Origin: an uncultured Bacteroidales bacterium
GTDB lineage: Bacteria > Bacteroidota > Bacteroidia > Bacteroidales > P3
Reading direction: 5' to 3'
DNA: 64,000 bases
Assembly (NCBI GenBank): GCA_947175635.1
Contig: CAMWNM010000002.1
Location: 1 to 64,000, forward strand
This document shows positions 1 through 64,000 of the stretch, piece after piece. Position 1 is the first letter of the stretch; the number at the start of each line of letters is the position of its first letter. Position numbers and translations under genes: made by a program. Under the pieces are notes generated by a model. The model did no database searches. It was not told where the DNA came from and saw only the letters and a program-made list of their open reading frames with translations.

Positions 1-444
1 GCATATATGTCGACCACAATCCCTCTGTTCCGCAAAGCGGGGATAGAGGTAAATAGTATCTATGAAATATTGAACCTCGGCATTTACATTACCAATGCCG
101 TCAAGACGCCTAAATCGGAATACGCTGTTTCAAAAGAAAGCATTGAAGAAAGTCTGCCGTATCTTGAAAAGGAGCTTGAGCTGTTTCCCAATCTTCAGGT
201 TGTCATGCTAATGGGTGATGTGGCGAAAAAAGCTTTTAATATGATAAGCAAAAAAGCAACTGGGAAAAATGCCGTTCCAAGTATATCTACTTACAAGTTG
301 CGTAATACTGAGATTTTTTATAAAGGATGGCGCATCCTGCCTTCTTATATAATGACAGGTCAAAACCTCCTTATCGAAAAATCAAAGTTTCAAATGGCAT
401 CAGAGGATATTGCCTTGATGTACCGGTTAATTAAAGAATCATGA
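1..444 (+). CDS. Uracil-DNA glycosylase-superfamily-like protein, probably 5'-truncated by the window edge
   Basis: ORF open to the left edge; 'GIYITNAVKTPK...VVMLMGDVAKKAFN...ILPSYIMTGQNLLI' resembles the C-terminal half of UDG-fold proteins. Confidence 0.5.
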   Translation, partial: AYMSTTIPLFRKAGIEVNSIYEILNLGIYITNAVKTPKSEYAVSKESIEESLPYLEKELELFPNLQVVMLMGDVAKKAFNMISKKATGKNAVPSISTYKLRNTEIFYKGWRILPSYIMTGQNLLIEKSKFQMASEDIALMYRLIKES

Positions 445-451
445 TTACAAT

Positions 452-904
452 ATGGCTGTTACACCTGATAACATTCTGAAATATTGCCTTGACAACCTTG
501 AAGGAGTTGTCGAAGTTCGTAGCTGGGGCGAGCGTGGTATTTTCTATAATCCCAGTAGCGTACTGAAACGTGGCGTATATGTCTTGACAATCAAAGAAAA
601 GGATGGTGACAATGACCGAGCTTCCCAACTAGACCGTGTGGGAGCGTGGCGAGTAAATATAGGTGTTCGAAAACAGACATTCCGCACTTTGTTCGGAGAA
701 TTACCCAAACGTCCATGCAAAGGTAGTATTGTGGATATGCCATATAACTTTACTGCAAAGAATGTCATTATGCCGCATCCTGTCTATGCGTGGATGGGTT
801 GGATTTGCGCTTTGAGCCCATCCGAAACGACTTTTGAATCATTGAAGCCATATATCCTCGAATCTTATGAATATGCAAAAGAGAAATTCAGCAAAAGGAA
901 ATAG
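452..904 (+). CDS. DUF6194 family protein
   Basis: 150 aa; 'ASQLDRVGAWRVNIGV...HPVYAWMGWICALSPSE' pattern typical of DUF6194. Confidence 0.65.
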   Translation: MAVTPDNILKYCLDNLEGVVEVRSWGERGIFYNPSSVLKRGVYVLTIKEKDGDNDRASQLDRVGAWRVNIGVRKQTFRTLFGELPKRPCKGSIVDMPYNFTAKNVIMPHPVYAWMGWICALSPSETTFESLKPYILESYEYAKEKFSKRK

Positions 905-1101
905 CCGTTATGATAACAAACATATGTATTGATTGTGTATCACAGTTGCAGTAATTTACCATTGGCGATTGCTCGTTTTGCAGCAGAGCGCAGCGACATA
1001 GCTTTGTGTATGATATTGTTTTAGGCTTTATAAGGTAATTGGAAATGGAAAGAATCACTGATCAATGCATAGTCGCTCGGCAGTTTTCTTAAATAATACA
1101 A

Positions 1102-1143
1102 AAACACCCAATTTTACATTCTTGGGTGTAAAACTGGGTGTTT
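1102..1143 (-). terminator. 17-bp hairpin (one mismatch) just downstream of the minus-strand tRNA-Ser
   Basis: aaacacccaattttaca-ttcttggg-tgtaaaactgggtgttt. Confidence 0.6.
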
Positions 1144-1176
1144 GCTTTGCAATTTGCTGATTTTCAGCATTTATTG

Positions 1177-1263
1177 CGGAGAGAGAGGGATTCGAACCCT
1201 CGGTACCCAAACGGGTACAACGGTTTTCGAGACCGCCCCGATCGACCACTCCGGCATCTCTCC
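1177..1263 (-). tRNA. tRNA-Ser (anticodon CGA)
   Basis: Reverse complement ggagagatgccggagtggtcgatcggggcggtctCGAaaaccgt...ggttcgaatccctctctctccg; 7-bp acceptor stem, long variable arm, TTCGAATC T-loop. Confidence 0.95.
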
Positions 1264-1430
1264 TGAACTACGCTCAACGCATAGTGTTCTGTGGAACGGG
1301 TTGCAAAAGTAGCAAAATATTTTGATGTAACCCCATATCTTAAAAATTCATAATATTAAATTCTTTTAACTTAAAATATTAGGCATCGATTTTTTATTGC
1401 CGGTTCTTTGCCGCATAAAAAACGTGCCTT

Positions 1431-2597
1431 ATGGAAAACACACCGGAAGTATATCCAACACCCGCAAAAACGGCCGTACGGAAAGGCATAAAAGACCTTC
1501 TCGGAGGCATGTGGCTTTTCTTTCTCATGCTAATTTCGTGCGTGCAAGCCGGCGCTTCCTCCACCTTTCCTGCACCGGTACAAACCGATACCTTTTACCG
1601 GATTGCCTTCTACAATGCCGAGAACTTTTTCGACTGCCTGCACGATTCAGGTAAAAACGATCATGACTTTACCCCTACGGGAATCAAAGGTTGGGGCAAA
1701 ACCAAATACACCAACAAGCGCAACAATCTCTTCAAGGTCATCGCCGCCCTCAATGCCGCTTGTCCGCTGGCGGCTCTCGGCATGGCCGAAATCGAAAACG
1801 CCCGCGTGCTGCGCGACTTGTGCATGGGCACCCCTTTGCGCTACCTGCAATTCGACTTCGTTCATTTTGAAAGCCCCGATCCTCGCGGCATCGATGTAGC
1901 CCTGCTTTACCGTAAAGACATCCTCCGGATCGATACCGCCTTTATACACCCGCTGATCATTCCACCCGACACAACCGCCCGCACCCGCGACATCCTGTAT
2001 GTACGGGCAACCCCTCGAAAGGGGGTGAACCTACCCGACACACTGCACCTTTTCGTGAACCATTTCCCCTCCAAATACGGCGGGGTACAGGAAACCGACC
2101 ACAAAAGGGCTGCGGCCGCACGCTTGCTGCGGAAGGCCTTAGACAGCATTGCATGCCGCCATCCTTCAGCCTTCGTGCTCGCCATGGGCGATTTCAACAC
2201 CGTGCCGGAAGACAGTGCGCTCTATCTCCTGCGAACCGACCCTTATGTAAACCTTATGCACAACAAAAACTGGCACGGCAATAAAGGCAGCCACAAATTC
2301 AGGGAAACCTGGAGCACGATAGACCACATCATCGTGCACCGTTCCGTCCTGAATCAAGTGAAAATGCAACAATCCTTCCGTTTCGATCCGCCCTTTTTAC
2401 TGCAAACCGATGAAAAATACATGGGGGAAAAACCCTTCCGAACCTTTTACGGAGCCAAACATCTGGGCGGATACAGCGACCACCTGCCGGTTTATGTGGA
2501 TATCCTCCAAACAAAACAACCGGAAAACGCCTGCAAGCAAACGTTTTCCGGTTGTCCACCCCAACAAACAAAGATAACTTATCCGCACTTGGAATAA
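1431..2597 (+). CDS. Endonuclease/exonuclease/phosphatase (EEP) family protein, exported or lipoprotein-like
   Basis: 'FYRIAFYNAENFFD', 'GMAEIENARVLRDL', 'LAMGDFNTVPEDS', 'GGYSDHLPVYVDI' EEP motifs; hydrophobic N terminus. Confidence 0.88.
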   Translation: MENTPEVYPTPAKTAVRKGIKDLLGGMWLFFLMLISCVQAGASSTFPAPVQTDTFYRIAFYNAENFFDCLHDSGKNDHDFTPTGIKGWGKTKYTNKRNNLFKVIAALNAACPLAALGMAEIENARVLRDLCMGTPLRYLQFDFVHFESPDPRGIDVALLYRKDILRIDTAFIHPLIIPPDTTARTRDILYVRATPRKGVNLPDTLHLFVNHFPSKYGGVQETDHKRAAAARLLRKALDSIACRHPSAFVLAMGDFNTVPEDSALYLLRTDPYVNLMHNKNWHGNKGSHKFRETWSTIDHIIVHRSVLNQVKMQQSFRFDPPFLLQTDEKYMGEKPFRTFYGAKHLGGYSDHLPVYVDILQTKQPENACKQTFSGCPPQQTKITYPHLE

Positions 2598-5458
2598 CCG
2601 CAGGAAGGACAAGTAAGGCAACCTTCCTTGTAAACCAAACCGGGTTCGCCACATTCAGGACATTTGGTTTTTTCGGCGATGGTTCCGTTGGGAATGTATT
2701 TCTTCAAGGCTCTCACCACACCGTTCTTCCAGGTATTGATCTGGTCGTCGGAACCCAACTTGAGGCCGTTGATCAAATCGATGATTTTAGGCAGATCCGC
2801 ACCCTGGCGCAAAATACTCGAAATCAAAATCGCATAATTCCAATATGTTTCATCGAAAGTACGCGAAAGCCCTTCCCAATGCACACGATAACCGTCTTTA
2901 TCCTTGAACTCGAAGTCGTAGCGCGCCTGGGCGTTCTCATCCTTGCGCACACGGATAATCTCGCCCTTGTTCACAAACGAAGGCAAGGGAAAGTCTTCCG
3001 CCCGGCCGGTGAATATTTCGTAAGGACGGCCTTCATATAAGCCCACTACCGCAATCCACTTCTCATAGTCGTTCTGGAAACGGACTACATCGGCCTGCAA
3101 CACATCGGGACGGGAAGGCGCTTTGGGGGGCTCCACCGTTTCCTTTTTCTTATCGGCAATCAAAACGCCGGAACGGGAACCGTCCCGGTAAATCGTCATG
3201 CCCTTACAGCCGCTTTCCCATGCGGTGCGGTAAATCTCGCTCACCAATTCTTCCTTGGTCTGATTGGGAACATTCACGGTAACACTGATGGAATGGTCAA
3301 CCCACTTCTGCACCGCCCCCTGCATCTTCACCTTGCTTACCCAGTCTATATCGGTAGAAAGGGCCTTGTAGTAAGGCGACTGGGCAATCAAGGCCTGCAA
3401 TTCCTCTTCGGAATAGGCATTGAGGTTGGCCGTATCGTGCCCCGTAACCTTAAGCCATTCGAGAAACTTGGGATGAACCACGGTATATTCTTCAAAGGAA
3501 TCCCCTACCTCATCCACAAAGTCCACCCGCACGCCTTTTTCTCCCGGATTCACCTTACGACGCCGTTTGTAAGCAAGCATGAACGCAGGTTCGATACCGG
3601 AGGTAGTCTGTGTACAGATACTTACACTGCCGGTAGGCGCCACTGTCAACAAAGCGATGTTGCGACGACCGTATCGGGCCATGTTTTCGTAAAGTTCCGG
3701 TTCGGCTTCCCGCAAACGATTGATAAACGGATTGGCCGCCTCACGCTTGGTATCGTAAACAGGGAAAGCCCCTCTTTCCTTGGCCATCTCAACCGATGAA
3801 CCATAAGCGGCCAACGCCAGATTTTTATGTACTTCCACCGAGAAATCGGTAGCATCCTCGGTGCCGTAACGCAAACCGAGCGCGGCCAACATATCCCCTT
3901 CTGCGGTAATACCCAAACCTGTACGGCGGCCTTGACGGCTTCTGTCCTGGATCTTGAGCCAGAGTTCCGTTTCGGTGCGCTTCACGTCTTCCGTTTCCGG
4001 ATCCTGCCCCACTTTGGCAAGAATACGATCCACATGCTCCAGTTCCAAATCAATAATGTCATCCATAAAACGCTGCGCCACACGAACATGGCTACGGAAA
4101 AGAGACATATTGAATTTGGCTTCCGGCGTAAAGGGATTTTCTACGTAGCTATAAAGGTTGAGCGCCAGCAAACGGCAACTGTCGTAGGGACAGAGAGGTA
4201 TCTCGCCGCAAGGATTGGTGGAAACGGTGCGGAAACCGAGGTCCGCATAGCAATCGGGCACCGATTCCTTGATGATCGTATCCCAGAACAAAACACCGGG
4301 CTCGGCCGATTTCCATGCATTGTGGATGATCTTATTCCATATCTTGCGGGCGTCCACCTTCTTTACGTAAACGGGATTGGCCGAATCAATGGGATATTGC
4401 TGAATGAAAGGCTGACCCGAAACCACGGCCTGCATGAACTCATCGGTAAGCTTTACCGAAACATTGGCGCCCGTTACCTTGCCCTCTTCCAGTTTGGCAT
4501 CGATAAAACGTTCCGAATCGGGATGTTTGATACTGATACTCAACATTAAGGCACCGCGACGACCATCCTGCGCCACTTCGCGCGTAGAGTTGGAATAACG
4601 TTCCATGAAAGGCACGATACCGGTGCTGGTAAGCGCGCTGTTCTTTACCGGACTTCCCGTAGGACGGATATGCGAAAGATCGTGTCCCACCCCACCGCGA
4701 CGTTTCATGAGCTGCACCTGTTCCTCATCTATCTTCATGATGCCGCCGTAAGAATCGGAACTGCCCCGGTTGCCGATAACAAAGCAATTGGAAAGAGAGG
4801 ATACCTGGAACTTATTGCCGATGCCCGCCATCGGGCTGCCCTGCGGAATGAGATAGCGGAAATCCTTCATCAACTGATAGGCTTCCTCGGCCGACACCGG
4901 ATTGGGATACTTGCTTTCGATACGCGCCAATTCACCGGCGATACGGCGGTGCATATCATCGGGGGTCTTTTCGTATATGTTCCCTTCGCTGTCTTTAAGC
5001 GCATACTTGTTCATCCACACCGTGGCGGCGAGGGAATCCCCCTTGAAATATTCGGTGGAAGCCGCCAATATGTCTTCGTGCGCATAGGCCTCGGGCTGCT
5101 TTTCGATGGGTTCCTGTTCAGGCATTACTTTGCTCATATCCAAATTACCTCTTTGTTCTTTCAGTTTGTTGTAAGGATGGGTAACCGCCCGTGGCTCGGT
5201 GTCGGTCGGAACATCCGCCAGACGCGTTTCGGAGATCATTTCTCCCGCATGGACGCCAGAAAATAAATCCGCCTGCATATCTCGCTGTATATTATTGTTT
5301 TTTAATCTTCCTACCGGCAAAAATTCATCCTCCCCTATCGCATATACAAACCGAACCCCACACACCTCCCTTGACACGCTGTCGGGGAATATTTTTTCAA
5401 ATTCCTGATTTTCTTGAAATTTCAGCTTCCCGAAACCAAAAACCATAGCGATGAACAA
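2579..5458 (-). CDS. nrdJ: Adenosylcobalamin-dependent ribonucleoside-diphosphate reductase (class II)
   Basis: 'STNPCGEIPL', 'APTGSVSICTQTTSGIEP', C-terminal zinc ribbon 'CPECGEPGLVYKEGCLTCPSCGYSKCG'; true start probably downstream of 5458. Confidence 0.9.
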   Translation of the reverse strand: MFIAMVFGFGKLKFQENQEFEKIFPDSVSREVCGVRFVYAIGEDEFLPVGRLKNNNIQRDMQADLFSGVHAGEMISETRLADVPTDTEPRAVTHPYNKLKEQRGNLDMSKVMPEQEPIEKQPEAYAHEDILAASTEYFKGDSLAATVWMNKYALKDSEGNIYEKTPDDMHRRIAGELARIESKYPNPVSAEEAYQLMKDFRYLIPQGSPMAGIGNKFQVSSLSNCFVIGNRGSSDSYGGIMKIDEEQVQLMKRRGGVGHDLSHIRPTGSPVKNSALTSTGIVPFMERYSNSTREVAQDGRRGALMLSISIKHPDSERFIDAKLEEGKVTGANVSVKLTDEFMQAVVSGQPFIQQYPIDSANPVYVKKVDARKIWNKIIHNAWKSAEPGVLFWDTIIKESVPDCYADLGFRTVSTNPCGEIPLCPYDSCRLLALNLYSYVENPFTPEAKFNMSLFRSHVRVAQRFMDDIIDLELEHVDRILAKVGQDPETEDVKRTETELWLKIQDRSRQGRRTGLGITAEGDMLAALGLRYGTEDATDFSVEVHKNLALAAYGSSVEMAKERGAFPVYDTKREAANPFINRLREAEPELYENMARYGRRNIALLTVAPTGSVSICTQTTSGIEPAFMLAYKRRRKVNPGEKGVRVDFVDEVGDSFEEYTVVHPKFLEWLKVTGHDTANLNAYSEEELQALIAQSPYYKALSTDIDWVSKVKMQGAVQKWVDHSISVTVNVPNQTKEELVSEIYRTAWESGCKGMTIYRDGSRSGVLIADKKKETVEPPKAPSRPDVLQADVVRFQNDYEKWIAVVGLYEGRPYEIFTGRAEDFPLPSFVNKGEIIRVRKDENAQARYDFEFKDKDGYRVHWEGLSRTFDETYWNYAILISSILRQGADLPKIIDLINGLKLGSDDQINTWKNGVVRALKKYIPNGTIAEKTKCPECGEPGLVYKEGCLTCPSCGYSKCG

Positions 5459-5647
5459 AATTAGAGGCTTTTTCCAACTCTCCCATTCTTCCCCTTTCCG
5501 ATATTATAAACATTGCTTGTTGGTTTCTTTTTTTTTATACACAAACACATGTTTAACAATAAACTACAGGTGCATCGCCATTTTTCAACACGATATTAAC
5601 AAGCGGAATTCAGAAAGTTTTATAAGCGGTAAAATTTCCAATTCTTC

Positions 5648-6400
5648 CTATGCTTCGCGAAGCAGATTTTCACAAAGTTCCACCATGCCTTCGGCGGCAC
5701 GTTTCTGAATGAAATGAACGGAATTGGCAATGCGGCTCAGATCGGGACGGGCGGGATCCACCAGATAAACGGGAATGTCTTTCCTTACCGCAAACACCAG
5801 GGAAGCGGCCGGATAAACAGCCAACGAGGTACCGCATACCACCAGAATGTCGGCCGTGGAGGCGATACGGCAGGCCGGGTCGTAGTTGGGTACCGATTCA
5901 CCGAAAAACACCACATGAGGCCGCAACAAATCACCGTACGGGTCTTTGGCATCCAATGCTTGCTTCCAGACCCGGGCGTAACAGTCAACATCCTGCCCCG
6001 CTTCCACCGCTTTCACCGCTTCCTGCCAACCCTCTATGGCATAGATACGGTCGGCGTGGCTGAGGCTGCGCAACTTGCTCAACTCGCCGTGCAGATGCGT
6101 GATTTTGGTACTGCCGGCCCGTTCGTGCAGGTCGTCTATGTTTTGAGTAATCACTTCCACTTCGTAGGCCTGCTCCAAGGAGGCGATGGCCGTATGGGCC
6201 GGATTAGCCCGCTTCTGGAGCAGTTCCCGCCGACGGATATTGTAGAAATCGATAACTGTGGGACGGTTATGCACCAAGGCCTCGGGGGTACAGACATCTT
6301 CTATCCGGTAGTTGGCCCAAAGACCGTCGGAATCCCTGAAAGTGGCGATGCCGCTGTCGGCACTCACGCCCGCCCCGGTAAAAACAACTATTTTTTTCAT
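5648..6400 (-). CDS. cobB: NAD-dependent protein deacylase, Sir2/CobB family
   Basis: 'VVFTGAGVSADSGIATFRDSDGLW', 'TQNIDDLHERAGS', 'LHGEL', 'VVCGTSLAVYPAASL'. Confidence 0.93.
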   Translation of the reverse strand: MKKIVVFTGAGVSADSGIATFRDSDGLWANYRIEDVCTPEALVHNRPTVIDFYNIRRRELLQKRANPAHTAIASLEQAYEVEVITQNIDDLHERAGSTKITHLHGELSKLRSLSHADRIYAIEGWQEAVKAVEAGQDVDCYARVWKQALDAKDPYGDLLRPHVVFFGESVPNYDPACRIASTADILVVCGTSLAVYPAASLVFAVRKDIPVYLVDPARPDLSRIANSVHFIQKRAAEGMVELCENLLREA

Positions 6401-6437
6401 CTCTTCTATCTATTATCTATGTTATGGATAAAACAAT

Positions 6438-6788
6438 TTATTTAAAGTGTCGTTTGATGCGCGCGCGATCTTCGTTCGCCTTTTCGCTTTTGTGGTACAG
6501 CTCAATATATACGATTCTACCCTCTTGTTCGAAATACGCATAAACCAAACGGAAACCGCTCTGTACCCCCTTTCCTTTAAACGAGCGGCTGGCTATCTTC
6601 TTTACTTTGATAACACAGGTTTCGATCCCCAAACCCTCTATTCTAAAACTGAAGGCGGGATTGGCATCGGGATTGGTTTTCAAAACCATTCCAAGCACTT
6701 CGATATCCTTATCCAGCGTACGGTATTTTTTCGACAGACGCCTTAAATCCTTATCGAACTCCTCCAGTTTCCCGATATTAATCATCAT
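6438..6788 (-). CDS. RelE/HigB-like toxin of a type II TA module
   Basis: 116 aa; 'FRIEGLGIETCVIKVKKIASRSFKGKGVQSGFRLVYAYFEQEGRIVYIELYHKSEKANED'; 11-bp overlap with the upstream antitoxin gene. Confidence 0.7.
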   Translation of the reverse strand: MMINIGKLEEFDKDLRRLSKKYRTLDKDIEVLGMVLKTNPDANPAFSFRIEGLGIETCVIKVKKIASRSFKGKGVQSGFRLVYAYFEQEGRIVYIELYHKSEKANEDRARIKRHFK

Positions 6789-7575
6789 CCCCGCTGTTAT
6801 AGGTTCTCACCGAATATGGCACATCCCGATAAAATACCAACTCGTAATCAATGGGCTGAAGTTCCTTGGCGGCTTTCCACGGCATATCCCCGTGCGAATA
6901 TTCACTTATTTCCGCTGCAGACATTCCGCTCAATTTGTCGAGAACATTTTTCACCACTTCCAGTTCCGCACCGTTGAACAGTTTTTTATTCGCACTTACC
7001 AACGGCAGATAGCGTTTTTGAGAATAGCCAAAATAATCTACCGTCAAGGACTTTAGTTGTCCCGCGACCTCCATATCGCTCAAAACCGCAGAAACTTCCC
7101 GGGGAACCGGGCCGTTGGCCAACTTTCTGTATGTCGCTCCCGAAAGATGTTCTTCGTAAAGCTCATAGTAATTGAAATCACAGAAATAAAGAAGTTTATA
7201 CAACACCGTCTCTCCGATATTGGGCTTTCCCGCACAACGTTCCAAGATATACAATATCAGGTTGATCAACTTTTCTTTATTCAACCGAGGTTGCGACTGA
7301 CGCACCACCGGTTCGGAATTTTCCTGTTTTTCCATATCGGAAGGCTTATCGTATTTGAAATCCGCCGACATAATCTCATCCAGTGAGAAATTCAATATAT
7401 TGGAAAACTTAAGCAGTTCTATTGCGCTGACATTCCTTTTCCCCAATTCGATTTGCGTTAAAGATGGCCGGGAAATACCGGTTTCAGAAGCTAATCTTTC
7501 CTGAGAAATCTTGCCTCTGGTTCGAAAATACGCAATTCTCTTTCCTATTTCCTTATTATCTAAAACAGTTTTCAT
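6778..7575 (-). CDS. Antitoxin: XRE-type HTH plus Panacea (DUF4065) domain
   Basis: N-terminal HTH 'SQERLASETGISRPSLTQIELGKRNVS'; C-terminal 'LYKLLYFCDFNYYELYEEHLSGATYRKLANGPVPREV' DUF4065 signature. Confidence 0.85.
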   Translation of the reverse strand: MKTVLDNKEIGKRIAYFRTRGKISQERLASETGISRPSLTQIELGKRNVSAIELLKFSNILNFSLDEIMSADFKYDKPSDMEKQENSEPVVRQSQPRLNKEKLINLILYILERCAGKPNIGETVLYKLLYFCDFNYYELYEEHLSGATYRKLANGPVPREVSAVLSDMEVAGQLKSLTVDYFGYSQKRYLPLVSANKKLFNGAELEVVKNVLDKLSGMSAAEISEYSHGDMPWKAAKELQPIDYELVFYRDVPYSVRTYNSGDDD

Positions 7576-7600
7576 TTCCTATCCTACCTCTTTGATATGG

Positions 7601-7608
7601 CAAAGATA
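7601..7608 (-). promoter_or_regulatory. Bacteroidetes -7 element (TATCTTTG) for the TA operon, inside an inverted repeat
   Basis: Plus strand caaagata = TATCTTTG on minus, 26 nt upstream of the antitoxin ATG. Confidence 0.6.
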
Positions 7609-7689
7609 GGGAATTGTTTTGATTTAAAACATAGGCTTGTATTATTTTCTTACAAAACAACGATATGAAACAAACAATCTCCTATCTTT
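7602..7689. repeat. 17-bp inverted repeat (2 mismatches) flanking the TA promoter
   Basis: aaagatagggaattgtt (7602-7618) versus reverse complement of aacaatctcctatcttt (7673-7689). Confidence 0.75.
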
Positions 7690-8096
7690 ACAATCAAATT
7701 AGCCACGCATTATATTCATCGCCATTCTGACCTATAAGAAACCTTTGGAGGAGACTGACCGCTTCCTGTAGCCGCACCGTGATTTTTTATCCGTGCATTA
7801 CGCGGCAAGAGACCTCATCTCCTCCGGGCCGCAGACACCGAAAAGGCGGCGTCATCATGCTTGAGGCTAACAGCCGTCAGCCTCAAAGCGCGCCCCGAGA
7901 AGACGTACCGCCAAGTGGAACTGAACACCGTGGAAAGCATAGTCGTGTTCCGCACCGTGAAATAATTACGATATTTGTCCAATAGGTCACTAGGCCTTAT
8001 CTTCGCAGGGCAAAAAAAAACCCGGATTCATCACCAGCATCTAGAAACTGGGAGAGGAACACCCGGGACTGCGTTGCAAATATAGACACGAAAACG

Positions 8097-8756
8097 ATGC
8101 AAACCAAATATTTCTTTGAAAAAGTTTTTTCGACAGAGCGAATGGGACGCTACTATGCGGCTCATCCACAAGATGAAGCTTTAGCTATCGCACACTATCA
8201 ATCAAACATAGAGTTGTCAAGTTCATTCTACGCTTGCCTTTCTGTTTTCGAGGTGGCATTAAGAAATTCTCTTAACAGGGAATTGAAAACAAAATTCGGC
8301 CAAGAGGATTGGTATCGTTTACTCCATTCCACGCCAGGATTAAACGGTTTGAATTACTATATAACCGAAGCACAACGACATATCAGCAATCGAGGTGAAA
8401 TCGTCACGGCATCTAAAATAGTGGCCGAACTCACTTTTGGCTTTTGGGTATCGCTGATGAACAGCCAATACGAAAAGGTGTTATGGCATGATTTACGACG
8501 CGCTTTCCCTTATATGCCCAAAGAACTGCGAAAAAGAAAAAACATTTCCGCTCCGCTGAACAATTTTCGGACTTTCAGGAACAGGGTGTTCCACAATGAA
8601 CCCATCTGTTGGAGTCGTACCTATATTGATAAGATACATAAAGAGATTTTGCAGACATTATCTTGGATCAACAAGGATATTCCTATTTGGCTAAAGGAGT
8701 TTGACACCGTAGATATGGTGTTGAATCAGATCTCGGAACGGCTGGGATGGCAATAA
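8097..8756 (+). CDS. Abi-like (AbiD/F-type) protein with HEPN-like RNase motif
   Basis: 219 aa; 'RMGRYYAAHPQDEALAIAHYQSNIELSSSFYACLSVFEVALRNSL' and 'FRTFRNRVFHNEPI' (Rx4-6H HEPN motif). Confidence 0.75.
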   Translation: MQTKYFFEKVFSTERMGRYYAAHPQDEALAIAHYQSNIELSSSFYACLSVFEVALRNSLNRELKTKFGQEDWYRLLHSTPGLNGLNYYITEAQRHISNRGEIVTASKIVAELTFGFWVSLMNSQYEKVLWHDLRRAFPYMPKELRKRKNISAPLNNFRTFRNRVFHNEPICWSRTYIDKIHKEILQTLSWINKDIPIWLKEFDTVDMVLNQISERLGWQ

Positions 8757-8858
8757 TCAAAAAACACCTTTCCACTTTTTGTCTAATAGACCGGCTTTTC
8801 AACTATTGTGTGTCGCCTATTCTTTATGTTAAACTTGGTTGCTTGAGAGACCCATCTA

Positions 8859-9140
8859 TTAACTCTTACTGAGATTGATTTCAGCAAACTTTATATCTTC
8901 ATCTAAGATAAAGTCTGGTGCTTTAATATCGGGAAGTAGATACTCTTCTTTATCCGGCATTACGTTAAGTATAGCATCATCAGATATACTCAGATGTGAG
9001 CGTATTGTTTTAAAGAATTTCACTTCCGAGTATTGTATAAGGCTATCGGCTTCTATCATTTCTATTGCAATCCGAATGATTTCGAGTTGCTCTTCGTTAG
9101 AGAAGCTATTGTTATCTAATAGGTGCTTGATTCGGCGTTC
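8859..9140 (-). pseudogene. TerB-like helical protein, apparently lacking its 5' part (ORF formally runs to 9290)
   Basis: 'NEEQLEIIRIAIEMIEADSLIQYSEVKFFKTIRSHLSISDDAIL' resembles TerB; upstream extension overlaps a plus-strand ORF. Confidence 0.45.
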
Positions 9141-9749
9141 GAAAAAACGCAGGCCCTTTCTCCGGTTCTTTACCAAACTGCCCAGGACTTGCTGTCCGCT
9201 ATCCGGCAAAAAAAATTTAAGGCAATCTTGGATATCCTTGACAGATTGTCTCTCCCTTCGGGATTCTCTCTCGAAATAGAGGAAGAGCAACTGCCCGGTC
9301 GACGAGGCTCCAACAGCGAAATTTTGCTGAAAAACAAAGTCGGCGATTGTTTGGACGTTGATCAGTTATGGGATTATATCCTCGTAGAGGATTCCCTCCC
9401 CGGGGTCTGGCAGGCTTATCTCTTACATAGAATAGAACATTCTCTGCCTCTCTGGGGGCACGCGAGATACGACAGCCGATCTTATCTCTACGCCGCCGGT
9501 GATGAAAAATGGATCACTCCGTTCCAAGAACAAGACAAAGATTTCATTCAATCAAACATTCGATCTTTCAATATTGAGCCGCTTGTTTTGGAAATTGACG
9601 GCAGTTATTATGTCAGCTGCTGCTTCTGGAGCGACTTCGAGGGATTGATCCGGGAAACGCTGGAGGTTTCCATCTCAGAAAACAGGGCCTCCTTCAACGA
9701 GGTAGACCAAAAATGTTTATTTGAATACAGCTGCGGCGTTCACTTTTAG
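9123..9749 (+). CDS. Hypothetical protein, possibly the C-terminal remnant of a larger gene
   Basis: 208 aa ORF with protein-like composition; overlaps the 5' end of the minus-strand TerB-like ORF. Confidence 0.45.
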   Translation: MLDSAFEKTQALSPVLYQTAQDLLSAIRQKKFKAILDILDRLSLPSGFSLEIEEEQLPGRRGSNSEILLKNKVGDCLDVDQLWDYILVEDSLPGVWQAYLLHRIEHSLPLWGHARYDSRSYLYAAGDEKWITPFQEQDKDFIQSNIRSFNIEPLVLEIDGSYYVSCCFWSDFEGLIRETLEVSISENRASFNEVDQKCLFEYSCGVHF

Positions 9750-9827
9750 AAAAAGTATTGCACGACCTATACCGGTCGCAAGCCATGAGGGTCTCGTCCC
9801 CCCTGCCGAAGCAATCATAAAAAAACG

Positions 9828-9835
9828 TAAATTTG
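9828..9835 (+). promoter_or_regulatory. -7 element TAAATTTG upstream of the threonine dehydrogenase gene
   Basis: Match to TAnnTTTG, about 80 nt upstream of ATG 9914. Confidence 0.55.
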
Positions 9836-9913
9836 CGCCCGCTTATAAAGGGGGGGGCGCCGTCTTGCGTGTGTACCTGAGCCTCTTTTTAGGATTGCAA
9901 AAACAAACACACC

Positions 9914-10882
9914 ATGATAAAACGTATTCTGTTAACGGGTTCTTTCGGGCAAATCGGTTCGGAACTCACCTGTGCCTTGCGTAAGATTTACGGAGGTGAA
10001 AATGTTATTGCCACAGACTTGGATCTGAACCGGGTTACCGACAAGATTAAGAACGGCGGTCCCATCGAGCAATTGGACGTTTTGGACGGAAAACGCCTGG
10101 CCGAACTCATCGACAAATACCAGATCGACGCCATTTTCCATCTGGCCGCCATCCTTTCGGCCGTGGGCGAAAAGAACCCCATGCTGGCATGGAACATCAA
10201 TATGGGCGGCACCATCAACGTTTACAACGTAGCTAAGGAAAAGGGCATCAAACGTATCTTCGCCCCCAGTTCCATGGCGGCTTTCGGCCCCACCACTCCG
10301 GCCGACATGACTCCGCAGGACACCGTGCTGCAACCCTCCACGATGTACGGCATCACCAAGGTTTCCTGCGAGCTTCTGGGCCAATACTATATCGACAAGT
10401 TCGGCATGGATATCCGCGGGGTACGCTACCCGGGCATCATTTCGAGCGAGACCCTGCCCGGCGGCGGCACCACTGACTACGCGGTGCAGATTTACTACGA
10501 CGCCATCAAGTACGGTAAGTTCGAGTGCTTCCTTTCGGAAAATTCCATGCTTCCGATGATGTACATGCCCGACTGCCTGAAGGCCACCATCGACCTTTTC
10601 CACGCCGAAAAGAGCCGTCTCAAACACAGCACGGGCTACAACATCGCCGCCTTCAGCGTAACGCCCAAAGACATGTACGAATCGGTGAAGAAATACATGC
10701 CCAACCTTGAAATCGTTTACAAGCCCGACTTCCGTCAGGCCATCGCCGATTCCTGGCCCAACTCCATCGACGACAGTTGCGCCCGCGCCGAATGGGATTG
10801 GAAACCGGCCTACGATCTGGACACCATGACCCGCGAAATGCTTGATCTTGTCGGTGCCAAATACAAAGCCGGCAAATTCTAA
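9914..10882 (+). CDS. SDR-type L-threonine 3-dehydrogenase / NAD-dependent epimerase family
   Basis: 'ILLTGSFGQIGSELTCAL', 'SMYGITKVSCELLGQYYIDKFGMDIRGVRYPGIIS', 'GGGTTDYAVQIYYDA'. Confidence 0.9.
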   Translation: MIKRILLTGSFGQIGSELTCALRKIYGGENVIATDLDLNRVTDKIKNGGPIEQLDVLDGKRLAELIDKYQIDAIFHLAAILSAVGEKNPMLAWNINMGGTINVYNVAKEKGIKRIFAPSSMAAFGPTTPADMTPQDTVLQPSTMYGITKVSCELLGQYYIDKFGMDIRGVRYPGIISSETLPGGGTTDYAVQIYYDAIKYGKFECFLSENSMLPMMYMPDCLKATIDLFHAEKSRLKHSTGYNIAAFSVTPKDMYESVKKYMPNLEIVYKPDFRQAIADSWPNSIDDSCARAEWDWKPAYDLDTMTREMLDLVGAKYKAGKF

Positions 10883-10901
10883 TCCACGCTGCCATAAACC
10901 A

Positions 10902-10936
10902 AAAGAAACCCTGCCGGATGACGGCAGGGTTTCTTT
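10902..10936 (+). terminator. Rho-independent terminator (perfect 15-bp stem, T-rich tail)
   Basis: aaagaaaccctgccg-gatga-cggcagggtttctttttt. Confidence 0.9.
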
Positions 10937-11132
10937 TTTCCCACAAGAGCGAAGCGACTTGTGCCGTGCGACAGCAAAAGGCCTCGCCCTTGGCGGCCCC
11001 GCACTCCGGTCCTTTCACCCACGGCGCCGGCAGGCGCGCTCCCAAGAGCGCTTTCCGATTCTTTCTCTTTTTTGGCCATGCCTTTTTTCTCTTTCTTGGC
11101 GGCTCCAAAAAAGAAAAAAAGGCAAAAAAGAC

Positions 11133-11140
11133 TACCTTTG
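11133..11140 (+). promoter_or_regulatory. -7 element TACCTTTG upstream of glyS
   Basis: Match to TAnnTTTG, 53 nt upstream of ATG 11194; supports the start at 11194. Confidence 0.6.
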
Positions 11141-11193
11141 CATCCAAAACAAGGGCGTCGGGGCGGAACGCCGCCCCGAGAAAAAACAAGACC

Positions 11194-12711
11194 ATGGCAA
11201 ACCACGAAGAACAATTCAAGAAACTCGTCTCCCACGCCAAAGAATACGGCTTCATCTTTCCCTCGAGCGAAATCTACGACGGCCTTGCCGCCGTTTACGA
11301 CTACGCCCAGTACGGTGCGGAATTAAAAAAGAACATCCGCGACTACTGGTGGAAATCGATGGTGCAGATGCACGAAAACATCGTCGGCATCGACTCGGGT
11401 ATATTCATGCACCCCACCATCTGGAAAGCATCCGGCCATGTGGACGCATTCAACGATCCCATGATCGACAACAAGGACTCCAAAAAACGTTACCGCGCCG
11501 ATGTGCTGATTGAAGATTACTGCGCCAAACTGGAGGCCAAGATAGAAAAAGAGGTGGAAAAGGCCGCCCGGAAATATGGAGAGGCCTTCAATAAAGAGGA
11601 GTTTGTAAACACCAACGGCCGTGTGCTGGAATACGCCAACCGCATCAAGGAGATATCCCGCCGCATGAACCACGATTTGGAAACGAACGACCTGGCCGAC
11701 CTCAAGAAACTGATTGAGGAACTGGAAATCGTGTGCCCTATCTCCGGATCGCGCAACTGGACCGATATCCGCCAGTTCAACCTTATGTTTTCCACCAAAG
11801 TGGGTTCGGTAAGCGAAGAGGCGAACACCATTTACCTGCGCCCCGAAACGGCCCAGGGCATCTTTGTGAATTTCCTCAACGTGCAGAAAACCGGCCGGAT
11901 GAAGATTCCCTTCGGCATCGCCCAGACGGGAAAGGCCTTCCGCAATGAAATCGTGGCGCGCCAGTTCATTTTCCGCATGCGTGAGTTCGAACAGATGGAG
12001 ATGCAGTTTTTCTGTGCGCCCGGCACCGAAATGGAGTGGTTCGAATACTGGAAGAAAGAACGTATGGACTGGCATCTCTCCTTGGGTATGCCGGCCGGAA
12101 ACTACCGTTTCCACGACCACGAAAAACTGGCCCACTACGCCAACGCCGCCACCGACATCGAATTCAATTTCATGTTCGGTTTCAAGGAACTGGAAGGTAT
12201 CCATTCGCGCACCGACTACGACCTGAGCCGCCATCAGGAATTCAGCGGCAAGAAACTCCAATATTTCGACACCGAACGCAACGAAAGCTATGTGCCCTAT
12301 GTGGTGGAAACATCCATCGGCCTGGACCGTATGTGCCTGGCCGTGATGAGCAACGCCTACACCGAAGAAAAACTGGAAGACGGCTCCGAAAGGGTGGTGA
12401 TGAAGATTCCGGCCAAGATAGCTCCCTACAAAGTAGCCGTTCTGCCCTTGGTGAAGAAAGACGGTATGCCCGAAAAGGCACGTGAGATTCTGCATTGCCT
12501 GCAACCGCTCTTCATGTGTCAATACGAAGAAAAAGACACCATCGGCCGCCGCTACCGCCGTCAAGACGCCATCGGAACTCCTTTCTGCATCACGGTAGAC
12601 ACCGATACGCTTTCCGGAGATACGGTAACGGTACGCGAACGCGACACCATGGCACAGGAGCGGATCTCGATTAAGGAAATAGCCTCCTATATAGCCGAAA
12701 AACTGAAATAA
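11194..12711 (+). CDS. glyS: Glycine--tRNA ligase (class II, homodimeric type)
   Basis: 'MANHEEQFKKLVSHAKEYGFIFPSSEIYDGLAAVYDYAQYGAELKKNI', 'RPETAQGIFVNFLNV', 'FRNEIVARQFIFRMREFEQMEMQFF'; ORF track start 10918 is too far upstream. Confidence 0.97.
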   Translation: MANHEEQFKKLVSHAKEYGFIFPSSEIYDGLAAVYDYAQYGAELKKNIRDYWWKSMVQMHENIVGIDSGIFMHPTIWKASGHVDAFNDPMIDNKDSKKRYRADVLIEDYCAKLEAKIEKEVEKAARKYGEAFNKEEFVNTNGRVLEYANRIKEISRRMNHDLETNDLADLKKLIEELEIVCPISGSRNWTDIRQFNLMFSTKVGSVSEEANTIYLRPETAQGIFVNFLNVQKTGRMKIPFGIAQTGKAFRNEIVARQFIFRMREFEQMEMQFFCAPGTEMEWFEYWKKERMDWHLSLGMPAGNYRFHDHEKLAHYANAATDIEFNFMFGFKELEGIHSRTDYDLSRHQEFSGKKLQYFDTERNESYVPYVVETSIGLDRMCLAVMSNAYTEEKLEDGSERVVMKIPAKIAPYKVAVLPLVKKDGMPEKAREILHCLQPLFMCQYEEKDTIGRRYRRQDAIGTPFCITVDTDTLSGDTVTVRERDTMAQERISIKEIASYIAEKLK

Positions 12712-12745
12712 GACCGACCTTATCCTTACTTTAAAACACCTGAAG

Positions 12746-13084
12746 ATGTCGAAGAAAATGCCGATAGGCGTGGTGTATTCCACCGACCCGGATTTTCAGT
12801 ACCGTTACGAGGAAACGGAAGAAGCGGAAACCCTGGAGCCGGCCCGTCAGGACTTGCGCGTGATGCGCGACAGCAAACGGCGGGCAGGGAAGACCGTAAC
12901 CCTGATAACGGGTTTCGTGGGGAAAGAAGCCGATTTGGAACAACTTGGCAAAACGCTGAAAACCCGTTGCGGCATAGGAGGAACGGCCAAAAACGGTGAA
13001 ATCGTGCTGCAAGGCGACGTGAGAGATAAAGTTTGCGAAATACTAACCAAAGAAGGATACCGGTTCAAACGGGCCGGCGGCTGA
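12746..13084 (+). CDS. SUI1/YciH-family translation initiation factor-like protein
   Basis: 'KTVTLITGFVGKEADLEQLGKTLKTRCGIGGTAKNGEIVLQGDVRDKVCEIL'. Confidence 0.92.
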   Translation: MSKKMPIGVVYSTDPDFQYRYEETEEAETLEPARQDLRVMRDSKRRAGKTVTLITGFVGKEADLEQLGKTLKTRCGIGGTAKNGEIVLQGDVRDKVCEILTKEGYRFKRAGG

Positions 13085-13089
13085 TTCCT

Positions 13090-14319
13090 ATGAGCAGATC
13101 CGACATACAGCAACATAGAGGCTCTTTTGCTTCGGTGGCCATGCAACCCGAGCATCCCGATTGGACACGGGCCATTCGGCGCGAAACTTCTTCCCCTCTG
13201 AAGACCGATGAGATAAGGAGCGAATTCGGCCGCGACGCCGACCGTATCCTCCACTCCCTGGCCTATTCCCGCCTCAAATCCAAGACCCAGGTTTTTTTCC
13301 ATACCAACGACGACCGCATCTGCACCCGTATCGAACACGTGAACCACGTGATTTCGGTAAGCAGCACCATCGCCCGTTTTCTGGGGCTCAACTCCGAACT
13401 CACCTATGCCATCGCCATGGGACACGATCTGGGACATGCTCCTTTCGGTCATTCGGGCGAGGTTTTTTTAGATGAGCTCTGCAAAAAATACGGTCTGGGG
13501 GAATTCTGGCACGAAAAAAATTCGCTTCGGGTGGTGGACAGCCTTGAGTTGTTGCAGGATTCGCAAGGTTCCTACAAAAACCTGAACCTCACCTATGCCG
13601 TGAGAGACGGCATCGTGGCCCATTGCGGCGAAGTGAACCAATCTCTTCTGCGTCCCCGCGAAGAGACTGTGGATCTGGAAGCCTTCACCAAGCAAAACCG
13701 TTTTGAACCCTATACATGGGAAGGCTGCGTGATGAAAATTTCCGATAAGATAGCCTATCTGGGAAGAGACCTGGAAGATGCCCGCCGTCTGGGTATCCTT
13801 TCGGATGCGGAACAGAAAGAGCTCGACCTTATCCTGCTGGGGTTTCCGCACGTGGAGGCGGCCAACAACACCAACTTCATCCATATCTTCATTACCGATC
13901 TCTGCCGCCACAGTTCGCCCGAAAAAGGATTATGCTTTTCGGAAGAGGTATATCAACTGATGAAAACGGTGATGAAGTTCAATTACCGTCATATCTACAA
14001 GCATCACCGTCTCAAAAGCTACGAGGCCTATGCCCGCCTTGTCATCGTTTCTCTCTATGAGGCGCTTGCCCAAAGCTTTGGCGGCACCGATACGCTCACC
14101 AAACTCAAGAAAGACTTTGTGCCTGTCTATCCCAAGTTCGGAGCGGCCTTTCTGGAATGGATAAGCCTTTTGGTAAAGGAAACCGGCACAGACACCCCCT
14201 ACAAGCGTCTCTACGACCTGCGGGAAGAACGCCACTACAACCGGGCCATCATCGATTTTCTGTCTTTGCTTACCGACCGCGCCGTAATCGAATACTTCAA
14301 CGAACTCACTTCGTTTTAA
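13090..14319 (+). CDS. dgt: Deoxyguanosinetriphosphate triphosphohydrolase (dGTPase)
   Basis: 'RDADRILHSLAYSRLKSKTQVF', 'RIEHVNHVISVSSTIARFLGLN', HD motif 'AMGHDLGHAPFGHSGE'. Confidence 0.93.
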   Translation: MSRSDIQQHRGSFASVAMQPEHPDWTRAIRRETSSPLKTDEIRSEFGRDADRILHSLAYSRLKSKTQVFFHTNDDRICTRIEHVNHVISVSSTIARFLGLNSELTYAIAMGHDLGHAPFGHSGEVFLDELCKKYGLGEFWHEKNSLRVVDSLELLQDSQGSYKNLNLTYAVRDGIVAHCGEVNQSLLRPREETVDLEAFTKQNRFEPYTWEGCVMKISDKIAYLGRDLEDARRLGILSDAEQKELDLILLGFPHVEAANNTNFIHIFITDLCRHSSPEKGLCFSEEVYQLMKTVMKFNYRHIYKHHRLKSYEAYARLVIVSLYEALAQSFGGTDTLTKLKKDFVPVYPKFGAAFLEWISLLVKETGTDTPYKRLYDLREERHYNRAIIDFLSLLTDRAVIEYFNELTSF

Positions 14320-14419
14320 GACCCGCCGCTTCCCGGCTTCTGTCGTTTTTATTTCTTGATTTGTCGAAAAAAAGCGGCTTCCAATGCATTGTGGGCTTGT
14401 TCTTAGTATATCCATACAT

Positions 14420-14427
14420 TACCTTTG
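14420..14427 (+). promoter_or_regulatory. -7 element TACCTTTG upstream of the efflux operon
   Basis: Match to TAnnTTTG, 24 nt before ATG 14452. Confidence 0.6.
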
Positions 14428-14451
14428 CTTCGCTTGAAGTTATCTATAATC

Positions 14452-15828
14452 ATGATGCCTACTCTGTTTATGCTGCCCTTATCCCTCTGTCTGTCGGCTT
14501 CTTTGTCCGCGTCCGACACGCTTTCCCTTTCAGGCGAATCCGGGATTACGGCCGTGGAAAAAAAACAATCGCCCGCCACATGGACGCTGCAAGACTGTAT
14601 CGATTACGCCCGTGAGAACAACTTACAGGTAAAATCATCGCAGTTGGACCGTCAGAGCGCGGATGTGGAACTCAAAACCGCCAAAGCTTCCCGTTGGCCG
14701 AGCTTGAGTTTCGGCTCCACACAAGGATTCAGCAACGGCAGCAAGTGGAACGAGGGTAACGGTAACTTTGTAACCGACCCCCAGTACACGGGCACTTACA
14801 ATATCTCGGCCAGCGTTACGCTCTACAACGGCGGCAAGGTCAACAATACCATCAAACAACAGAAAGTGCTTAACCAGGTCAGCCGCTTTCTGGTGGAAAA
14901 AGCGCAAAACGACATAGAGCTTGCCGTTACCGCCTCTTTTCTGGAGGTGCTTTATGCCCTCGAAAGCCTTTATACCGATTCGGCCGTGCTTCAAAATTCC
15001 CTTGCCCAATGGGAAAAGGCCGGAATCCAATATGAAGAAGGTGCCATCCGCCAGAGCGAATACGCCCGCATACAGGCCCAGTACGAAAGCGACAACTATA
15101 ATTACGTAGTGTCGCAGAACAACCTTAGGAACCGTAAGCTGGAGTTGAAGCAACTGCTGGAACTCGGCCCCGATGAAAGGCTTGAAGTTGCCGTGCCCGA
15201 TACCAAAGCCCTGGATTTGAACCGGACGCTTCCTGCCGCGGCGGATATTTACGAAAACGCCTTGCAGAACATGCCGGAAATAAAGGCTTCCGAATTGCGT
15301 GTCTCGGCTTCGGAATACGCCCAGAAGGTGGCGCGTGCCCAGATGATACCCTCTCTCAGACTCAGCGCCTCGGTGGGAACCGGTTACTATACCTCCGGCC
15401 CGTTCACGTTTCTCAACCAGATGCACAATAACCTGAACGAGAATCTCAGTTTGGGCATCACGATTCCCATTTACCAGAACCGCACGGCCAAATCTTCGGT
15501 TGAGACGGCCAAAATAAACACCGAACAGGCACTTGTGGATCTACAGTCCCAGCAAAAGCAGTTGCTTAAGGAAATAGAACAGGCATGGCAGGACGCTAAC
15601 TCGGCCCAGTCGCGTTTCTTGGCCGCCAGCCGTCAGCACGAGGCCGCTTCCTTAAGCTACAGTCTGGTTACGGAAGAATACCAGGTGGGAGGAAAAAGTC
15701 TGGTGGATGTGCTTACCGAAAAATCCACCTATCTCTCTTCGGTGGAAGAAATGTTGAAAGCCAAATACCAGGCGGTGCTTTCCATGCGCCTGCTTGATTT
15801 TTATATGAACCGCCCCGCCGCATTTTAA
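14452..15828 (+). CDS. TolC-family outer membrane efflux protein
   Basis: 'WTLQDCIDYARENNLQVKSSQLDRQSADVELKTAKASRWPSLSF', 'NLSLGITIPIYQNRTAKSSVETAKI'. Confidence 0.92.
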   Translation: MMPTLFMLPLSLCLSASLSASDTLSLSGESGITAVEKKQSPATWTLQDCIDYARENNLQVKSSQLDRQSADVELKTAKASRWPSLSFGSTQGFSNGSKWNEGNGNFVTDPQYTGTYNISASVTLYNGGKVNNTIKQQKVLNQVSRFLVEKAQNDIELAVTASFLEVLYALESLYTDSAVLQNSLAQWEKAGIQYEEGAIRQSEYARIQAQYESDNYNYVVSQNNLRNRKLELKQLLELGPDERLEVAVPDTKALDLNRTLPAAADIYENALQNMPEIKASELRVSASEYAQKVARAQMIPSLRLSASVGTGYYTSGPFTFLNQMHNNLNENLSLGITIPIYQNRTAKSSVETAKINTEQALVDLQSQQKQLLKEIEQAWQDANSAQSRFLAASRQHEAASLSYSLVTEEYQVGGKSLVDVLTEKSTYLSSVEEMLKAKYQAVLSMRLLDFYMNRPAAF

Positions 15829-15856
15829 GCGGGGATGTTGGATTGAAACAAAAAGG

Positions 15857-17206
15857 GTGATGAAACGAAAAAAAGTATTTCTCTGGACGGGTGTGGCCCT
15901 TGTGGTGATTGCCGGCCTTGCGGGCTGGCGTTTTTTAGGCCATGCCAAGGTGAAATCGGCTTACGAAACCTATACGGTATCTCGTGGCGATATGGAAAAC
16001 AGCGTTACGGCAACCGGTACCGTAAAACCCATGGAACAGGTGGAGGTGGGTACACAGGTATCGGGTATCATCTACAGGATTTATGTGGATTACAACTCCG
16101 AAGTAAAGAAAGGGGAAATTATCGCCGAGCTGGATAAAACCGTATTGCAGACCGAATTGGACGCAGCCCGCTTGAGCGTGGAATCCAACAAGAACGAGTT
16201 TCTCTATCAGGAAAAGAACTACAAACGCAACAAGGCCTTGTACGAAAAGAAACTGATCAGTCCCAGCGAGTTCGAAACGGTTGAATACACCTACGAAAAA
16301 GCCAAGATAGCCTACCAGCAATCCGTGGCACAGGAACAGAAAGCCAAAACCAATCTTGGCTATGCCACCATTTACTCGCCCATCGACGGCGTGGTGATAT
16401 CCCGCGCGGTGGAAGTGGGCCAGACCGTGGCTTCAAGTTTCAGCACGCCTACGCTTTTCACCATCGCCAATGATTTGCACAGCGTGCAGGTTGTGGCCGA
16501 CGTGGATGAAGCCGACATCGGTCAGGTGGCTGAGGGCGAAGAGGTTACCTTTACCGTAGATGCCTATCCCGACATGGTTTTCGAGGGCAAGGTGAACCAG
16601 GTGAGGATGGACGCCACCACCACCAATAATGTGGTTACCTATCAAGTGGTGATTCACGCCCAAAATCCCGACTTGAAACTGAAACCGGGACTGACGGCCA
16701 ATATCAGCATCTACTCGATGCGCAAGCTGGGTGTATTGCGTGTGCCGGTAAAAGCCACCCGCTTCACGCCCGACAACTTCGAAACACCCGCCCGCGCCGG
16801 ACGCGCGCCGCATCTTTCGGACTCGACCGGCAAGCGTCCCTCCTCCCATCCCGCATCCGGGCCACGGGACAGCACCCGCCGCAACCATCCGGCCGACAGA
16901 CACGGGCGGCCCGATAATGCCAAACGCCCCGACCGTGCCCGGTTCATGGCCGACAGTATCCGCGATGAAGAAAACGTGAAAATCGTTTTCGTATTGCCGC
17001 AAACCGAACCGGATCATGTGGCCGAACCCGAAATGCGCAAGGTGAAAGTAGGGGTGACCGACCGCATCTACTACGAAGTGTTGCACGGCCTTAAAGAAGG
17101 CGAGGTGGTATGCGTAGGCATCCAGACGCAGGCACCGGGCAAGGCAAAGATTTCCCAACAGCAGTCAAGTCCCTTCATGCCTACCCCTCCGGGTAGAAAA
17201 AGATAG
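15857..17206 (+). CDS. Periplasmic adaptor subunit (MacA/HlyD family)
   Basis: 'TGTVKPMEQVEVGTQVSGIIYRIYVDYNSEVKKGEIIAELD', 'IYSPIDGVVISRAVEVGQTVASS'; carries an R/P/D/H-rich insert. Confidence 0.92.
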   Translation: MMKRKKVFLWTGVALVVIAGLAGWRFLGHAKVKSAYETYTVSRGDMENSVTATGTVKPMEQVEVGTQVSGIIYRIYVDYNSEVKKGEIIAELDKTVLQTELDAARLSVESNKNEFLYQEKNYKRNKALYEKKLISPSEFETVEYTYEKAKIAYQQSVAQEQKAKTNLGYATIYSPIDGVVISRAVEVGQTVASSFSTPTLFTIANDLHSVQVVADVDEADIGQVAEGEEVTFTVDAYPDMVFEGKVNQVRMDATTTNNVVTYQVVIHAQNPDLKLKPGLTANISIYSMRKLGVLRVPVKATRFTPDNFETPARAGRAPHLSDSTGKRPSSHPASGPRDSTRRNHPADRHGRPDNAKRPDRARFMADSIRDEENVKIVFVLPQTEPDHVAEPEMRKVKVGVTDRIYYEVLHGLKEGEVVCVGIQTQAPGKAKISQQQSSPFMPTPPGRKR

Positions 17207-17240
17207 GACTTGCCCGTAAACATCGTTTGAAAAAACACCC

Positions 17241-17984
17241 ATGCAGAACCGGAAAATCATAGAAGTAGTTGATATACGCCGCAACTTCCTTGTAGGAAGC
17301 GAGACGGTGCATGCCTTGCGCGGAGTAAGTTTCGACATACGCGAAGGGGAATTCGTTACCATCATGGGAACCAGCGGTTCGGGAAAAAGCACCTTGCTGA
17401 ATATTCTGGGCTGTCTGGATAAACCCACTTCGGGCGATTACCGCTTAGACGGCATCTCGGTAAAGCGCATGAACAAAAACCAGAGCGCAGAAATCCGCAA
17501 CCGTAAGATAGGGTTCGTGTTTCAATCCTATAACCTGCTTCCCAAAACCACTGCGCTCGAAAACGTGGAGCTTCCTTTGCTCTACAATCCCGATGTAACC
17601 GGCAAAGAACGGCACAACCGCGCCGCCGAAGCCTTACGCAAGGTGGGGCTGGCCGACCGTATGGAACATCGTTCCAACCAGATGTCGGGCGGACAGCAAC
17701 AGCGTGTGGCCATTGCCCGGGCATTGGTGAACCGACCGGTTCTGATTCTGGCCGATGAAGCCACAGGCAATCTTGATACAAGAACTTCCTACGAAATCCT
17801 AAGCCTTTTCCAGGACTTGTATCACGAGGGCAGGACCATTGTCTTTGTAACCCACAATCCGGAACTGTCGCGCTTCAGCAGCCGCAACATCGTGCTCAAG
17901 GACGGCAGGGTGATAGAAGACATGCAGAATCCGGATATCGGATCGGCAAAAGAAGTATTGGCATCTTTGCCAAAAGAGGATTAA
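17241..17984 (+). CDS. ABC transporter ATP-binding protein (MacB-type NBD)
   Basis: Walker A '[11 protein letters not shown]', signature '[15 protein letters not shown]', Walker B '[12 protein letters not shown]'. Confidence 0.96.
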
Positions 17985-18000
17985 AAAAGAGGCGAAAAAA

Positions 18001-19221
18001 ATGAATTGGCAGAATCTGATGCAAATGGCCCTGAAATCGTTGAGAAACAATAAATTCCGTTGTTTCCTAACGATGCTGGGCATCATCATCGGGGTGTCGT
18101 CGGTAATTACGATGCTGGCTATCGGCCAGGGTTCCAAAAGGAGTATCCAGGCGCAGATTTCCGAAATGGGTTCCAACGTGATTATGGTTTTTCCCGGCAA
18201 CCGACGGGCGGGAGGGGTAAGGCTCAGTGCGTCCGACATGCAGACCCTCAAGATAAAAGATTACGAGGATATCAGGAAAGAAGCCACCTTGCTACGCCTT
18301 GTCTCCCCCATGGCCAACAGCAGCGGACAGTTTATATATGGCGCCAAGAATACACCGTCCACCCTATACGGTGTAAATTGCGAATATCCCGAAATACGCC
18401 GTCTGGAAGTGGAACAGGGGGAAATGTTTACCGAAGACGATCTACGCTCCCTGGCCAAGGTGTGTGTCGTGGGGCAGACGGTGGTGGACAATCTGTTTGA
18501 GCCGGGCGAGGAAGTGTTGGGAAAAACCATCCGTTTCAATGCCACGCCTTTCAAAATCATAGGCGTGCTGAAGAAAAAAGGCTACAACAGCATGGGGCAG
18601 GATCAAGACGACTTGGTATTGGCCCCCTATACCTCGGTGCAGAAACGTATCTTGGCCGTTACCTATTTCAGAAGCCTTTATGCCAGTGCCGTTGAGGAAG
18701 ACGAAAGCCAGGCGGCCATTGCCGAGATCACGGCCATTCTGCGGCGCAACCACCAATTGCAGGCAGGGCAGGAAAACGATTTCGAGGTGCGTTCACAGGA
18801 AGAGATAAGCCAGATGCTGAGTTCCACCACCAACCTGCTTACCGTGCTTTTGGCCAGTATCGCCGGTATCTCGCTCTTGGTGGGGGGGATCGGTATCATG
18901 AACATCATGTATGTATCGGTAACCGAGAGAACCAAGGAAATAGGTCTCCGGCTTTCTATCGGTGCCAAAGGCAATCATATTCTGCGGCAGTTTCTGATAG
19001 AGTCGGTGTTTATCAGCATCAGCGGAGGCATTATCGGTGTGATTCTGGGATGTCTGGCTTCTTTGCTGGTGAAAAAAGTGGCCGGATGGCCGGTGTTCGT
19101 GCAGCCGTGGTCGGTGTTGCTGGCCTTTGCCGTGTGCACCGTCACGGGGGTTTTCTTCGGATGGTATCCGGCAAAAAAGGCCGCCAATCTGGATCCCATC
19201 GAGGCACTCCGTTACGAATAG
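18001..19221 (+). CDS. ABC transporter permease (MacB/FtsX type)
   Basis: 'NNKFRCFLTMLGIIIGVSSVITMLAIGQGSK', 'VGGIGIMNIMYVSVTERTKEIGLRLSIGA'. Confidence 0.95.
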   Translation: MNWQNLMQMALKSLRNNKFRCFLTMLGIIIGVSSVITMLAIGQGSKRSIQAQISEMGSNVIMVFPGNRRAGGVRLSASDMQTLKIKDYEDIRKEATLLRLVSPMANSSGQFIYGAKNTPSTLYGVNCEYPEIRRLEVEQGEMFTEDDLRSLAKVCVVGQTVVDNLFEPGEEVLGKTIRFNATPFKIIGVLKKKGYNSMGQDQDDLVLAPYTSVQKRILAVTYFRSLYASAVEEDESQAAIAEITAILRRNHQLQAGQENDFEVRSQEEISQMLSSTTNLLTVLLASIAGISLLVGGIGIMNIMYVSVTERTKEIGLRLSIGAKGNHILRQFLIESVFISISGGIIGVILGCLASLLVKKVAGWPVFVQPWSVLLAFAVCTVTGVFFGWYPAKKAANLDPIEALRYE

Positions 19222-19234
19222 CCACAAATTTTCT

Positions 19235-19242
19235 TAGTTTTG
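19235..19242 (+). promoter_or_regulatory. -7 element TAGTTTTG upstream of the sensor kinase
   Basis: Match to TAnnTTTG, 9 nt before ATG 19251. Confidence 0.4.
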
Positions 19243-19250
19243 CAAGTATC

Positions 19251-20339
19251 ATGAATGAAAAAAAATATCGCTGGATCAACCTTTGCGTCCATGCGGCCGT
19301 ATGGCTTTTTTTCTTTTTGTGGCCTTGGCTGATCTTCCATACGGAAATGCCTCGTTTCGAGCGTTTTTACGTACGCTATGTCATTTTCCCCTGCATGGCC
19401 GTATTGGTATTTTACCTCAATTACAGCCGCTGGATACGCCGGTATTTCTTTACCCATCGCATGTGGCTTTTCTGGTTGTGCAATATCTTGATTATCGCTT
19501 TCTCCATCTCCATGATCCATCTTTGGCAGAAAGAAATAACCGACTGGCTCTACGGTCCGCCCAGCCATCGGCCGCCGACATTCAAACCACAGTGGTATTT
19601 CGTATCCCAGAATTTTCTCAACCTGCTGATGGTAGTGGTGGTGGCGTTGGTGGTACGGCTGTGGGGACGCTGGTACAAGACCGAAATAGACCGGCAGTCT
19701 CTGGCCAAGGAAAAGAATCTGGCCGAACTCAAAAACCTAAAGAGCCAATTGCACCCGCATTTCCTATTCAACACGCTCAACAACATCTACGCGCTTATCT
19801 CCATCGAACCGGAAAAAGCCAAAACGGCCGTATACGACTTGGGCGGGCTCTTGCGCTACGTACTGAAAGAAAGCGATCGGGAAAAAGTTCCCTTCAAAGA
19901 CGAGGTGGCGTTTATGAACAGCTACATCGCGCTCATGCGGATCCGGCTCAATCCCGAGACCGCCCTTTTCGTGGAATTGCCGACAGAGAATGAAGCCGAA
20001 AACTATCAAGTACCGCCCCTGCTGTACATCAATCTGATTGAAAACGCATTCAAATACGGGTTGAGCGCACGGAATTCGTTCATCGACATCCGTCTCGGCA
20101 TTGAAAGTGCGGGCACGCGGCTGCGCTTCCAGTGCCGCAACACGGTGGCGCCGCACGACGGCAGGGAAAGTCTGCTGCAACAAGACACGGGCGTAGGCTT
20201 GTCAAATCTCAGAAAACGTTTGGAATACATTTACAAAACGGGATACCGCTTCCATACCGGCGAAAACCAAGGTATTTATTTGGCCGAACTGGATATTCCC
20301 CTCGAAAAAACCGATACCGTATGCGTTTGCAATGCGTAG
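19251..20339 (+). CDS. LytS/YpdA-family sensor histidine kinase
   Basis: 'LKNLKSQLHPHFLFNTLNNIYALI', 'VPPLLYINLIENAFKYGL'; ORF track start 19050 is upstream of the likely ATG. Confidence 0.9.
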   Translation: MNEKKYRWINLCVHAAVWLFFFLWPWLIFHTEMPRFERFYVRYVIFPCMAVLVFYLNYSRWIRRYFFTHRMWLFWLCNILIIAFSISMIHLWQKEITDWLYGPPSHRPPTFKPQWYFVSQNFLNLLMVVVVALVVRLWGRWYKTEIDRQSLAKEKNLAELKNLKSQLHPHFLFNTLNNIYALISIEPEKAKTAVYDLGGLLRYVLKESDREKVPFKDEVAFMNSYIALMRIRLNPETALFVELPTENEAENYQVPPLLYINLIENAFKYGLSARNSFIDIRLGIESAGTRLRFQCRNTVAPHDGRESLLQQDTGVGLSNLRKRLEYIYKTGYRFHTGENQGIYLAELDIPLEKTDTVCVCNA

Positions 20340-21109
20340 TGGCAGACGATGAACCTCTGGCTCTGAAGATGATGGCTGCCTATGTGAAGAAAACCCCTTT
20401 TCTGGAACTGGCCGGCGCGTTTTCAAACAGCGTGGAGGCCTTGGCGTTTTTACAGTCCAACACCGTGCATGTGGCCTTTCTCGATATACAGATGCCCGAT
20501 TTGAACGGATTGGAATTAGGGGCGCTTCTTGCCGGAAAAGAAACCCGCCTGATTTACGTAACCGCCTATGAGCAATATGCCTTGGAGGGATTTAAGGCGG
20601 ATGCTTTGGATTATCTACTTAAACCCGTAAGCTACAACGATTTCTTACGCGCCGCACAAAGGGCGCAGCGTTGGTTCGGGCGCGGAAACACAACCGCTTT
20701 GCCTCAAGTTGCCGAGGAAACACAGGTAATCAGACCCGATCTGAGTGAACACGAAAGCTTTTTTGTAAGGGCCGATTACCGTTGGGTACATATCCGCATG
20801 GAAGATATCCTCTATGTGGAAAGCGACAAGGATTACGTAAAAATATATCTCGATCCCGCCGGCCAATCGCGTCAGGACACCCCCGGCTCCCCTTTCTGCG
20901 TGATGACCTTGCAGTGCATGAAAGTGTTGGAAGACAAACTGTCGGGAAAACAGTTCCTGCGCGTTCACCGCTCTTACCTCATCAATGCCGCCCGCGTGGT
21001 CAGCATCGAAAAGAACAAGGTGATTTTCACGGACGGCCAAAGCGTGCCTGTTTCTGATTCTTATAAACCCGTTCTGGATGCATACATCGCCCAACGAAGC
21101 CTGTCGTAG
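20321..21109 (+). CDS. LytTR-family response regulator
   Basis: 'MRLQCVVADDEPLALKMM', 'VAFLDIQMPDLNGLELG', LytTR 'ILYVESDKDYVKIYLD...LRVHRSYLINAARV'. Confidence 0.93.
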   Translation: MRLQCVVADDEPLALKMMAAYVKKTPFLELAGAFSNSVEALAFLQSNTVHVAFLDIQMPDLNGLELGALLAGKETRLIYVTAYEQYALEGFKADALDYLLKPVSYNDFLRAAQRAQRWFGRGNTTALPQVAEETQVIRPDLSEHESFFVRADYRWVHIRMEDILYVESDKDYVKIYLDPAGQSRQDTPGSPFCVMTLQCMKVLEDKLSGKQFLRVHRSYLINAARVVSIEKNKVIFTDGQSVPVSDSYKPVLDAYIAQRSLS

Positions 21110-21118
21110 CGAAAGTTC

Positions 21119-21126
21119 TATATTTG
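21119..21126 (+). promoter_or_regulatory. -7 element TATATTTG upstream of mnmA
   Basis: Match to TAnnTTTG, 17 nt before ATG 21143. Confidence 0.5.
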
Positions 21127-21142
21127 ATGTAACTTTACACGC

Positions 21143-22339
21143 ATGACACGCATCGCTGCTTTGGTTTCGGGCGGAGTGGACTCTTCGGTTGTGGTTCACC
21201 GCCTGAAAGAAATGGGCTACGACCCTCACATTTTCTATATCCGTATCGGAATGGAGCAGGAAGACGGTTTTATCGACTGCCCGAGCGAAGAGGATATTGA
21301 ACTCACTACCTATATCGCCAAAAAATACGGCTGCCGCTTCGACATCGTTCCCCTGCACCGTGAGTATTGGGACAACGTGGTGAAATACACCATCGACACC
21401 GTAAAACGCGGCCTTACGCCCAATCCGGACATGATGTGCAACAAGCTCATCAAATTCGGCGCTTTTGAAGAAAAATACGGTAAAGAATTCGACCGGATCG
21501 CCACCGGACACTACGCCACCACGAGTGTTTTCAACAAAGCCGACATTCCTCTTCTGAAGGACTGTTACCAAAACAGCCGCCCCTGTACGGTTCAGCCGCG
21601 GGAAAAAGACAGGATTGAGGCCTTGCCGGAAAACCAAACGGTATTTTTAAGCACGGCTAAAGACCCGGTGAAAGACCAAACCGATTTTCTGGGGCAAATC
21701 ACGCACAGCCAGCTTGCCAAACTGGTGTTTCCCATAGGCGGCCTGATGAAACAGGAAGTGAGGGCCATCGCCGAAGCAGCCAAACTGCCCAGCGCCGCCC
21801 GCAAAGACAGCCAGGGCATCTGCTTTTTGGGAAAAATCGACTATAACGATTTCATCAGACGTTATCTCGGGGTGAAAATAGGCCCGATCATCGAGAAGGA
21901 AACGGGAAAACGCCTCGGCTATCACCACGGATTCTGGTTCCACACCATCGGGCAACGCAAGGGGCTTGGCTTGAGCGGAGGGCCTTGGTATGTGATTGAG
22001 AAAGACATTCCGCAGAACATCCTGTACGTGTCGAAAGGATTCCAGACCCCGGCCCAGTACGGAAAGACCATCCGGCTGAGCGGTTTCCGGTTCATGGGGG
22101 AACCCTTGTTTGAGCCGCCTTTGGCCGAAACCCTGCCGCAAGACGCCATTCATATCAGTTTCAAAATCCGGCACACGCCCGAATTCACTTCGGGAAAACT
22201 GTATCAATCGCCAAACGGCCTATGGGTTATCGAAGCCGCGCAGCCCGTTCAAGGAATCGCCGCCGGACAATTCGGGGTGCTCTATACGCCCGACAACCGG
22301 ATCTGTCTGGGAAGCGGGGTGATTTTCGGAGGCGAATAA
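21143..22339 (+). CDS. mnmA: tRNA-specific 2-thiouridylase
   Basis: '[22 protein letters not shown]', '[17 protein letters not shown]', 'ATGHYATT', 'DSQGICFLG', '[24 protein letters not shown]'. Confidence 0.94.
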
Positions 22340-22452
22340 CCGGATCATACGTTGCCGAAAAGCCGCTTTATTGGCCTTTTCCAAATCGAGTTGCCTACGG
22401 AACGATTCTGCGGCAAGGTTTATTTCCTGCCGTCCGCTACGGGGAAAATTAC

Positions 22453-22460
22453 TATATTTG
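22453..22460 (+). promoter_or_regulatory. -7 element TATATTTG upstream of iorA
   Basis: Match to TAnnTTTG. Confidence 0.5.
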
Positions 22461-22525
22461 TTCCCATTGCCGTTCTGCGGCAAACCGCCTCTTTCGTGCA
22501 GTTTGCGGCCAATGGTTTCAGGAAT

Positions 22526-24163
22526 ATGAAAAACAACACACATACCATGCAAAAACTACTCCTTCTCGGCGATGAAGCCATCGCCCAGGGCGCATTGGAC
22601 GCCGGCATCTCCGGTGTCTATGCCTATCCGGGAACTCCCAGTACGGAGATCACCGAATACATCCAACATTCCAAGAAAGCCAAGGAAGAAGGCATCCACT
22701 GCACATGGAGCGCCAACGAGAAAACGGCCATGGAAGAAGCCATCGGCGTTTCCTATACCGGAAAACGCGCCTTGGTGTGCATGAAGCACGTTGGCCTGAA
22801 CGTGGCCGCGGACCCCTTCACCAACTCGGCCATTACCGGTGCCAACGGCGGATTGGTGTATCTGATTGCCGACGACCCCTCGATGCATTCCTCGCAAGAT
22901 GAGCAGGATTCCCGCTACTACGCCCGCTTCGCGCAGATTCCGTGTCTGGAACCCTCCAACCAACAGGAAGCCTACGACATGATCCGCTATGCTTTCGACC
23001 TTTCCGAAAACCTGCATACACCCGTGCTTTTCCGTGTCACCACACGCATGGCCCATTCCCGCAGCGGCGTGGAACTGCGCGAATGCCGCGCCCAGAACGA
23101 AATAAAGCTGGATCCCAATCCCAAACGCTTCATCCTTCTGCCGGCAAACGCACGGATGCTGTATAAGGAACTGTTGGGCAAACAGGCCGAATTCGAGAAA
23201 CGCGCGTTTTCCGACGGATTCAACCGCTACGAAGATGGCTCGGACAAGAAACTGGGCATCATTGCCTGCGGTATCGGATACAACTACCTGCTCGAGAATT
23301 TCGAAGGGGGAAAATGCCCTTATCCGGTTCTCAAGATAAGCCAATACCCTATTCCCCGCGAATGGGTGAAAAAGTTGATGCGCGAATGCGATAAGGTGAT
23401 GGTGGTGGAAGAAGGCTATCCCATTTATGAAGAACTGATTCGCGGTTATCTCGATGAAAGCGGAAAAATCCTGGGTCGCCTGGACGGAACGCTTCCCCGC
23501 GACGGCGAACTCAATCCCAATATCCTGGCCAAAGCGCTGGGCTTGCCCAAAACATGCGGAGAACCCGTACCCGATGTGGTGGTGGCCCGTCCGCCTTCGC
23601 TTTGCGTAGGCTGTCCGCACGTGGATTCGTACACCGCCCTCAACGAGGCGATGCAGGAATTCGGAAAAGGGCATGTTTTTGCCGATATCGGTTGCTATAC
23701 GCTGGGGGCGCTGCCTCCCTACAATGCTATTTATTCCACGGTAGACATGGGCGCCTCGATCACCATGGCGAAAGGGGCCGCCGATTCGGGTTTCCTCCCC
23801 GCCGTGGCCGTTATCGGAGACTCCACCTTTACCCATTCGGGTATGACCGGGCTATTGGATGCGGTCAACGAAAAGACGCCCGTTACCGTGATGATTCTGG
23901 ACAACTCCACTACCGGCATGACGGGCGGACAGGATTCGGCCGCTTTCGGCAAAATCGAAGCCATCTGCATGGGATTGGGTGTGGAAAAAGAACATATCCG
24001 TGTTCTCAAGCCGCTTAAGAACCATCATGAGGAAAACGTACGGATCATCAAGGAAGAAATCGCCTATCAAGGCGTTTCGGTGATCGTTCCCCGCAGGGAG
24101 TGCATCCAGACGGCCGCCCGCCGCGTGAAAGCCGCCGCCAAAGCCAAAAGCGAGGGCAAATAA
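22526..24163 (+). CDS. iorA: Indolepyruvate ferredoxin oxidoreductase, alpha subunit
   Basis: 'GISGVYAYPGTPSTEITEYI', 'MKHVGLNVAADPF', 'FADIGCYTLGALPPYNAIYSTVDMGASI', 'VIGDSTFTHSGMTGLLDAV'. Confidence 0.93.
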   Translation: MKNNTHTMQKLLLLGDEAIAQGALDAGISGVYAYPGTPSTEITEYIQHSKKAKEEGIHCTWSANEKTAMEEAIGVSYTGKRALVCMKHVGLNVAADPFTNSAITGANGGLVYLIADDPSMHSSQDEQDSRYYARFAQIPCLEPSNQQEAYDMIRYAFDLSENLHTPVLFRVTTRMAHSRSGVELRECRAQNEIKLDPNPKRFILLPANARMLYKELLGKQAEFEKRAFSDGFNRYEDGSDKKLGIIACGIGYNYLLENFEGGKCPYPVLKISQYPIPREWVKKLMRECDKVMVVEEGYPIYEELIRGYLDESGKILGRLDGTLPRDGELNPNILAKALGLPKTCGEPVPDVVVARPPSLCVGCPHVDSYTALNEAMQEFGKGHVFADIGCYTLGALPPYNAIYSTVDMGASITMAKGAADSGFLPAVAVIGDSTFTHSGMTGLLDAVNEKTPVTVMILDNSTTGMTGGQDSAAFGKIEAICMGLGVEKEHIRVLKPLKNHHEENVRIIKEEIAYQGVSVIVPRRECIQTAARRVKAAAKAKSEGK

Positions 24164-24191
24164 AAGTACGCACCGCTAAAAATCAAAACGT

Positions 24192-24764
24192 ATGAAAACA
24201 GACATCATATTAGCCGGCGTGGGAGGACAAGGTATCCTTTCCATCGCCACCGTTATCGGTCGTGTAGCCGTTGCCAACGGCATGTATCTCAAGCAGGCCG
24301 AAGTTCACGGAATGAGCCAGAGAGGCGGGGATGTACAGTCCCACCTGCGCATCTCCACCGATCCTATTGCCTCCGACCTGATTCCCGAAGGCAAAGCCGA
24401 CCTGATTATCTCGGTGGAACCCATGGAAGCCTTGCGCTACCTGCCTATGCTGCACGAGGGCGGTTGGATCGTCACCAACACCGAACCCTTCAAGAATGTT
24501 CCCAACTATCCCTCGGACGATGCCTTGACCGCGGCACTGGCCAAAGTGAAGAACATCGTGGCGTTCAACGCCGATGCACTGGCCAAGGAAATCAATGCGC
24601 CCCGTTCGGCCAACATGGTTATCCTAGGTGCGGCCGCCGACAAACTGGGGTTGGCCTACGAAGAAATCGAGAAAGCCATCCGGGCCATCTTCGGCAGTAA
24701 AGGCGAAGAAATCGTGGAAACCAACCTCAAGGCACTGGCTTTGGGTCGGGAACAGGCCAGGTAA
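24192..24764 (+). CDS. iorB: Indolepyruvate oxidoreductase, beta subunit
   Basis: 'ILAGVGGQGILSIATVIGRVA', 'QAEVHGMSQRGGDVQSHLRI'. Confidence 0.93.
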   Translation: MKTDIILAGVGGQGILSIATVIGRVAVANGMYLKQAEVHGMSQRGGDVQSHLRISTDPIASDLIPEGKADLIISVEPMEALRYLPMLHEGGWIVTNTEPFKNVPNYPSDDALTAALAKVKNIVAFNADALAKEINAPRSANMVILGAAADKLGLAYEEIEKAIRAIFGSKGEEIVETNLKALALGREQAR

Positions 24765-24805
24765 ACCGGCCGGCGACCTCAGACAGGATGCTGCTGAAAA
24801 CTGAA

Positions 24806-24850
24806 CGACCCTCGAAAGTTGAACGGAAAACTTTCGGGGGTCTTTTCTTT
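24806..24850 (+). terminator. Rho-independent terminator after iorB
   Basis: gaccctcgaaagttgaacggaaaactttcgggggtcttttctttt. Confidence 0.7.
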
Positions 24851-24990
24851 TCGGAGCGTCCTTTTTTTGTAAGCACACGGTCTGCATCGGCTTTTCCAAC
24901 GAAGAATCCGCAATTTTGGTAAGTAAATCTGTAATATGTCTTATCTTCCATCGGCTTTTCCTCTGTACTTTCGTGTCTTACGTGCAGAAA

Positions 24991-26934
24991 ATGGAACGAA
25001 AGGAATCTTACACAAGCGTAAAAAACATACTTCAGCCAGCCCTCTGGACATGCTGTATATTCCTTTCCGGCATAGCGGCGGCGCAGAACGACACAAGCGA
25101 GGTTACTCAGTTTTTTTTGCTGGATGAAGTGGTGATTACCGGAACGCGGAATCAGACCGATGTACGTCATTTATCGCAAACCGTATCGGTGATCGGAAGA
25201 GAGGCGATCGAAAACGATACGCGCCCGTCATTGTTGCCGCTTCTCTCCGAACAGGTTCCGGGGCTATTCACCACCGCACGCGGAACAATGGGCTATGGCG
25301 TTTCCGACGGTGCGGCAGGTGGCATATCCTTGCGCGGGCTCTCGGGCGGCAACGCAAGAATGATGGTTCTCGTTGACGGGCATCCGCAGTATGCCGGCAT
25401 TTTCGGCCACCCCATATCGGATGCGTACCAGTCTTGGCTTACCGATCAGGTTGAAGTGCTGAGAGGACCGGCCTCGGTGCTTTACGGATCCAATGCGATG
25501 GGCGGCGTGGTCAATATCGTAACCCGTAAAATGAAAGAGAACGGTGTGCGTACCCATCTCCATGCCGGCTATGGGTCGTACAACACGCTTGAAACCGAAC
25601 TGACCAACATGGTGCGCAAAGGACGTTTTTCGGCGGTGGTCGGCGGCTCCTACAACCGCACCGACGGCCATCGTGAGAACATGCCTTTTGAACAATACGG
25701 CGGTTACGCCAAGCTGGGCTATGAACTGACGGAGCACTGGAACACTTACGCGGATGTAAACCTAACCCATTTCAACGCCACCTATCCCGGACCTGTATCC
25801 GCCCCCCTGCTGGAAGGAGACCAACGCATCACCCGCGGCATGGCTTCCTTGGCCATAGAAAACCGCTACGAAAAAACGTCGGGCGCCATAAGTCTCTTCT
25901 ACAACTGGGGGAACCACTGGATCAACGACGGGTACACACCCAGTGCTGGGGAAAGCCCTCAGGAGGGCCGGTTCAACTCGTTCGACGATATGATGGGCAT
26001 ATCGATATATCAAAGCACGCGGTTCTTCAAAGGAAACCGCATCACGATAGGCTTCGACTGGTTCCGTTACGGAGGCCAGGCATGGACGGATTATGTAATG
26101 GGACCGAATGCCGGAACACGGCAGGATCTCGTGGACAGACATGAGAACGAAGTGGCGGGCTACCTGGACTTCCGGCAAAACTTCGGATCATGGCTGACAT
26201 TCAATGCCGGATTGCGGGTGGACCACCATTCGCGCGTGGGGACGGAATGGATACCCCAAGCCGGACTTGCCTTTCACCTGCCCAAGTCCATAGAAATGAA
26301 GGTGTCGGCCGGTAAAGGTTTCCGTTATCCCGTCTTGCGCGAAATGTACATGTTTCCGCCGCAGAACCCCAACCTGAAGCCGGAATCGATGTGGAACTAC
26401 GAAATCGCCTTTTCCCAAAAACTGATAGGCGGCCGCCTTTCCTACGGTGTGAACATCTTCTATATCGACGGCAAGAACCTGATTATGCGCCTGCCCAATC
26501 CGAACGGCACCGGCTTCCTGAACCAAAACTCAGGCAAGATTCATCATACCGGCGTTGAAATTCAAGCGGCTTACCGCATCAATCCGCATTGGTCGGTCGA
26601 TGCCAACTACAGTTTTCTGTATATGGAACATCCTGTCGTTGCCGCCCCCGAACACAAACTCTATACCGGAGCCACTTTCTCGAAAGGATGTTGCAGCGTA
26701 TCGACCGGCGTTCAATATATCTCCGGACTCTATACTTCCGTTTCTCCCGTAGAGAAAGAAAGTTTCGTGTTGTGGAACCTGCGTGCCTCGTTCCATGTAG
26801 CCAAATGGATCGATATCTGGGCGAGGGGCGAGAACCTGTTGGCGCAAAAATATGAAATCAATGCCGGATACCCGATGCCGCGCACCACGGTGATGGCCGG
26901 TGTGAACATAAACATCCAATACCATAAAAAATGA
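24991..26934 (+). CDS. TonB-dependent outer membrane receptor
   Basis: Plug 'DEVVITGTRNQ...ISLRGLSGGNARMMVLVDGHPQYAG', 'EVLRGPASVLYGSNAMGGVVNIVTRK'; C-terminal beta-strand. Confidence 0.93.
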   Translation: MERKESYTSVKNILQPALWTCCIFLSGIAAAQNDTSEVTQFFLLDEVVITGTRNQTDVRHLSQTVSVIGREAIENDTRPSLLPLLSEQVPGLFTTARGTMGYGVSDGAAGGISLRGLSGGNARMMVLVDGHPQYAGIFGHPISDAYQSWLTDQVEVLRGPASVLYGSNAMGGVVNIVTRKMKENGVRTHLHAGYGSYNTLETELTNMVRKGRFSAVVGGSYNRTDGHRENMPFEQYGGYAKLGYELTEHWNTYADVNLTHFNATYPGPVSAPLLEGDQRITRGMASLAIENRYEKTSGAISLFYNWGNHWINDGYTPSAGESPQEGRFNSFDDMMGISIYQSTRFFKGNRITIGFDWFRYGGQAWTDYVMGPNAGTRQDLVDRHENEVAGYLDFRQNFGSWLTFNAGLRVDHHSRVGTEWIPQAGLAFHLPKSIEMKVSAGKGFRYPVLREMYMFPPQNPNLKPESMWNYEIAFSQKLIGGRLSYGVNIFYIDGKNLIMRLPNPNGTGFLNQNSGKIHHTGVEIQAAYRINPHWSVDANYSFLYMEHPVVAAPEHKLYTGATFSKGCCSVSTGVQYISGLYTSVSPVEKESFVLWNLRASFHVAKWIDIWARGENLLAQKYEINAGYPMPRTTVMAGVNINIQYHKK

Positions 26935-27932
26935 AACGGAATTCAATTATCTGCACCTTGGCATTCGCTTTCCTTTCTGCAGGATCAGCCTGCTCCTTCA
27001 CGCAACAAAAACCGGCAGACAAAACGGAGGAAACGCCGGATACCGAACAGCGGGAAACACCGAAAGTGTATATGTTCAAGGAAATTTCCCCGGAAAATCT
27101 TGTCAAAATCTACGAAGCACTGGGGCGTAAGGCCACCGGACGGGTGGCGGTGAAAATTTCCACCGGTGAACCGGGAGGTCATAATTTTCTGCAACCGACC
27201 TTGATCAAAGATCTCGTGCAGGCGGTGAAAGGCACCATTGTAGAATGCAATACGGCTTATGGCGGCAGACGCGCCGATACGGAGACGCATCGTAAAGCGG
27301 CCGCCGACCACGGTTTCATGGCTATCGCCGATGTGGATATCATGGATGCGGAGGGAGAAACGGAACTGCCGCTGACAGGAGGCAGACACCTAAGCCGGGA
27401 TATTGTAGGTTCCCACTATCCGGACTATGATTTCACCATCATCCTTTCGCATTTCAAAGGACATGCCATGGGCGGTTTCGGCGGGGCCATCAAGAATATG
27501 TCTATCGGCATCGCCTCCGCCAACGGAAAGGCCTACATCCACACCGCCGGGAAAGTTGCCGATCCGGGACAACTGTGGCAGAACCTGCCCGAACAAGATG
27601 TTTTTCTGGAATCGATGGCCGAGGCGGCAAAAGCCGTGGCCGACCATTGCGGCAACAACATTTTGTATATCAGCGTAGCCAACAACCTATCCGTGGACTG
27701 CGACTGCGATGCTTCTCCCGAAGATCCGGCAATGGGCGACATCGGCATCCTCGCTTCGCTCGACCCGGTAGCCTTGGATAAAGCCTGCACCGATCTCGTA
27801 CGGGATTCGGAAGACCATGGAAAGATACATCTTATCGAACGCATCGATTCACGCCACGGGATGCACACGCTGGACTATGCGGAAAAACTGGGTATGGGAA
27901 GCCAGCGATATGAACTTGTGCGGCTGGATTAG
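26931..27932 (+). CDS. DUF362 domain lipoprotein, coupled to the TonB receptor
   Basis: Lipobox-like 'FLSAGSAC'; 'VAVKISTGEPGGHNFLQPTLIKDLVQAVKGTIVECNTAYGGRR' and 'SHFKGHAMGGFGGAIKNMSIGIAS'; 4-bp overlap. Confidence 0.85.
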   Translation: MKRNSIICTLAFAFLSAGSACSFTQQKPADKTEETPDTEQRETPKVYMFKEISPENLVKIYEALGRKATGRVAVKISTGEPGGHNFLQPTLIKDLVQAVKGTIVECNTAYGGRRADTETHRKAAADHGFMAIADVDIMDAEGETELPLTGGRHLSRDIVGSHYPDYDFTIILSHFKGHAMGGFGGAIKNMSIGIASANGKAYIHTAGKVADPGQLWQNLPEQDVFLESMAEAAKAVADHCGNNILYISVANNLSVDCDCDASPEDPAMGDIGILASLDPVALDKACTDLVRDSEDHGKIHLIERIDSRHGMHTLDYAEKLGMGSQRYELVRLD

Positions 27933-27940
27933 AACCGCTT

Positions 27941-29245
27941 TTACTCCGCATTCCTCAAATCGATGAACTTAACCACCTTCCTTCCCGCAGGCGGGCGTTG
28001 CAGGCGGGCTATTATCTCCGGCACTTCGAAAACCACATCGGGCGCCACACGGACTTTGGAACGGAATATATCCTTTATCTGCTTGACAAATTCCTCGCTA
28101 TGGTTTTTGCTACCTATCTTTATCTGCACCTGGTCGGTCTGGATGGAATTGGTGTATACCTCGACAATGTAGTTTTCTATCTCGGGGATATTGTCCAGAA
28201 TATCGAACAAAGCTGGCGGATAGAGTGTGGTTCCCTTGAATTTTATCATCTGCCCCTTTCGTCCCAAAACTGAACTGAGGCGCGTGGTATTGCGTCCGCA
28301 ACGGCAGGATTCATCGTAATGGATACAGATGTCGCCGGTTTTGAAACGGAGCAACGGCATTCCGCGCACACCTATCGTCGTAACGGTTACCTCTCCGGGA
28401 AGACCGGCAGGAACGGGTTTGTTTTCGTTATCGAGAAACTCCACGATAATCAGGTCTGCCGGTACATGACCGCCGTTATGACAGGCGCATTCGGTAAACG
28501 AAGACTGCATTTCGGTTGACGCATAGGTGGAAAAAAGTTCAAGTTCGGGCCAACGCTGCGTTATCCGCGCTCCCAAAGCTGTCAACGCTCCTTCGGAAGT
28601 ACGCAGCGCCTCTCCTATACAGATGGCTTTCTTCAACGAACAACCGTGCAGATCGATACCGTTGGTTTGGGCATAATCCATCAGATTGAGCAAAAACGAC
28701 GGTACCACGATGCAACCCGTCGGCTTGATGCGCCGGATGGTATCCCACTGCAGTTCAGGAATCCCGTTGCCCACCCGCACCACACCGCAACCCAGTTCCC
28801 GCGCCCCCATAAAATACGCCAATCCCGCCATGAAACGGCGGTCTATAGTGGTCATCAACTGCAAAATATCTTGGGCGGTACAGCCGCATACGGAAAAGGA
28901 ACAGGCTTCATTATACGCCAAACGGTCCAAATCGCCCGAAGTGAGCGCGAACGTTACCGGATCGCCCAGCGTACCGGATGTGGTTACATAATCCACGATC
29001 TCGTTTTTGGAAACACAGACAAAATCGGCATTATGCAACTGCAAATCTTCTTTGGTGGTAACGGGAAGAGACTGCAAATCCTCTATCCGTCGGATTTTTC
29101 GGATATCTGTCCCGTGTTTTTCAAACATCGTGCGATAGAACTTGGAGTTGGTTTGCAGATAGTGCAGTTCTTCCGCCAACCTTGCCTCCTGAAAGCGTTT
29201 TATCTCCGCATGCGATCGGTAATGTATTTCTTTATCCCTTACCAT
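27941..29245 (-). CDS. Phenylacetate-CoA ligase/CoF synthetase-like adenylate-forming enzyme
   Basis: 'VTTSGTLGDPVTFALTSGDLDRLAYNEACSFSVCG', 'FKTGDICIHYDESCRCGRNTTRLSSVLGRKGQMIKFKGTTLYP'. Confidence 0.88.
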   Translation of the reverse strand: MVRDKEIHYRSHAEIKRFQEARLAEELHYLQTNSKFYRTMFEKHGTDIRKIRRIEDLQSLPVTTKEDLQLHNADFVCVSKNEIVDYVTTSGTLGDPVTFALTSGDLDRLAYNEACSFSVCGCTAQDILQLMTTIDRRFMAGLAYFMGARELGCGVVRVGNGIPELQWDTIRRIKPTGCIVVPSFLLNLMDYAQTNGIDLHGCSLKKAICIGEALRTSEGALTALGARITQRWPELELFSTYASTEMQSSFTECACHNGGHVPADLIIVEFLDNENKPVPAGLPGEVTVTTIGVRGMPLLRFKTGDICIHYDESCRCGRNTTRLSSVLGRKGQMIKFKGTTLYPPALFDILDNIPEIENYIVEVYTNSIQTDQVQIKIGSKNHSEEFVKQIKDIFRSKVRVAPDVVFEVPEIIARLQRPPAGRKVVKFIDLRNAE

Positions 29246-30908
29246 ATTTCCTTATCTTTTTTTCGATTTCCTCCCGCTGGCTTTTTCTTGGAATTTCTTT
29301 TGTCAAAGCCGTTTTCCATGCCGTTTCCGCAAGCGGAAAATTTCCCTGCATGAAATGGTAATCTCCCTGCAAGAGATAGGCTTCGTAAAAATCAGGGTTG
29401 TCTATTGTCAAACTATCCACATAAGCTATTGGAAGCCGCACTGTCCGCTCCACAGCCCGTTTTACCGCCGCCGCCCGCTTCCGGTAACGGATCAGCCGGT
29501 TGTAGCCGGTTGCAAGAAACAATGAATCCTCCGCTATATCGCGCCCGTTTTCCGAATGGAAAAACGGAACCGAGTCCGCATTTCTGAAAATACGGTTCAG
29601 ATCGTAGCAAAGATACCGACCCGATTGCCAAGGTGAAGTGGAAACCCAGACAAGCCTTTGTTCGGGCTTGAATATAACCGAATGATGCGCGATGTACTGA
29701 TGGATGGATTTCTCGTTGGTCAATCCGATCGGCTTTTCTCCCAATCCCTTGTCGTTTCTCAATATGGAAGCAACTTTTGATGGCGTAAGCGGGGTTTGGT
29801 TTCCAATCAGTTCTGCAAGTCTCAGATGGCGGTATTCACTGTCGCTGCAGGCGATATTCTCCTTATTGTCCGGATCTTCGGAAAACGTTTCCGACTGATA
29901 ATGGTTGGTGCCTATAAGCGGTGCTTCCGGCACGGAATAAAGCGCCTGTTTTTCCGGTGTCTTCTCAATGACGGCGGCACGACGCCCGTCTGCCTGTCCT
30001 ATCAACAAGGCTTCGGAAACGAAAGTCTTACAAGTATCCGCAATCCCGTACGCTTCTTCTATCGTGGCGGCATATTGCAGGATATGGCGTGCCAAAAGAG
30101 AAATCGGCATGGCGGCACGAATTGGAACCGGACCTTTGGCGGCATTGATGGTAACCGTAAGCCCTTTTTCATTCATCCCCGACACAACGCCGGTCATACC
30201 CGGCCATCCGACCGAAACGAAACGATATCCTGAATCCGGTGTGACAAAACTCACCAACTTGTTCACCGCAAAATCATCACCCATCCAGAAATCGAAGTTT
30301 CGGCCTATCAAGAGCGAGGAGTCGGCACTCATGTTGTTCCATACCGCAAAAGAACTGCAACCCACCAACATATATTCCTGCATGGCATGGCCGATATCGT
30401 GGGCGGCATGATAGTTGAGCTGCCGTTCGTACGGTGTTCCGAAAACATCGAAATCATGGCTGCAAAATTCGGAAAGGGCCGCTATTTCCGCCCTGTATTC
30501 TTCCGGTATGTACCGCGCCATCCGCCGGTTAAAAAACAACATGAGTTTATGCAAGACCCCAAGGTAGATATCGGAAGGAACCATTTCCTTTATCTGCCTT
30601 ACAAACACCTCTTCCTGAAAACGAAGCAAGTCCCGGCTCATCGCGCCCATCACCGCGCCGCGTTCCACCGCGTTGCCCTTGATGTCCGCTTCCCATATCC
30701 CATAAGGATTCCTATACAATGTATTGCCACGGCACATACGAAGCGTATCCAGGTCAATATCAAGCGTGTATTCGGAAGCCGTTATGCGTATGTCCGGCCT
30801 TTTCAGATCGGCGTTTACCGCCAAAGTCCAGACCATGGCCGCCAAAAGCGACAAAACCGCCAGAATGGCGGATACAACCCACACCGATATTTTTAGGATC
30901 CTACGCAT
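29232..30908 (-). CDS. C45 family autoproteolytic acyltransferase/hydrolase (NTN fold)
   Basis: 'VGCSSFAVWNNMSADSSLLIGRNFDFWMGDDFA', 'VSVGWPGMTGVVSGMNEKGLTVTINA'; N-terminal membrane anchor. Confidence 0.85.
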   Translation of the reverse strand: MRRILKISVWVVSAILAVLSLLAAMVWTLAVNADLKRPDIRITASEYTLDIDLDTLRMCRGNTLYRNPYGIWEADIKGNAVERGAVMGAMSRDLLRFQEEVFVRQIKEMVPSDIYLGVLHKLMLFFNRRMARYIPEEYRAEIAALSEFCSHDFDVFGTPYERQLNYHAAHDIGHAMQEYMLVGCSSFAVWNNMSADSSLLIGRNFDFWMGDDFAVNKLVSFVTPDSGYRFVSVGWPGMTGVVSGMNEKGLTVTINAAKGPVPIRAAMPISLLARHILQYAATIEEAYGIADTCKTFVSEALLIGQADGRRAAVIEKTPEKQALYSVPEAPLIGTNHYQSETFSEDPDNKENIACSDSEYRHLRLAELIGNQTPLTPSKVASILRNDKGLGEKPIGLTNEKSIHQYIAHHSVIFKPEQRLVWVSTSPWQSGRYLCYDLNRIFRNADSVPFFHSENGRDIAEDSLFLATGYNRLIRYRKRAAAVKRAVERTVRLPIAYVDSLTIDNPDFYEAYLLQGDYHFMQGNFPLAETAWKTALTKEIPRKSQREEIEKKIRKYGKG

Positions 30909-32400
30909 TTCCTATTTTTTTCACCAAATATTCCTCTCCCAGCAATGCGCTGCATGTTACCGCCGCACTGGCACAAACGCCTAAACATCCGTGCACATTC
31001 ATATTCTGTCCTGTAAAATAGAGGTTTTCTATCTTCATACGGACAGGAATACGCGAAAGCAACGCGTTCCTGCAATCCTTTATGATGCCATAGGCCGAGC
31101 CATGCAAAGTGGAAGTGTAATCGCGATAGGTCAGCGGCGTGGAAGTATAGACCGTTTCGATTTGCGTTTCCATATCCGGGAAAACGCGGGAAACACAATC
31201 AACCATCGCCTCCGCATAACGTTTCTTCATCGCCTCATACCTTTCTCCCCTTTTGCCTATTTCCGTATCGGCCCACTCTTCCAGAACCTGCCGGAACATC
31301 GGCGAAAGCAGAGAAACCGCATCCGCATAATCCCCTGTCCGAGGCGGCTGCATACTCAAAAGGACAACGGGTAGATTGCAACCTTTGTATTCCCCTCGGG
31401 CAGACCACACATCCCGTCGGTTATGAAAATAATAATTGCTGTTGGCATAGCGAGCCTTTCCGGGTTTCATCAGCACATGCGTCGTAAAGCAACCGTAGGA
31501 ATTGGGCAACGAACGGATATGCGTGCCGTAGGCGGGACGGATCACCTTTTCCCCTTCCAGCAAATCCAGCATCTTGGCCGGATGAATATCCGAAATCACA
31601 TATTTTGCCGAAACAGTTTCATCTTCGTTTATCCGGATGCTCCGCGCAACGGAATTCCTTATCTCTATCCCCTTTACCTCTGCGTTCACGCGCACCTCCC
31701 CGCCATATTTCCGTATCTCCTCGGCAAGCGCATCGGCCACGTGCTGCGAACCGTCTTTGAAACGGTATGCGCTTTCCATGTACGAATACATGATCATGCC
31801 GTGTTCGTAGAACGAAGTCCGCTCCCTGTCGCCGCTATGCAGCGAAACGGTACCGGCAAGGACGTTCCGCAAGGTTTCGTTTTGCGTGCAGGAATTTATC
31901 ACATCGAAAGCCGAAACATTCATGTATTCGAGTCCGCCGTTGGAAATATGCCCCGAACGGAGTACCTCCGGGGAGATAAGGCTTCCTACTTTCCGCAACA
32001 AGCCGCAATATTTCTCGATACCGGCTTTTTCTTCCGGAAAATATTCAACCAGTCGGGCCGCAAACCTCTCTTCCCCGTTGGCATAGCAGTAACGGGAACC
32101 ATCGGGAAAAACAAGTATGTCGTAGGCCTCCGGATCAAGTTGTTGCAGGCGCAGACGGTCTATCACGCCGAAGTACTTGAAATACTGATGCAGGATCTGG
32201 CCCGGATGCAGACTGCCCACATAGTGCATGCCCGTATCCAGAATCTTTCCGCGACGGTAAAAAGACTGGAGACATCCGCCAATTTGCGAATGCTGTTCCA
32301 GCACGCAGACCTTCATGCCCTCCTTGCTCAGCATAACACCGCATGCCAAGCCCCCCAAGCCGCCGCCAACAACAACCACTTCAAAATTTTCCATCCTCAA
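30901..32400 (-). CDS. Phytoene desaturase (CrtI)-like FAD-dependent oxidoreductase
   Basis: 'EVVVVGGGLGGLACGVMLSKEGMKVCVLEQHSQIGG' Rossmann motif; C-terminal 'NLYFTGQNMNVHGCLGVCASAAVTCSALLGEEYL'. Confidence 0.9.
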   Translation of the reverse strand: MRMENFEVVVVGGGLGGLACGVMLSKEGMKVCVLEQHSQIGGCLQSFYRRGKILDTGMHYVGSLHPGQILHQYFKYFGVIDRLRLQQLDPEAYDILVFPDGSRYCYANGEERFAARLVEYFPEEKAGIEKYCGLLRKVGSLISPEVLRSGHISNGGLEYMNVSAFDVINSCTQNETLRNVLAGTVSLHSGDRERTSFYEHGMIMYSYMESAYRFKDGSQHVADALAEEIRKYGGEVRVNAEVKGIEIRNSVARSIRINEDETVSAKYVISDIHPAKMLDLLEGEKVIRPAYGTHIRSLPNSYGCFTTHVLMKPGKARYANSNYYFHNRRDVWSARGEYKGCNLPVVLLSMQPPRTGDYADAVSLLSPMFRQVLEEWADTEIGKRGERYEAMKKRYAEAMVDCVSRVFPDMETQIETVYTSTPLTYRDYTSTLHGSAYGIIKDCRNALLSRIPVRMKIENLYFTGQNMNVHGCLGVCASAAVTCSALLGEEYLVKKIGNA

Positions 32401-35400
32401 TTCCGCTTTGTCAGTACCATAACTCCGTTTTTCTCCGTTGTTTCCCGTAAAGATTCGGAAACCGCAAACACCCGGATACCGCTTTCACATCCCTCGGCCG
32501 TTTCAGCATCAATCACCACCATTCCTCCCGGTCTCAGGCTAAGCGAACAACTCCGCAATACGTCCATCAACGGCATCTTGCCGATTCGGCTTATCAGGAA
32601 TACATCCGATTCCTGCCACTTCTCCGGAATTTCGGAAAGAACGGCAAAACCGATATTGTCTTTATTCATGAAAAACCGTTGTGCCAACCGGATTTTTTCC
32701 GGATCCGCATCGAAACCCGTTATCTGCCGTTTACGGGAAAGCATACCCAACATCAAGGCACGGGCACCGTAACCGCATCCTATATCGGTTATCACTGCCT
32801 GACGAGGAAGGAGCCTGTCTAAATCATCGTAGTAAGCGTCGCGACGAATCTGCTTCATTACCCGGTATGTCAGTCCATGTCCCTTGTAGAGGAAATTACG
32901 GCGCAAGGCGTTGCGAAAATAAGGATTGTCCGCCCGGTCGTTCAAATCGCATAATCCGGCGTATCTGTCCCTGAACCAAGCGTTCCACGCCCTGGCCTGT
33001 TCCCGGTAAGTGTTGCCAAAACCGGATCCATAAGACAGACGCGCTTCTATCTGCGACAATACGCGACCCGGCTTGATATAGAAAGACTGTCGTTTGGAAG
33101 AAACCATCCCCGCACCGTAGATCAAAACAGGCACGATATCTAATTGCAGCTCGTCCGCCAAATAAAACGCCCCTTTATGGAAACGGGCTATCGAACCGTC
33201 TTCGGATCGGGTTCCCTCAGGAAAAACCGCTATCGAATAACCTTTCGAAACTTTATCGCGCAATTGTCCAACGGCGGCGGCATAGCCGTTGGCGGTATGG
33301 AAACAACCCAGATAACGGACGATGGGGCCGATTACGGGCGATTTCCATACCCATCCGTTGGTAACCATAACGATTTTAGGCGTCAGGGCCAACATCAGCA
33401 AGATATCGATAACCGACTGGTGATTGGCGATGATGACGGCCGGCTTGCGGAAAGTTTCTCCTCCCGGATTGAGACGCCGCACCTTGACGGAGGGAATGGT
33501 CTGTAAAAAGAAACGCACAAAGGCGCAAATAAAGACATGCAGACAATATTGCTTTCTGGAACGGGAAACCGGAATGCAGAAACTGAGCAAAACCATAATC
33601 TGCGCCGCCATACAACCCAAAAGAAAGTAGAGGAATGCATAGATGGTTCTTGCCAGATCCCGCAATGTATAGGGGAATCCACCCCTTTGCACAGGCAACG
33701 AGACCAAACGGCGGAAAAGCACGGGCTGCAAGGTATAAGAAACCAGGATAACCACACTCAGACCCAAAACGGAAATGACGGCGATGGAGCGAACTGCCGG
33801 ATGCCGGGCGAATATCAACGCCCCCAGGCCTACAATCGTGGTGAAGGCCGAAAAGAAAATGGCTGTCTTATGGGCATCGAACATCTTTTTACCCTCCCTG
33901 TATTCGCACAAAAGACCATCCATGATAAAGATGCTGAAATCATCGCCGATACCGAATATGAACGTGGATAGAATGATGTTTACGATATTGAACGGTATAT
34001 CGAACAAGACCATGAAACCCAGGATGATGATCCAGCTTGCCAACATGGGCAGGATGGACAGCAACATCAGTTCGATACGCCCGTATGAAAGCAACAAGGC
34101 TATCGAAACCAGCAGAGAAGAAACAAACAGGATGAAATAAAAATCGTTGTTGATTTCCTCCATCATGCGGTTGGAATAATAGCCCCTGTCGATGACGGTG
34201 GTGTTCGGGCAAGCGGATATCCGGTCATAGACAAACGGCTTTTCATCCTTGTCAAGTTCCATTTTCGCCACCAAAAGGCAACCCGAATCCGAAACATTGA
34301 TAAAGTCGGAAAACAGCGGTACATCTGCCAATACCTCCTCGGAATAATCAAAAACCGCATATTCTTTCCGCAACAATTCCCCGAATGCGTCAAAAGCCTG
34401 ATCGCTGAACCCGACGGCGGAAGCGGCCTCTTTTATCTTTTCGCAGAGCGGAAAACGCCTTTCTTCCCAATACTTATTCCAATAATCTATCCTTTGACGC
34501 TGGCATTCGGCATTCACGAAATAACCGTCAACCGTTGAAAAAGAACTTATCCTCCCCTCCTTTTTTAATGATTGCAGACAGCGTTCCAATTCATGGCAGG
34601 ATTCCTGTGTCTGTGTTTCCGTAGGTGCAAAGGAAACCAAAAAAACACTTGAATTTTCGCTACCCGTAAGTTCTTCTAATTTCTGTTCTGCGCTACGCAG
34701 ATGTATCGGTTCGTAATTCAAATTGCCCAGATTACCGTCGAAGCGTACCTTATCGGAAAAAAACGCACTCACTGCCAAAACAAGCAGAAGTGTACCCACC
34801 AGCCATTTGTTGCGTTCGTACGGATAACTGTTTATCCGATCGATCCAATGCAGTAACTTTCCTTGTTGTCCGCTTTTCCCGGAAGAAAGGAAATGCGGCA
34901 GGAAAACCAGACAAAAAACAGTGGTGCCCACCAAAGCGAGAGCGGCAAAAGCACCGAAATCCTGCAATAGTCTGGAATGGGTGAAGAGCAAGGAAACAAA
35001 AGCGCCTATCGTGGTAAAACCGCCCACCGTAAGGGGGTATGCCAATTCCGCCACCACCTGCCGGGGATTTTCGGCATGTGTATGATGAGAGACAAAATGA
35101 ATGGAATAACTCAAGGCAATGCCGAAAATCGCCGCTCCCGCCCCCATGGCTATGGCCGACATCTGACCCTGCAAAAGCGAAAGCGTTCCCAAAGCGAACA
35201 AAGCACCGAACAAAGCGGGCATTATGATTTGCAGAACCGCCCGCTTGCTCCTGAGCGAAAGGGAAATGACCACAATAACAACTATCAGCGCTACGGTAAG
35301 GGTAAACATGGTGTCGCTCTTGATTTGGCGGGCGTTATAAACGGCGATGGCAGAAGCCCCTAAATAACTTATCTCCATTTCCGTTTCCCGACACACTTGC

Positions 35401-36104
35401 GCCAACACATCTTCCAGACGGCGCACAAAAGCGTCGTTCTCGCCCGTGCTTCCCATACCGTTCACCGGATCGGCAAAAAGAAACAGGACTGAACCGTCTT
35501 GTGAAAAAATACGGTCGGCATACAGTTCATAACCTGTCTGGTCGCCGAATCGCGCCAATCCCGTCAACAAAGGAGTACCTATGCCCAATGGATCACGCAA
35601 GCAAACCCTGCCCACAAACGCACCTGAGGGAGATGCCACCACATCAAAACAACGGCGAACCGCCGCTTCTACCGAATCAGCCTCCGACAAGGCTTCTATA
35701 CGTGCATAATCCGCCGTATCGAGAAATATCGGAAGATTATCGTAAATAAAGGCCATGCCCCTCTCTACCGCGTCCGCATCCGCCCCGGGCGTAATCCGGG
35801 AAAGCCAACCTTCCTCCACCAAAGGTTCCAAGGCTTCCAACACCTTGTCTGCGGCATCCATCATGGATTCCTTCTCCTCTCCCTCCACCAAGATGACGAT
35901 ACGGTCTGTAAGCCTCAGGTTTTCGAAAACCAACGACTGGCGGCGGCCTGTCTCGTTATCGGAAAAAAACGATGTTATATCTTCCACAAAGCGCATACGA
36001 AACGCCAACGCACCCATAACGAACACCCATACCGCAAGCAGCACATAAAGCAACGGCTTATGCAGGCAGAACCAATCGTATGTCTTTACAAAGAAGTTAC
36101 GCAT
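32397..36104 (-). CDS. Trifunctional MMPL/RND-like transporter - lysophospholipid acyltransferase - SAM methyltransferase fusion
   Basis: 1235 aa: MMPL TM blocks 'FGIALSYSIHFVSHHTH' and 'FIFGIGDDFSIFIMDGLL'; PlsC 'VIIANHQSVIDIL...FPEGTRSEDG'; MT 'ITDIGCGYGARALMLG'. Confidence 0.93.
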   Translation of the reverse strand: MRNFFVKTYDWFCLHKPLLYVLLAVWVFVMGALAFRMRFVEDITSFFSDNETGRRQSLVFENLRLTDRIVILVEGEEKESMMDAADKVLEALEPLVEEGWLSRITPGADADAVERGMAFIYDNLPIFLDTADYARIEALSEADSVEAAVRRCFDVVASPSGAFVGRVCLRDPLGIGTPLLTGLARFGDQTGYELYADRIFSQDGSVLFLFADPVNGMGSTGENDAFVRRLEDVLAQVCRETEMEISYLGASAIAVYNARQIKSDTMFTLTVALIVVIVVISLSLRSKRAVLQIIMPALFGALFALGTLSLLQGQMSAIAMGAGAAIFGIALSYSIHFVSHHTHAENPRQVVAELAYPLTVGGFTTIGAFVSLLFTHSRLLQDFGAFAALALVGTTVFCLVFLPHFLSSGKSGQQGKLLHWIDRINSYPYERNKWLVGTLLLVLAVSAFFSDKVRFDGNLGNLNYEPIHLRSAEQKLEELTGSENSSVFLVSFAPTETQTQESCHELERCLQSLKKEGRISSFSTVDGYFVNAECQRQRIDYWNKYWEERRFPLCEKIKEAASAVGFSDQAFDAFGELLRKEYAVFDYSEEVLADVPLFSDFINVSDSGCLLVAKMELDKDEKPFVYDRISACPNTTVIDRGYYSNRMMEEINNDFYFILFVSSLLVSIALLLSYGRIELMLLSILPMLASWIIILGFMVLFDIPFNIVNIILSTFIFGIGDDFSIFIMDGLLCEYREGKKMFDAHKTAIFFSAFTTIVGLGALIFARHPAVRSIAVISVLGLSVVILVSYTLQPVLFRRLVSLPVQRGGFPYTLRDLARTIYAFLYFLLGCMAAQIMVLLSFCIPVSRSRKQYCLHVFICAFVRFFLQTIPSVKVRRLNPGGETFRKPAVIIANHQSVIDILLMLALTPKIVMVTNGWVWKSPVIGPIVRYLGCFHTANGYAAAVGQLRDKVSKGYSIAVFPEGTRSEDGSIARFHKGAFYLADELQLDIVPVLIYGAGMVSSKRQSFYIKPGRVLSQIEARLSYGSGFGNTYREQARAWNAWFRDRYAGLCDLNDRADNPYFRNALRRNFLYKGHGLTYRVMKQIRRDAYYDDLDRLLPRQAVITDIGCGYGARALMLGMLSRKRQITGFDADPEKIRLAQRFFMNKDNIGFAVLSEIPEKWQESDVFLISRIGKMPLMDVLRSCSLSLRPGGMVVIDAETAEGCESGIRVFAVSESLRETTEKNGVMVLTKRN

Positions 36105-37278
36105 GTTCCGGTTTACGTTTAATGATACCCAGAACAGCCAAGGCTACTAAAAAGACCGCCGTTCCGACAGTCAAGGCAAGCATAAGACTGCCCGCCACAT
36201 ACTGCCAGACGGACTGACGGACAATCGCAAATGAAATCTCATGCAGGGAAAAAACCGGCGCCGAGCCCGTTATCCATGCCCCGGCCATGAGGCTCCCGTA
36301 AAGGATAAAGGGAATGAGCGGCGGCACGCTGATGTTGGAAAACACAGCCGCCAACACTTTGTTGAGCCGAAAAAGATGGGCGGTAAACAACGCGAACACC
36401 AATTGATAGCCCCAAATCGGCAGGATTGCACAAGATGCGCCCCAGCCCATTGCTGCGGCAAGCCGTATGTTGCTTTCTTTCGAACGGATGATGTTTTCTT
36501 TGTTCAGCAAACGGAGAAAACGCCACGGATAATACCAAAGCAAAGCCTCTGCCACTAAAAAGGTATTCAGCACGCTTATCCTGAAAAAATCACGGAAAGG
36601 ACGGAAATGCGATATCCGTTCTCCTTCCGGCGCGTAATAGACCTTGATGGGAACATTCTCTACCCTTATGCCTCTCCATGCCGCACGGACAATAATCTCC
36701 ACCTCGAATTCGTAACGGGAGGTGCGCATTCTCAGGCCTTGCAACGCTTTTACCGGATACAGCCTGAATCCCGACTGGGTATCGGAAAGTCTGTGCCCCG
36801 TTTCCACACGAAACCAGAAATTGGAAAAACGGTTGGCGAAAGTGTTTCGGGGGGGCATATTTTCCGAAACCAGATCGCGCGCGCCTATCAACAAGCAAGC
36901 CTGACCGGCCGGGGATTCTGTAAAACTTGCCGCCTTGTCTAAAAAGACAGGAATATCGTCCGCATAATGCTGTCCGTCCGCATCCATGGTCAAGATATAG
37001 GAATATCCTTCTTCCGCCGCCAGTCTGAACGCTGTCTTCAAGGCATTTCCCTTTCCCCGGTTAACTGGCATCGTGATAACACGGATACCGTCTGTCCCTG
37101 CCAATTCTTCCGCCGTGGAATCTGTGGAACCGTCGTTTATCACCCATATCGTATCCGCATACCGTTTCACATCGGCAATAACACGGCCTATCGTGTTCCC
37201 ATTATTAAAAACAGGAATGACGACCACACAGCCGAGGCGCGAGGAAATTGCTTTATATGTTTGCGGATCCGTACTCAT
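36097..37278 (-). CDS. Family 2 glycosyltransferase fused to DUF2062
   Basis: 'VVIPVFNNGNTIGRVIADVKRYADTIWVINDGSTDST', 'ILTMDADGQHYADDIP', DUF2062 'AAAMGWGASCAILPIWGYQLVFALFTAHLFRLNKVLAAVFSNISVPPLIP'. Confidence 0.92.
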   Translation of the reverse strand: MSTDPQTYKAISSRLGCVVVIPVFNNGNTIGRVIADVKRYADTIWVINDGSTDSTAEELAGTDGIRVITMPVNRGKGNALKTAFRLAAEEGYSYILTMDADGQHYADDIPVFLDKAASFTESPAGQACLLIGARDLVSENMPPRNTFANRFSNFWFRVETGHRLSDTQSGFRLYPVKALQGLRMRTSRYEFEVEIIVRAAWRGIRVENVPIKVYYAPEGERISHFRPFRDFFRISVLNTFLVAEALLWYYPWRFLRLLNKENIIRSKESNIRLAAAMGWGASCAILPIWGYQLVFALFTAHLFRLNKVLAAVFSNISVPPLIPFILYGSLMAGAWITGSAPVFSLHEISFAIVRQSVWQYVAGSLMLALTVGTAVFLVALAVLGIIKRKPEHA

Positions 37279-37280
37279 TT

Positions 37281-37637
37281 CTATTCCATCACCCTTACGG
37301 CAGCTGTTAATTTCAACACTTGCACACCCTGATAGAAAGCCTTTCCTTGCAATTTATTTTCCTTAACCGAAAAAGACACCTGCATTTTTTCACCCGCAAC
37401 GGGAACAACCGCAGAAAGGAACTTGCAAGACTTGATGGCGGAAAAAACAACCGGAGAACAGAGCGCTTTCGCGGCACATTCGCGAACCAAGCGTAGCGTA
37501 CATACGCCCGGCATTACGGGATTTCCCGGAAAATGCCCTTTAAAAACGGCGTGTTCCGGATTCAGTTCCGCTTCAAACAACCATGTTTCTTCCTGCCTGC
37601 CGCAATCCGTGAGGCGGTACAATTCTTCCGGATTCAT
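37281..37637 (-). CDS. 3-hydroxyacyl-ACP dehydratase-like hotdog protein (FabA/FabZ type)
   Basis: 'HAVFKGHFPGNPVMPGVCTLRLVRE'. Confidence 0.85.
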   Translation of the reverse strand: MNPEELYRLTDCGRQEETWLFEAELNPEHAVFKGHFPGNPVMPGVCTLRLVRECAAKALCSPVVFSAIKSCKFLSAVVPVAGEKMQVSFSVKENKLQGKAFYQGVQVLKLTAAVRVME

Positions 37638-38266
37638 TGTCTTTCTATTTTAAAAAGCCCGTCCGGAACCGGATTGCCGAAACGTTTGCCGCTGAAACGA
37701 TAAAGCGTGTAATCATCCGAATGTTCGGTCATCTTCAGCATATCCAAAGACATATCCTTTTTTGAAAACACCAATAAAAGGCTTTTCAAGCCGGTTTTCC
37801 GCTTGGGTTGCAATTCCAGTTCGTAATGTTTTTCCTTTACTTCCAACTTAGGCACAAAACCCGCCGTAAGCCCGGAAAGATCGGCCGCCATACAGGAGGA
37901 GAGTATGCGTTTCAACTCTTTGAGCATGGGATTCGACTGCATCTTCACCACTGAGGTCTTGCCCGAAGAAGTGATCCGGAAATACTCGCCGTTCATCGTA
38001 ATGTCATCACCGTCCGAGAAGCCGAGCCGTATGTTGTCGGGGCGTTTGTAATAAAAATCACCTGTTTTACGCACAGCCTCTTTCAGCACCGCGGTCTTCC
38101 TTATCTGCTCGAACTTACAGGAAATGGTCTCCACCTTGCTGTTCTTTTCCAACAGTTCGGACTCAAACATTTGCCATTCCGGGGTATTTTCCTGTGCTTG
38201 CAACGCACAAGAGAACATAGCTCCTGAAAAAAGGCCGCATATCCACCAAAAGGCTTTAATTTTCAT
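37634..38266 (-). CDS. LolA-like outer-membrane lipoprotein carrier family protein
   Basis: Signal peptide; 'KVETISCKFEQIRKTAVLKEAVRKTGDFYYKRPDNIRLGFSDGD'. Confidence 0.8.
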   Translation of the reverse strand: MKIKAFWWICGLFSGAMFSCALQAQENTPEWQMFESELLEKNSKVETISCKFEQIRKTAVLKEAVRKTGDFYYKRPDNIRLGFSDGDDITMNGEYFRITSSGKTSVVKMQSNPMLKELKRILSSCMAADLSGLTAGFVPKLEVKEKHYELELQPKRKTGLKSLLLVFSKKDMSLDMLKMTEHSDDYTLYRFSGKRFGNPVPDGLFKIERQ

Positions 38267-38963
38267 AGACCTTTATATTTGATAGTTGATCCAATCCCAC
38301 AATTTCATAACCTTTTTCACGTGCGGTCATGATAAAGCCCTCCACAAGGCTGTCGGCTTTATCGCAACGGTCGTGAAGCAACACCACCGCACCGGGATGC
38401 AGTCCCCTCAGCAGACGCCTCCGGATCCGCTCCCGCGAGACGCGCCTGCGTGTATCGAACGCTCTCAGGCTCCACCCCACCGTCTGATACTCTCCCGCAC
38501 GTACCGCCGCCGCAACAGCGGGATTGGTAACGCCGAAAGGAGGACGGAACAAACAAACCGTTTTCCCGGTAATGGCTTTCAATATATCACGTGTCTTTTC
38601 CAGTTCGGCCGCTATCCTCACGCGGTTTGCGAAAGGAAAAAGCCCCGTATGGGTAAGGGAATGGGAGCCTATGATATGCCCTTCCCTCACCATGCGCCGC
38701 ACCAGTTCGGGATGCCTTCCGGCCTTTTCCCCTATCAGAAAGAAAGCCGCCTTGACGTGATGCCGTGCCAAAACATCCAGCACCCGTGCCGTCATGGTCT
38801 CATCAGGCCCGTCATCGAACGTGAGGGCTATCTTTCTTTCCATACCCTGACCACGGCAAAATGCCTTTACATACACCTTGCTGTCTATAAAGAACGAGGC
38901 GTAATAACCGAAAGAAAGCAGTAAAACTGCAAAAACAAGCAATATATAGACGGTTACAGGCAT
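38256..38963 (-). CDS. Polysaccharide deacetylase (NodB-like)
   Basis: 'IALTFDDGPDETMTARVLDVLARHHVKAAFFLIG', 'IGSHSLTH', 'FRPPFGVTNPAV'. Confidence 0.93.
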   Translation of the reverse strand: MPVTVYILLVFAVLLLSFGYYASFFIDSKVYVKAFCRGQGMERKIALTFDDGPDETMTARVLDVLARHHVKAAFFLIGEKAGRHPELVRRMVREGHIIGSHSLTHTGLFPFANRVRIAAELEKTRDILKAITGKTVCLFRPPFGVTNPAVAAAVRAGEYQTVGWSLRAFDTRRRVSRERIRRRLLRGLHPGAVVLLHDRCDKADSLVEGFIMTAREKGYEIVGLDQLSNIKVYEN

Positions 38964-39751
38964 TGCAATACGATAATGGTCGGCTCTTTGCCGAAATAAT
39001 CATTATAAACCACCACTTCCGGAGCCCCTTTCCGTATCTCTTCCACCGCCTTGGCAAAGCGCATGGCCGAACAACAAGGATAAACCGTTTTATCCAAAGA
39101 ACGCCATACCCGCGTACCGGATCCCGCAGCGTATTTTTCCCTGCATTGCCTTTCCGACAAAGGCGAAGGAAGAAACTCCACCTTGCTGATTCTGGCGATG
39201 CTGTTTGAGGTAGCCGTAGCAGTTAAAAGGGTGAACACCGCACCCTCTCCGTCTTCCGCACCACGCCAAAAACCCATACGTTCCATGATATGGTGCTGGG
39301 TAGGTGTACTTTCATCAAAAGCACCGGCCAACACGCGGCAGGCATCGCCCTCCTTCAATTGCAGCATCGCATCGGTCAACGCGCTTTCAAAACTGCGTCC
39401 CCGATGCACGTAGGTCATATTGTAACAATGGTTTCCGGCCAACAAAGCTATCTGCGCTCCCACCGTATTGAACGTAGACTGTATAAAAGGCGTCGGATTA
39501 AGCATTTGCCCGTCCGTACGGTGTATCTGCTCCAGAAAACGTTCGCTGTCTGCCAGACAGCCCAAACCTGTTGCCGTAACTATGGCATCCAATTCCGCAA
39601 TGCCTGGAACACCGCCGGTACATTCAAACGCCGTTGCCGTGGCCATCTTCACGATCCGGCTCATGCGGCGGCGCAAAGTGGCGTCCGGCACCACTTCCTT
39701 GATGTCGTGCGTCAGATTAAGATGCGTTGCCACTGCTTCTATATAACACAT
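38954..39751 (-). CDS. Beta-ketoacyl synthase N-terminal-like protein (putative chain-length-factor partner)
   Basis: 265 aa thiolase-fold protein; 'TPFIQSTFNTVGAQIALLAGNHCYNMTYVHRGRSFESALTDAM', catalytic Cys position occupied by Arg in manual alignment. Confidence 0.75.
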   Translation of the reverse strand: MCYIEAVATHLNLTHDIKEVVPDATLRRRMSRIVKMATATAFECTGGVPGIAELDAIVTATGLGCLADSERFLEQIHRTDGQMLNPTPFIQSTFNTVGAQIALLAGNHCYNMTYVHRGRSFESALTDAMLQLKEGDACRVLAGAFDESTPTQHHIMERMGFWRGAEDGEGAVFTLLTATATSNSIARISKVEFLPSPLSERQCREKYAAGSGTRVWRSLDKTVYPCCSAMRFAKAVEEIRKGAPEVVVYNDYFGKEPTIIVLQCL

Positions 39752-39758
39752 ACCGGCT

Positions 39759-40937
39759 TCAGTCTTTAGAAAACAACAACGAGGTACAATTTCCGCCGAA
39801 ACCCAAGGAATTGGAAAGCACGTAATGAAGCGGCGCTTCCCTTCGTTCCGTTACGGGAATCAGGCCTGTTTCCTCGATCGGACGAGAAAAATTCAAGTTG
39901 GGACAGATAACACCCCGATGCAGGGCCTGTACCGAAAAGACGGCCTCCATTCCACCTGCCGCCGCCAAAGTATGCCCCGTAAAACCTTTGGTGGAACTGA
40001 ACGGCGGCACCTTGTTGGCGAACAACCGACACAAAGCGCGGCTTTCCGAGAGGTCGTTGTTGGGTGTACCGGTTCCATGCGCGTTCACGTAATCTATTTT
40101 GTCGGCCGCCACGCCCACCTTGCGCAACGTGTCTGACATAGCCTTGTAACAACCCTCTCCGGAAGCGGAAGATGCCGTCTGATGATAGGCGTCGTTGGCG
40201 TTCGCACCCCCTGCGAGATAAGCGTAAGGTTCTTTTTGCAAGGTATCCTCCCGTTGCAACACGATATAACCCGCGCCTTCTCCCAGATTCAATCCGGCAC
40301 GGTCGGCATCGAACGGACGGCAGGGCTGTTTATCCAATATCATCAACGAACCGAACCCGCCGAGCGTAAACAGGCTCAGTGCTTCTGTCCCACCAGCCAC
40401 CATCCTGTCGGCAATACCGCAACGGATAAGTCTCGCCGCTGTTAAAACGGCATTGGCAGCCGATGAACAGGCCGTGCTGACGGTAGTGGTATAGCCTTCT
40501 ATGCCGCAATGGCGAACAATAGCCAAAGTGGAAGCCGCGCAATCGTGCATCGCCACCTCCCGCAACCTCCCCCGTTCCGGATCGGCAAGATAATCGGCAT
40601 AAAAGATTTCTGTCCTGTCCATGCCGCCCACCGACGTGCCCGAAACCAAACCCGTACGCAAGCTTTTGCCCTCTCCGCTGTCAGCCAAAGCTTCCTGCAC
40701 CGCCAATATGCCCAATAATGCCGTCCGCGAATACACGCAATACTCTCCCACTCCTGCCCGCAATGCCAATTCCTCATTGGAAAAAGGCACTTCGCCTACA
40801 GGTACGGCAAGCGAAACCGGCAAAAAGCGGGATTCGGAAACGATACCGCTTTCCTCCCGGCCTATGGCAACCATATTCGCCTCCACTCCGATGCCGAGGG
40901 AAGAAACGATACCCATACCGCTAACGGCAATCCTCAT
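39759..40937 (-). CDS. Beta-ketoacyl-ACP synthase (catalytic KS)
   Basis: 'TVSTACSSAANAVLTAARLI', 'VNAHGTGTPNNDLSESRAL', 'STKGFTGHTLAAAGGMEAV', 'SNSLGFGGNCTSLLF'. Confidence 0.93.
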   Translation of the reverse strand: MRIAVSGMGIVSSLGIGVEANMVAIGREESGIVSESRFLPVSLAVPVGEVPFSNEELALRAGVGEYCVYSRTALLGILAVQEALADSGEGKSLRTGLVSGTSVGGMDRTEIFYADYLADPERGRLREVAMHDCAASTLAIVRHCGIEGYTTTVSTACSSAANAVLTAARLIRCGIADRMVAGGTEALSLFTLGGFGSLMILDKQPCRPFDADRAGLNLGEGAGYIVLQREDTLQKEPYAYLAGGANANDAYHQTASSASGEGCYKAMSDTLRKVGVAADKIDYVNAHGTGTPNNDLSESRALCRLFANKVPPFSSTKGFTGHTLAAAGGMEAVFSVQALHRGVICPNLNFSRPIEETGLIPVTERREAPLHYVLSNSLGFGGNCTSLLFSKD

Positions 40938-40938
40938 C

Positions 40939-41196
40939 TTACCTGCGGTTTTTGGCGATGTATCCGGCCAAAGTTTCCACCGAATAGAAAACCGGTTTAG
41001 CCTCCGCCGAATTTTGCAGCTTGATGCCGTAATGCTTTTCTAAAATCAGGATTATCTCCAAGGCATCGATCGAATCCAGTCCGAGCCCTTCTTCTCCGAA
41101 TAGGGGGGCCTTGCTGTCGATGTCTTCCGCCGTGATGTCTTCCAGATTCAATTCCCGTATCAAATGCTCTTTGAGTTCCCGAATCAATGATTCCAT
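40939..41196 (-). CDS. Acyl carrier protein
   Basis: 'LFGEEGLGLDSIDALEIILILEKHYGIKL' phosphopantetheine site DSI. Confidence 0.92.
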   Translation of the reverse strand: MESLIRELKEHLIRELNLEDITAEDIDSKAPLFGEEGLGLDSIDALEIILILEKHYGIKLQNSAEAKPVFYSVETLAGYIAKNRR

Positions 41197-41233
41197 ATTT
41201 TATTTCGTTTTACGATGAATATTATCAATTAAT

Positions 41234-42913
41234 TTATTTCCTTTCAATCCATTTCAGGCGGACATCCCATTTTCCGTCCATAAAATCGCACCAACCGCAG
41301 ACCGCCGCCTTGGCATATCCGCCGGCAATCAGCAACCGGGCGTAACCTTCCGCCTGGCCGGTGTCCTGATTCTCGATAAAAAACGTGTTGTCTCCTTGTA
41401 TCTTATGGCGGATGCAGACTTCGCCCGCCGCCACATTGGGCAACGTATAAACGAACACAGCCGGCGAAACAGGCTCCGTTTTTTGATCCAGAATCCGCTG
41501 ATGCAGCAAGTCCGTATCCAAAGATGCCGCCCTGTTGGCAAGCACTATCGCTACCTCTTCGGGGGCAAGTCCCTTTTCCGCCAAAGAACCTCCTATCAAG
41601 CGTTCCGCAGCCACGTATGCGGCTTTTGAAAGGTCGCTCATCTTGTAGAACTTCATGTTGGGCGATTGCAGTTTTTTGAATTCCTCCCGTATGAATTCGG
41701 CAAACGGTTTGTCTGACAAAGGCAAGGTATAAACAGAAGTTTCCCTCACTTGGAAAGCATTGCTCCGGGGTAAAACCCGATGCGTTTCACCCTCGAGGGA
41801 AAGTACAACGGCGGCATTGCAACCGCCGAAACCCGATGCGGTCTTTACACAATGATTCCCTTTCAGCCGGCTATGGCAGGCCGAAACATGGAGAGGACAC
41901 GGAACACCCATTTCCGAAAAGCCCTTCGTGCCATACACGATACCATCGCGCAAGGCCTGCGCGCTGATTACGGTCTCCACCACCCCCGATGCCCCGAGCG
42001 TATGCCCGATATAACCTTTCAGGCTGTTGAGCGGAACATGTTCCAAGCCCGCAAGATGAATGGCTTTACTTTCCATTTCATCGTTGTAGAGCGTAGCCGT
42101 ACCGTGGGTATTGACCATCGCCACTTCCCGCGGATCTATGCCTGCCTGCCGCATAGCCGCGCGGATGGCGTAATACAGTCCGTCGCCCGTACGGGAGGGC
42201 CCCGATATATGATTGGCATCGTTCGTTACCGCTCCACCGGAAAGTTCAACCGCCGGTTCCAACGCCTCGCTTTTCCGGGTCGTCAGCAAAAGGGCTCCGC
42301 AGGCCTCGCCCAACGACAAACCGTCACGGTCTTTGTCGTAAGGACGGCATGGTTGGCCGCTCACAGACTTGAATGCACCAAAACCCTCGGCAATAAAGGC
42401 CGAAAGCATATCGCAACCGGCCACCACCACACGGCCGCACACTCCGCTCAAAAGCAAACGTTGTCCCACCACAAGCGCCGAAACACCCGATATGCAGGCG
42501 TTCGACACCGTTATCGGCAAAAACGCGGCATTGAAATAAGCGGCGATCCTTCGGGCGCATTCTCCCAAGAAAGCCTCTGACGGCGGTTCGTTTCCACAAT
42601 TCGCGATACGGTCTATATTACCTTTTGTGGAAGAAAAGACAAACCGCACATCCTTGTCTGCAAGATCAATTCCCGATTGCGCCTGCACCGACTCTATGGC
42701 GCGGATAACGCAGGTCTCAAGCCTGGTATAGCCATCTATTGGCTCCATGGATGCAATCCGTCCGCAAACCATCCCCAAGGATTCATCCATACACAAACCC
42801 GTACGGTATTCCCGTATGGAAGAAAGCGTATCCCGCTTGTTCCCCAAAGCCGTTACGATACTGTCGGCTCCCAGCCAGACATGCCTTATTTCTTCAGCCA
42901 TTTTTCTCTCCAT
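41234..42913 (-). CDS. Beta-ketoacyl-ACP synthase with extra C-terminal degenerate thiolase-fold half domain
   Basis: 559 aa; KS 'ITVSNACISGVSALVVGQRLL', 'VNTHGTATLYNDEMES', 'GYIGHTLGASGVVE'; C-terminal 'VFVYTLPNVAAGEVCIRHKIQGDNTFFIENQDTGQAEGYARLLIAGG'. Confidence 0.88.
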   Translation of the reverse strand: MERKMAEEIRHVWLGADSIVTALGNKRDTLSSIREYRTGLCMDESLGMVCGRIASMEPIDGYTRLETCVIRAIESVQAQSGIDLADKDVRFVFSSTKGNIDRIANCGNEPPSEAFLGECARRIAAYFNAAFLPITVSNACISGVSALVVGQRLLLSGVCGRVVVAGCDMLSAFIAEGFGAFKSVSGQPCRPYDKDRDGLSLGEACGALLLTTRKSEALEPAVELSGGAVTNDANHISGPSRTGDGLYYAIRAAMRQAGIDPREVAMVNTHGTATLYNDEMESKAIHLAGLEHVPLNSLKGYIGHTLGASGVVETVISAQALRDGIVYGTKGFSEMGVPCPLHVSACHSRLKGNHCVKTASGFGGCNAAVVLSLEGETHRVLPRSNAFQVRETSVYTLPLSDKPFAEFIREEFKKLQSPNMKFYKMSDLSKAAYVAAERLIGGSLAEKGLAPEEVAIVLANRAASLDTDLLHQRILDQKTEPVSPAVFVYTLPNVAAGEVCIRHKIQGDNTFFIENQDTGQAEGYARLLIAGGYAKAAVCGWCDFMDGKWDVRLKWIERK

Positions 42914-43341
42914 TTGGCCAAAAACGGCGGAACTGTCAGGCTCAGTTCTCCGCTTTCATCCACAAATACCTGCATGGAACTTCCCCTTGCCGCCACCGCA
43001 CCATCCGAATCGCGCCGTATGGTGTATTCAAAACACAGTTTGGCAGCCACCGTATCGATATAAAGAATCTCCACCGTGGCCGTATCGCCTACCGAAAGCG
43101 GGCGAAGGAACTGCAACTGCAAATCCACCACGGGTGCCGTATAGCCGCTTCGGTATATATCCATATAACCGATACCTCCGAAATGGCGGCCGAAAGCCTC
43201 GCGTGCATCTTCAAAATAGCGTACATACTCGCCATGCCACACAATCTTCATCGAATCCACTTCGCTGAAACGGACCCGTATCTGAACCGAATGGCGCAAA
43301 AGCGCTTCTCCCTTATTCCGTTTTGTCCTGTTCGGCAACAT
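42886..43341 (-). CDS. Acyl-CoA/ACP thioesterase, 4-hydroxybenzoyl-CoA thioesterase family
   Basis: 'RVRFSEVDSMKIVWHGEYVRYFEDAREAFGRHFG'. Confidence 0.88.
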   Translation of the reverse strand: MLPNRTKRNKGEALLRHSVQIRVRFSEVDSMKIVWHGEYVRYFEDAREAFGRHFGGIGYMDIYRSGYTAPVVDLQLQFLRPLSVGDTATVEILYIDTVAAKLCFEYTIRRDSDGAVAARGSSMQVFVDESGELSLTVPPFLAKWREKWLKK

Positions 43342-43753
43342 CTTCCAAAACTATTTTCATTTTTCCGTGCGCCATCTCCCTGCCGTCGGCATACACTACG
43401 GCCCGTATCAACGAAACGCCGAACACCTCCTGCACCACCGATATTTCCGTACAAAGCTTCTGCCCTGCCTGCGGAAATTCAAGCACTTCGAAATCATCGA
43501 CCGATCCGATAAAGCCCAAACGCACTTTCCCTCCTTTCCGCAAAGCCGACCACCCCGCACGGGCAGCGGCAGACTGTGCCATATGTTCGATAATACCGCA
43601 TTCACAGAGCCTACCGTTCTCGCAAAACATGTTCTGCCGAAGAACCGTAAGCGTGGTACGCGAAATACCCGCTTCGTCCAAGCCCGCAAAACCGTCTATC
43701 ATGACAACCGGCGGCCGCTGGGGTATCAATTCTATAACATCCGCTTCCTGCAT
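43313..43753 (-). CDS. Hotdog-fold 3-hydroxyacyl-ACP dehydratase-like protein (ApeP/ApeI-type)
   Basis: 'LIPQRPPVVMIDGFAGL', 'CGIIEHMAQSAAARAGW'. Confidence 0.8.
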   Translation of the reverse strand: MQEADVIELIPQRPPVVMIDGFAGLDEAGISRTTLTVLRQNMFCENGRLCECGIIEHMAQSAAARAGWSALRKGGKVRLGFIGSVDDFEVLEFPQAGQKLCTEISVVQEVFGVSLIRAVVYADGREMAHGKMKIVLEDVAEQDKTE

Positions 43754-44832
43754 ACCAATATCGAATGCCCCATTCCCAAACCGTCGTGTATCGTTTCCAC
43801 CTCAAGTCCCGCTGCCTTTACGCAACCCGACATATCGTCCGAATGATACATCTTGCTGTTTCCGTTGGCCATCGCCGTAAAGTAAAGGCTGGTAAGGGTA
43901 AGACAATAGGCCGCGGTCTCGAACCGCTGGCGATCCCAAAAAGTTTCCATGATGAGGAGACGGGTCTCCGGCCCCATTACCCGTGAAGCACGGCGCAAGA
44001 TGCCTGTTACCTGCTCTTCCGAAAAACAATCCAAAAACTGGCTCATCCAGATGATGTCGAACTTACTGTCGGGAAATGCCGCATTTTCATCCAACAAGTC
44101 GGCTCCATAACCATGTATGCGTTCCGAACCGGGCTTTCCTTCCGTCGCTTTCCTCATCAAGCCTATCTGCTGAGGCAGATCCATAAGGGTAACCTCCACA
44201 TCGGCATCATATTCCACGCACCTCATCGCCCATCTTCCCGTATTTCCGCCTACATCCAAGAGCGACCTCACTTTCTTCTCTCCCTCGAAAACAACCTTCA
44301 ATGCGGCATCGAAAGAAGCATCGGAATAGTAGTGGTCAAAGCCGAACCAACTCTTTTGAGCCGCTTCGGGTAGCGAGGAAAGAGCTTCGTAAATGGTGGT
44401 CCACTCTCCGAAAACCTTCAAGCCTTCCGGTTTCCCGTTTCGAAGCGCCTCTTCCAAACGAAACAAACCTAAATAATTGACATCGTGGTTAAAATTCATA
44501 TTAACCCGCACCATCGGGTCGTTGAGCAAAAACCAGCCCGTTTTCGAAAGCGTGTATTTCCGTTCCGATACTTTGACCGTTCCTATCGACAGCGAGGCCT
44601 CCAGCAAGACTTGCACCGCATAGCGCGAAAGCCCCGTCTTTTGCATGATCTCCTCCAATGTCAAACCGTTCGGATTATCGGAAAGATATTCCAAAATACC
44701 GAATTTCACCATCAGCCGCGATACCTGGAACACCACCGGCCCAAATGCGATTTCCTGGGCAAGACGCTGCGCTTCTGCCGCCGACAGGGTTTCTCGTGTA
44801 TATTCTTTTTCAAGAGCCGGAAACAGCTTCAT
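43732..44832 (-). CDS. SAM-dependent O-methyltransferase (class I, with dimerisation domain)
   Basis: 'GLTLEEIMQKTGLSRYAVQVLLEASLSIGTVK', 'SLLDVGGNTGRWAMRCVEYDADVEVTLMDLPQQIGLMR', 'DIIWMSQFLDCFSEEQV'. Confidence 0.9.
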   Translation of the reverse strand: MKLFPALEKEYTRETLSAAEAQRLAQEIAFGPVVFQVSRLMVKFGILEYLSDNPNGLTLEEIMQKTGLSRYAVQVLLEASLSIGTVKVSERKYTLSKTGWFLLNDPMVRVNMNFNHDVNYLGLFRLEEALRNGKPEGLKVFGEWTTIYEALSSLPEAAQKSWFGFDHYYSDASFDAALKVVFEGEKKVRSLLDVGGNTGRWAMRCVEYDADVEVTLMDLPQQIGLMRKATEGKPGSERIHGYGADLLDENAAFPDSKFDIIWMSQFLDCFSEEQVTGILRRASRVMGPETRLLIMETFWDRQRFETAAYCLTLTSLYFTAMANGNSKMYHSDDMSGCVKAAGLEVETIHDGLGMGHSILVCRKRML

Positions 44833-44882
44833 TTCTCAATTCTTTTTCATCGGTTTTATCCGACTTCCTATAAATACAATGT

Positions 44883-45842
44883 TTATTTCTTCGGTCTGTA
44901 TGATTTCGCCTCTCTATTCTCACCCCGGCAAACTTCAAGCAAACTTGGCCTCCGCCGAGGCTTATTCCAAAAATGGTAAAAATTAAACCATTGACGCGGA
45001 TAGGAACGCACTATCCGTTCCAATGAATCCACGTAGCGTTCCACCAGTTTCTTTTCATTCTTGACTTCTCCGGGCGTGGCTTCGATAAAGATAAAACGAT
45101 ATGTCCGCTTCTTTTCCCGCATCGCGTAATAGAAGAACACCGGCATCCGGCAACGGGCCACAATCCGGAAGGGGCCGTCCGGAAGCAACACCTCCCCATC
45201 GAGGAATTCCGCAGCAAAGGTTGCTTTCCCATCCACATACCGGTCGGCGTTGAAACAAACATATTCGCCCTTGTCGAGCGCCAGCTTTATCTGCACCATC
45301 GCCTCCACCGAACCTTTGTTTACCGCTATAATCTTGTAATCCGCACCACACCCGTTCTTTTCCAACACTTTCTTTATCCGTTCATGCTCGGCGTCGAACA
45401 TCACGATGTTGATTTTCTTTCCGTACGCTCCGAAAAAAACGGATCCGGCATCCCAACATCCCACATGTGCCCCCATCATGACAACGCCCGAGTTTGAAAT
45501 CACCTCGATAAAGCGGTCATAATTCTCAAACTCAAAACGGTATTTATGCTGCAATCCTGCCCGCAGCGCCATCCTGTCTATCAAGGTTTGTCCGAAAACA
45601 TAGAAATGCCGGTAAAGCTCAACGGCAGACTTCATGCCGCCATAGCCCAGACGTTTCCGGTTATACGCCCATATTGCCCGCACCGCCTTGGGTGCGAAAA
45701 GAAGAAAATGAAACACAACGGCCGCCAGAACCGCATAAGCGAAACGGATTCCGAAAACCTTGAGAATAAAAACAAAGAAAAGGTATCCGAAACTTCCGCC
45801 CCGTGACTTTCCGTTCCACTGCCGTTCCTGTTTCCTATCCAT
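44883..45842 (-). CDS. Lysophospholipid/lipid A acyltransferase (LpxL/HtrB family)
   Basis: 'GVVMMGAHVGCWDAGSVFF', 'DGEVLLPDGPFRIVARCRMPVFFYYAMREKKRTYRFIF', 'YPRQWFNFYHFW'. Confidence 0.87.
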   Translation of the reverse strand: MDRKQERQWNGKSRGGSFGYLFFVFILKVFGIRFAYAVLAAVVFHFLLFAPKAVRAIWAYNRKRLGYGGMKSAVELYRHFYVFGQTLIDRMALRAGLQHKYRFEFENYDRFIEVISNSGVVMMGAHVGCWDAGSVFFGAYGKKINIVMFDAEHERIKKVLEKNGCGADYKIIAVNKGSVEAMVQIKLALDKGEYVCFNADRYVDGKATFAAEFLDGEVLLPDGPFRIVARCRMPVFFYYAMREKKRTYRFIFIEATPGEVKNEKKLVERYVDSLERIVRSYPRQWFNFYHFWNKPRRRPSLLEVCRGENREAKSYRPKK

Positions 45843-46080
45843 TTATCTTGGTATCGAGCAATTGATAGAAATCGGCAAAAGTCTTGACTTCGATAAAGTC
45901 GGAACCATTGAGCGTAACACCGAAATTCTGATCTATCAGCACCACTACATCCACCAAGTCCAAACTGTCCATTCCCAAGGTTTCCTTCAGCAAGGCATCC
46001 GGCAAAAACAAGGCTTGGTCCAATTCAAATTCCTCTGCCAAAACTTGGTTCACTTTCGTGATGATTTCTTCTTTTGTCAT
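45835..46080 (-). CDS. Acyl carrier protein
   Basis: 'LKETLGMDSLDLVDVVVLIDQNFGVTL' phosphopantetheine site DSL. Confidence 0.92.
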   Translation of the reverse strand: MTKEEIITKVNQVLAEEFELDQALFLPDALLKETLGMDSLDLVDVVVLIDQNFGVTLNGSDFIEVKTFADFYQLLDTKING

Positions 46081-46192
46081 TTCTTTTTTTCTTTTATCCT
46101 ATTTTTCATCCGATGTCTTATAAACACAATGGATATCTCATCGGCCGCTGCACGCAATCTCCAATCAACCCTATTCTTTCCACAATGGATGT

Positions 46193-47419
46193 CTAACCTT
46201 TAAACTCCTTTACAATCAACGTGGAATTGGTTCCCCCGAAGCCGAACGAATTGCTCAGGAACATATCGAATCCCGCATCCACCCTACGGCTGGGAATATT
46301 CAACAAAGCGGAAGCCTCATCGGGTTCTTCGAAATTAAGATTGGGCGCGATAAATCCGTTCCGCATCATCAGCATCGAATAAACCACCTCGCTGGCGCCC
46401 GCCATCCACATCTCATGCCCCGTAAACGATTTGGTGGATGCCACATACGGCCGGCTGCTTCCAAACACTTCCGCTATCGCTTTGGCTTCATTCAAGTCTC
46501 CTACGGGTGTGGAAGTGGCATGAGCGTTTACATATCCTATTTCATTTACCGAAACACCGGCGTTTTCTATGGCACGCCGCAGGGAAGCGGCTGGCCCCAC
46601 CACATTCGGAACGGAAATATGCTCGCCGTTCGATGAGAATCCATACCCGATCACTTCTCCCAAAATCTCCGCACCCCGCGCCACCGCCGATTCATAACTT
46701 TCCAGAATCACCGTAGCCGCACCACCGCTGGGAACCAAACCGTCACGGTGCTTGTCGAAAGGCCGGGAAGCCTTTTCGGGTGCATCCTCCCGCATGGAAA
46801 ACGCGCTCAAGGCATCGAAATTTCCCACCGAATAAAGATTCACTTCTTCCGCACCGCCGCAGATAACGCGTTCCTGTAACCCCTGTTTTATCAAAAGAAA
46901 GGCTATTCCGATGGCATGGGCACCGCTGGCACACGCGCCCGACACCGTGAAATTGATACCGCGCAGGTTGAAGATCGTGGAAAGGTTCATGGTTACCGTT
47001 GAATTCATCGACTGGAAGATATTGCCCGACCCCACCATGGCGGTGTTTCGTTTTTCCCGGATAATGTCCACACCGATAACCGTTGCCTCGGCGCAACTGT
47101 CGTTGCCGAAAAGTATGCCCGTCTCATGCGAAGCAAGATAATCGCGATCCATGCCGGCCTGCAACAAAGCCTCCTCTGTAGCCACATACGCATACTGTCC
47201 CTGTTCCGACAGACAAAGCCTCTGACGTCTGTCCAACCTGCCCTTCAGTTCCGGCAGGCGCAATAACCCCGTCAACATGGAACGGTAGCCGAACTCCTTT
47301 CTTTTAGGATCAATGCCGATTCCCGATCTTCCCTCATAAAGGGAACGCAGAACTTGCTCCTTGTTCTCCCCTATGCAGGAATAGATACCCATTCCGGTGA
47401 TAACAACCCTTTTGTCCAT
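46193..47419 (-). CDS. Beta-ketoacyl-ACP synthase (FabF-like)
   Basis: 'FTVSGACASGAHAIGIAFLLIKQG', 'VNAHATSTPVGDLNEAKAI', 'STKSFTGHEMWMAGASEVVY'. Confidence 0.94.
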   Translation of the reverse strand: MDKRVVITGMGIYSCIGENKEQVLRSLYEGRSGIGIDPKRKEFGYRSMLTGLLRLPELKGRLDRRQRLCLSEQGQYAYVATEEALLQAGMDRDYLASHETGILFGNDSCAEATVIGVDIIREKRNTAMVGSGNIFQSMNSTVTMNLSTIFNLRGINFTVSGACASGAHAIGIAFLLIKQGLQERVICGGAEEVNLYSVGNFDALSAFSMREDAPEKASRPFDKHRDGLVPSGGAATVILESYESAVARGAEILGEVIGYGFSSNGEHISVPNVVGPAASLRRAIENAGVSVNEIGYVNAHATSTPVGDLNEAKAIAEVFGSSRPYVASTKSFTGHEMWMAGASEVVYSMLMMRNGFIAPNLNFEEPDEASALLNIPSRRVDAGFDMFLSNSFGFGGTNSTLIVKEFKG

Positions 47420-47430
47420 CCTGGCTTGGT

Positions 47431-47928
47431 TTAACGTGCTTTGCGAATAAACTTACGTAATATAAGACCGAAATTCTCGCCCGTGTGCTCCGCCCCGTCT
47501 TTTATGAGATTCAGTTTTGTTCCCCAAACACCTCCACGCCCTCTGATATCGTTTATCCTGGCTATCTCATTCTCCGCACTGTCAACCACAATCAAGTCGC
47601 AAAGATAATCTCCCTGCACATTGATGTCGTTCACAACCGCCTTTACCGTGTACCTCGATGCCGGATAATGGCCCAAGGTAAGCGTATTGACAAGTCCTTT
47701 ATTGGCATATGTCAGAAACTTGGCTACGATTCCGGGCTTGTCTTTATACCAATCTTTTTCGTAGATACTGAAGTCGTCTTCCGTCATCCCGTGCACGGAA
47801 AGAAAATCCATGGAGAAATTGACCCGGTTCTCGCTTTGCAAAGGCAACAGCGAACCTCTTTCCAACTGTTGTGCAAAAACGGTCAAACTGAAAAGAGAAG
47901 CGATAAAAATAAGTGTACAACGTTTCAT
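47431..47928 (-). CDS. Secreted hypothetical protein embedded in the biosynthetic cluster
   Basis: Signal peptide 'MKRCTLIFIASLFSLTVFAQ'; 1-nt overlap with fabG-like gene; no domain recognised. Confidence 0.75.
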   Translation of the reverse strand: MKRCTLIFIASLFSLTVFAQQLERGSLLPLQSENRVNFSMDFLSVHGMTEDDFSIYEKDWYKDKPGIVAKFLTYANKGLVNTLTLGHYPASRYTVKAVVNDINVQGDYLCDLIVVDSAENEIARINDIRGRGGVWGTKLNLIKDGAEHTGENFGLILRKFIRKAR

Positions 47929-48674
47929 CAGTATAATCCTCCATTAATTGAAATAGTTTCACCTGTAATGTAGGCGGCTTTATCCGACACCAGAAAAGAC
48001 ACCAGTTCGGCCACTTCTTCCGCTTGGCCGAAACGACCGGCGGGAATCAATTTCTTAAGGGCGGATTCATCCAGATCCCGCGTCATATCCGACTTGATAA
48101 AGCCCGGTGCCACGGCGTTCACCGTTACTTTGCGCGGCGCCACTTCCTGCGCCAACGCCTTGGTTGCGCCAATCAATGCCGCTTTTGCCGCCGAATAGTT
48201 CACCTGCCCGGGCATTCCTTTCAATCCGGAGAGCGATGATATGTTTACAATCCGGCCGAAACGTCGAGTCATCATGTTTTTAAGCAGGTTCCGCGTAATA
48301 TGGAAAAAACCGTTGAGCGTGGTGTCAAGCACTTTATGCCAATCAGCGTCCGGCATAAAGACCATCAGATTGTCGCGCCGTATTCCCGCATTGTTTACCA
48401 ATACGGCGATATATGCTTGGGGATGTTTCTCATGCCAATCCGCCACAGCCTTTTCCGTTTGTTCCGGACAAGAAACATCGAAACGCAGCAATTCCGCCGT
48501 TCCTCCCGCATTCCGTATCACTTCCTGCGCCTGAAGGGCAGCAGGCTCATCAGCGGTATAGTTTATGATTACCGAATAGCCGTCTTGCGCCAAACGGACC
48601 GCCACGGCCCTTCCGATACCCCGGCTGCCGCCCGTCACCAATGCATATCGTTCTTTTTCTTCCATCTTATTCAA
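47928..48674 (-). CDS. 3-oxoacyl-ACP reductase (FabG-like SDR)
   Basis: 'YALVTGGSRGIGRAVAVRLAQDGYSVIINY', 'VNNAGIRRD', 'NYSAAKAALIGATKALAQEVAPRKVTVNAVAPGFI'. Confidence 0.95.
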   Translation of the reverse strand: MNKMEEKERYALVTGGSRGIGRAVAVRLAQDGYSVIINYTADEPAALQAQEVIRNAGGTAELLRFDVSCPEQTEKAVADWHEKHPQAYIAVLVNNAGIRRDNLMVFMPDADWHKVLDTTLNGFFHITRNLLKNMMTRRFGRIVNISSLSGLKGMPGQVNYSAAKAALIGATKALAQEVAPRKVTVNAVAPGFIKSDMTRDLDESALKKLIPAGRFGQAEEVAELVSFLVSDKAAYITGETISINGGLY

Positions 48675-50184
48675 CCGAAGTTTGCACCAACATCTCCTGC
48701 AAGGCCGCTATTTCCTTGTACTTGGGCGTGTCGTCCTTGAACGCGGGCACGATATCGCGCACACGGTCGTATATCTTCCGCGTGGCCGGCGCCAGTTTGT
48801 CGGCCACCGACAGGCAATCCACCGCCTGCGCCAAAGCCATCATCAGTATAGCCAATACCTGACCTGCGTTTTCCACCACATGGCGGCACAGCAAAGCCGA
48901 ATTGGTTCCCATGCTCACGATATCCTGATTGTCGTTGTTGTTCGGAATGGAATGCACGTACATCGGGTTGGAAAGCGTCTGACTTTCGGCCGTGGTGGAA
49001 GTGGCGGTGAACTGCGAGGCCTGCATGCCGTAATTCAATCCCAAAACACCCATATTGACAAAGGGCGGCAAGATTCCGTTTATGCGGTCGTGGAACAGAT
49101 AGTTCAACTGCCGTTCGGCCAACATGGTCATTTTGGTTACGGCAATCTTGAGCTTGTCCATCTCAAACGACACGTAATCCCCGTGGAAGTTGCCGCCATG
49201 ATAAACATTACGCGTGGCCGGATCCACAACCGGGTTGTCGTCCACCGCGTTCAACTCGGCCACCAACACTTTTTCGGTATAGGCCACCGTATCGTAAACC
49301 GCCCCTAAGATCTGGGGGATGCAGCGCAACGAATAGTAGGGCTGCACCTTGTTCCGAAACACCGGCTCTGAAGAAGCGCGGTAGAGTTCTTCTTCGCGCT
49401 TGCGCAAACAACGGCTGCCTTCCGCGATGCGGCGCATATCGGCGGCGATGTGCCGCTGCCCCTCATGCTCCTTGAGCGCATTGAGTTCGTCGGCCATAAA
49501 ATCATCGTAAGACGAGGCTATCTCGTTCACCATTACCGAAGCGGCCGTTGCCCAGCACAGCAAACGTTTGGCCGTGAGAAGATTCACCAACCCCAAACCG
49601 GTCATTACCGCCGTTCCGTTGGTAACGGCAAGCCCTTCCCTGACCCTTATTTCCATGGGCCTGATTCCGGTTTGCCGCAACACTTCGGCCGTATTGTGTC
49701 TCTGACCTTTGTAAAAAACCTCCCCTTCTCCAATCAAAGCCAAGGCGATATGCGCCAACTGCACCAAATCACCGCTGGCTCCCACACTGCCATGTTCGGG
49801 TACAACGGGAACGATGTCGGCATTGAGAAAATCAATCAATACCTCCAGCATCTGCACGCTTACCCCCGAATAACCCTGCACAAAAGTCTGCAAACGGGAA
49901 ATCATGGCCGCCCGTACACATATCTCCGGCAAAGGTTTGCCCGCTCCTGTGGCATGGCTACGGATAATATTGTATTGTAATTCCTTAAGATGAACATCCT
50001 CAATACGCCATTGGGCCATCGGGCCAAACCCGGTATTGATGCCGTAAATTACTTTTTCTTTGGAAAACGCCTTTAAGAACTCGTGGCAGGCCGCCACCTT
50101 ACCCTTATCAGGAAACTCTATTTTTTCTTTACGATACAACAAGCGTTCAAACTCATCTATCGATAACTTTCCGTGTACGTTCAT
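48667..50184 (-). CDS. Aromatic amino acid ammonia-lyase (tyrosine-ammonia-lyase-like, HAL/PAL superfamily)
   Basis: MIO triad 'EHGSVGASGDLVQLAHIALALIGEGEVFYKG'; 'VIYGINTGFGPMAQWRI', 'QFTATSTTAESQTLSNPMYVHSIPNNNDNQDIVSMGTN'. Confidence 0.95.
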   Translation of the reverse strand: MNVHGKLSIDEFERLLYRKEKIEFPDKGKVAACHEFLKAFSKEKVIYGINTGFGPMAQWRIEDVHLKELQYNIIRSHATGAGKPLPEICVRAAMISRLQTFVQGYSGVSVQMLEVLIDFLNADIVPVVPEHGSVGASGDLVQLAHIALALIGEGEVFYKGQRHNTAEVLRQTGIRPMEIRVREGLAVTNGTAVMTGLGLVNLLTAKRLLCWATAASVMVNEIASSYDDFMADELNALKEHEGQRHIAADMRRIAEGSRCLRKREEELYRASSEPVFRNKVQPYYSLRCIPQILGAVYDTVAYTEKVLVAELNAVDDNPVVDPATRNVYHGGNFHGDYVSFEMDKLKIAVTKMTMLAERQLNYLFHDRINGILPPFVNMGVLGLNYGMQASQFTATSTTAESQTLSNPMYVHSIPNNNDNQDIVSMGTNSALLCRHVVENAGQVLAILMMALAQAVDCLSVADKLAPATRKIYDRVRDIVPAFKDDTPKYKEIAALQEMLVQTSVE

Positions 50185-50212
50185 AACTTTGGCACATGCT
50201 TTCCCAAAGAGG

Positions 50213-50220
50213 CAAAGATA
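50213..50220 (-). promoter_or_regulatory. -7 element TATCTTTG: probable main promoter of the 22-kb cluster
   Basis: Plus strand caaagata; 28 nt upstream of the ammonia-lyase ATG. Confidence 0.6.
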
Positions 50221-50329
50221 CGGAAAATAGTGTTAATATAAGAGAATTTAGCGGAATTCAAAACCGTCCACCAAGAAAATAAAACGATTCCCGCTTATAC
50301 AAAAATACTTGGTGTGGAAATTCTGACAA

Positions 50330-50707
50330 TTATTTTTCCGCCTCTTCCCGCATGGCGCTCAATTTATCGGCCGATTGCTTCAGTATCTTTTCCATACGGT
50401 CGGGACGCGCCATATAATAGTTCATCAGGGCTTCGTACTGACGGTAGTCTATGCCGTATTTCTTGAAAACGGGTACATACAGGTCAAGGGAACGGTCAAG
50501 CATCACGCGGTTGGCCTCAACGGTGTTCTTCTCTCTCGTTTCGTACAGATGCGCTTCTATCAGCCGTATCTCCGTGAGCAACTCGCTCATTTCGGCCTCT
50601 TTGAGAAAGGGCCGCGGCCTGTCGCCCCCGCAGGATGCCGCCACAACGGCCACGAGCAACACGCACACGCCAGCCCAAACCGGTCTTATTATCTTGTTAC
50701 GTAACAT
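50330..50707 (-). CDS. DUF4296 family lipoprotein
   Basis: Lipobox 'VAAVVAASCGGD'-like N terminus; 'LTEIRLIEAHLYETREKNTVEANRVMLDRSLDLYVPVFKKYGIDYRQYEALMNYYM'. Confidence 0.85.
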   Translation of the reverse strand: MLRNKIIRPVWAGVCVLLVAVVAASCGGDRPRPFLKEAEMSELLTEIRLIEAHLYETREKNTVEANRVMLDRSLDLYVPVFKKYGIDYRQYEALMNYYMARPDRMEKILKQSADKLSAMREEAEK

Positions 50708-50743
50708 TCCTTAATTCTGTTTTGAATGGCGAAGATAACAAAA

Positions 50744-50774
50744 TTTGCCGTTTCCCTCTTTTATACTACCTTTG
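50744..50774 (+). promoter_or_regulatory. Bacteroidetes promoter (-33 TTTG / -7 TACCTTTG) for metK leader
   Basis: TTTG at 50744-50747, 19-nt spacer, TACCTTTG at 50767-50774. Confidence 0.75.
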
Positions 50775-50804
50775 CATTGCCTCGAACCATAAACCGGGGC
50801 ATCG

Positions 50805-50852
50805 GAGTGGAAGGATTTGGCTGCTTGCTACCACATAAAAAAAAGCTAAAAT
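50805..50852 (+). promoter_or_regulatory. SAM-II (SAM_alpha) riboswitch aptamer upstream of metK
   Basis: GTGG-aag-GATTTG-gct-GCTTGC-ta-CCAC-ataaaaaa-AAGCTAAAA: P1 GTGG/CCAC, pseudoknot GCTT(50823-26)/AAGC(50843-46), conserved GATTTG and GCTAAAA. Confidence 0.82.
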
Positions 50853-51022
50853 GCACGTCCGGCGTAATTGAAACGCCTCTTCGGTTTGTATCCGGAGTTT
50901 TCGATTCCCGAGTTTGCCGACGTTGTATCTTATCTTTTTCCGGGCTTTCCGCGTCTTTCTTCCCTCACTGCTTTTCCGCACAGGCGGAGGTTTTATTATT
51001 TAATTCTTAAAATTTTAACGTT

Positions 51023-52312
51023 ATGTCGTATTTGTTTACTTCCGAATCCGTTTCGGCAGGCCATCCCGATAAAGTGGCCGACATGATTTCCGATGCCTTG
51101 CTGGACGAGTTCCTGCGTCAGGATCCAGACGCAAAGGTGGCTTGCGAAACCTTGGTCACAACCGGTTTGGTCGTATGTGCCGGCGAAGTGAAGACCGAAG
51201 GATACGTGGATATCCAGCAAACAGCGCGCCAAACCATCAAGCAAATCGGTTACACAAAAGGAGAATACCGCTTTGAAGGTGATTCCTGCGGTGTGATTTC
51301 CACGATTCACAGCCAATCGCCCGATATAAACCAAGGGGTGGAACGCAAAAAAGAAGAGGAACAGGGTGCCGGCGACCAGGGCATGATGTTCGGTTACGCC
51401 TGCCGCGATACCGAAGACTTTATGCCGTTGCCCATTTATCTGGCGCACGCCCTCCTCAAGGAATTGGACGCCATCCGGCGCGAAGGCAAAAAAATGAAAT
51501 ACCTCCGTCCCGATGCCAAAAGCCAGGTAACCGTCAGATACAGCGATGCAGGGAAGCCCGAAAACATCGATACCCTGGTGGTTTCCTGCCAGCACGATGA
51601 CTTTGCGCCCGAAAAGCAAATGTTGGAAAAGATTACCGACGATATCAAGAACATCGCCATTCCAGCCATGCTGAAGAAAATGCCCGAAAATATCAAGAAT
51701 CTGTTTGCAAAGAAATACAAACTCTTTGTGAATCCCACCGGCAAGTTCGTTATCGGCGGTCCGCACGGCGACACCGGATTGACGGGAAGAAAGATTATAG
51801 TGGATACCTACGGCGGCAAGTCGGCCCACGGCGGGGGCGCGTTCTCGGGCAAGGATTCTTCGAAGGTTGACCGCTCGGCCGCTTACGCCATGCGCCATAT
51901 AGCCAAGAACCTTGTGGCCGCGGGCATTTGCGATGAAGCCATGGTACAGGTAGCCTACGCCATCGGTGTGGCGCAGCCGGTAGGGCTTTATGTAAATACG
52001 TTCGGCTCTTCGCACGTAAAGATGAGCGACGGACAGATTGCCGATCTCCTGCGCCGGAACGTTGACTTGCGCCCTTTTGCCATCGTACAGCGTTTCGGAT
52101 TACGCAATCCCATTTTCAAACCCACCGCCAGTTACGGACACTTCGGCCGTAAGCCCTACACGGAAACGGTGGAAGTGTTTTACCGCGACAAGGATACCAA
52201 AGTGAAAAAATCGGGCAAACAGGAAAGATTCTTCAAGTCCGTTACGTTTTTCAGTTGGGAAAAGACCGACCTCGTTCCCGCTTTCAAGAAACTCTTCTTG
52301 TCTTCAAAATAA
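51023..52312 (+). CDS. metK: S-adenosylmethionine synthase
   Basis: '[25 protein letters not shown]', '[16 protein letters not shown]', '[34 protein letters not shown]'. Confidence 0.98.
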
Positions 52313-52360
52313 CACTTGCTTCATCCAGGAAGATTTTCCATAATCTCCTACATAAATGTG

Positions 52361-52397
52361 AACGGGTAAAACTTTTGTGCGTTTTACCCGTTTTTAA
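52361..52397 (+). terminator. Rho-independent terminator after metK
   Basis: aacgggtaaaac-ttttgtgc-gttttacccgtttttaa. Confidence 0.88.
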
Positions 52398-52650
52398 TTC
52401 CGGCATACCGTTTTTCCACCGATCTTTCCGGCAAAATCAGGGACAGTATCTTTAAGTTCCTCTTCAAAACGATAGGTGTACTCTTGTTGATAACTTTTAT
52501 TTCAGCTATATGCCATATCCACGATATTTGTTTTAATATTATTGTTTTTGTCATACATTTGCACACACTTATTATCCGGTAATCTAATCGTGATAGAAGT
52601 CGGGGAAATGCCGAAAACCCATCTAGAGTAGGCAAAAAGAGACTTATAAG

Positions 52651-53301
52651 ATGAAAAAACTTGGTTTGACCGTATTAGCCTTTGCGCTTTGCCTTACAAT
52701 TTCCTCTTCCACAATGGCGCAGGAAAAACAACTGAACAAAGCCTTGAAAAAAGAGTATAAAAACAAGATGAAGGAATACGAAAAAGGCGGATGGAAAATA
52801 TTTGGAACCTCTCGAACCTTAGACGTTTCACTACTTTCACATTATCAGAAACTCAATCAAGACGGCATTACCGAAGCATACGGAACCGCCTTATCCGCAA
52901 GCAAAAACATTGCGAAAGATAAGTTGCTGATGAGCGCTTGTATAACATACGCCGCCAAAAATGGCAGCCGGATCAAAGGACGTATCGTGGAAGACATGGG
53001 CTCTATCGTTTCAACAGAGGAACTGGCGGAATTCGACCATTTCTATGCCGCTTATGAAAATGCCATACAAACGGAAATAAAAGGCGAACTGCGTCAATCT
53101 TACAGTATTTACCGGCCGGTCACGGTAGACGGGAAAGACGCTTTTGAATTTGAAACCTATTATATCGTTGACGAAGCGGAAGCTTCCAAAGCCAGAATCC
53201 GGGCGTTCCAAAATGCCGCCCGGGAATCGGCCGTCGCCCAAAAATATGCGGAAAAAGTTTCGGCATTCGTAAATGAGGCTTTCAATCCGATGGAGGAATA
53301 A
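52651..53301 (+). CDS. Secreted hypothetical protein
   Basis: Signal peptide 'MKKLGLTVLAFALCLTISSSTMAQ'; conserved-looking alpha/beta body. Confidence 0.75.
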   Translation: MKKLGLTVLAFALCLTISSSTMAQEKQLNKALKKEYKNKMKEYEKGGWKIFGTSRTLDVSLLSHYQKLNQDGITEAYGTALSASKNIAKDKLLMSACITYAAKNGSRIKGRIVEDMGSIVSTEELAEFDHFYAAYENAIQTEIKGELRQSYSIYRPVTVDGKDAFEFETYYIVDEAEASKARIRAFQNAARESAVAQKYAEKVSAFVNEAFNPMEE

Positions 53302-53320
53302 ACAAACGGCAATAGATTCA

Positions 53321-54385
53321 ATGCATTCATTTCTCAGACCTTCTTGCTTTTTCAGGTTCTTCATCATTACCTGTTCGCTCATGGCGGTTCTTTCATCATA
53401 TGCCGAAGAACCGCCCGCCTGGTATGATTTGAAAGTGCGGCATACGCGCTATCCGAGAGAGGTGTACTTCAGTGGATTCGTTCTTGGTGAACAACAACCG
53501 GGAGAGAATCTTCAACAGGCAATGGAGCGCATCAAACGGGAAGCACAGGTTGAAGCGGCTTCGTCCATCCGGATGAAAGTAGAAAAAACGCTGACCGAAT
53601 CCAATCGGAGTGAACTCGTACAAGAAGCAGGTTCTTTTGATGAAAGAGTGACGGAACATTTTGAATCTTCTACACAGATACGGGTTGATATGGAAATTCC
53701 CGGTTTGAAAGTGGAAGTCTGGAAAAATGACGCTACAAAAGAACTGGCAGCCTTTGCATACGTAAAGAAAGACGAATTGGTGCATACATTGGAACGACAG
53801 ATTCTTACAGGAACGACTAAAGCGGAATTGACCTTGGAAAATGTAAGCCGGCTGATAGAGGAACACCGTAAGCCTGAAGCCCGTAAAGCGGCAGAGGCAG
53901 GAATGCGCTTGTTTGAAGACATAGAAAAAACGCAGGCGCTTCTATCGGCTGTTGACAATAGAAACGCTATTGACTTACAGATTTCCGAAACAAATAAACT
54001 CAAACAATCAATGGCGGATCGCCTGGCAGAGCTGCAACATGGCATTGCCATCTGCCTGCGTGTAAAAGCCTATTGCCAAGAAAAACCATATTCCTATCTG
54101 GAAAAACAACTGCAAGGGGAATTAAATGCTTTGAGTTGCCATTTTACCAAAGACACCGTTGAAGCAGAGTGGATTATCACTATTGATGCCAAAAGCAGGG
54201 AATATCAACGTATAAATTTCGGCAATACGGATATGTACACTTCTTATATGGATGCACAGCTTTCTGTGTTTAAAACCAGTACAGAAAAACTTATCTATGA
54301 GGATCTGTTGACGGTAAAAGGAACGCATACCTTAAATTTTGATGAAGCCGCACGGGAAGCATATAAAGCAGGGGCAAAAAAATAG
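53321..54385 (+). CDS. LPP20-like secreted protein
   Basis: 'EEPPAWYDLKVRHTRYPREVYFSGFVLGEQQPGENLQQAMERIKREAQVEAASSIRMKVE'; signal sequence upstream; start inferred. Confidence 0.6.
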   Translation: MHSFLRPSCFFRFFIITCSLMAVLSSYAEEPPAWYDLKVRHTRYPREVYFSGFVLGEQQPGENLQQAMERIKREAQVEAASSIRMKVEKTLTESNRSELVQEAGSFDERVTEHFESSTQIRVDMEIPGLKVEVWKNDATKELAAFAYVKKDELVHTLERQILTGTTKAELTLENVSRLIEEHRKPEARKAAEAGMRLFEDIEKTQALLSAVDNRNAIDLQISETNKLKQSMADRLAELQHGIAICLRVKAYCQEKPYSYLEKQLQGELNALSCHFTKDTVEAEWIITIDAKSREYQRINFGNTDMYTSYMDAQLSVFKTSTEKLIYEDLLTVKGTHTLNFDEAAREAYKAGAKK

Positions 54386-54413
54386 GCTCCGTCATCACAC
54401 AAACCATCATGCA

Positions 54414-55505
54414 ATGAAAAGATTTTTATTATGGGCGATAGCTTGCCTGTTGCCTTTACTGACATCGGCGCAAGTAAGGAAGGTGGCCATTCTGGAAGCC
54501 GTAGATAGAGAAGGAAATGTTCCCTATGCCCATAAATTGATGTTACGGTCCAATCTTGCAAAAGCCATTACAAGTGCCGAGGGATATGAAGCATACGACA
54601 GAACCGATATGGATGCCATTATGGGGGAACAGAATTTTCAAAGAACAGGGATGGTCTCCGATGACCAGATAAGACGTTTGGGTGAGATGACGGGGGCTGC
54701 TTATATCCTGGTTGCAGAAGCTGCCATTGCAGATGAGAAGAGTATGTTCATCACCGCTAAGATTCTCAATGTGGAAACGGCAAAAACGGAAGTTACCGAA
54801 AATGTGTTAATGGGAAATTCTCCGTCCGAAATACAAATAGGATGTACGGAGCTGGCGAATAAATTGTTGGGGTTGAATATACAATCCACCAATCTCCTAA
54901 TACAGCCAAAGCCGGCAACACAAGAAGAGGCGCCCCCTGTTGCAGCGCGTCAGACAAATATTTCAAACCAACAGGAACGTAGGGAGGGCATAGGTTCTCT
55001 TAAGGTTTTTCCGGATGGCAGCAAAGGTATTGTGTTTTTTGAAGACGAAACTGGAGGATTAGCGGTTTCTTTGGATCAGGTTTCTGTACAATGGGAAAAT
55101 GCAAAAGGCCGTAAGTTCAACAATATTATCGCCTTGATTGATGAAGGTTCTGCCTCGACCTATTTTATCAAAGGGAAAGGATTGGAGCAAACCCGTTCTA
55201 TTGTAAATCAAATAGGGGTGATGGCGCCGGCGGCGAATTGGTGCACGAACCATGGCTATGGCTGGTACCTGCCTTCGGCCGGAGAGTTGTATTATCTATT
55301 GGTTGTGGCAAATGAGAAAAAACGGGGACAAGGACGTATTTCCCGCGCTCGTATGGCAAACGGAGGCGCTCCTTTGGACGGGCGTTGGTTTTGGTGCAGC
55401 AATGAACATGACAGGAAGGAGGCCTTTAATGTATCAAATGGTGGAAGCATCGACACCGAAGATAAAAATGAATTGAACTATGTTGTAGCGGTAAGAGCCT
55501 TCTAG
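54414..55505 (+). CDS. Secreted protein: CsgG/LpoB-like N-terminal domain plus DUF1566-like C-terminal domain
   Basis: 'RKVAILEAVDREGNVPYAHKLMLRSNLAKAI...YDRTDMDAIMGEQNFQRTGMVSDDQIRRLGEMTGAAYILVAEAAI'; C-terminal 'GWYLPSAGELYYLLVV...WFWCSNEHD'. Confidence 0.65.
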   Translation: MKRFLLWAIACLLPLLTSAQVRKVAILEAVDREGNVPYAHKLMLRSNLAKAITSAEGYEAYDRTDMDAIMGEQNFQRTGMVSDDQIRRLGEMTGAAYILVAEAAIADEKSMFITAKILNVETAKTEVTENVLMGNSPSEIQIGCTELANKLLGLNIQSTNLLIQPKPATQEEAPPVAARQTNISNQQERREGIGSLKVFPDGSKGIVFFEDETGGLAVSLDQVSVQWENAKGRKFNNIIALIDEGSASTYFIKGKGLEQTRSIVNQIGVMAPAANWCTNHGYGWYLPSAGELYYLLVVANEKKRGQGRISRARMANGGAPLDGRWFWCSNEHDRKEAFNVSNGGSIDTEDKNELNYVVAVRAF

Positions 55506-55534
55506 CACCTCATCTATTTATTTTGGATACTGCT

Positions 55535-55570
55535 GAGGGAAAAGACCGGTCTGATCTTTTCCCTCTTTTT
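55535..55570 (+). terminator. Rho-independent terminator
   Basis: gagggaaaaga-ccggtctga-tcttttccctcttttt. Confidence 0.88.
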
Positions 55571-55648
55571 ATAGGCTTTCCGTTTTTTTATTTAACCCTT
55601 TTCTTGTTTCTTTGTAAACAAAAGGACGCAACCCAACAATTTCTCTTA

Positions 55649-56986
55649 ATGAATTACCTCCTATACAATGCCTTTGTGGTGAATGAAGGCAAATATTTCA
55701 AAGGCGGACTTTGCCTTAAAGATGGAATCATCGAATCGGTTTTCGAGGAAAAAGGGGAAACCGCCGAGAGGGAAATGCCCTGCGCTGCCGGTTACAGCCC
55801 CATAGACCTGCAGGGAGCCTGTATCCTACCGGGCGTTATCGACAGCCATGTGCATTTCCGGCAGCCCGGGCTTACCCATAAAGGCGATATCGCTTCCGAA
55901 TCGGCCGCCGCCCTCAGAGGAGGCGTAACCTCCTTTATGGATATGCCCAACACCCAACCGCAAACGCTCAGCCAAAGATTGTTGGCCGAAAAATATGAGG
56001 CGGCCGCCGGAACAAGCCTTGTAAACTACTCGTTTTACATGGGGTGCAGCGAAGACAATATGGAGGAAGTGCTTAAGACCGACCCCCGTTCGGTATGCGG
56101 AATCAAACTGTTTTTAGGTTCTTCAACCGGAAATATGCTGGTGCGGAATCCCCGTTATATAGATCTGTTGTTTAGGGAAGCCCCCACGCTGATCGCGGCG
56201 CATTGCGAAGATGAGGCCACCATAACCGAAAACATGACCGAATACAAGGAGAAATACGGCGAAAACGCACCTTTCGACGTACATGCCCTGATACGAAGCC
56301 GGGAAGCCTGTTTCCGGGCTTCGTCTTTTGCCACCGAACTGGCACGCAAGCATCAAACCCGTTTCCATCTCCTGCATATCTCTACCGAAAAGGAACTGGA
56401 ATTGTTGGATCACGAACTGATTTCAGGCGAGATTTGTTGCAATTACCTATGGTTCAGTCAAGAAGATTATAAAAAAAAGACTTGGCGGATAAAATGCAAT
56501 CCGGCCATCAAAACGCCGCACGACCGGGCTTCTTTGCAACAGGCCGTGAAAACGGGAAAATTTACCGTATCTACCGATCATGCGCCCCACACCCTGGAAG
56601 AAAAACAGAAGCCCTATTTTTCCTGCCCGTCCGGCGCACCCGGCATACAGCATAGTCTTCCCATGATGCTGGAATTGGTGCATCAAAAGGTATTTACTCT
56701 ACCGCAGGCGGTACAGGCCATGTGCCACCGTCCGGCCCAATTGTACAGAATAGAGCGAAGAGGATTCTTACGCGAAGGATACGCGGCCGATCTGGCCATT
56801 GTGAAACCCGATGAACCATGGACGGTAGAACGTTCGGATATCGCTTATAAATGCGGTTGGTCTCCGCTTGAAGGCGAACGTCTGCACGGCAAGGTCTGGA
56901 TGACATTCGTAAACGGCAACCTTGTGTACGGGGATGGCCGGATAGTGTTGCCCGGCTACAGAGGCGAGCGACTGCGGTTCCTATGA
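55649..56986 (+). CDS. pyrC: Dihydroorotase
   Basis: 'GVIDSHVHFRQPGLTHKGDIASESAAALRGGVTSFMDMPNTQP', 'IAAHCEDE', 'STDHAPHTLEEK', 'GAPGIQHSLPMMLELV'; ORF-track start 55523 is too early. Confidence 0.93.
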   Translation: MNYLLYNAFVVNEGKYFKGGLCLKDGIIESVFEEKGETAEREMPCAAGYSPIDLQGACILPGVIDSHVHFRQPGLTHKGDIASESAAALRGGVTSFMDMPNTQPQTLSQRLLAEKYEAAAGTSLVNYSFYMGCSEDNMEEVLKTDPRSVCGIKLFLGSSTGNMLVRNPRYIDLLFREAPTLIAAHCEDEATITENMTEYKEKYGENAPFDVHALIRSREACFRASSFATELARKHQTRFHLLHISTEKELELLDHELISGEICCNYLWFSQEDYKKKTWRIKCNPAIKTPHDRASLQQAVKTGKFTVSTDHAPHTLEEKQKPYFSCPSGAPGIQHSLPMMLELVHQKVFTLPQAVQAMCHRPAQLYRIERRGFLREGYAADLAIVKPDEPWTVERSDIAYKCGWSPLEGERLHGKVWMTFVNGNLVYGDGRIVLPGYRGERLRFL

Positions 56987-57100
56987 TTTCATTTGCCGCA
57001 TCGCCTTGCGGCGCTTGATAAAGACAGGCAAGAACGTGTCTTCTTCGTGGAGAAAACCGACCCTTCCCCAAAAGACAACCCGCTCGTTCTCCCTGAAAAA

Positions 57101-57133
57101 AAAGAGCCGTCCGGTAATACCGGACGGCTCTTT
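57101..57133. terminator. Bidirectional terminator between convergent pyrC and the FN3 protein gene
   Basis: aaagagccgtccggt-aat-accggacggctcttt, perfect 15-bp stem. Confidence 0.88.
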
Positions 57134-57167
57134 CATCACCTGCAAAAGGCTTCTGCGGAGTGTTTCT

Positions 57168-60100
57168 TTACGGCAGATAAACCTTGTACTGCGCCGTTTT
57201 ACCGTTGTGTTCGATCAGCACCACGGCCACCTTCGCACTTTGGCTGATGGTGAGGAGAAGATTCTCATCACTCTTTACCTTGTACCGACCCAACAGGAGG
57301 CCATCGGTGCCGATTACACGCACGCCGTCGATCTGCAACGCACCCGGATTGAGTACATGGATCTGGCCTTTGGTGGCGTAAACCTTGAAAGCGGCCGCCA
57401 ACACGTTTTCATTGGCGGCGCCTTCGGTGGTAAAGGTACTGCTTGCCCAACCGCTGTAGCGGTTGCCTGAACAAGCGGTAAGCACTGCCCACGAATAGGC
57501 GGTGTTCGGCTTCAAGCCGGCAAGCAGATAGCCGGTTTCCTCCAGATTCTTCACGCTGTCCCACACAGTAACGGCGCTTTCGCGGAAACGCAAGATGAAT
57601 CCGGCGTTTTCTTCCGTGCAATTCCATGTGAGAAGAGCCGATGTCTGTTCTATCGACTCAGCCTTCAAATCGGTAGGTTGCGGACAAACGGGCGTTTCGG
57701 TTGTGGTGAAAGTTTCCCATTCGCTCCATGCGCTCATATCCCCGGCGATACAGATACTGCGCAAACGTACCTGGTACGGTGTTTTTTCGTTCAATCCTGT
57801 CAGGGTATAGTTGTTCTCCGCCACATTCACCATACCCGAAATTTCGGCGGCGCCTTCCTTGCGGTAAGCCAGCTGATATTCCTCCGCCTCACCTTCCCAG
57901 CCAACAACAGCCGAAGCGTAAGAAGGTTCAACCTTTATTTGCGTAGGCGCGAAACAGGTGATACCCACGGTAATGAAACTTTCAAAATCCGTGTATTCGC
58001 TCATGTCGCCATCAGCCATGCTGCAAAGAGCCTGTACCCCACCTTCATAATTCCTTTCGGGCAAAAGGTTGTCGAATTCAAATCCTGTGGCATCGGTCGT
58101 GTAGAAAGTATAGTTTTCCTGACCCACCACACGGATACGGATGCGATAGCCCATCGCCTCCCCTTCCCAGGCAAGCCGGGCTCCGTTGCGGGTTATATCG
58201 GATACTTCCACCGATTTCACGGCCGCACAGTCTTCACCCCCTGTAACAAAGGAATATTGACTCCAGGCCGAGGTGTCCTCTTCACAGAGATGCCCTACAT
58301 ATACCGTATACGGCGTTCTCGGACTCAAATCGGAAAGTTCTATCCGACTCGATTCCGCAGTTTCGATAATCTGGTTTTCATCCTTCCTATATTTCACAAG
58401 CCATTGGGAAACCGTAAAGTCTTCATCCCAAACAAGTGTGGCGGTATTGATACCCAACTGTTTCAAACGGAGGTTTCTGGCTGTCGGGCATTCATAAACC
58501 ACACCCATGTTGTCTAACCACAGCATTTCCGCACTCGAACGCAAAACGCCCGTAACACCGACGGCCAATACGATTTCTTGACCGGCCCACTCCGACAAAT
58601 CCTTCTCTATACGGGTAGAATCGCCAAAAGCCGCCATTTCATCGGCGCTCCACAACCCGAGCGTATTGTCGGTAACGAATGTTTTTCCACCATCGGTCGA
58701 AACCCAGAGATACATCCGGTAGTTTTCATTGGCCGCCTTTTCTACCGTTGTGAAGGAGCCGGCAACCGAACCGTAAGCCGCATCGAAAACAAATCTGGCC
58801 GATGCCTCCGCATCCAGACGGATAGCCGGCAAACGCATGATGGCCGTGGCCGATGCCATCAATCCCACCGGAAAGGTAACGGTACCGTTGTCTTTTCCGG
58901 GAACGGCCTGACTTGTTTGTTTCCATTTGTAGAAATAGCTCATAGCCGTTCCTGTCTGATCCATATCCAGGATCTCGGGAAGCGTGCCGGTTTGCGATTT
59001 CATATCCCAACCTACAGGCAGGGTTATCGTGGCTCGGGGATTCATGACAATCGGCAGATTGTTGAAGTCTTCCAAGAAAGGAACACCCAAGCCGGTGGTG
59101 AACGTTTCAGACTCCGTCCACTCGCTTACCGAGCCCACGCCGCATACAGCCTGAACACGGGCCCTGTAGGTAGTGCTGGACTGCAAACCGCTAATGGTAT
59201 AGGGTCTTTGGGCCACATTATCCACCTGCATCCATTCCGTTTCATCTCCGGTTGCAACCGAATATGCCAGATTCCATACCCGTTCTTCGTTTTCACCGAT
59301 TGTCCAGGTAAGTTGAACCTGATTGCTTTCCAACGAATTTTCCACCACTTCCAAACGGGTGGGATAATCGCATTCGGGCACTTCCAGCAACCGGAAAGAG
59401 TATATGTTCAACGCATGGGTGTTTTTTTGGGAAGTAGCCCAGCGAAGACGCAGTTTCGCCGCTTTAACGTTTCCGTAGCCTTTGATGGTAAGCATACGGG
59501 TTACACGGTCGGAGGTGGAGGCGAACCGGTCGGCGTTCGATTTGGTGATGGCATAGGCTGGTGTATAGGTAAGCCCGTTGTCGGTGCTTACTTCAAATAC
59601 GATGGAATCCGTTTCACTCCATCTGGCGGGATTGTAAGCGGAATTTACATATCCCTCATAACCGGTCATCAGATATTCCATGATAAGGCGAACCGATTTG
59701 GCGGGAAAGTCCATCGGCGGAAAAGCCAGACAGGCTTCTCTCACCGTATCGTTTTCGGTGGTGACGGCAGCGAAAGAGTATTGCAGACCACCGTTTCTTT
59801 GCTTGGTGAACGCACTGGATGTACCGTCCCAACCGATGGGAACGTAAAAACTGATCATCTGCTCAAAATCTTCCGTAAAAGGAATTCTGGCAGGAGAAAG
59901 CAAATCGGCCTGCGCAAACGTGGTGGAATATACACCGTCGCTTCTTCTGGAGAAAGCCCCGAAATGGTAAACCTTGTTGTCTTCCACTTGTGTAAAGGAA
60001 ACTTCCGTACCGGCCTTCCCCATATAAAGAACCACTCCGCCAAAAGATCCATCGGCCTTGTAGAGGGTATCACCCGCTTTGGCCTGCGCGCCGGGAATAC

Positions 60101-61433
60101 CGAAATCGCCTTTATTCAACACGTTGCTATTATCATCCTTACCATGCCGATCGGTTACGGCCACCAACACTTCTTCATTCGAAGCGTTGGCCACGGTATT
60201 CAACCTTATTTCGGCATCGGACACCGAAACCACGTTCAATTCTGCCGGAGCACCGGTAAGCGTTGTGGCCTGGAATGCGGAAACATCACCATACCTAACA
60301 TCGCCCGTGCATTTGTAGTTGTAGAACCAAAGCGAATAGTGGTAAACGGTATTGGGTTCGATGGTATCTCGGTGATAATCGTACGAAGCATCCATATCGG
60401 AACCGAATTCGCTACCGTAGGTAGATTTGATGACAGTTCCCGGCAAATCGCCCAAAGAGATTACTTTACCGCCCAACAATTCATCTCCTTCCTTATAGAA
60501 GGTTCCGTCAACAGGCTTGCCCGTAACGGGAGTTGGGGAAACCAACAGGAGATAGGCATCGGCATCGGCGTTCTCCATCGTGGCGATAACCGTCAAAGCC
60601 GTGCTGGTGGCCTTTTCCAAGTTCATAACAGCCGTCAACGAAGGCTTTTGGCAAGGGTCAGGCAAAGAAAAGGTATAAAGCAGACCTCTGTCGAATTTTC
60701 TTTCTGCCGTAATCATTCCGCCACCATTTGCAGACTGATCCGTTTCCAGAAAATTCGTGGAAGTGGCCGTTCTGTAGTGCGCGCCGTCTTCTCCCGAAAT
60801 GCCGATGCAAAGGAACTGATACCAACCGGACTTTATCGTAATCTCATCAAACAGCAGTTCAATCCGGTTGTCTTCTTCATACAGTCTGATCTGATACCGC
60901 CACACATCCTGATCGGCATATTGTATCGAATACTCAACGGCCAACACCCGATTGCCTTCGTCTCCGGAAAGCAGGTATTTCACCGGCGACACAAAAGCAA
61001 GCCCGGTATTGGCGCCCAGTCCGATGGTCGGACTTACCATGCGGTAAATATTGTTTATCGTAGGCGTGCCTTGCAGATTCACTTCCACTTCGGCATCGGA
61101 TTTCAAACCCAACCAGATATAACCGATACCCGAAGCCAGGAATTTGTCGTACACCTTACCTTCGAAAGTAAAGTCGAAACCGATGGGAATGCCGGCCATG
61201 GAGGCGGTGGATTCCTGCAACAACAAACTTTCGGTGGCATTGAAAACCGTTAAAGGAATGTCGGCCGCCGCCGTTTCCATGGTTCGGGCCAAACTCACGG
61301 CATCTTCTCCCAACTGCGTATAGGTGTTGCCTTGTTCTGCCTTGAATTTATAAAATTGAACGCTCTGCGCCGACACAAAGCCGATACAAAGCATGCTTAA
61401 GATAAAAGCACTTGTTAAGAATGATTTTTTCAT
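57168..61433 (-). CDS. Large secreted multi-domain protein with fibronectin type III repeats and a T9SS-like C-terminal domain
   Basis: Signal peptide; repeated 'LTGLNEKTPYQVRLRSIC...GDMSAWSEWETFTT' FN3 units; C-terminal 'FKVYATKGQIHVLNPGALQIDGVRVIGTDGLLLGRYKV'. Confidence 0.85.
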   Translation of the reverse strand: MKKSFLTSAFILSMLCIGFVSAQSVQFYKFKAEQGNTYTQLGEDAVSLARTMETAAADIPLTVFNATESLLLQESTASMAGIPIGFDFTFEGKVYDKFLASGIGYIWLGLKSDAEVEVNLQGTPTINNIYRMVSPTIGLGANTGLAFVSPVKYLLSGDEGNRVLAVEYSIQYADQDVWRYQIRLYEEDNRIELLFDEITIKSGWYQFLCIGISGEDGAHYRTATSTNFLETDQSANGGGMITAERKFDRGLLYTFSLPDPCQKPSLTAVMNLEKATSTALTVIATMENADADAYLLLVSPTPVTGKPVDGTFYKEGDELLGGKVISLGDLPGTVIKSTYGSEFGSDMDASYDYHRDTIEPNTVYHYSLWFYNYKCTGDVRYGDVSAFQATTLTGAPAELNVVSVSDAEIRLNTVANASNEEVLVAVTDRHGKDDNSNVLNKGDFGIPGAQAKAGDTLYKADGSFGGVVLYMGKAGTEVSFTQVEDNKVYHFGAFSRRSDGVYSTTFAQADLLSPARIPFTEDFEQMISFYVPIGWDGTSSAFTKQRNGGLQYSFAAVTTENDTVREACLAFPPMDFPAKSVRLIMEYLMTGYEGYVNSAYNPARWSETDSIVFEVSTDNGLTYTPAYAITKSNADRFASTSDRVTRMLTIKGYGNVKAAKLRLRWATSQKNTHALNIYSFRLLEVPECDYPTRLEVVENSLESNQVQLTWTIGENEERVWNLAYSVATGDETEWMQVDNVAQRPYTISGLQSSTTYRARVQAVCGVGSVSEWTESETFTTGLGVPFLEDFNNLPIVMNPRATITLPVGWDMKSQTGTLPEILDMDQTGTAMSYFYKWKQTSQAVPGKDNGTVTFPVGLMASATAIMRLPAIRLDAEASARFVFDAAYGSVAGSFTTVEKAANENYRMYLWVSTDGGKTFVTDNTLGLWSADEMAAFGDSTRIEKDLSEWAGQEIVLAVGVTGVLRSSAEMLWLDNMGVVYECPTARNLRLKQLGINTATLVWDEDFTVSQWLVKYRKDENQIIETAESSRIELSDLSPRTPYTVYVGHLCEEDTSAWSQYSFVTGGEDCAAVKSVEVSDITRNGARLAWEGEAMGYRIRIRVVGQENYTFYTTDATGFEFDNLLPERNYEGGVQALCSMADGDMSEYTDFESFITVGITCFAPTQIKVEPSYASAVVGWEGEAEEYQLAYRKEGAAEISGMVNVAENNYTLTGLNEKTPYQVRLRSICIAGDMSAWSEWETFTTTETPVCPQPTDLKAESIEQTSALLTWNCTEENAGFILRFRESAVTVWDSVKNLEETGYLLAGLKPNTAYSWAVLTACSGNRYSGWASSTFTTEGAANENVLAAAFKVYATKGQIHVLNPGALQIDGVRVIGTDGLLLGRYKVKSDENLLLTISQSAKVAVVLIEHNGKTAQYKVYLP

Positions 61434-61455
61434 CTTTTTGGTTTTTAGTTTATGA

Positions 61456-63165
61456 TTATCTGTCCGCTACTTTCAACAGTTTGAAAAATCGTGTACCGGC
61501 AACGGTTTTTACCTCCACGATGCAGATCCGGGTGGAACGGTTCTGAAAACGAAGCCACACATCGGTTTCCGTGCGGATCGTTTCCGTTTTCAGACATCTT
61601 CCGTCGGCACCATACACACTTACTTTTTCAATCCGCAACGAGGAAGGATTGGCTATTCGGAAACCGCCTTCAACGCCGGCCACCGAAAGGGACTGCAAAA
61701 GCGTATTACCGGTATTGGCCGCAACCTCTTCCTTCAAATCAAGGAAGAGGCAGTCGCCGCTGCCTGTTATCGAATAGTTCTGTCCTATCAGCCTGCCGTT
61801 CCCATCCCGCACTTTATAGAAACCGGAAGGGGATTCCAGCCAACCGTCGTGCCAGGCATCCGAAAACTCCAACACATATATCCCGTCTTCCGGCAACGCA
61901 ACCGTATCGTTTATCGAACTTTGCTTTCCTGCCTCAAACGGCCCGTTCCGGTATAAAATCTCCCCTTTTCTGTTCCGAACCCGATAAGCCACTTCGTCTC
62001 CGTCCCTGTCGGTTTTCATTTCGATGCAGATGATACGGGAGCCAGACTTTACCGGTTCTTCGAAAACATAAGACAGTGCCTCTGCCTCAAAGGTCTGCCC
62101 GTTTATAGCCGACGGGGTCAATACCGCGGTGTTGACAGATTGGATTCCGTAACTTTCCACCGGTATTTCGCATATCCCTGTCTGATAGGGAAGAATGCAT
62201 ACTTCCGCCTCAATCTCGCTTTCAACACCGTTGATATCCGCAACAAACGAAATACGGGATATCGTATCGTTGCATTTATTACGCACTTTCACCGGAAAAA
62301 AATCGTAGCCATAGCGACGATCCGGCAGTGCAAGCGCAGTGAACTCCGCATCCGGATCTTCTTCGAGCCCGTTGATTTCGGGCTTGCAGCCGGTAACGTT
62401 CATTACCTCCCGCCTGCCTTCGGCCATGAACACCACCAATTCGATATCGCGGATCTCCAGATCGATGCCGCGGACCTCTTCGGGCAGGACATAAGTATAG
62501 CGGCGCGTGTAAACCTTACCTGCCTCGTTTTCCCTTATTTCCTCTCCCCATTGGCCGGTAAGCAGATGGCGCAACATATGTTCGTGCAAATAATTCTGTC
62601 CGCCGCCATTCTGGTAGCCGACAACATGATTCTGCACCAAAGCCACATTCAGAAGATGCATGTTTTCCGAACTCCCGTTCGGATAGCAATACTCCACATC
62701 CACCGTCAGTTCCCGGGTCCGGAAATCCACCACGGCTTGCGCATAGAGATTCACTTCCGCATCCTGCGCCGACAACAGCTTGGTGGCCTTGGTCCAGAGA
62801 CTCCGCGACAGGGCGGGATCCGGCTGGCCGTAAGGACGCCTGCTTATCGAACCGCTGGGAAAAAAGTCGGCTCCTGCATCGGCAAGCAGCGTGTCCCCGA
62901 AATCGGTACGGTAATCCGGATAACCTTCGCCCGGTTCGGCATACCAGCCTCCATGTACGGCAATCACATAAAAAGCATCCCCGCGCAACTCCTTCAAAGC
63001 GGAAGCCATCTCCGCCCCATCCGGACAGTTTCCGCATTTCATGCCCGTATATTCTTCCAGAAGAACCGCCCTCTTTTGAGGTACGGTGGAGACCCGCTGT
63101 GCTGCCAGATCATCCACCGCGCCCCACACGAGAGCCATACATACAAAACACAGCAAACGTTTCAT
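61456..63165 (-). CDS. Omp28-related secreted protein with thioredoxin-like CxxC and T9SS-like C terminus
   Basis: 'KRAVLLEEYTGMKCGNCPDGAEMASALKE', 'AVHGGWYAEP'; C-terminal 'STRICIVEVKTVAGTRFFKLLKV'. Confidence 0.8.
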   Translation of the reverse strand: MKRLLCFVCMALVWGAVDDLAAQRVSTVPQKRAVLLEEYTGMKCGNCPDGAEMASALKELRGDAFYVIAVHGGWYAEPGEGYPDYRTDFGDTLLADAGADFFPSGSISRRPYGQPDPALSRSLWTKATKLLSAQDAEVNLYAQAVVDFRTRELTVDVEYCYPNGSSENMHLLNVALVQNHVVGYQNGGGQNYLHEHMLRHLLTGQWGEEIRENEAGKVYTRRYTYVLPEEVRGIDLEIRDIELVVFMAEGRREVMNVTGCKPEINGLEEDPDAEFTALALPDRRYGYDFFPVKVRNKCNDTISRISFVADINGVESEIEAEVCILPYQTGICEIPVESYGIQSVNTAVLTPSAINGQTFEAEALSYVFEEPVKSGSRIICIEMKTDRDGDEVAYRVRNRKGEILYRNGPFEAGKQSSINDTVALPEDGIYVLEFSDAWHDGWLESPSGFYKVRDGNGRLIGQNYSITGSGDCLFLDLKEEVAANTGNTLLQSLSVAGVEGGFRIANPSSLRIEKVSVYGADGRCLKTETIRTETDVWLRFQNRSTRICIVEVKTVAGTRFFKLLKVADR

Positions 63166-63184
63166 CGTACTGTCGGTTGATGGC

Positions 63185-64000
63185 TTATCTCAGTATGATT
63201 TTTTCATAACAAACCTGCCCGCCTGCAATGGCACGCATCAGATACACGCCCGAAACCAAGTTGGCCGGACGCTGCCATTCAACAAGATTTTCTCCGGCTT
63301 CAAGGATTCCGTTGTAAACAACACCCACCGACGCACCCTTCACGTCCAGAAGTTCTATACGGGCGGCCGTTTGTCCGGTACCTTTATGATTCCATGCGAT
63401 CCGTGCCGAAGTCCCCACCGGATTCGGAGACACCCGCAAGGCCGAAGAAGCCTCTCCGACCGCTCTTTCATTGGCCGCGGAAGTATTTCCCAAAGAACCG
63501 TCCAGATGCAGATTCTGCCCGTAAACATTGTATGTGTTCAGATTATCAAAATCCCGGAAGTCGTTCCAAAAGAATATCCATTGGCCTTCCCTCATGGGTA
63601 AAGAAACCATATTGCTCTTGCTGCCGCCGGTTTCCCTCGACGAAATCGACACCGATGTATCCTGCCATACATATTTACCCTCGGCATCAACCAAAACGGC
63701 ATAAGCGTCAATCATATTGTCGCCGGCAAACATCTCCATATAAGCGGCCATCAAGGCTCCCTTGGGCGCCAATTGCAAACTATAATAGGCCAATGTGTGA
63801 TGTTCGAGCGGCGCTATATCCACCCCCATCGGATCCCACAGCAATTCGCCTTCGGCACTGATTTTCTGAGCGGCGATACGCTGCCACGCCTGCGTATTGG
63901 GGTCAAACTCACGCCACACACTGTAAAATGTACGGGTTTCCGCATCAAACACCACATCAGGAGCCGCGCAACGGTAATCGGGCGTATATCCCATGCGCAA
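63185..64000 (-). CDS. T9SS type A sorting-domain protein (5' end outside the window)
   Basis: C-terminal 'VSPNPVGTSARIAWNHKGTGQTAARIELLDVKGASVGVVYNGILEAGENLVEWQRPANLVSGVYLMRAIAGGQVCYEKIILR'; ORF runs to edge. Confidence 0.85.
   Translation of the reverse strand: MRMGYTPDYRCAAPDVVFDAETRTFYSVWREFDPNTQAWQRIAAQKISAEGELLWDPMGVDIAPLEHHTLAYYSLQLAPKGALMAAYMEMFAGDNMIDAYAVLVDAEGKYVWQDTSVSISSRETGGSKSNMVSLPMREGQWIFFWNDFRDFDNLNTYNVYGQNLHLDGSLGNTSAANERAVGEASSALRVSPNPVGTSARIAWNHKGTGQTAARIELLDVKGASVGVVYNGILEAGENLVEWQRPANLVSGVYLMRAIAGGQVCYEKIILR

Follow-up and report, generated by a model that had tools for sequence, protein, structure and literature searches.

A ketosynthase fused to a catalytically dead half-thiolase domain, its probable second subunit, in a flexirubin-type cluster of Bacteroidales

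Small and catalytically dead partners of ketosynthases (KSs) are known from several systems. ApeC is a chain-length factor (CLF) of a single thiolase fold, a dead partner of half the usual size (PMC8358021), and it pairs with the active KS ApeO in a polyene cluster (PDB 6QSP; PMC8358021). AmcG, the ~157-aa dead partner in the cispentacin KS-'cyclization factor' AmcF-AmcG, is insoluble alone (PMC10698177). In the PfaC/OrfB didomain of the PUFA synthases (PDB 6RIW) a KS and a CLF-like domain share one chain. In Chitinophaga pinensis, FlxC, FlxI, FlxL, FlxN and FlxO were all listed as putative beta-ketoacyl synthases (PMC3992019).

Here we describe an open reading frame (ORF) in 64,000 nucleotides of DNA from an uncultured Bacteroidales bacterium of gut type (the whole of this stretch is called the window below), which encodes an active-type KS, FlxI, followed in the same chain by a dead half-size domain, FlxL. 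ApeO-ApeC likewise joins an active KS to a dead half-size partner, but as two chains. PF13723 matches ApeC-like proteins and not FlxL, and since FlxN/FlxO of the window are themselves an ApeO/ApeC-like pair, FlxI-FlxL is added as a second one. The KS of the AmcF-AmcG system is of a similar type (the AmcF model matches FlxI with E=8e-47), and AmcG is the only named family of small partners that FlxL touches (E=0.005-0.001); the score of FlxL against the AmcG/CYF model NF058659, however, is 16.6 bits, far below the cut-off of 80 bits, and AmcF and AmcG are separate chains with a different pathway chemistry, one extension plus cyclisation. PfaC/OrfB resembles our protein in being a fusion, but its CLF is full-length and it belongs to a type I megasynthase. 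By gene order, the same two proteins lie between FlxH and FlxM in C. pinensis, where they are split and where FlxL was treated as a KS although it has no KS active site (PMC3992019). In the openly accessible literature FlxL was found in one paper only, and no account of a CLF that is fused or truncated was found for flexirubin clusters or for clusters of Bacteroides.

The locus and its ketosynthase

The locus belongs to the flexirubin (orange-pigment) type of aryl-polyene clusters: FlxA, FlxJ and FlxY all score above their NCBIfam cut-offs (Table 1), and acyl carrier proteins (ACPs), a FabG-like reductase and dehydratases are also present. With FlxJ (NCBIfam) and the FlxP deacetylase (PMC3992019) as anchors, gene order identifies the KS as FlxI and the C-terminal domain as FlxL, and the ORF as a fusion of the two.

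Table 1. Features of the flexirubin-type locus, in window positions
Feature	Position	Strand	Basis or remark
FlxA tyrosine ammonia-lyase	48667..50184	minus	NF053541, 832 bits, cut-off 700
KS, FabB-like (FlxC / ApeR position)	46193..47419	minus	profile matches
FlxJ family methyltransferase	43732..44832	minus	NCBIfam NF053543, 614 bits, cut-off 560
4HBT thioesterase (FlxH position)	42886..43341	minus	3' end overlaps start of FlxI-FlxL ORF
FlxI-FlxL fusion protein	41234..42913	minus	559 aa; ATG at 42913, second in-frame ATG at codon 5
KS domain (FlxI), aa 1-372	41798..42913	minus	Pfam PF00109/PF02801; AlphaFold/Foldseek
KS nucleophile Cys140 codon (VSNACISG)	42494..42496	minus	invariant 20/20
Catalytic His270 codon (HGTAT)	42104..42106	minus	invariant 20/20
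Catalytic His304 codon (GHTLGASG)	42002..42004	minus	invariant 20/20
Linker, aa 373-404	41702..41797	minus	variable; fused homologues are 19% identical on average
Half-thiolase CLF-like domain (FlxL), aa 405-559	41237..41701	minus	profile, AlphaFold and Foldseek matches
Gln516 codon, aligned with KS cysteine	41366..41368	minus	profile alignment; not conserved
ACP (FlxM position), directly downstream of FlxI-FlxL	40939..41196	minus	PF00550; PRK09184 above cut-off
KS, ApeO-like (FlxN position)	39759..40937	minus	profile matches
Half-KS, ApeC-like (FlxO position)	38954..39751	minus	PF13723
FlxY acyl-CoA ligase	27941..29245	minus	NF053551, 672 bits, cut-off 520

The ORF runs without interruption from 42913 to 41234 on the minus strand, a strand that the original prediction had not given. 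That prediction took the first ~380 aa for a complete KS, and this is confirmed by the matches to PF00109 and PF02801 and by the alignment of fused relatives, in which Cys140, His270, Lys299 and His304 are invariant (20/20). With the Cys-His-His triad, the Lys and both the N and C domains, residues 1–372 have, as judged from the sequence, everything expected of a KS; their best match in the PDB, in sequence and in fold, is ApeO (6qsp_A). An assembly artefact was considered as the source of the fusion and rejected, because the same fusion is found in two relatives of 83–84% identity and at 20+ other loci.

The C-terminal half-domain and its placement on the ketosynthase

The C-terminal ~155 aa are homologous to residues ~70–205 of KSs and CLFs. 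Residues ~405–559 match NCBIfam FabF models around residues 68–190 (E=4.5e-5), and a profile of the FlxL family retrieved from the PDB only KS and CLF chains, with the ishigamide CLF 6kxd_B on top (E=1.3e-4). Modelled alone with AlphaFold, the domain is thiolase-like (pLDDT 86), and the best PDB matches of this model in Foldseek are the CLF AntE and KAS II (TMq ~0.6). It follows from this homology and these fold matches that the FlxL domain corresponds to the first half of a thiolase-fold KS, the half that forms the interface in KSs, and that the other half is absent. The original reading of the C-terminus as a second N-terminal thiolase half is thereby borne out by profiles, AlphaFold and Foldseek, and a fold of another kind, which would have spoken against it, was not what the two structural methods returned. 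Against the profile of FlxO/ApeC-like half-KSs FlxL gave E=2.5e-4, yet an hhalign probability of just 43%; hhalign comparisons with alignments of the KSs FlxN and FlxI, taken from the same set of loci and of low diversity, yielded nothing usable, unlike HMMER profiles and structure, by which the relation between FlxL and KSs was recovered. Pfam does not recognise FlxL, and PF13723 matched 0/12 members.

The domain has no active site: the Cys is missing, and the second half is absent together with its His residues. A KS-like fold with a dead active site is what FlxL shares with the CLFs of type II PKSs; it is not a full-length thiolase of two halves as they are (~380–415 aa), having ~155 aa as a fused domain and ~180–240 aa where split.

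In the AlphaFold model of the whole single chain (pLDDT 91.2, pTM 0.93) the FlxL domain is docked on the KS. Foldseek aligned this model to single KSs with TMq 0.58–0.61 and to the single-chain KS-CLF of PfaC (6riw) with TMq 0.77 over 750 columns, the rmsd of the full alignment being 7.3 Å. Since the PfaC match reaches 0.77 and the single KSs only ~0.6, much of the FlxL domain is predicted to fall at the location of the CLF. We therefore regard it as likely that the protein is a one-chain fusion of an active KS, FlxI, with a dead half-thiolase, FlxL, which replaces the second KS subunit. FlxL is best read as acting as a CLF-type partner, while by its size and by the residue discussed below it is not a canonical CLF, nor is it an ApeC (PF13723) or an AmcG by the criteria of those families. 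The suggestion that a KS and a truncated CLF-like half are joined in one polypeptide thus agrees with the thiolase-like fold and with its position at the CLF site in the single-chain model. The further remark that this would be unusual stands for the fused half-CLF, for which we met no earlier description in the openly accessible literature, but not for the principle, as KS/half-CLF pairs (ApeO-ApeC, AmcF-AmcG) and a full KS-CLF fusion (PfaC) are known.

The KS part might instead form an ordinary homodimer, to which FlxL would be appended outside the KS-KS interface as an accessory for ACP docking or as a scaffold. All homodimeric KASs do match the KS part well, and in one relative an ACP is fused behind FlxL; nevertheless, the only distinctly better match of the whole chain is the tandem KS-CLF PfaC, the FlxL domain is homologous to the interface half of a KS, and AmcF-AmcG and ApeO-ApeC provide precedents for a dead partner, so that we consider the homodimer unlikely.

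Fused and split relatives and their co-occurrence

FlxI and FlxL are separate genes elsewhere in Bacteroidota. Related loci were confirmed at 562 places in GTDB genomes and the 80 nearest to the window, essentially all from Bacteroidota, were kept; the two proteins are encoded separately in 56 of these and in one ORF in 23, a share that reflects selection by nearness to the window and is not a prevalence. In the tree, 22 fused rows form one clade centred on Bacteroidales, and one locus (L071) was fused independently. A further FlxI-FlxL fusion occurs in a genome (G209) whose relatives are split, and the family of the window itself holds both states (L017–L020 are split). Two other arrangements were encountered. 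In the same family as the window, KS, FlxL and ACP make up a single chain of 679 aa (L007:1183-3222), and in a metagenome-assembled genome FlxL is joined in frame to the ApeO-like KS FlxN rather than to FlxI (L059:5899-7719).

Among 212 Bacteroidia genomes with a completeness of at least 90%, FlxL is present in 39 and FlxI in the identical 39 with zero exceptions. Phylogenetic independence is not given for these counts, and the majority of the FlxI/FlxL pairs lie within one cluster. In one genome (G156) a partial FlxI adjoins FlxL; in another (G219) ~400 kb of the same contig separates the two genes, and in four more they are on different contigs. FlxN and FlxO, the ApeO/ApeC-like proteins, have a common set of 42/212 genomes, and a FlxA-type tyrosine ammonia-lyase (TAL) accompanies FlxI and FlxL in 38/39. 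Three genomes (G159, G198 and G290) have FlxN-FlxO only, without FlxI, FlxL or a FlxA-type TAL; their ApeO/ApeC-like pair apparently belongs to aryl-polyene clusters with another starter. These distributions suggest that FlxN-FlxO and FlxI-FlxL are two pairs, each of a KS and its half partner, and that FlxI-FlxL is tied to the tyrosine-primed branch.

The same data bear on the idea that FlxL acts in trans with FlxN or FlxC and that its fusion to FlxI is a mere co-expression device. The in-frame joining of FlxL to FlxN mentioned above and the adjoining FlxL and FlxN genes of Mucilaginibacter-type clusters would fit such a role. FlxN, however, has its own half partner in FlxO, with a matching distribution over genomes, three genomes keep FlxN-FlxO without FlxL, and in the 212 genomes FlxI is never found without FlxL, nor FlxL without FlxI, which makes action in trans quite improbable.

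Residue Gln516, conservation and the possible role of FlxL

Gln516 had been aligned by eye with the catalytic Cys, and the profile alignment likewise places the KS Cys on this residue. The conclusion drawn from it, that the Cys-to-Gln exchange marks FlxL as a CLF, fails. Among the 20 fused proteins the column contains Y/E/H/K/A/etc. and Gln once (1/20), and in the broader alignment it is Phe/Tyr in 25/27 and Gln in 1/27; in both sets the Gln is that of the present protein alone, and it is also found in the two closest relatives (L002 and L003). FlxO, the ApeC-like half-CLF encoded two genes downstream in the same cluster, has no Gln at the matching site either. With a residue that varies among relatives and a neighbouring half-CLF that does without it, the hallmark argument cannot be upheld: as a family, FlxL does not have Gln in place of Cys, and the Gln at the dead cysteine site is incidental, with no conserved part to play. 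A Gln-defined CLF, decarboxylating or priming via this residue, is accordingly very improbable in spite of the alignment of Gln516 with the Cys, given that only this protein and the two nearest to it have the Gln and that FlxO lacks it.

What is conserved in FlxL lies elsewhere. Mean identity among the fused homologues is 49% for the FlxL domain, 50% for the KS and 19% for the linker, and because the domain is conserved at the level of the KS it is taken to be a product of neither chance nor decay. The invariant residues are KF-KM, S-L-D-T-D and SPAVFVYTLPN..GE..I, none of them at the dead cysteine site. These segments align with KS residues of the region that in KAS and CLF structures makes up the dimer interface and the acyl pocket. 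An equation of the invariant Asp468 with FabF Ile108, a residue that gates the acyl pocket (PMC7138838), was dropped, as the alignment sets Ile108 on Ala462. A decaying, functionless duplicate of the N-terminal half of the KS is hardly credible: every catalytic residue is gone from the domain, but it is conserved as much as the KS and represents a separate family with invariant motifs in hundreds of Bacteroidota genomes.

If FlxL indeed replaces the second subunit, FlxI would be the elongating ketosynthase, with its active site intact, and FlxL would stand in for the other KS of the usual dimer as a truncated chain-length-factor-like partner. We infer that the FlxL half would provide one wall of the acyl cavity of the KS across the pseudo-twofold interface, and that it may stabilise the KS and tune FlxI for one step of the aryl-polyene chain. 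FlxI-FlxL would then serve the branch primed with tyrosine or coumarate via FlxA, with FlxN-FlxO carrying out the general polyene elongation; the step could be, at a guess from the association with FlxA, the first extension of 4-coumaroyl. Somewhat more tentatively, FlxI-FlxL may represent a third subfamily of type II KS partners, not recognised before, next to the full CLFs and ApeC/AmcG; its half-CLF would be reserved for a step that is specific to flexirubins and acts on 4-coumaroyl starters derived from tyrosine.

From this point of view FlxL, which has figured among the putative ketosynthases since 2014, is reinterpreted as the dead partner of FlxI. Flexirubin-type clusters appear to have two pairs of a KS and a half-CLF, and one of these pairs follows the tyrosine ammonia-lyase branch. 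Since KS and partner are naturally fused here, the contribution of the smallest CLF-like partner to a KS also becomes testable with one polypeptide instead of a heterodimer. If our reading is true, the one-chain KS-half-CLF of Bacteroidales, in one case a KS-half-CLF-ACP, could be studied free of the problems of subunit assembly.

The cluster probably makes an aryl polyene that lacks the resorcinol ester; a complete flexirubin is unlikely because no DarB, the dialkylresorcinol gene, scored above the cut-off in this 96%-complete genome. FlxO has 265 aa here versus ~355 aa in Flavobacteriia; within the phylum its C-terminal KS half has been reduced until the protein is of the size of ApeC. Elsewhere in the window, a 1235-aa protein (32397-36104, minus strand) combines an MMPL/RND exporter, a 1-acylglycerol-3-phosphate acyltransferase and a methyltransferase-like domain, and a C45-family autoproteolytic acyltransferase (29232-30908, minus strand) is encoded between FlxY and a CrtD-like desaturase (30901-32400).
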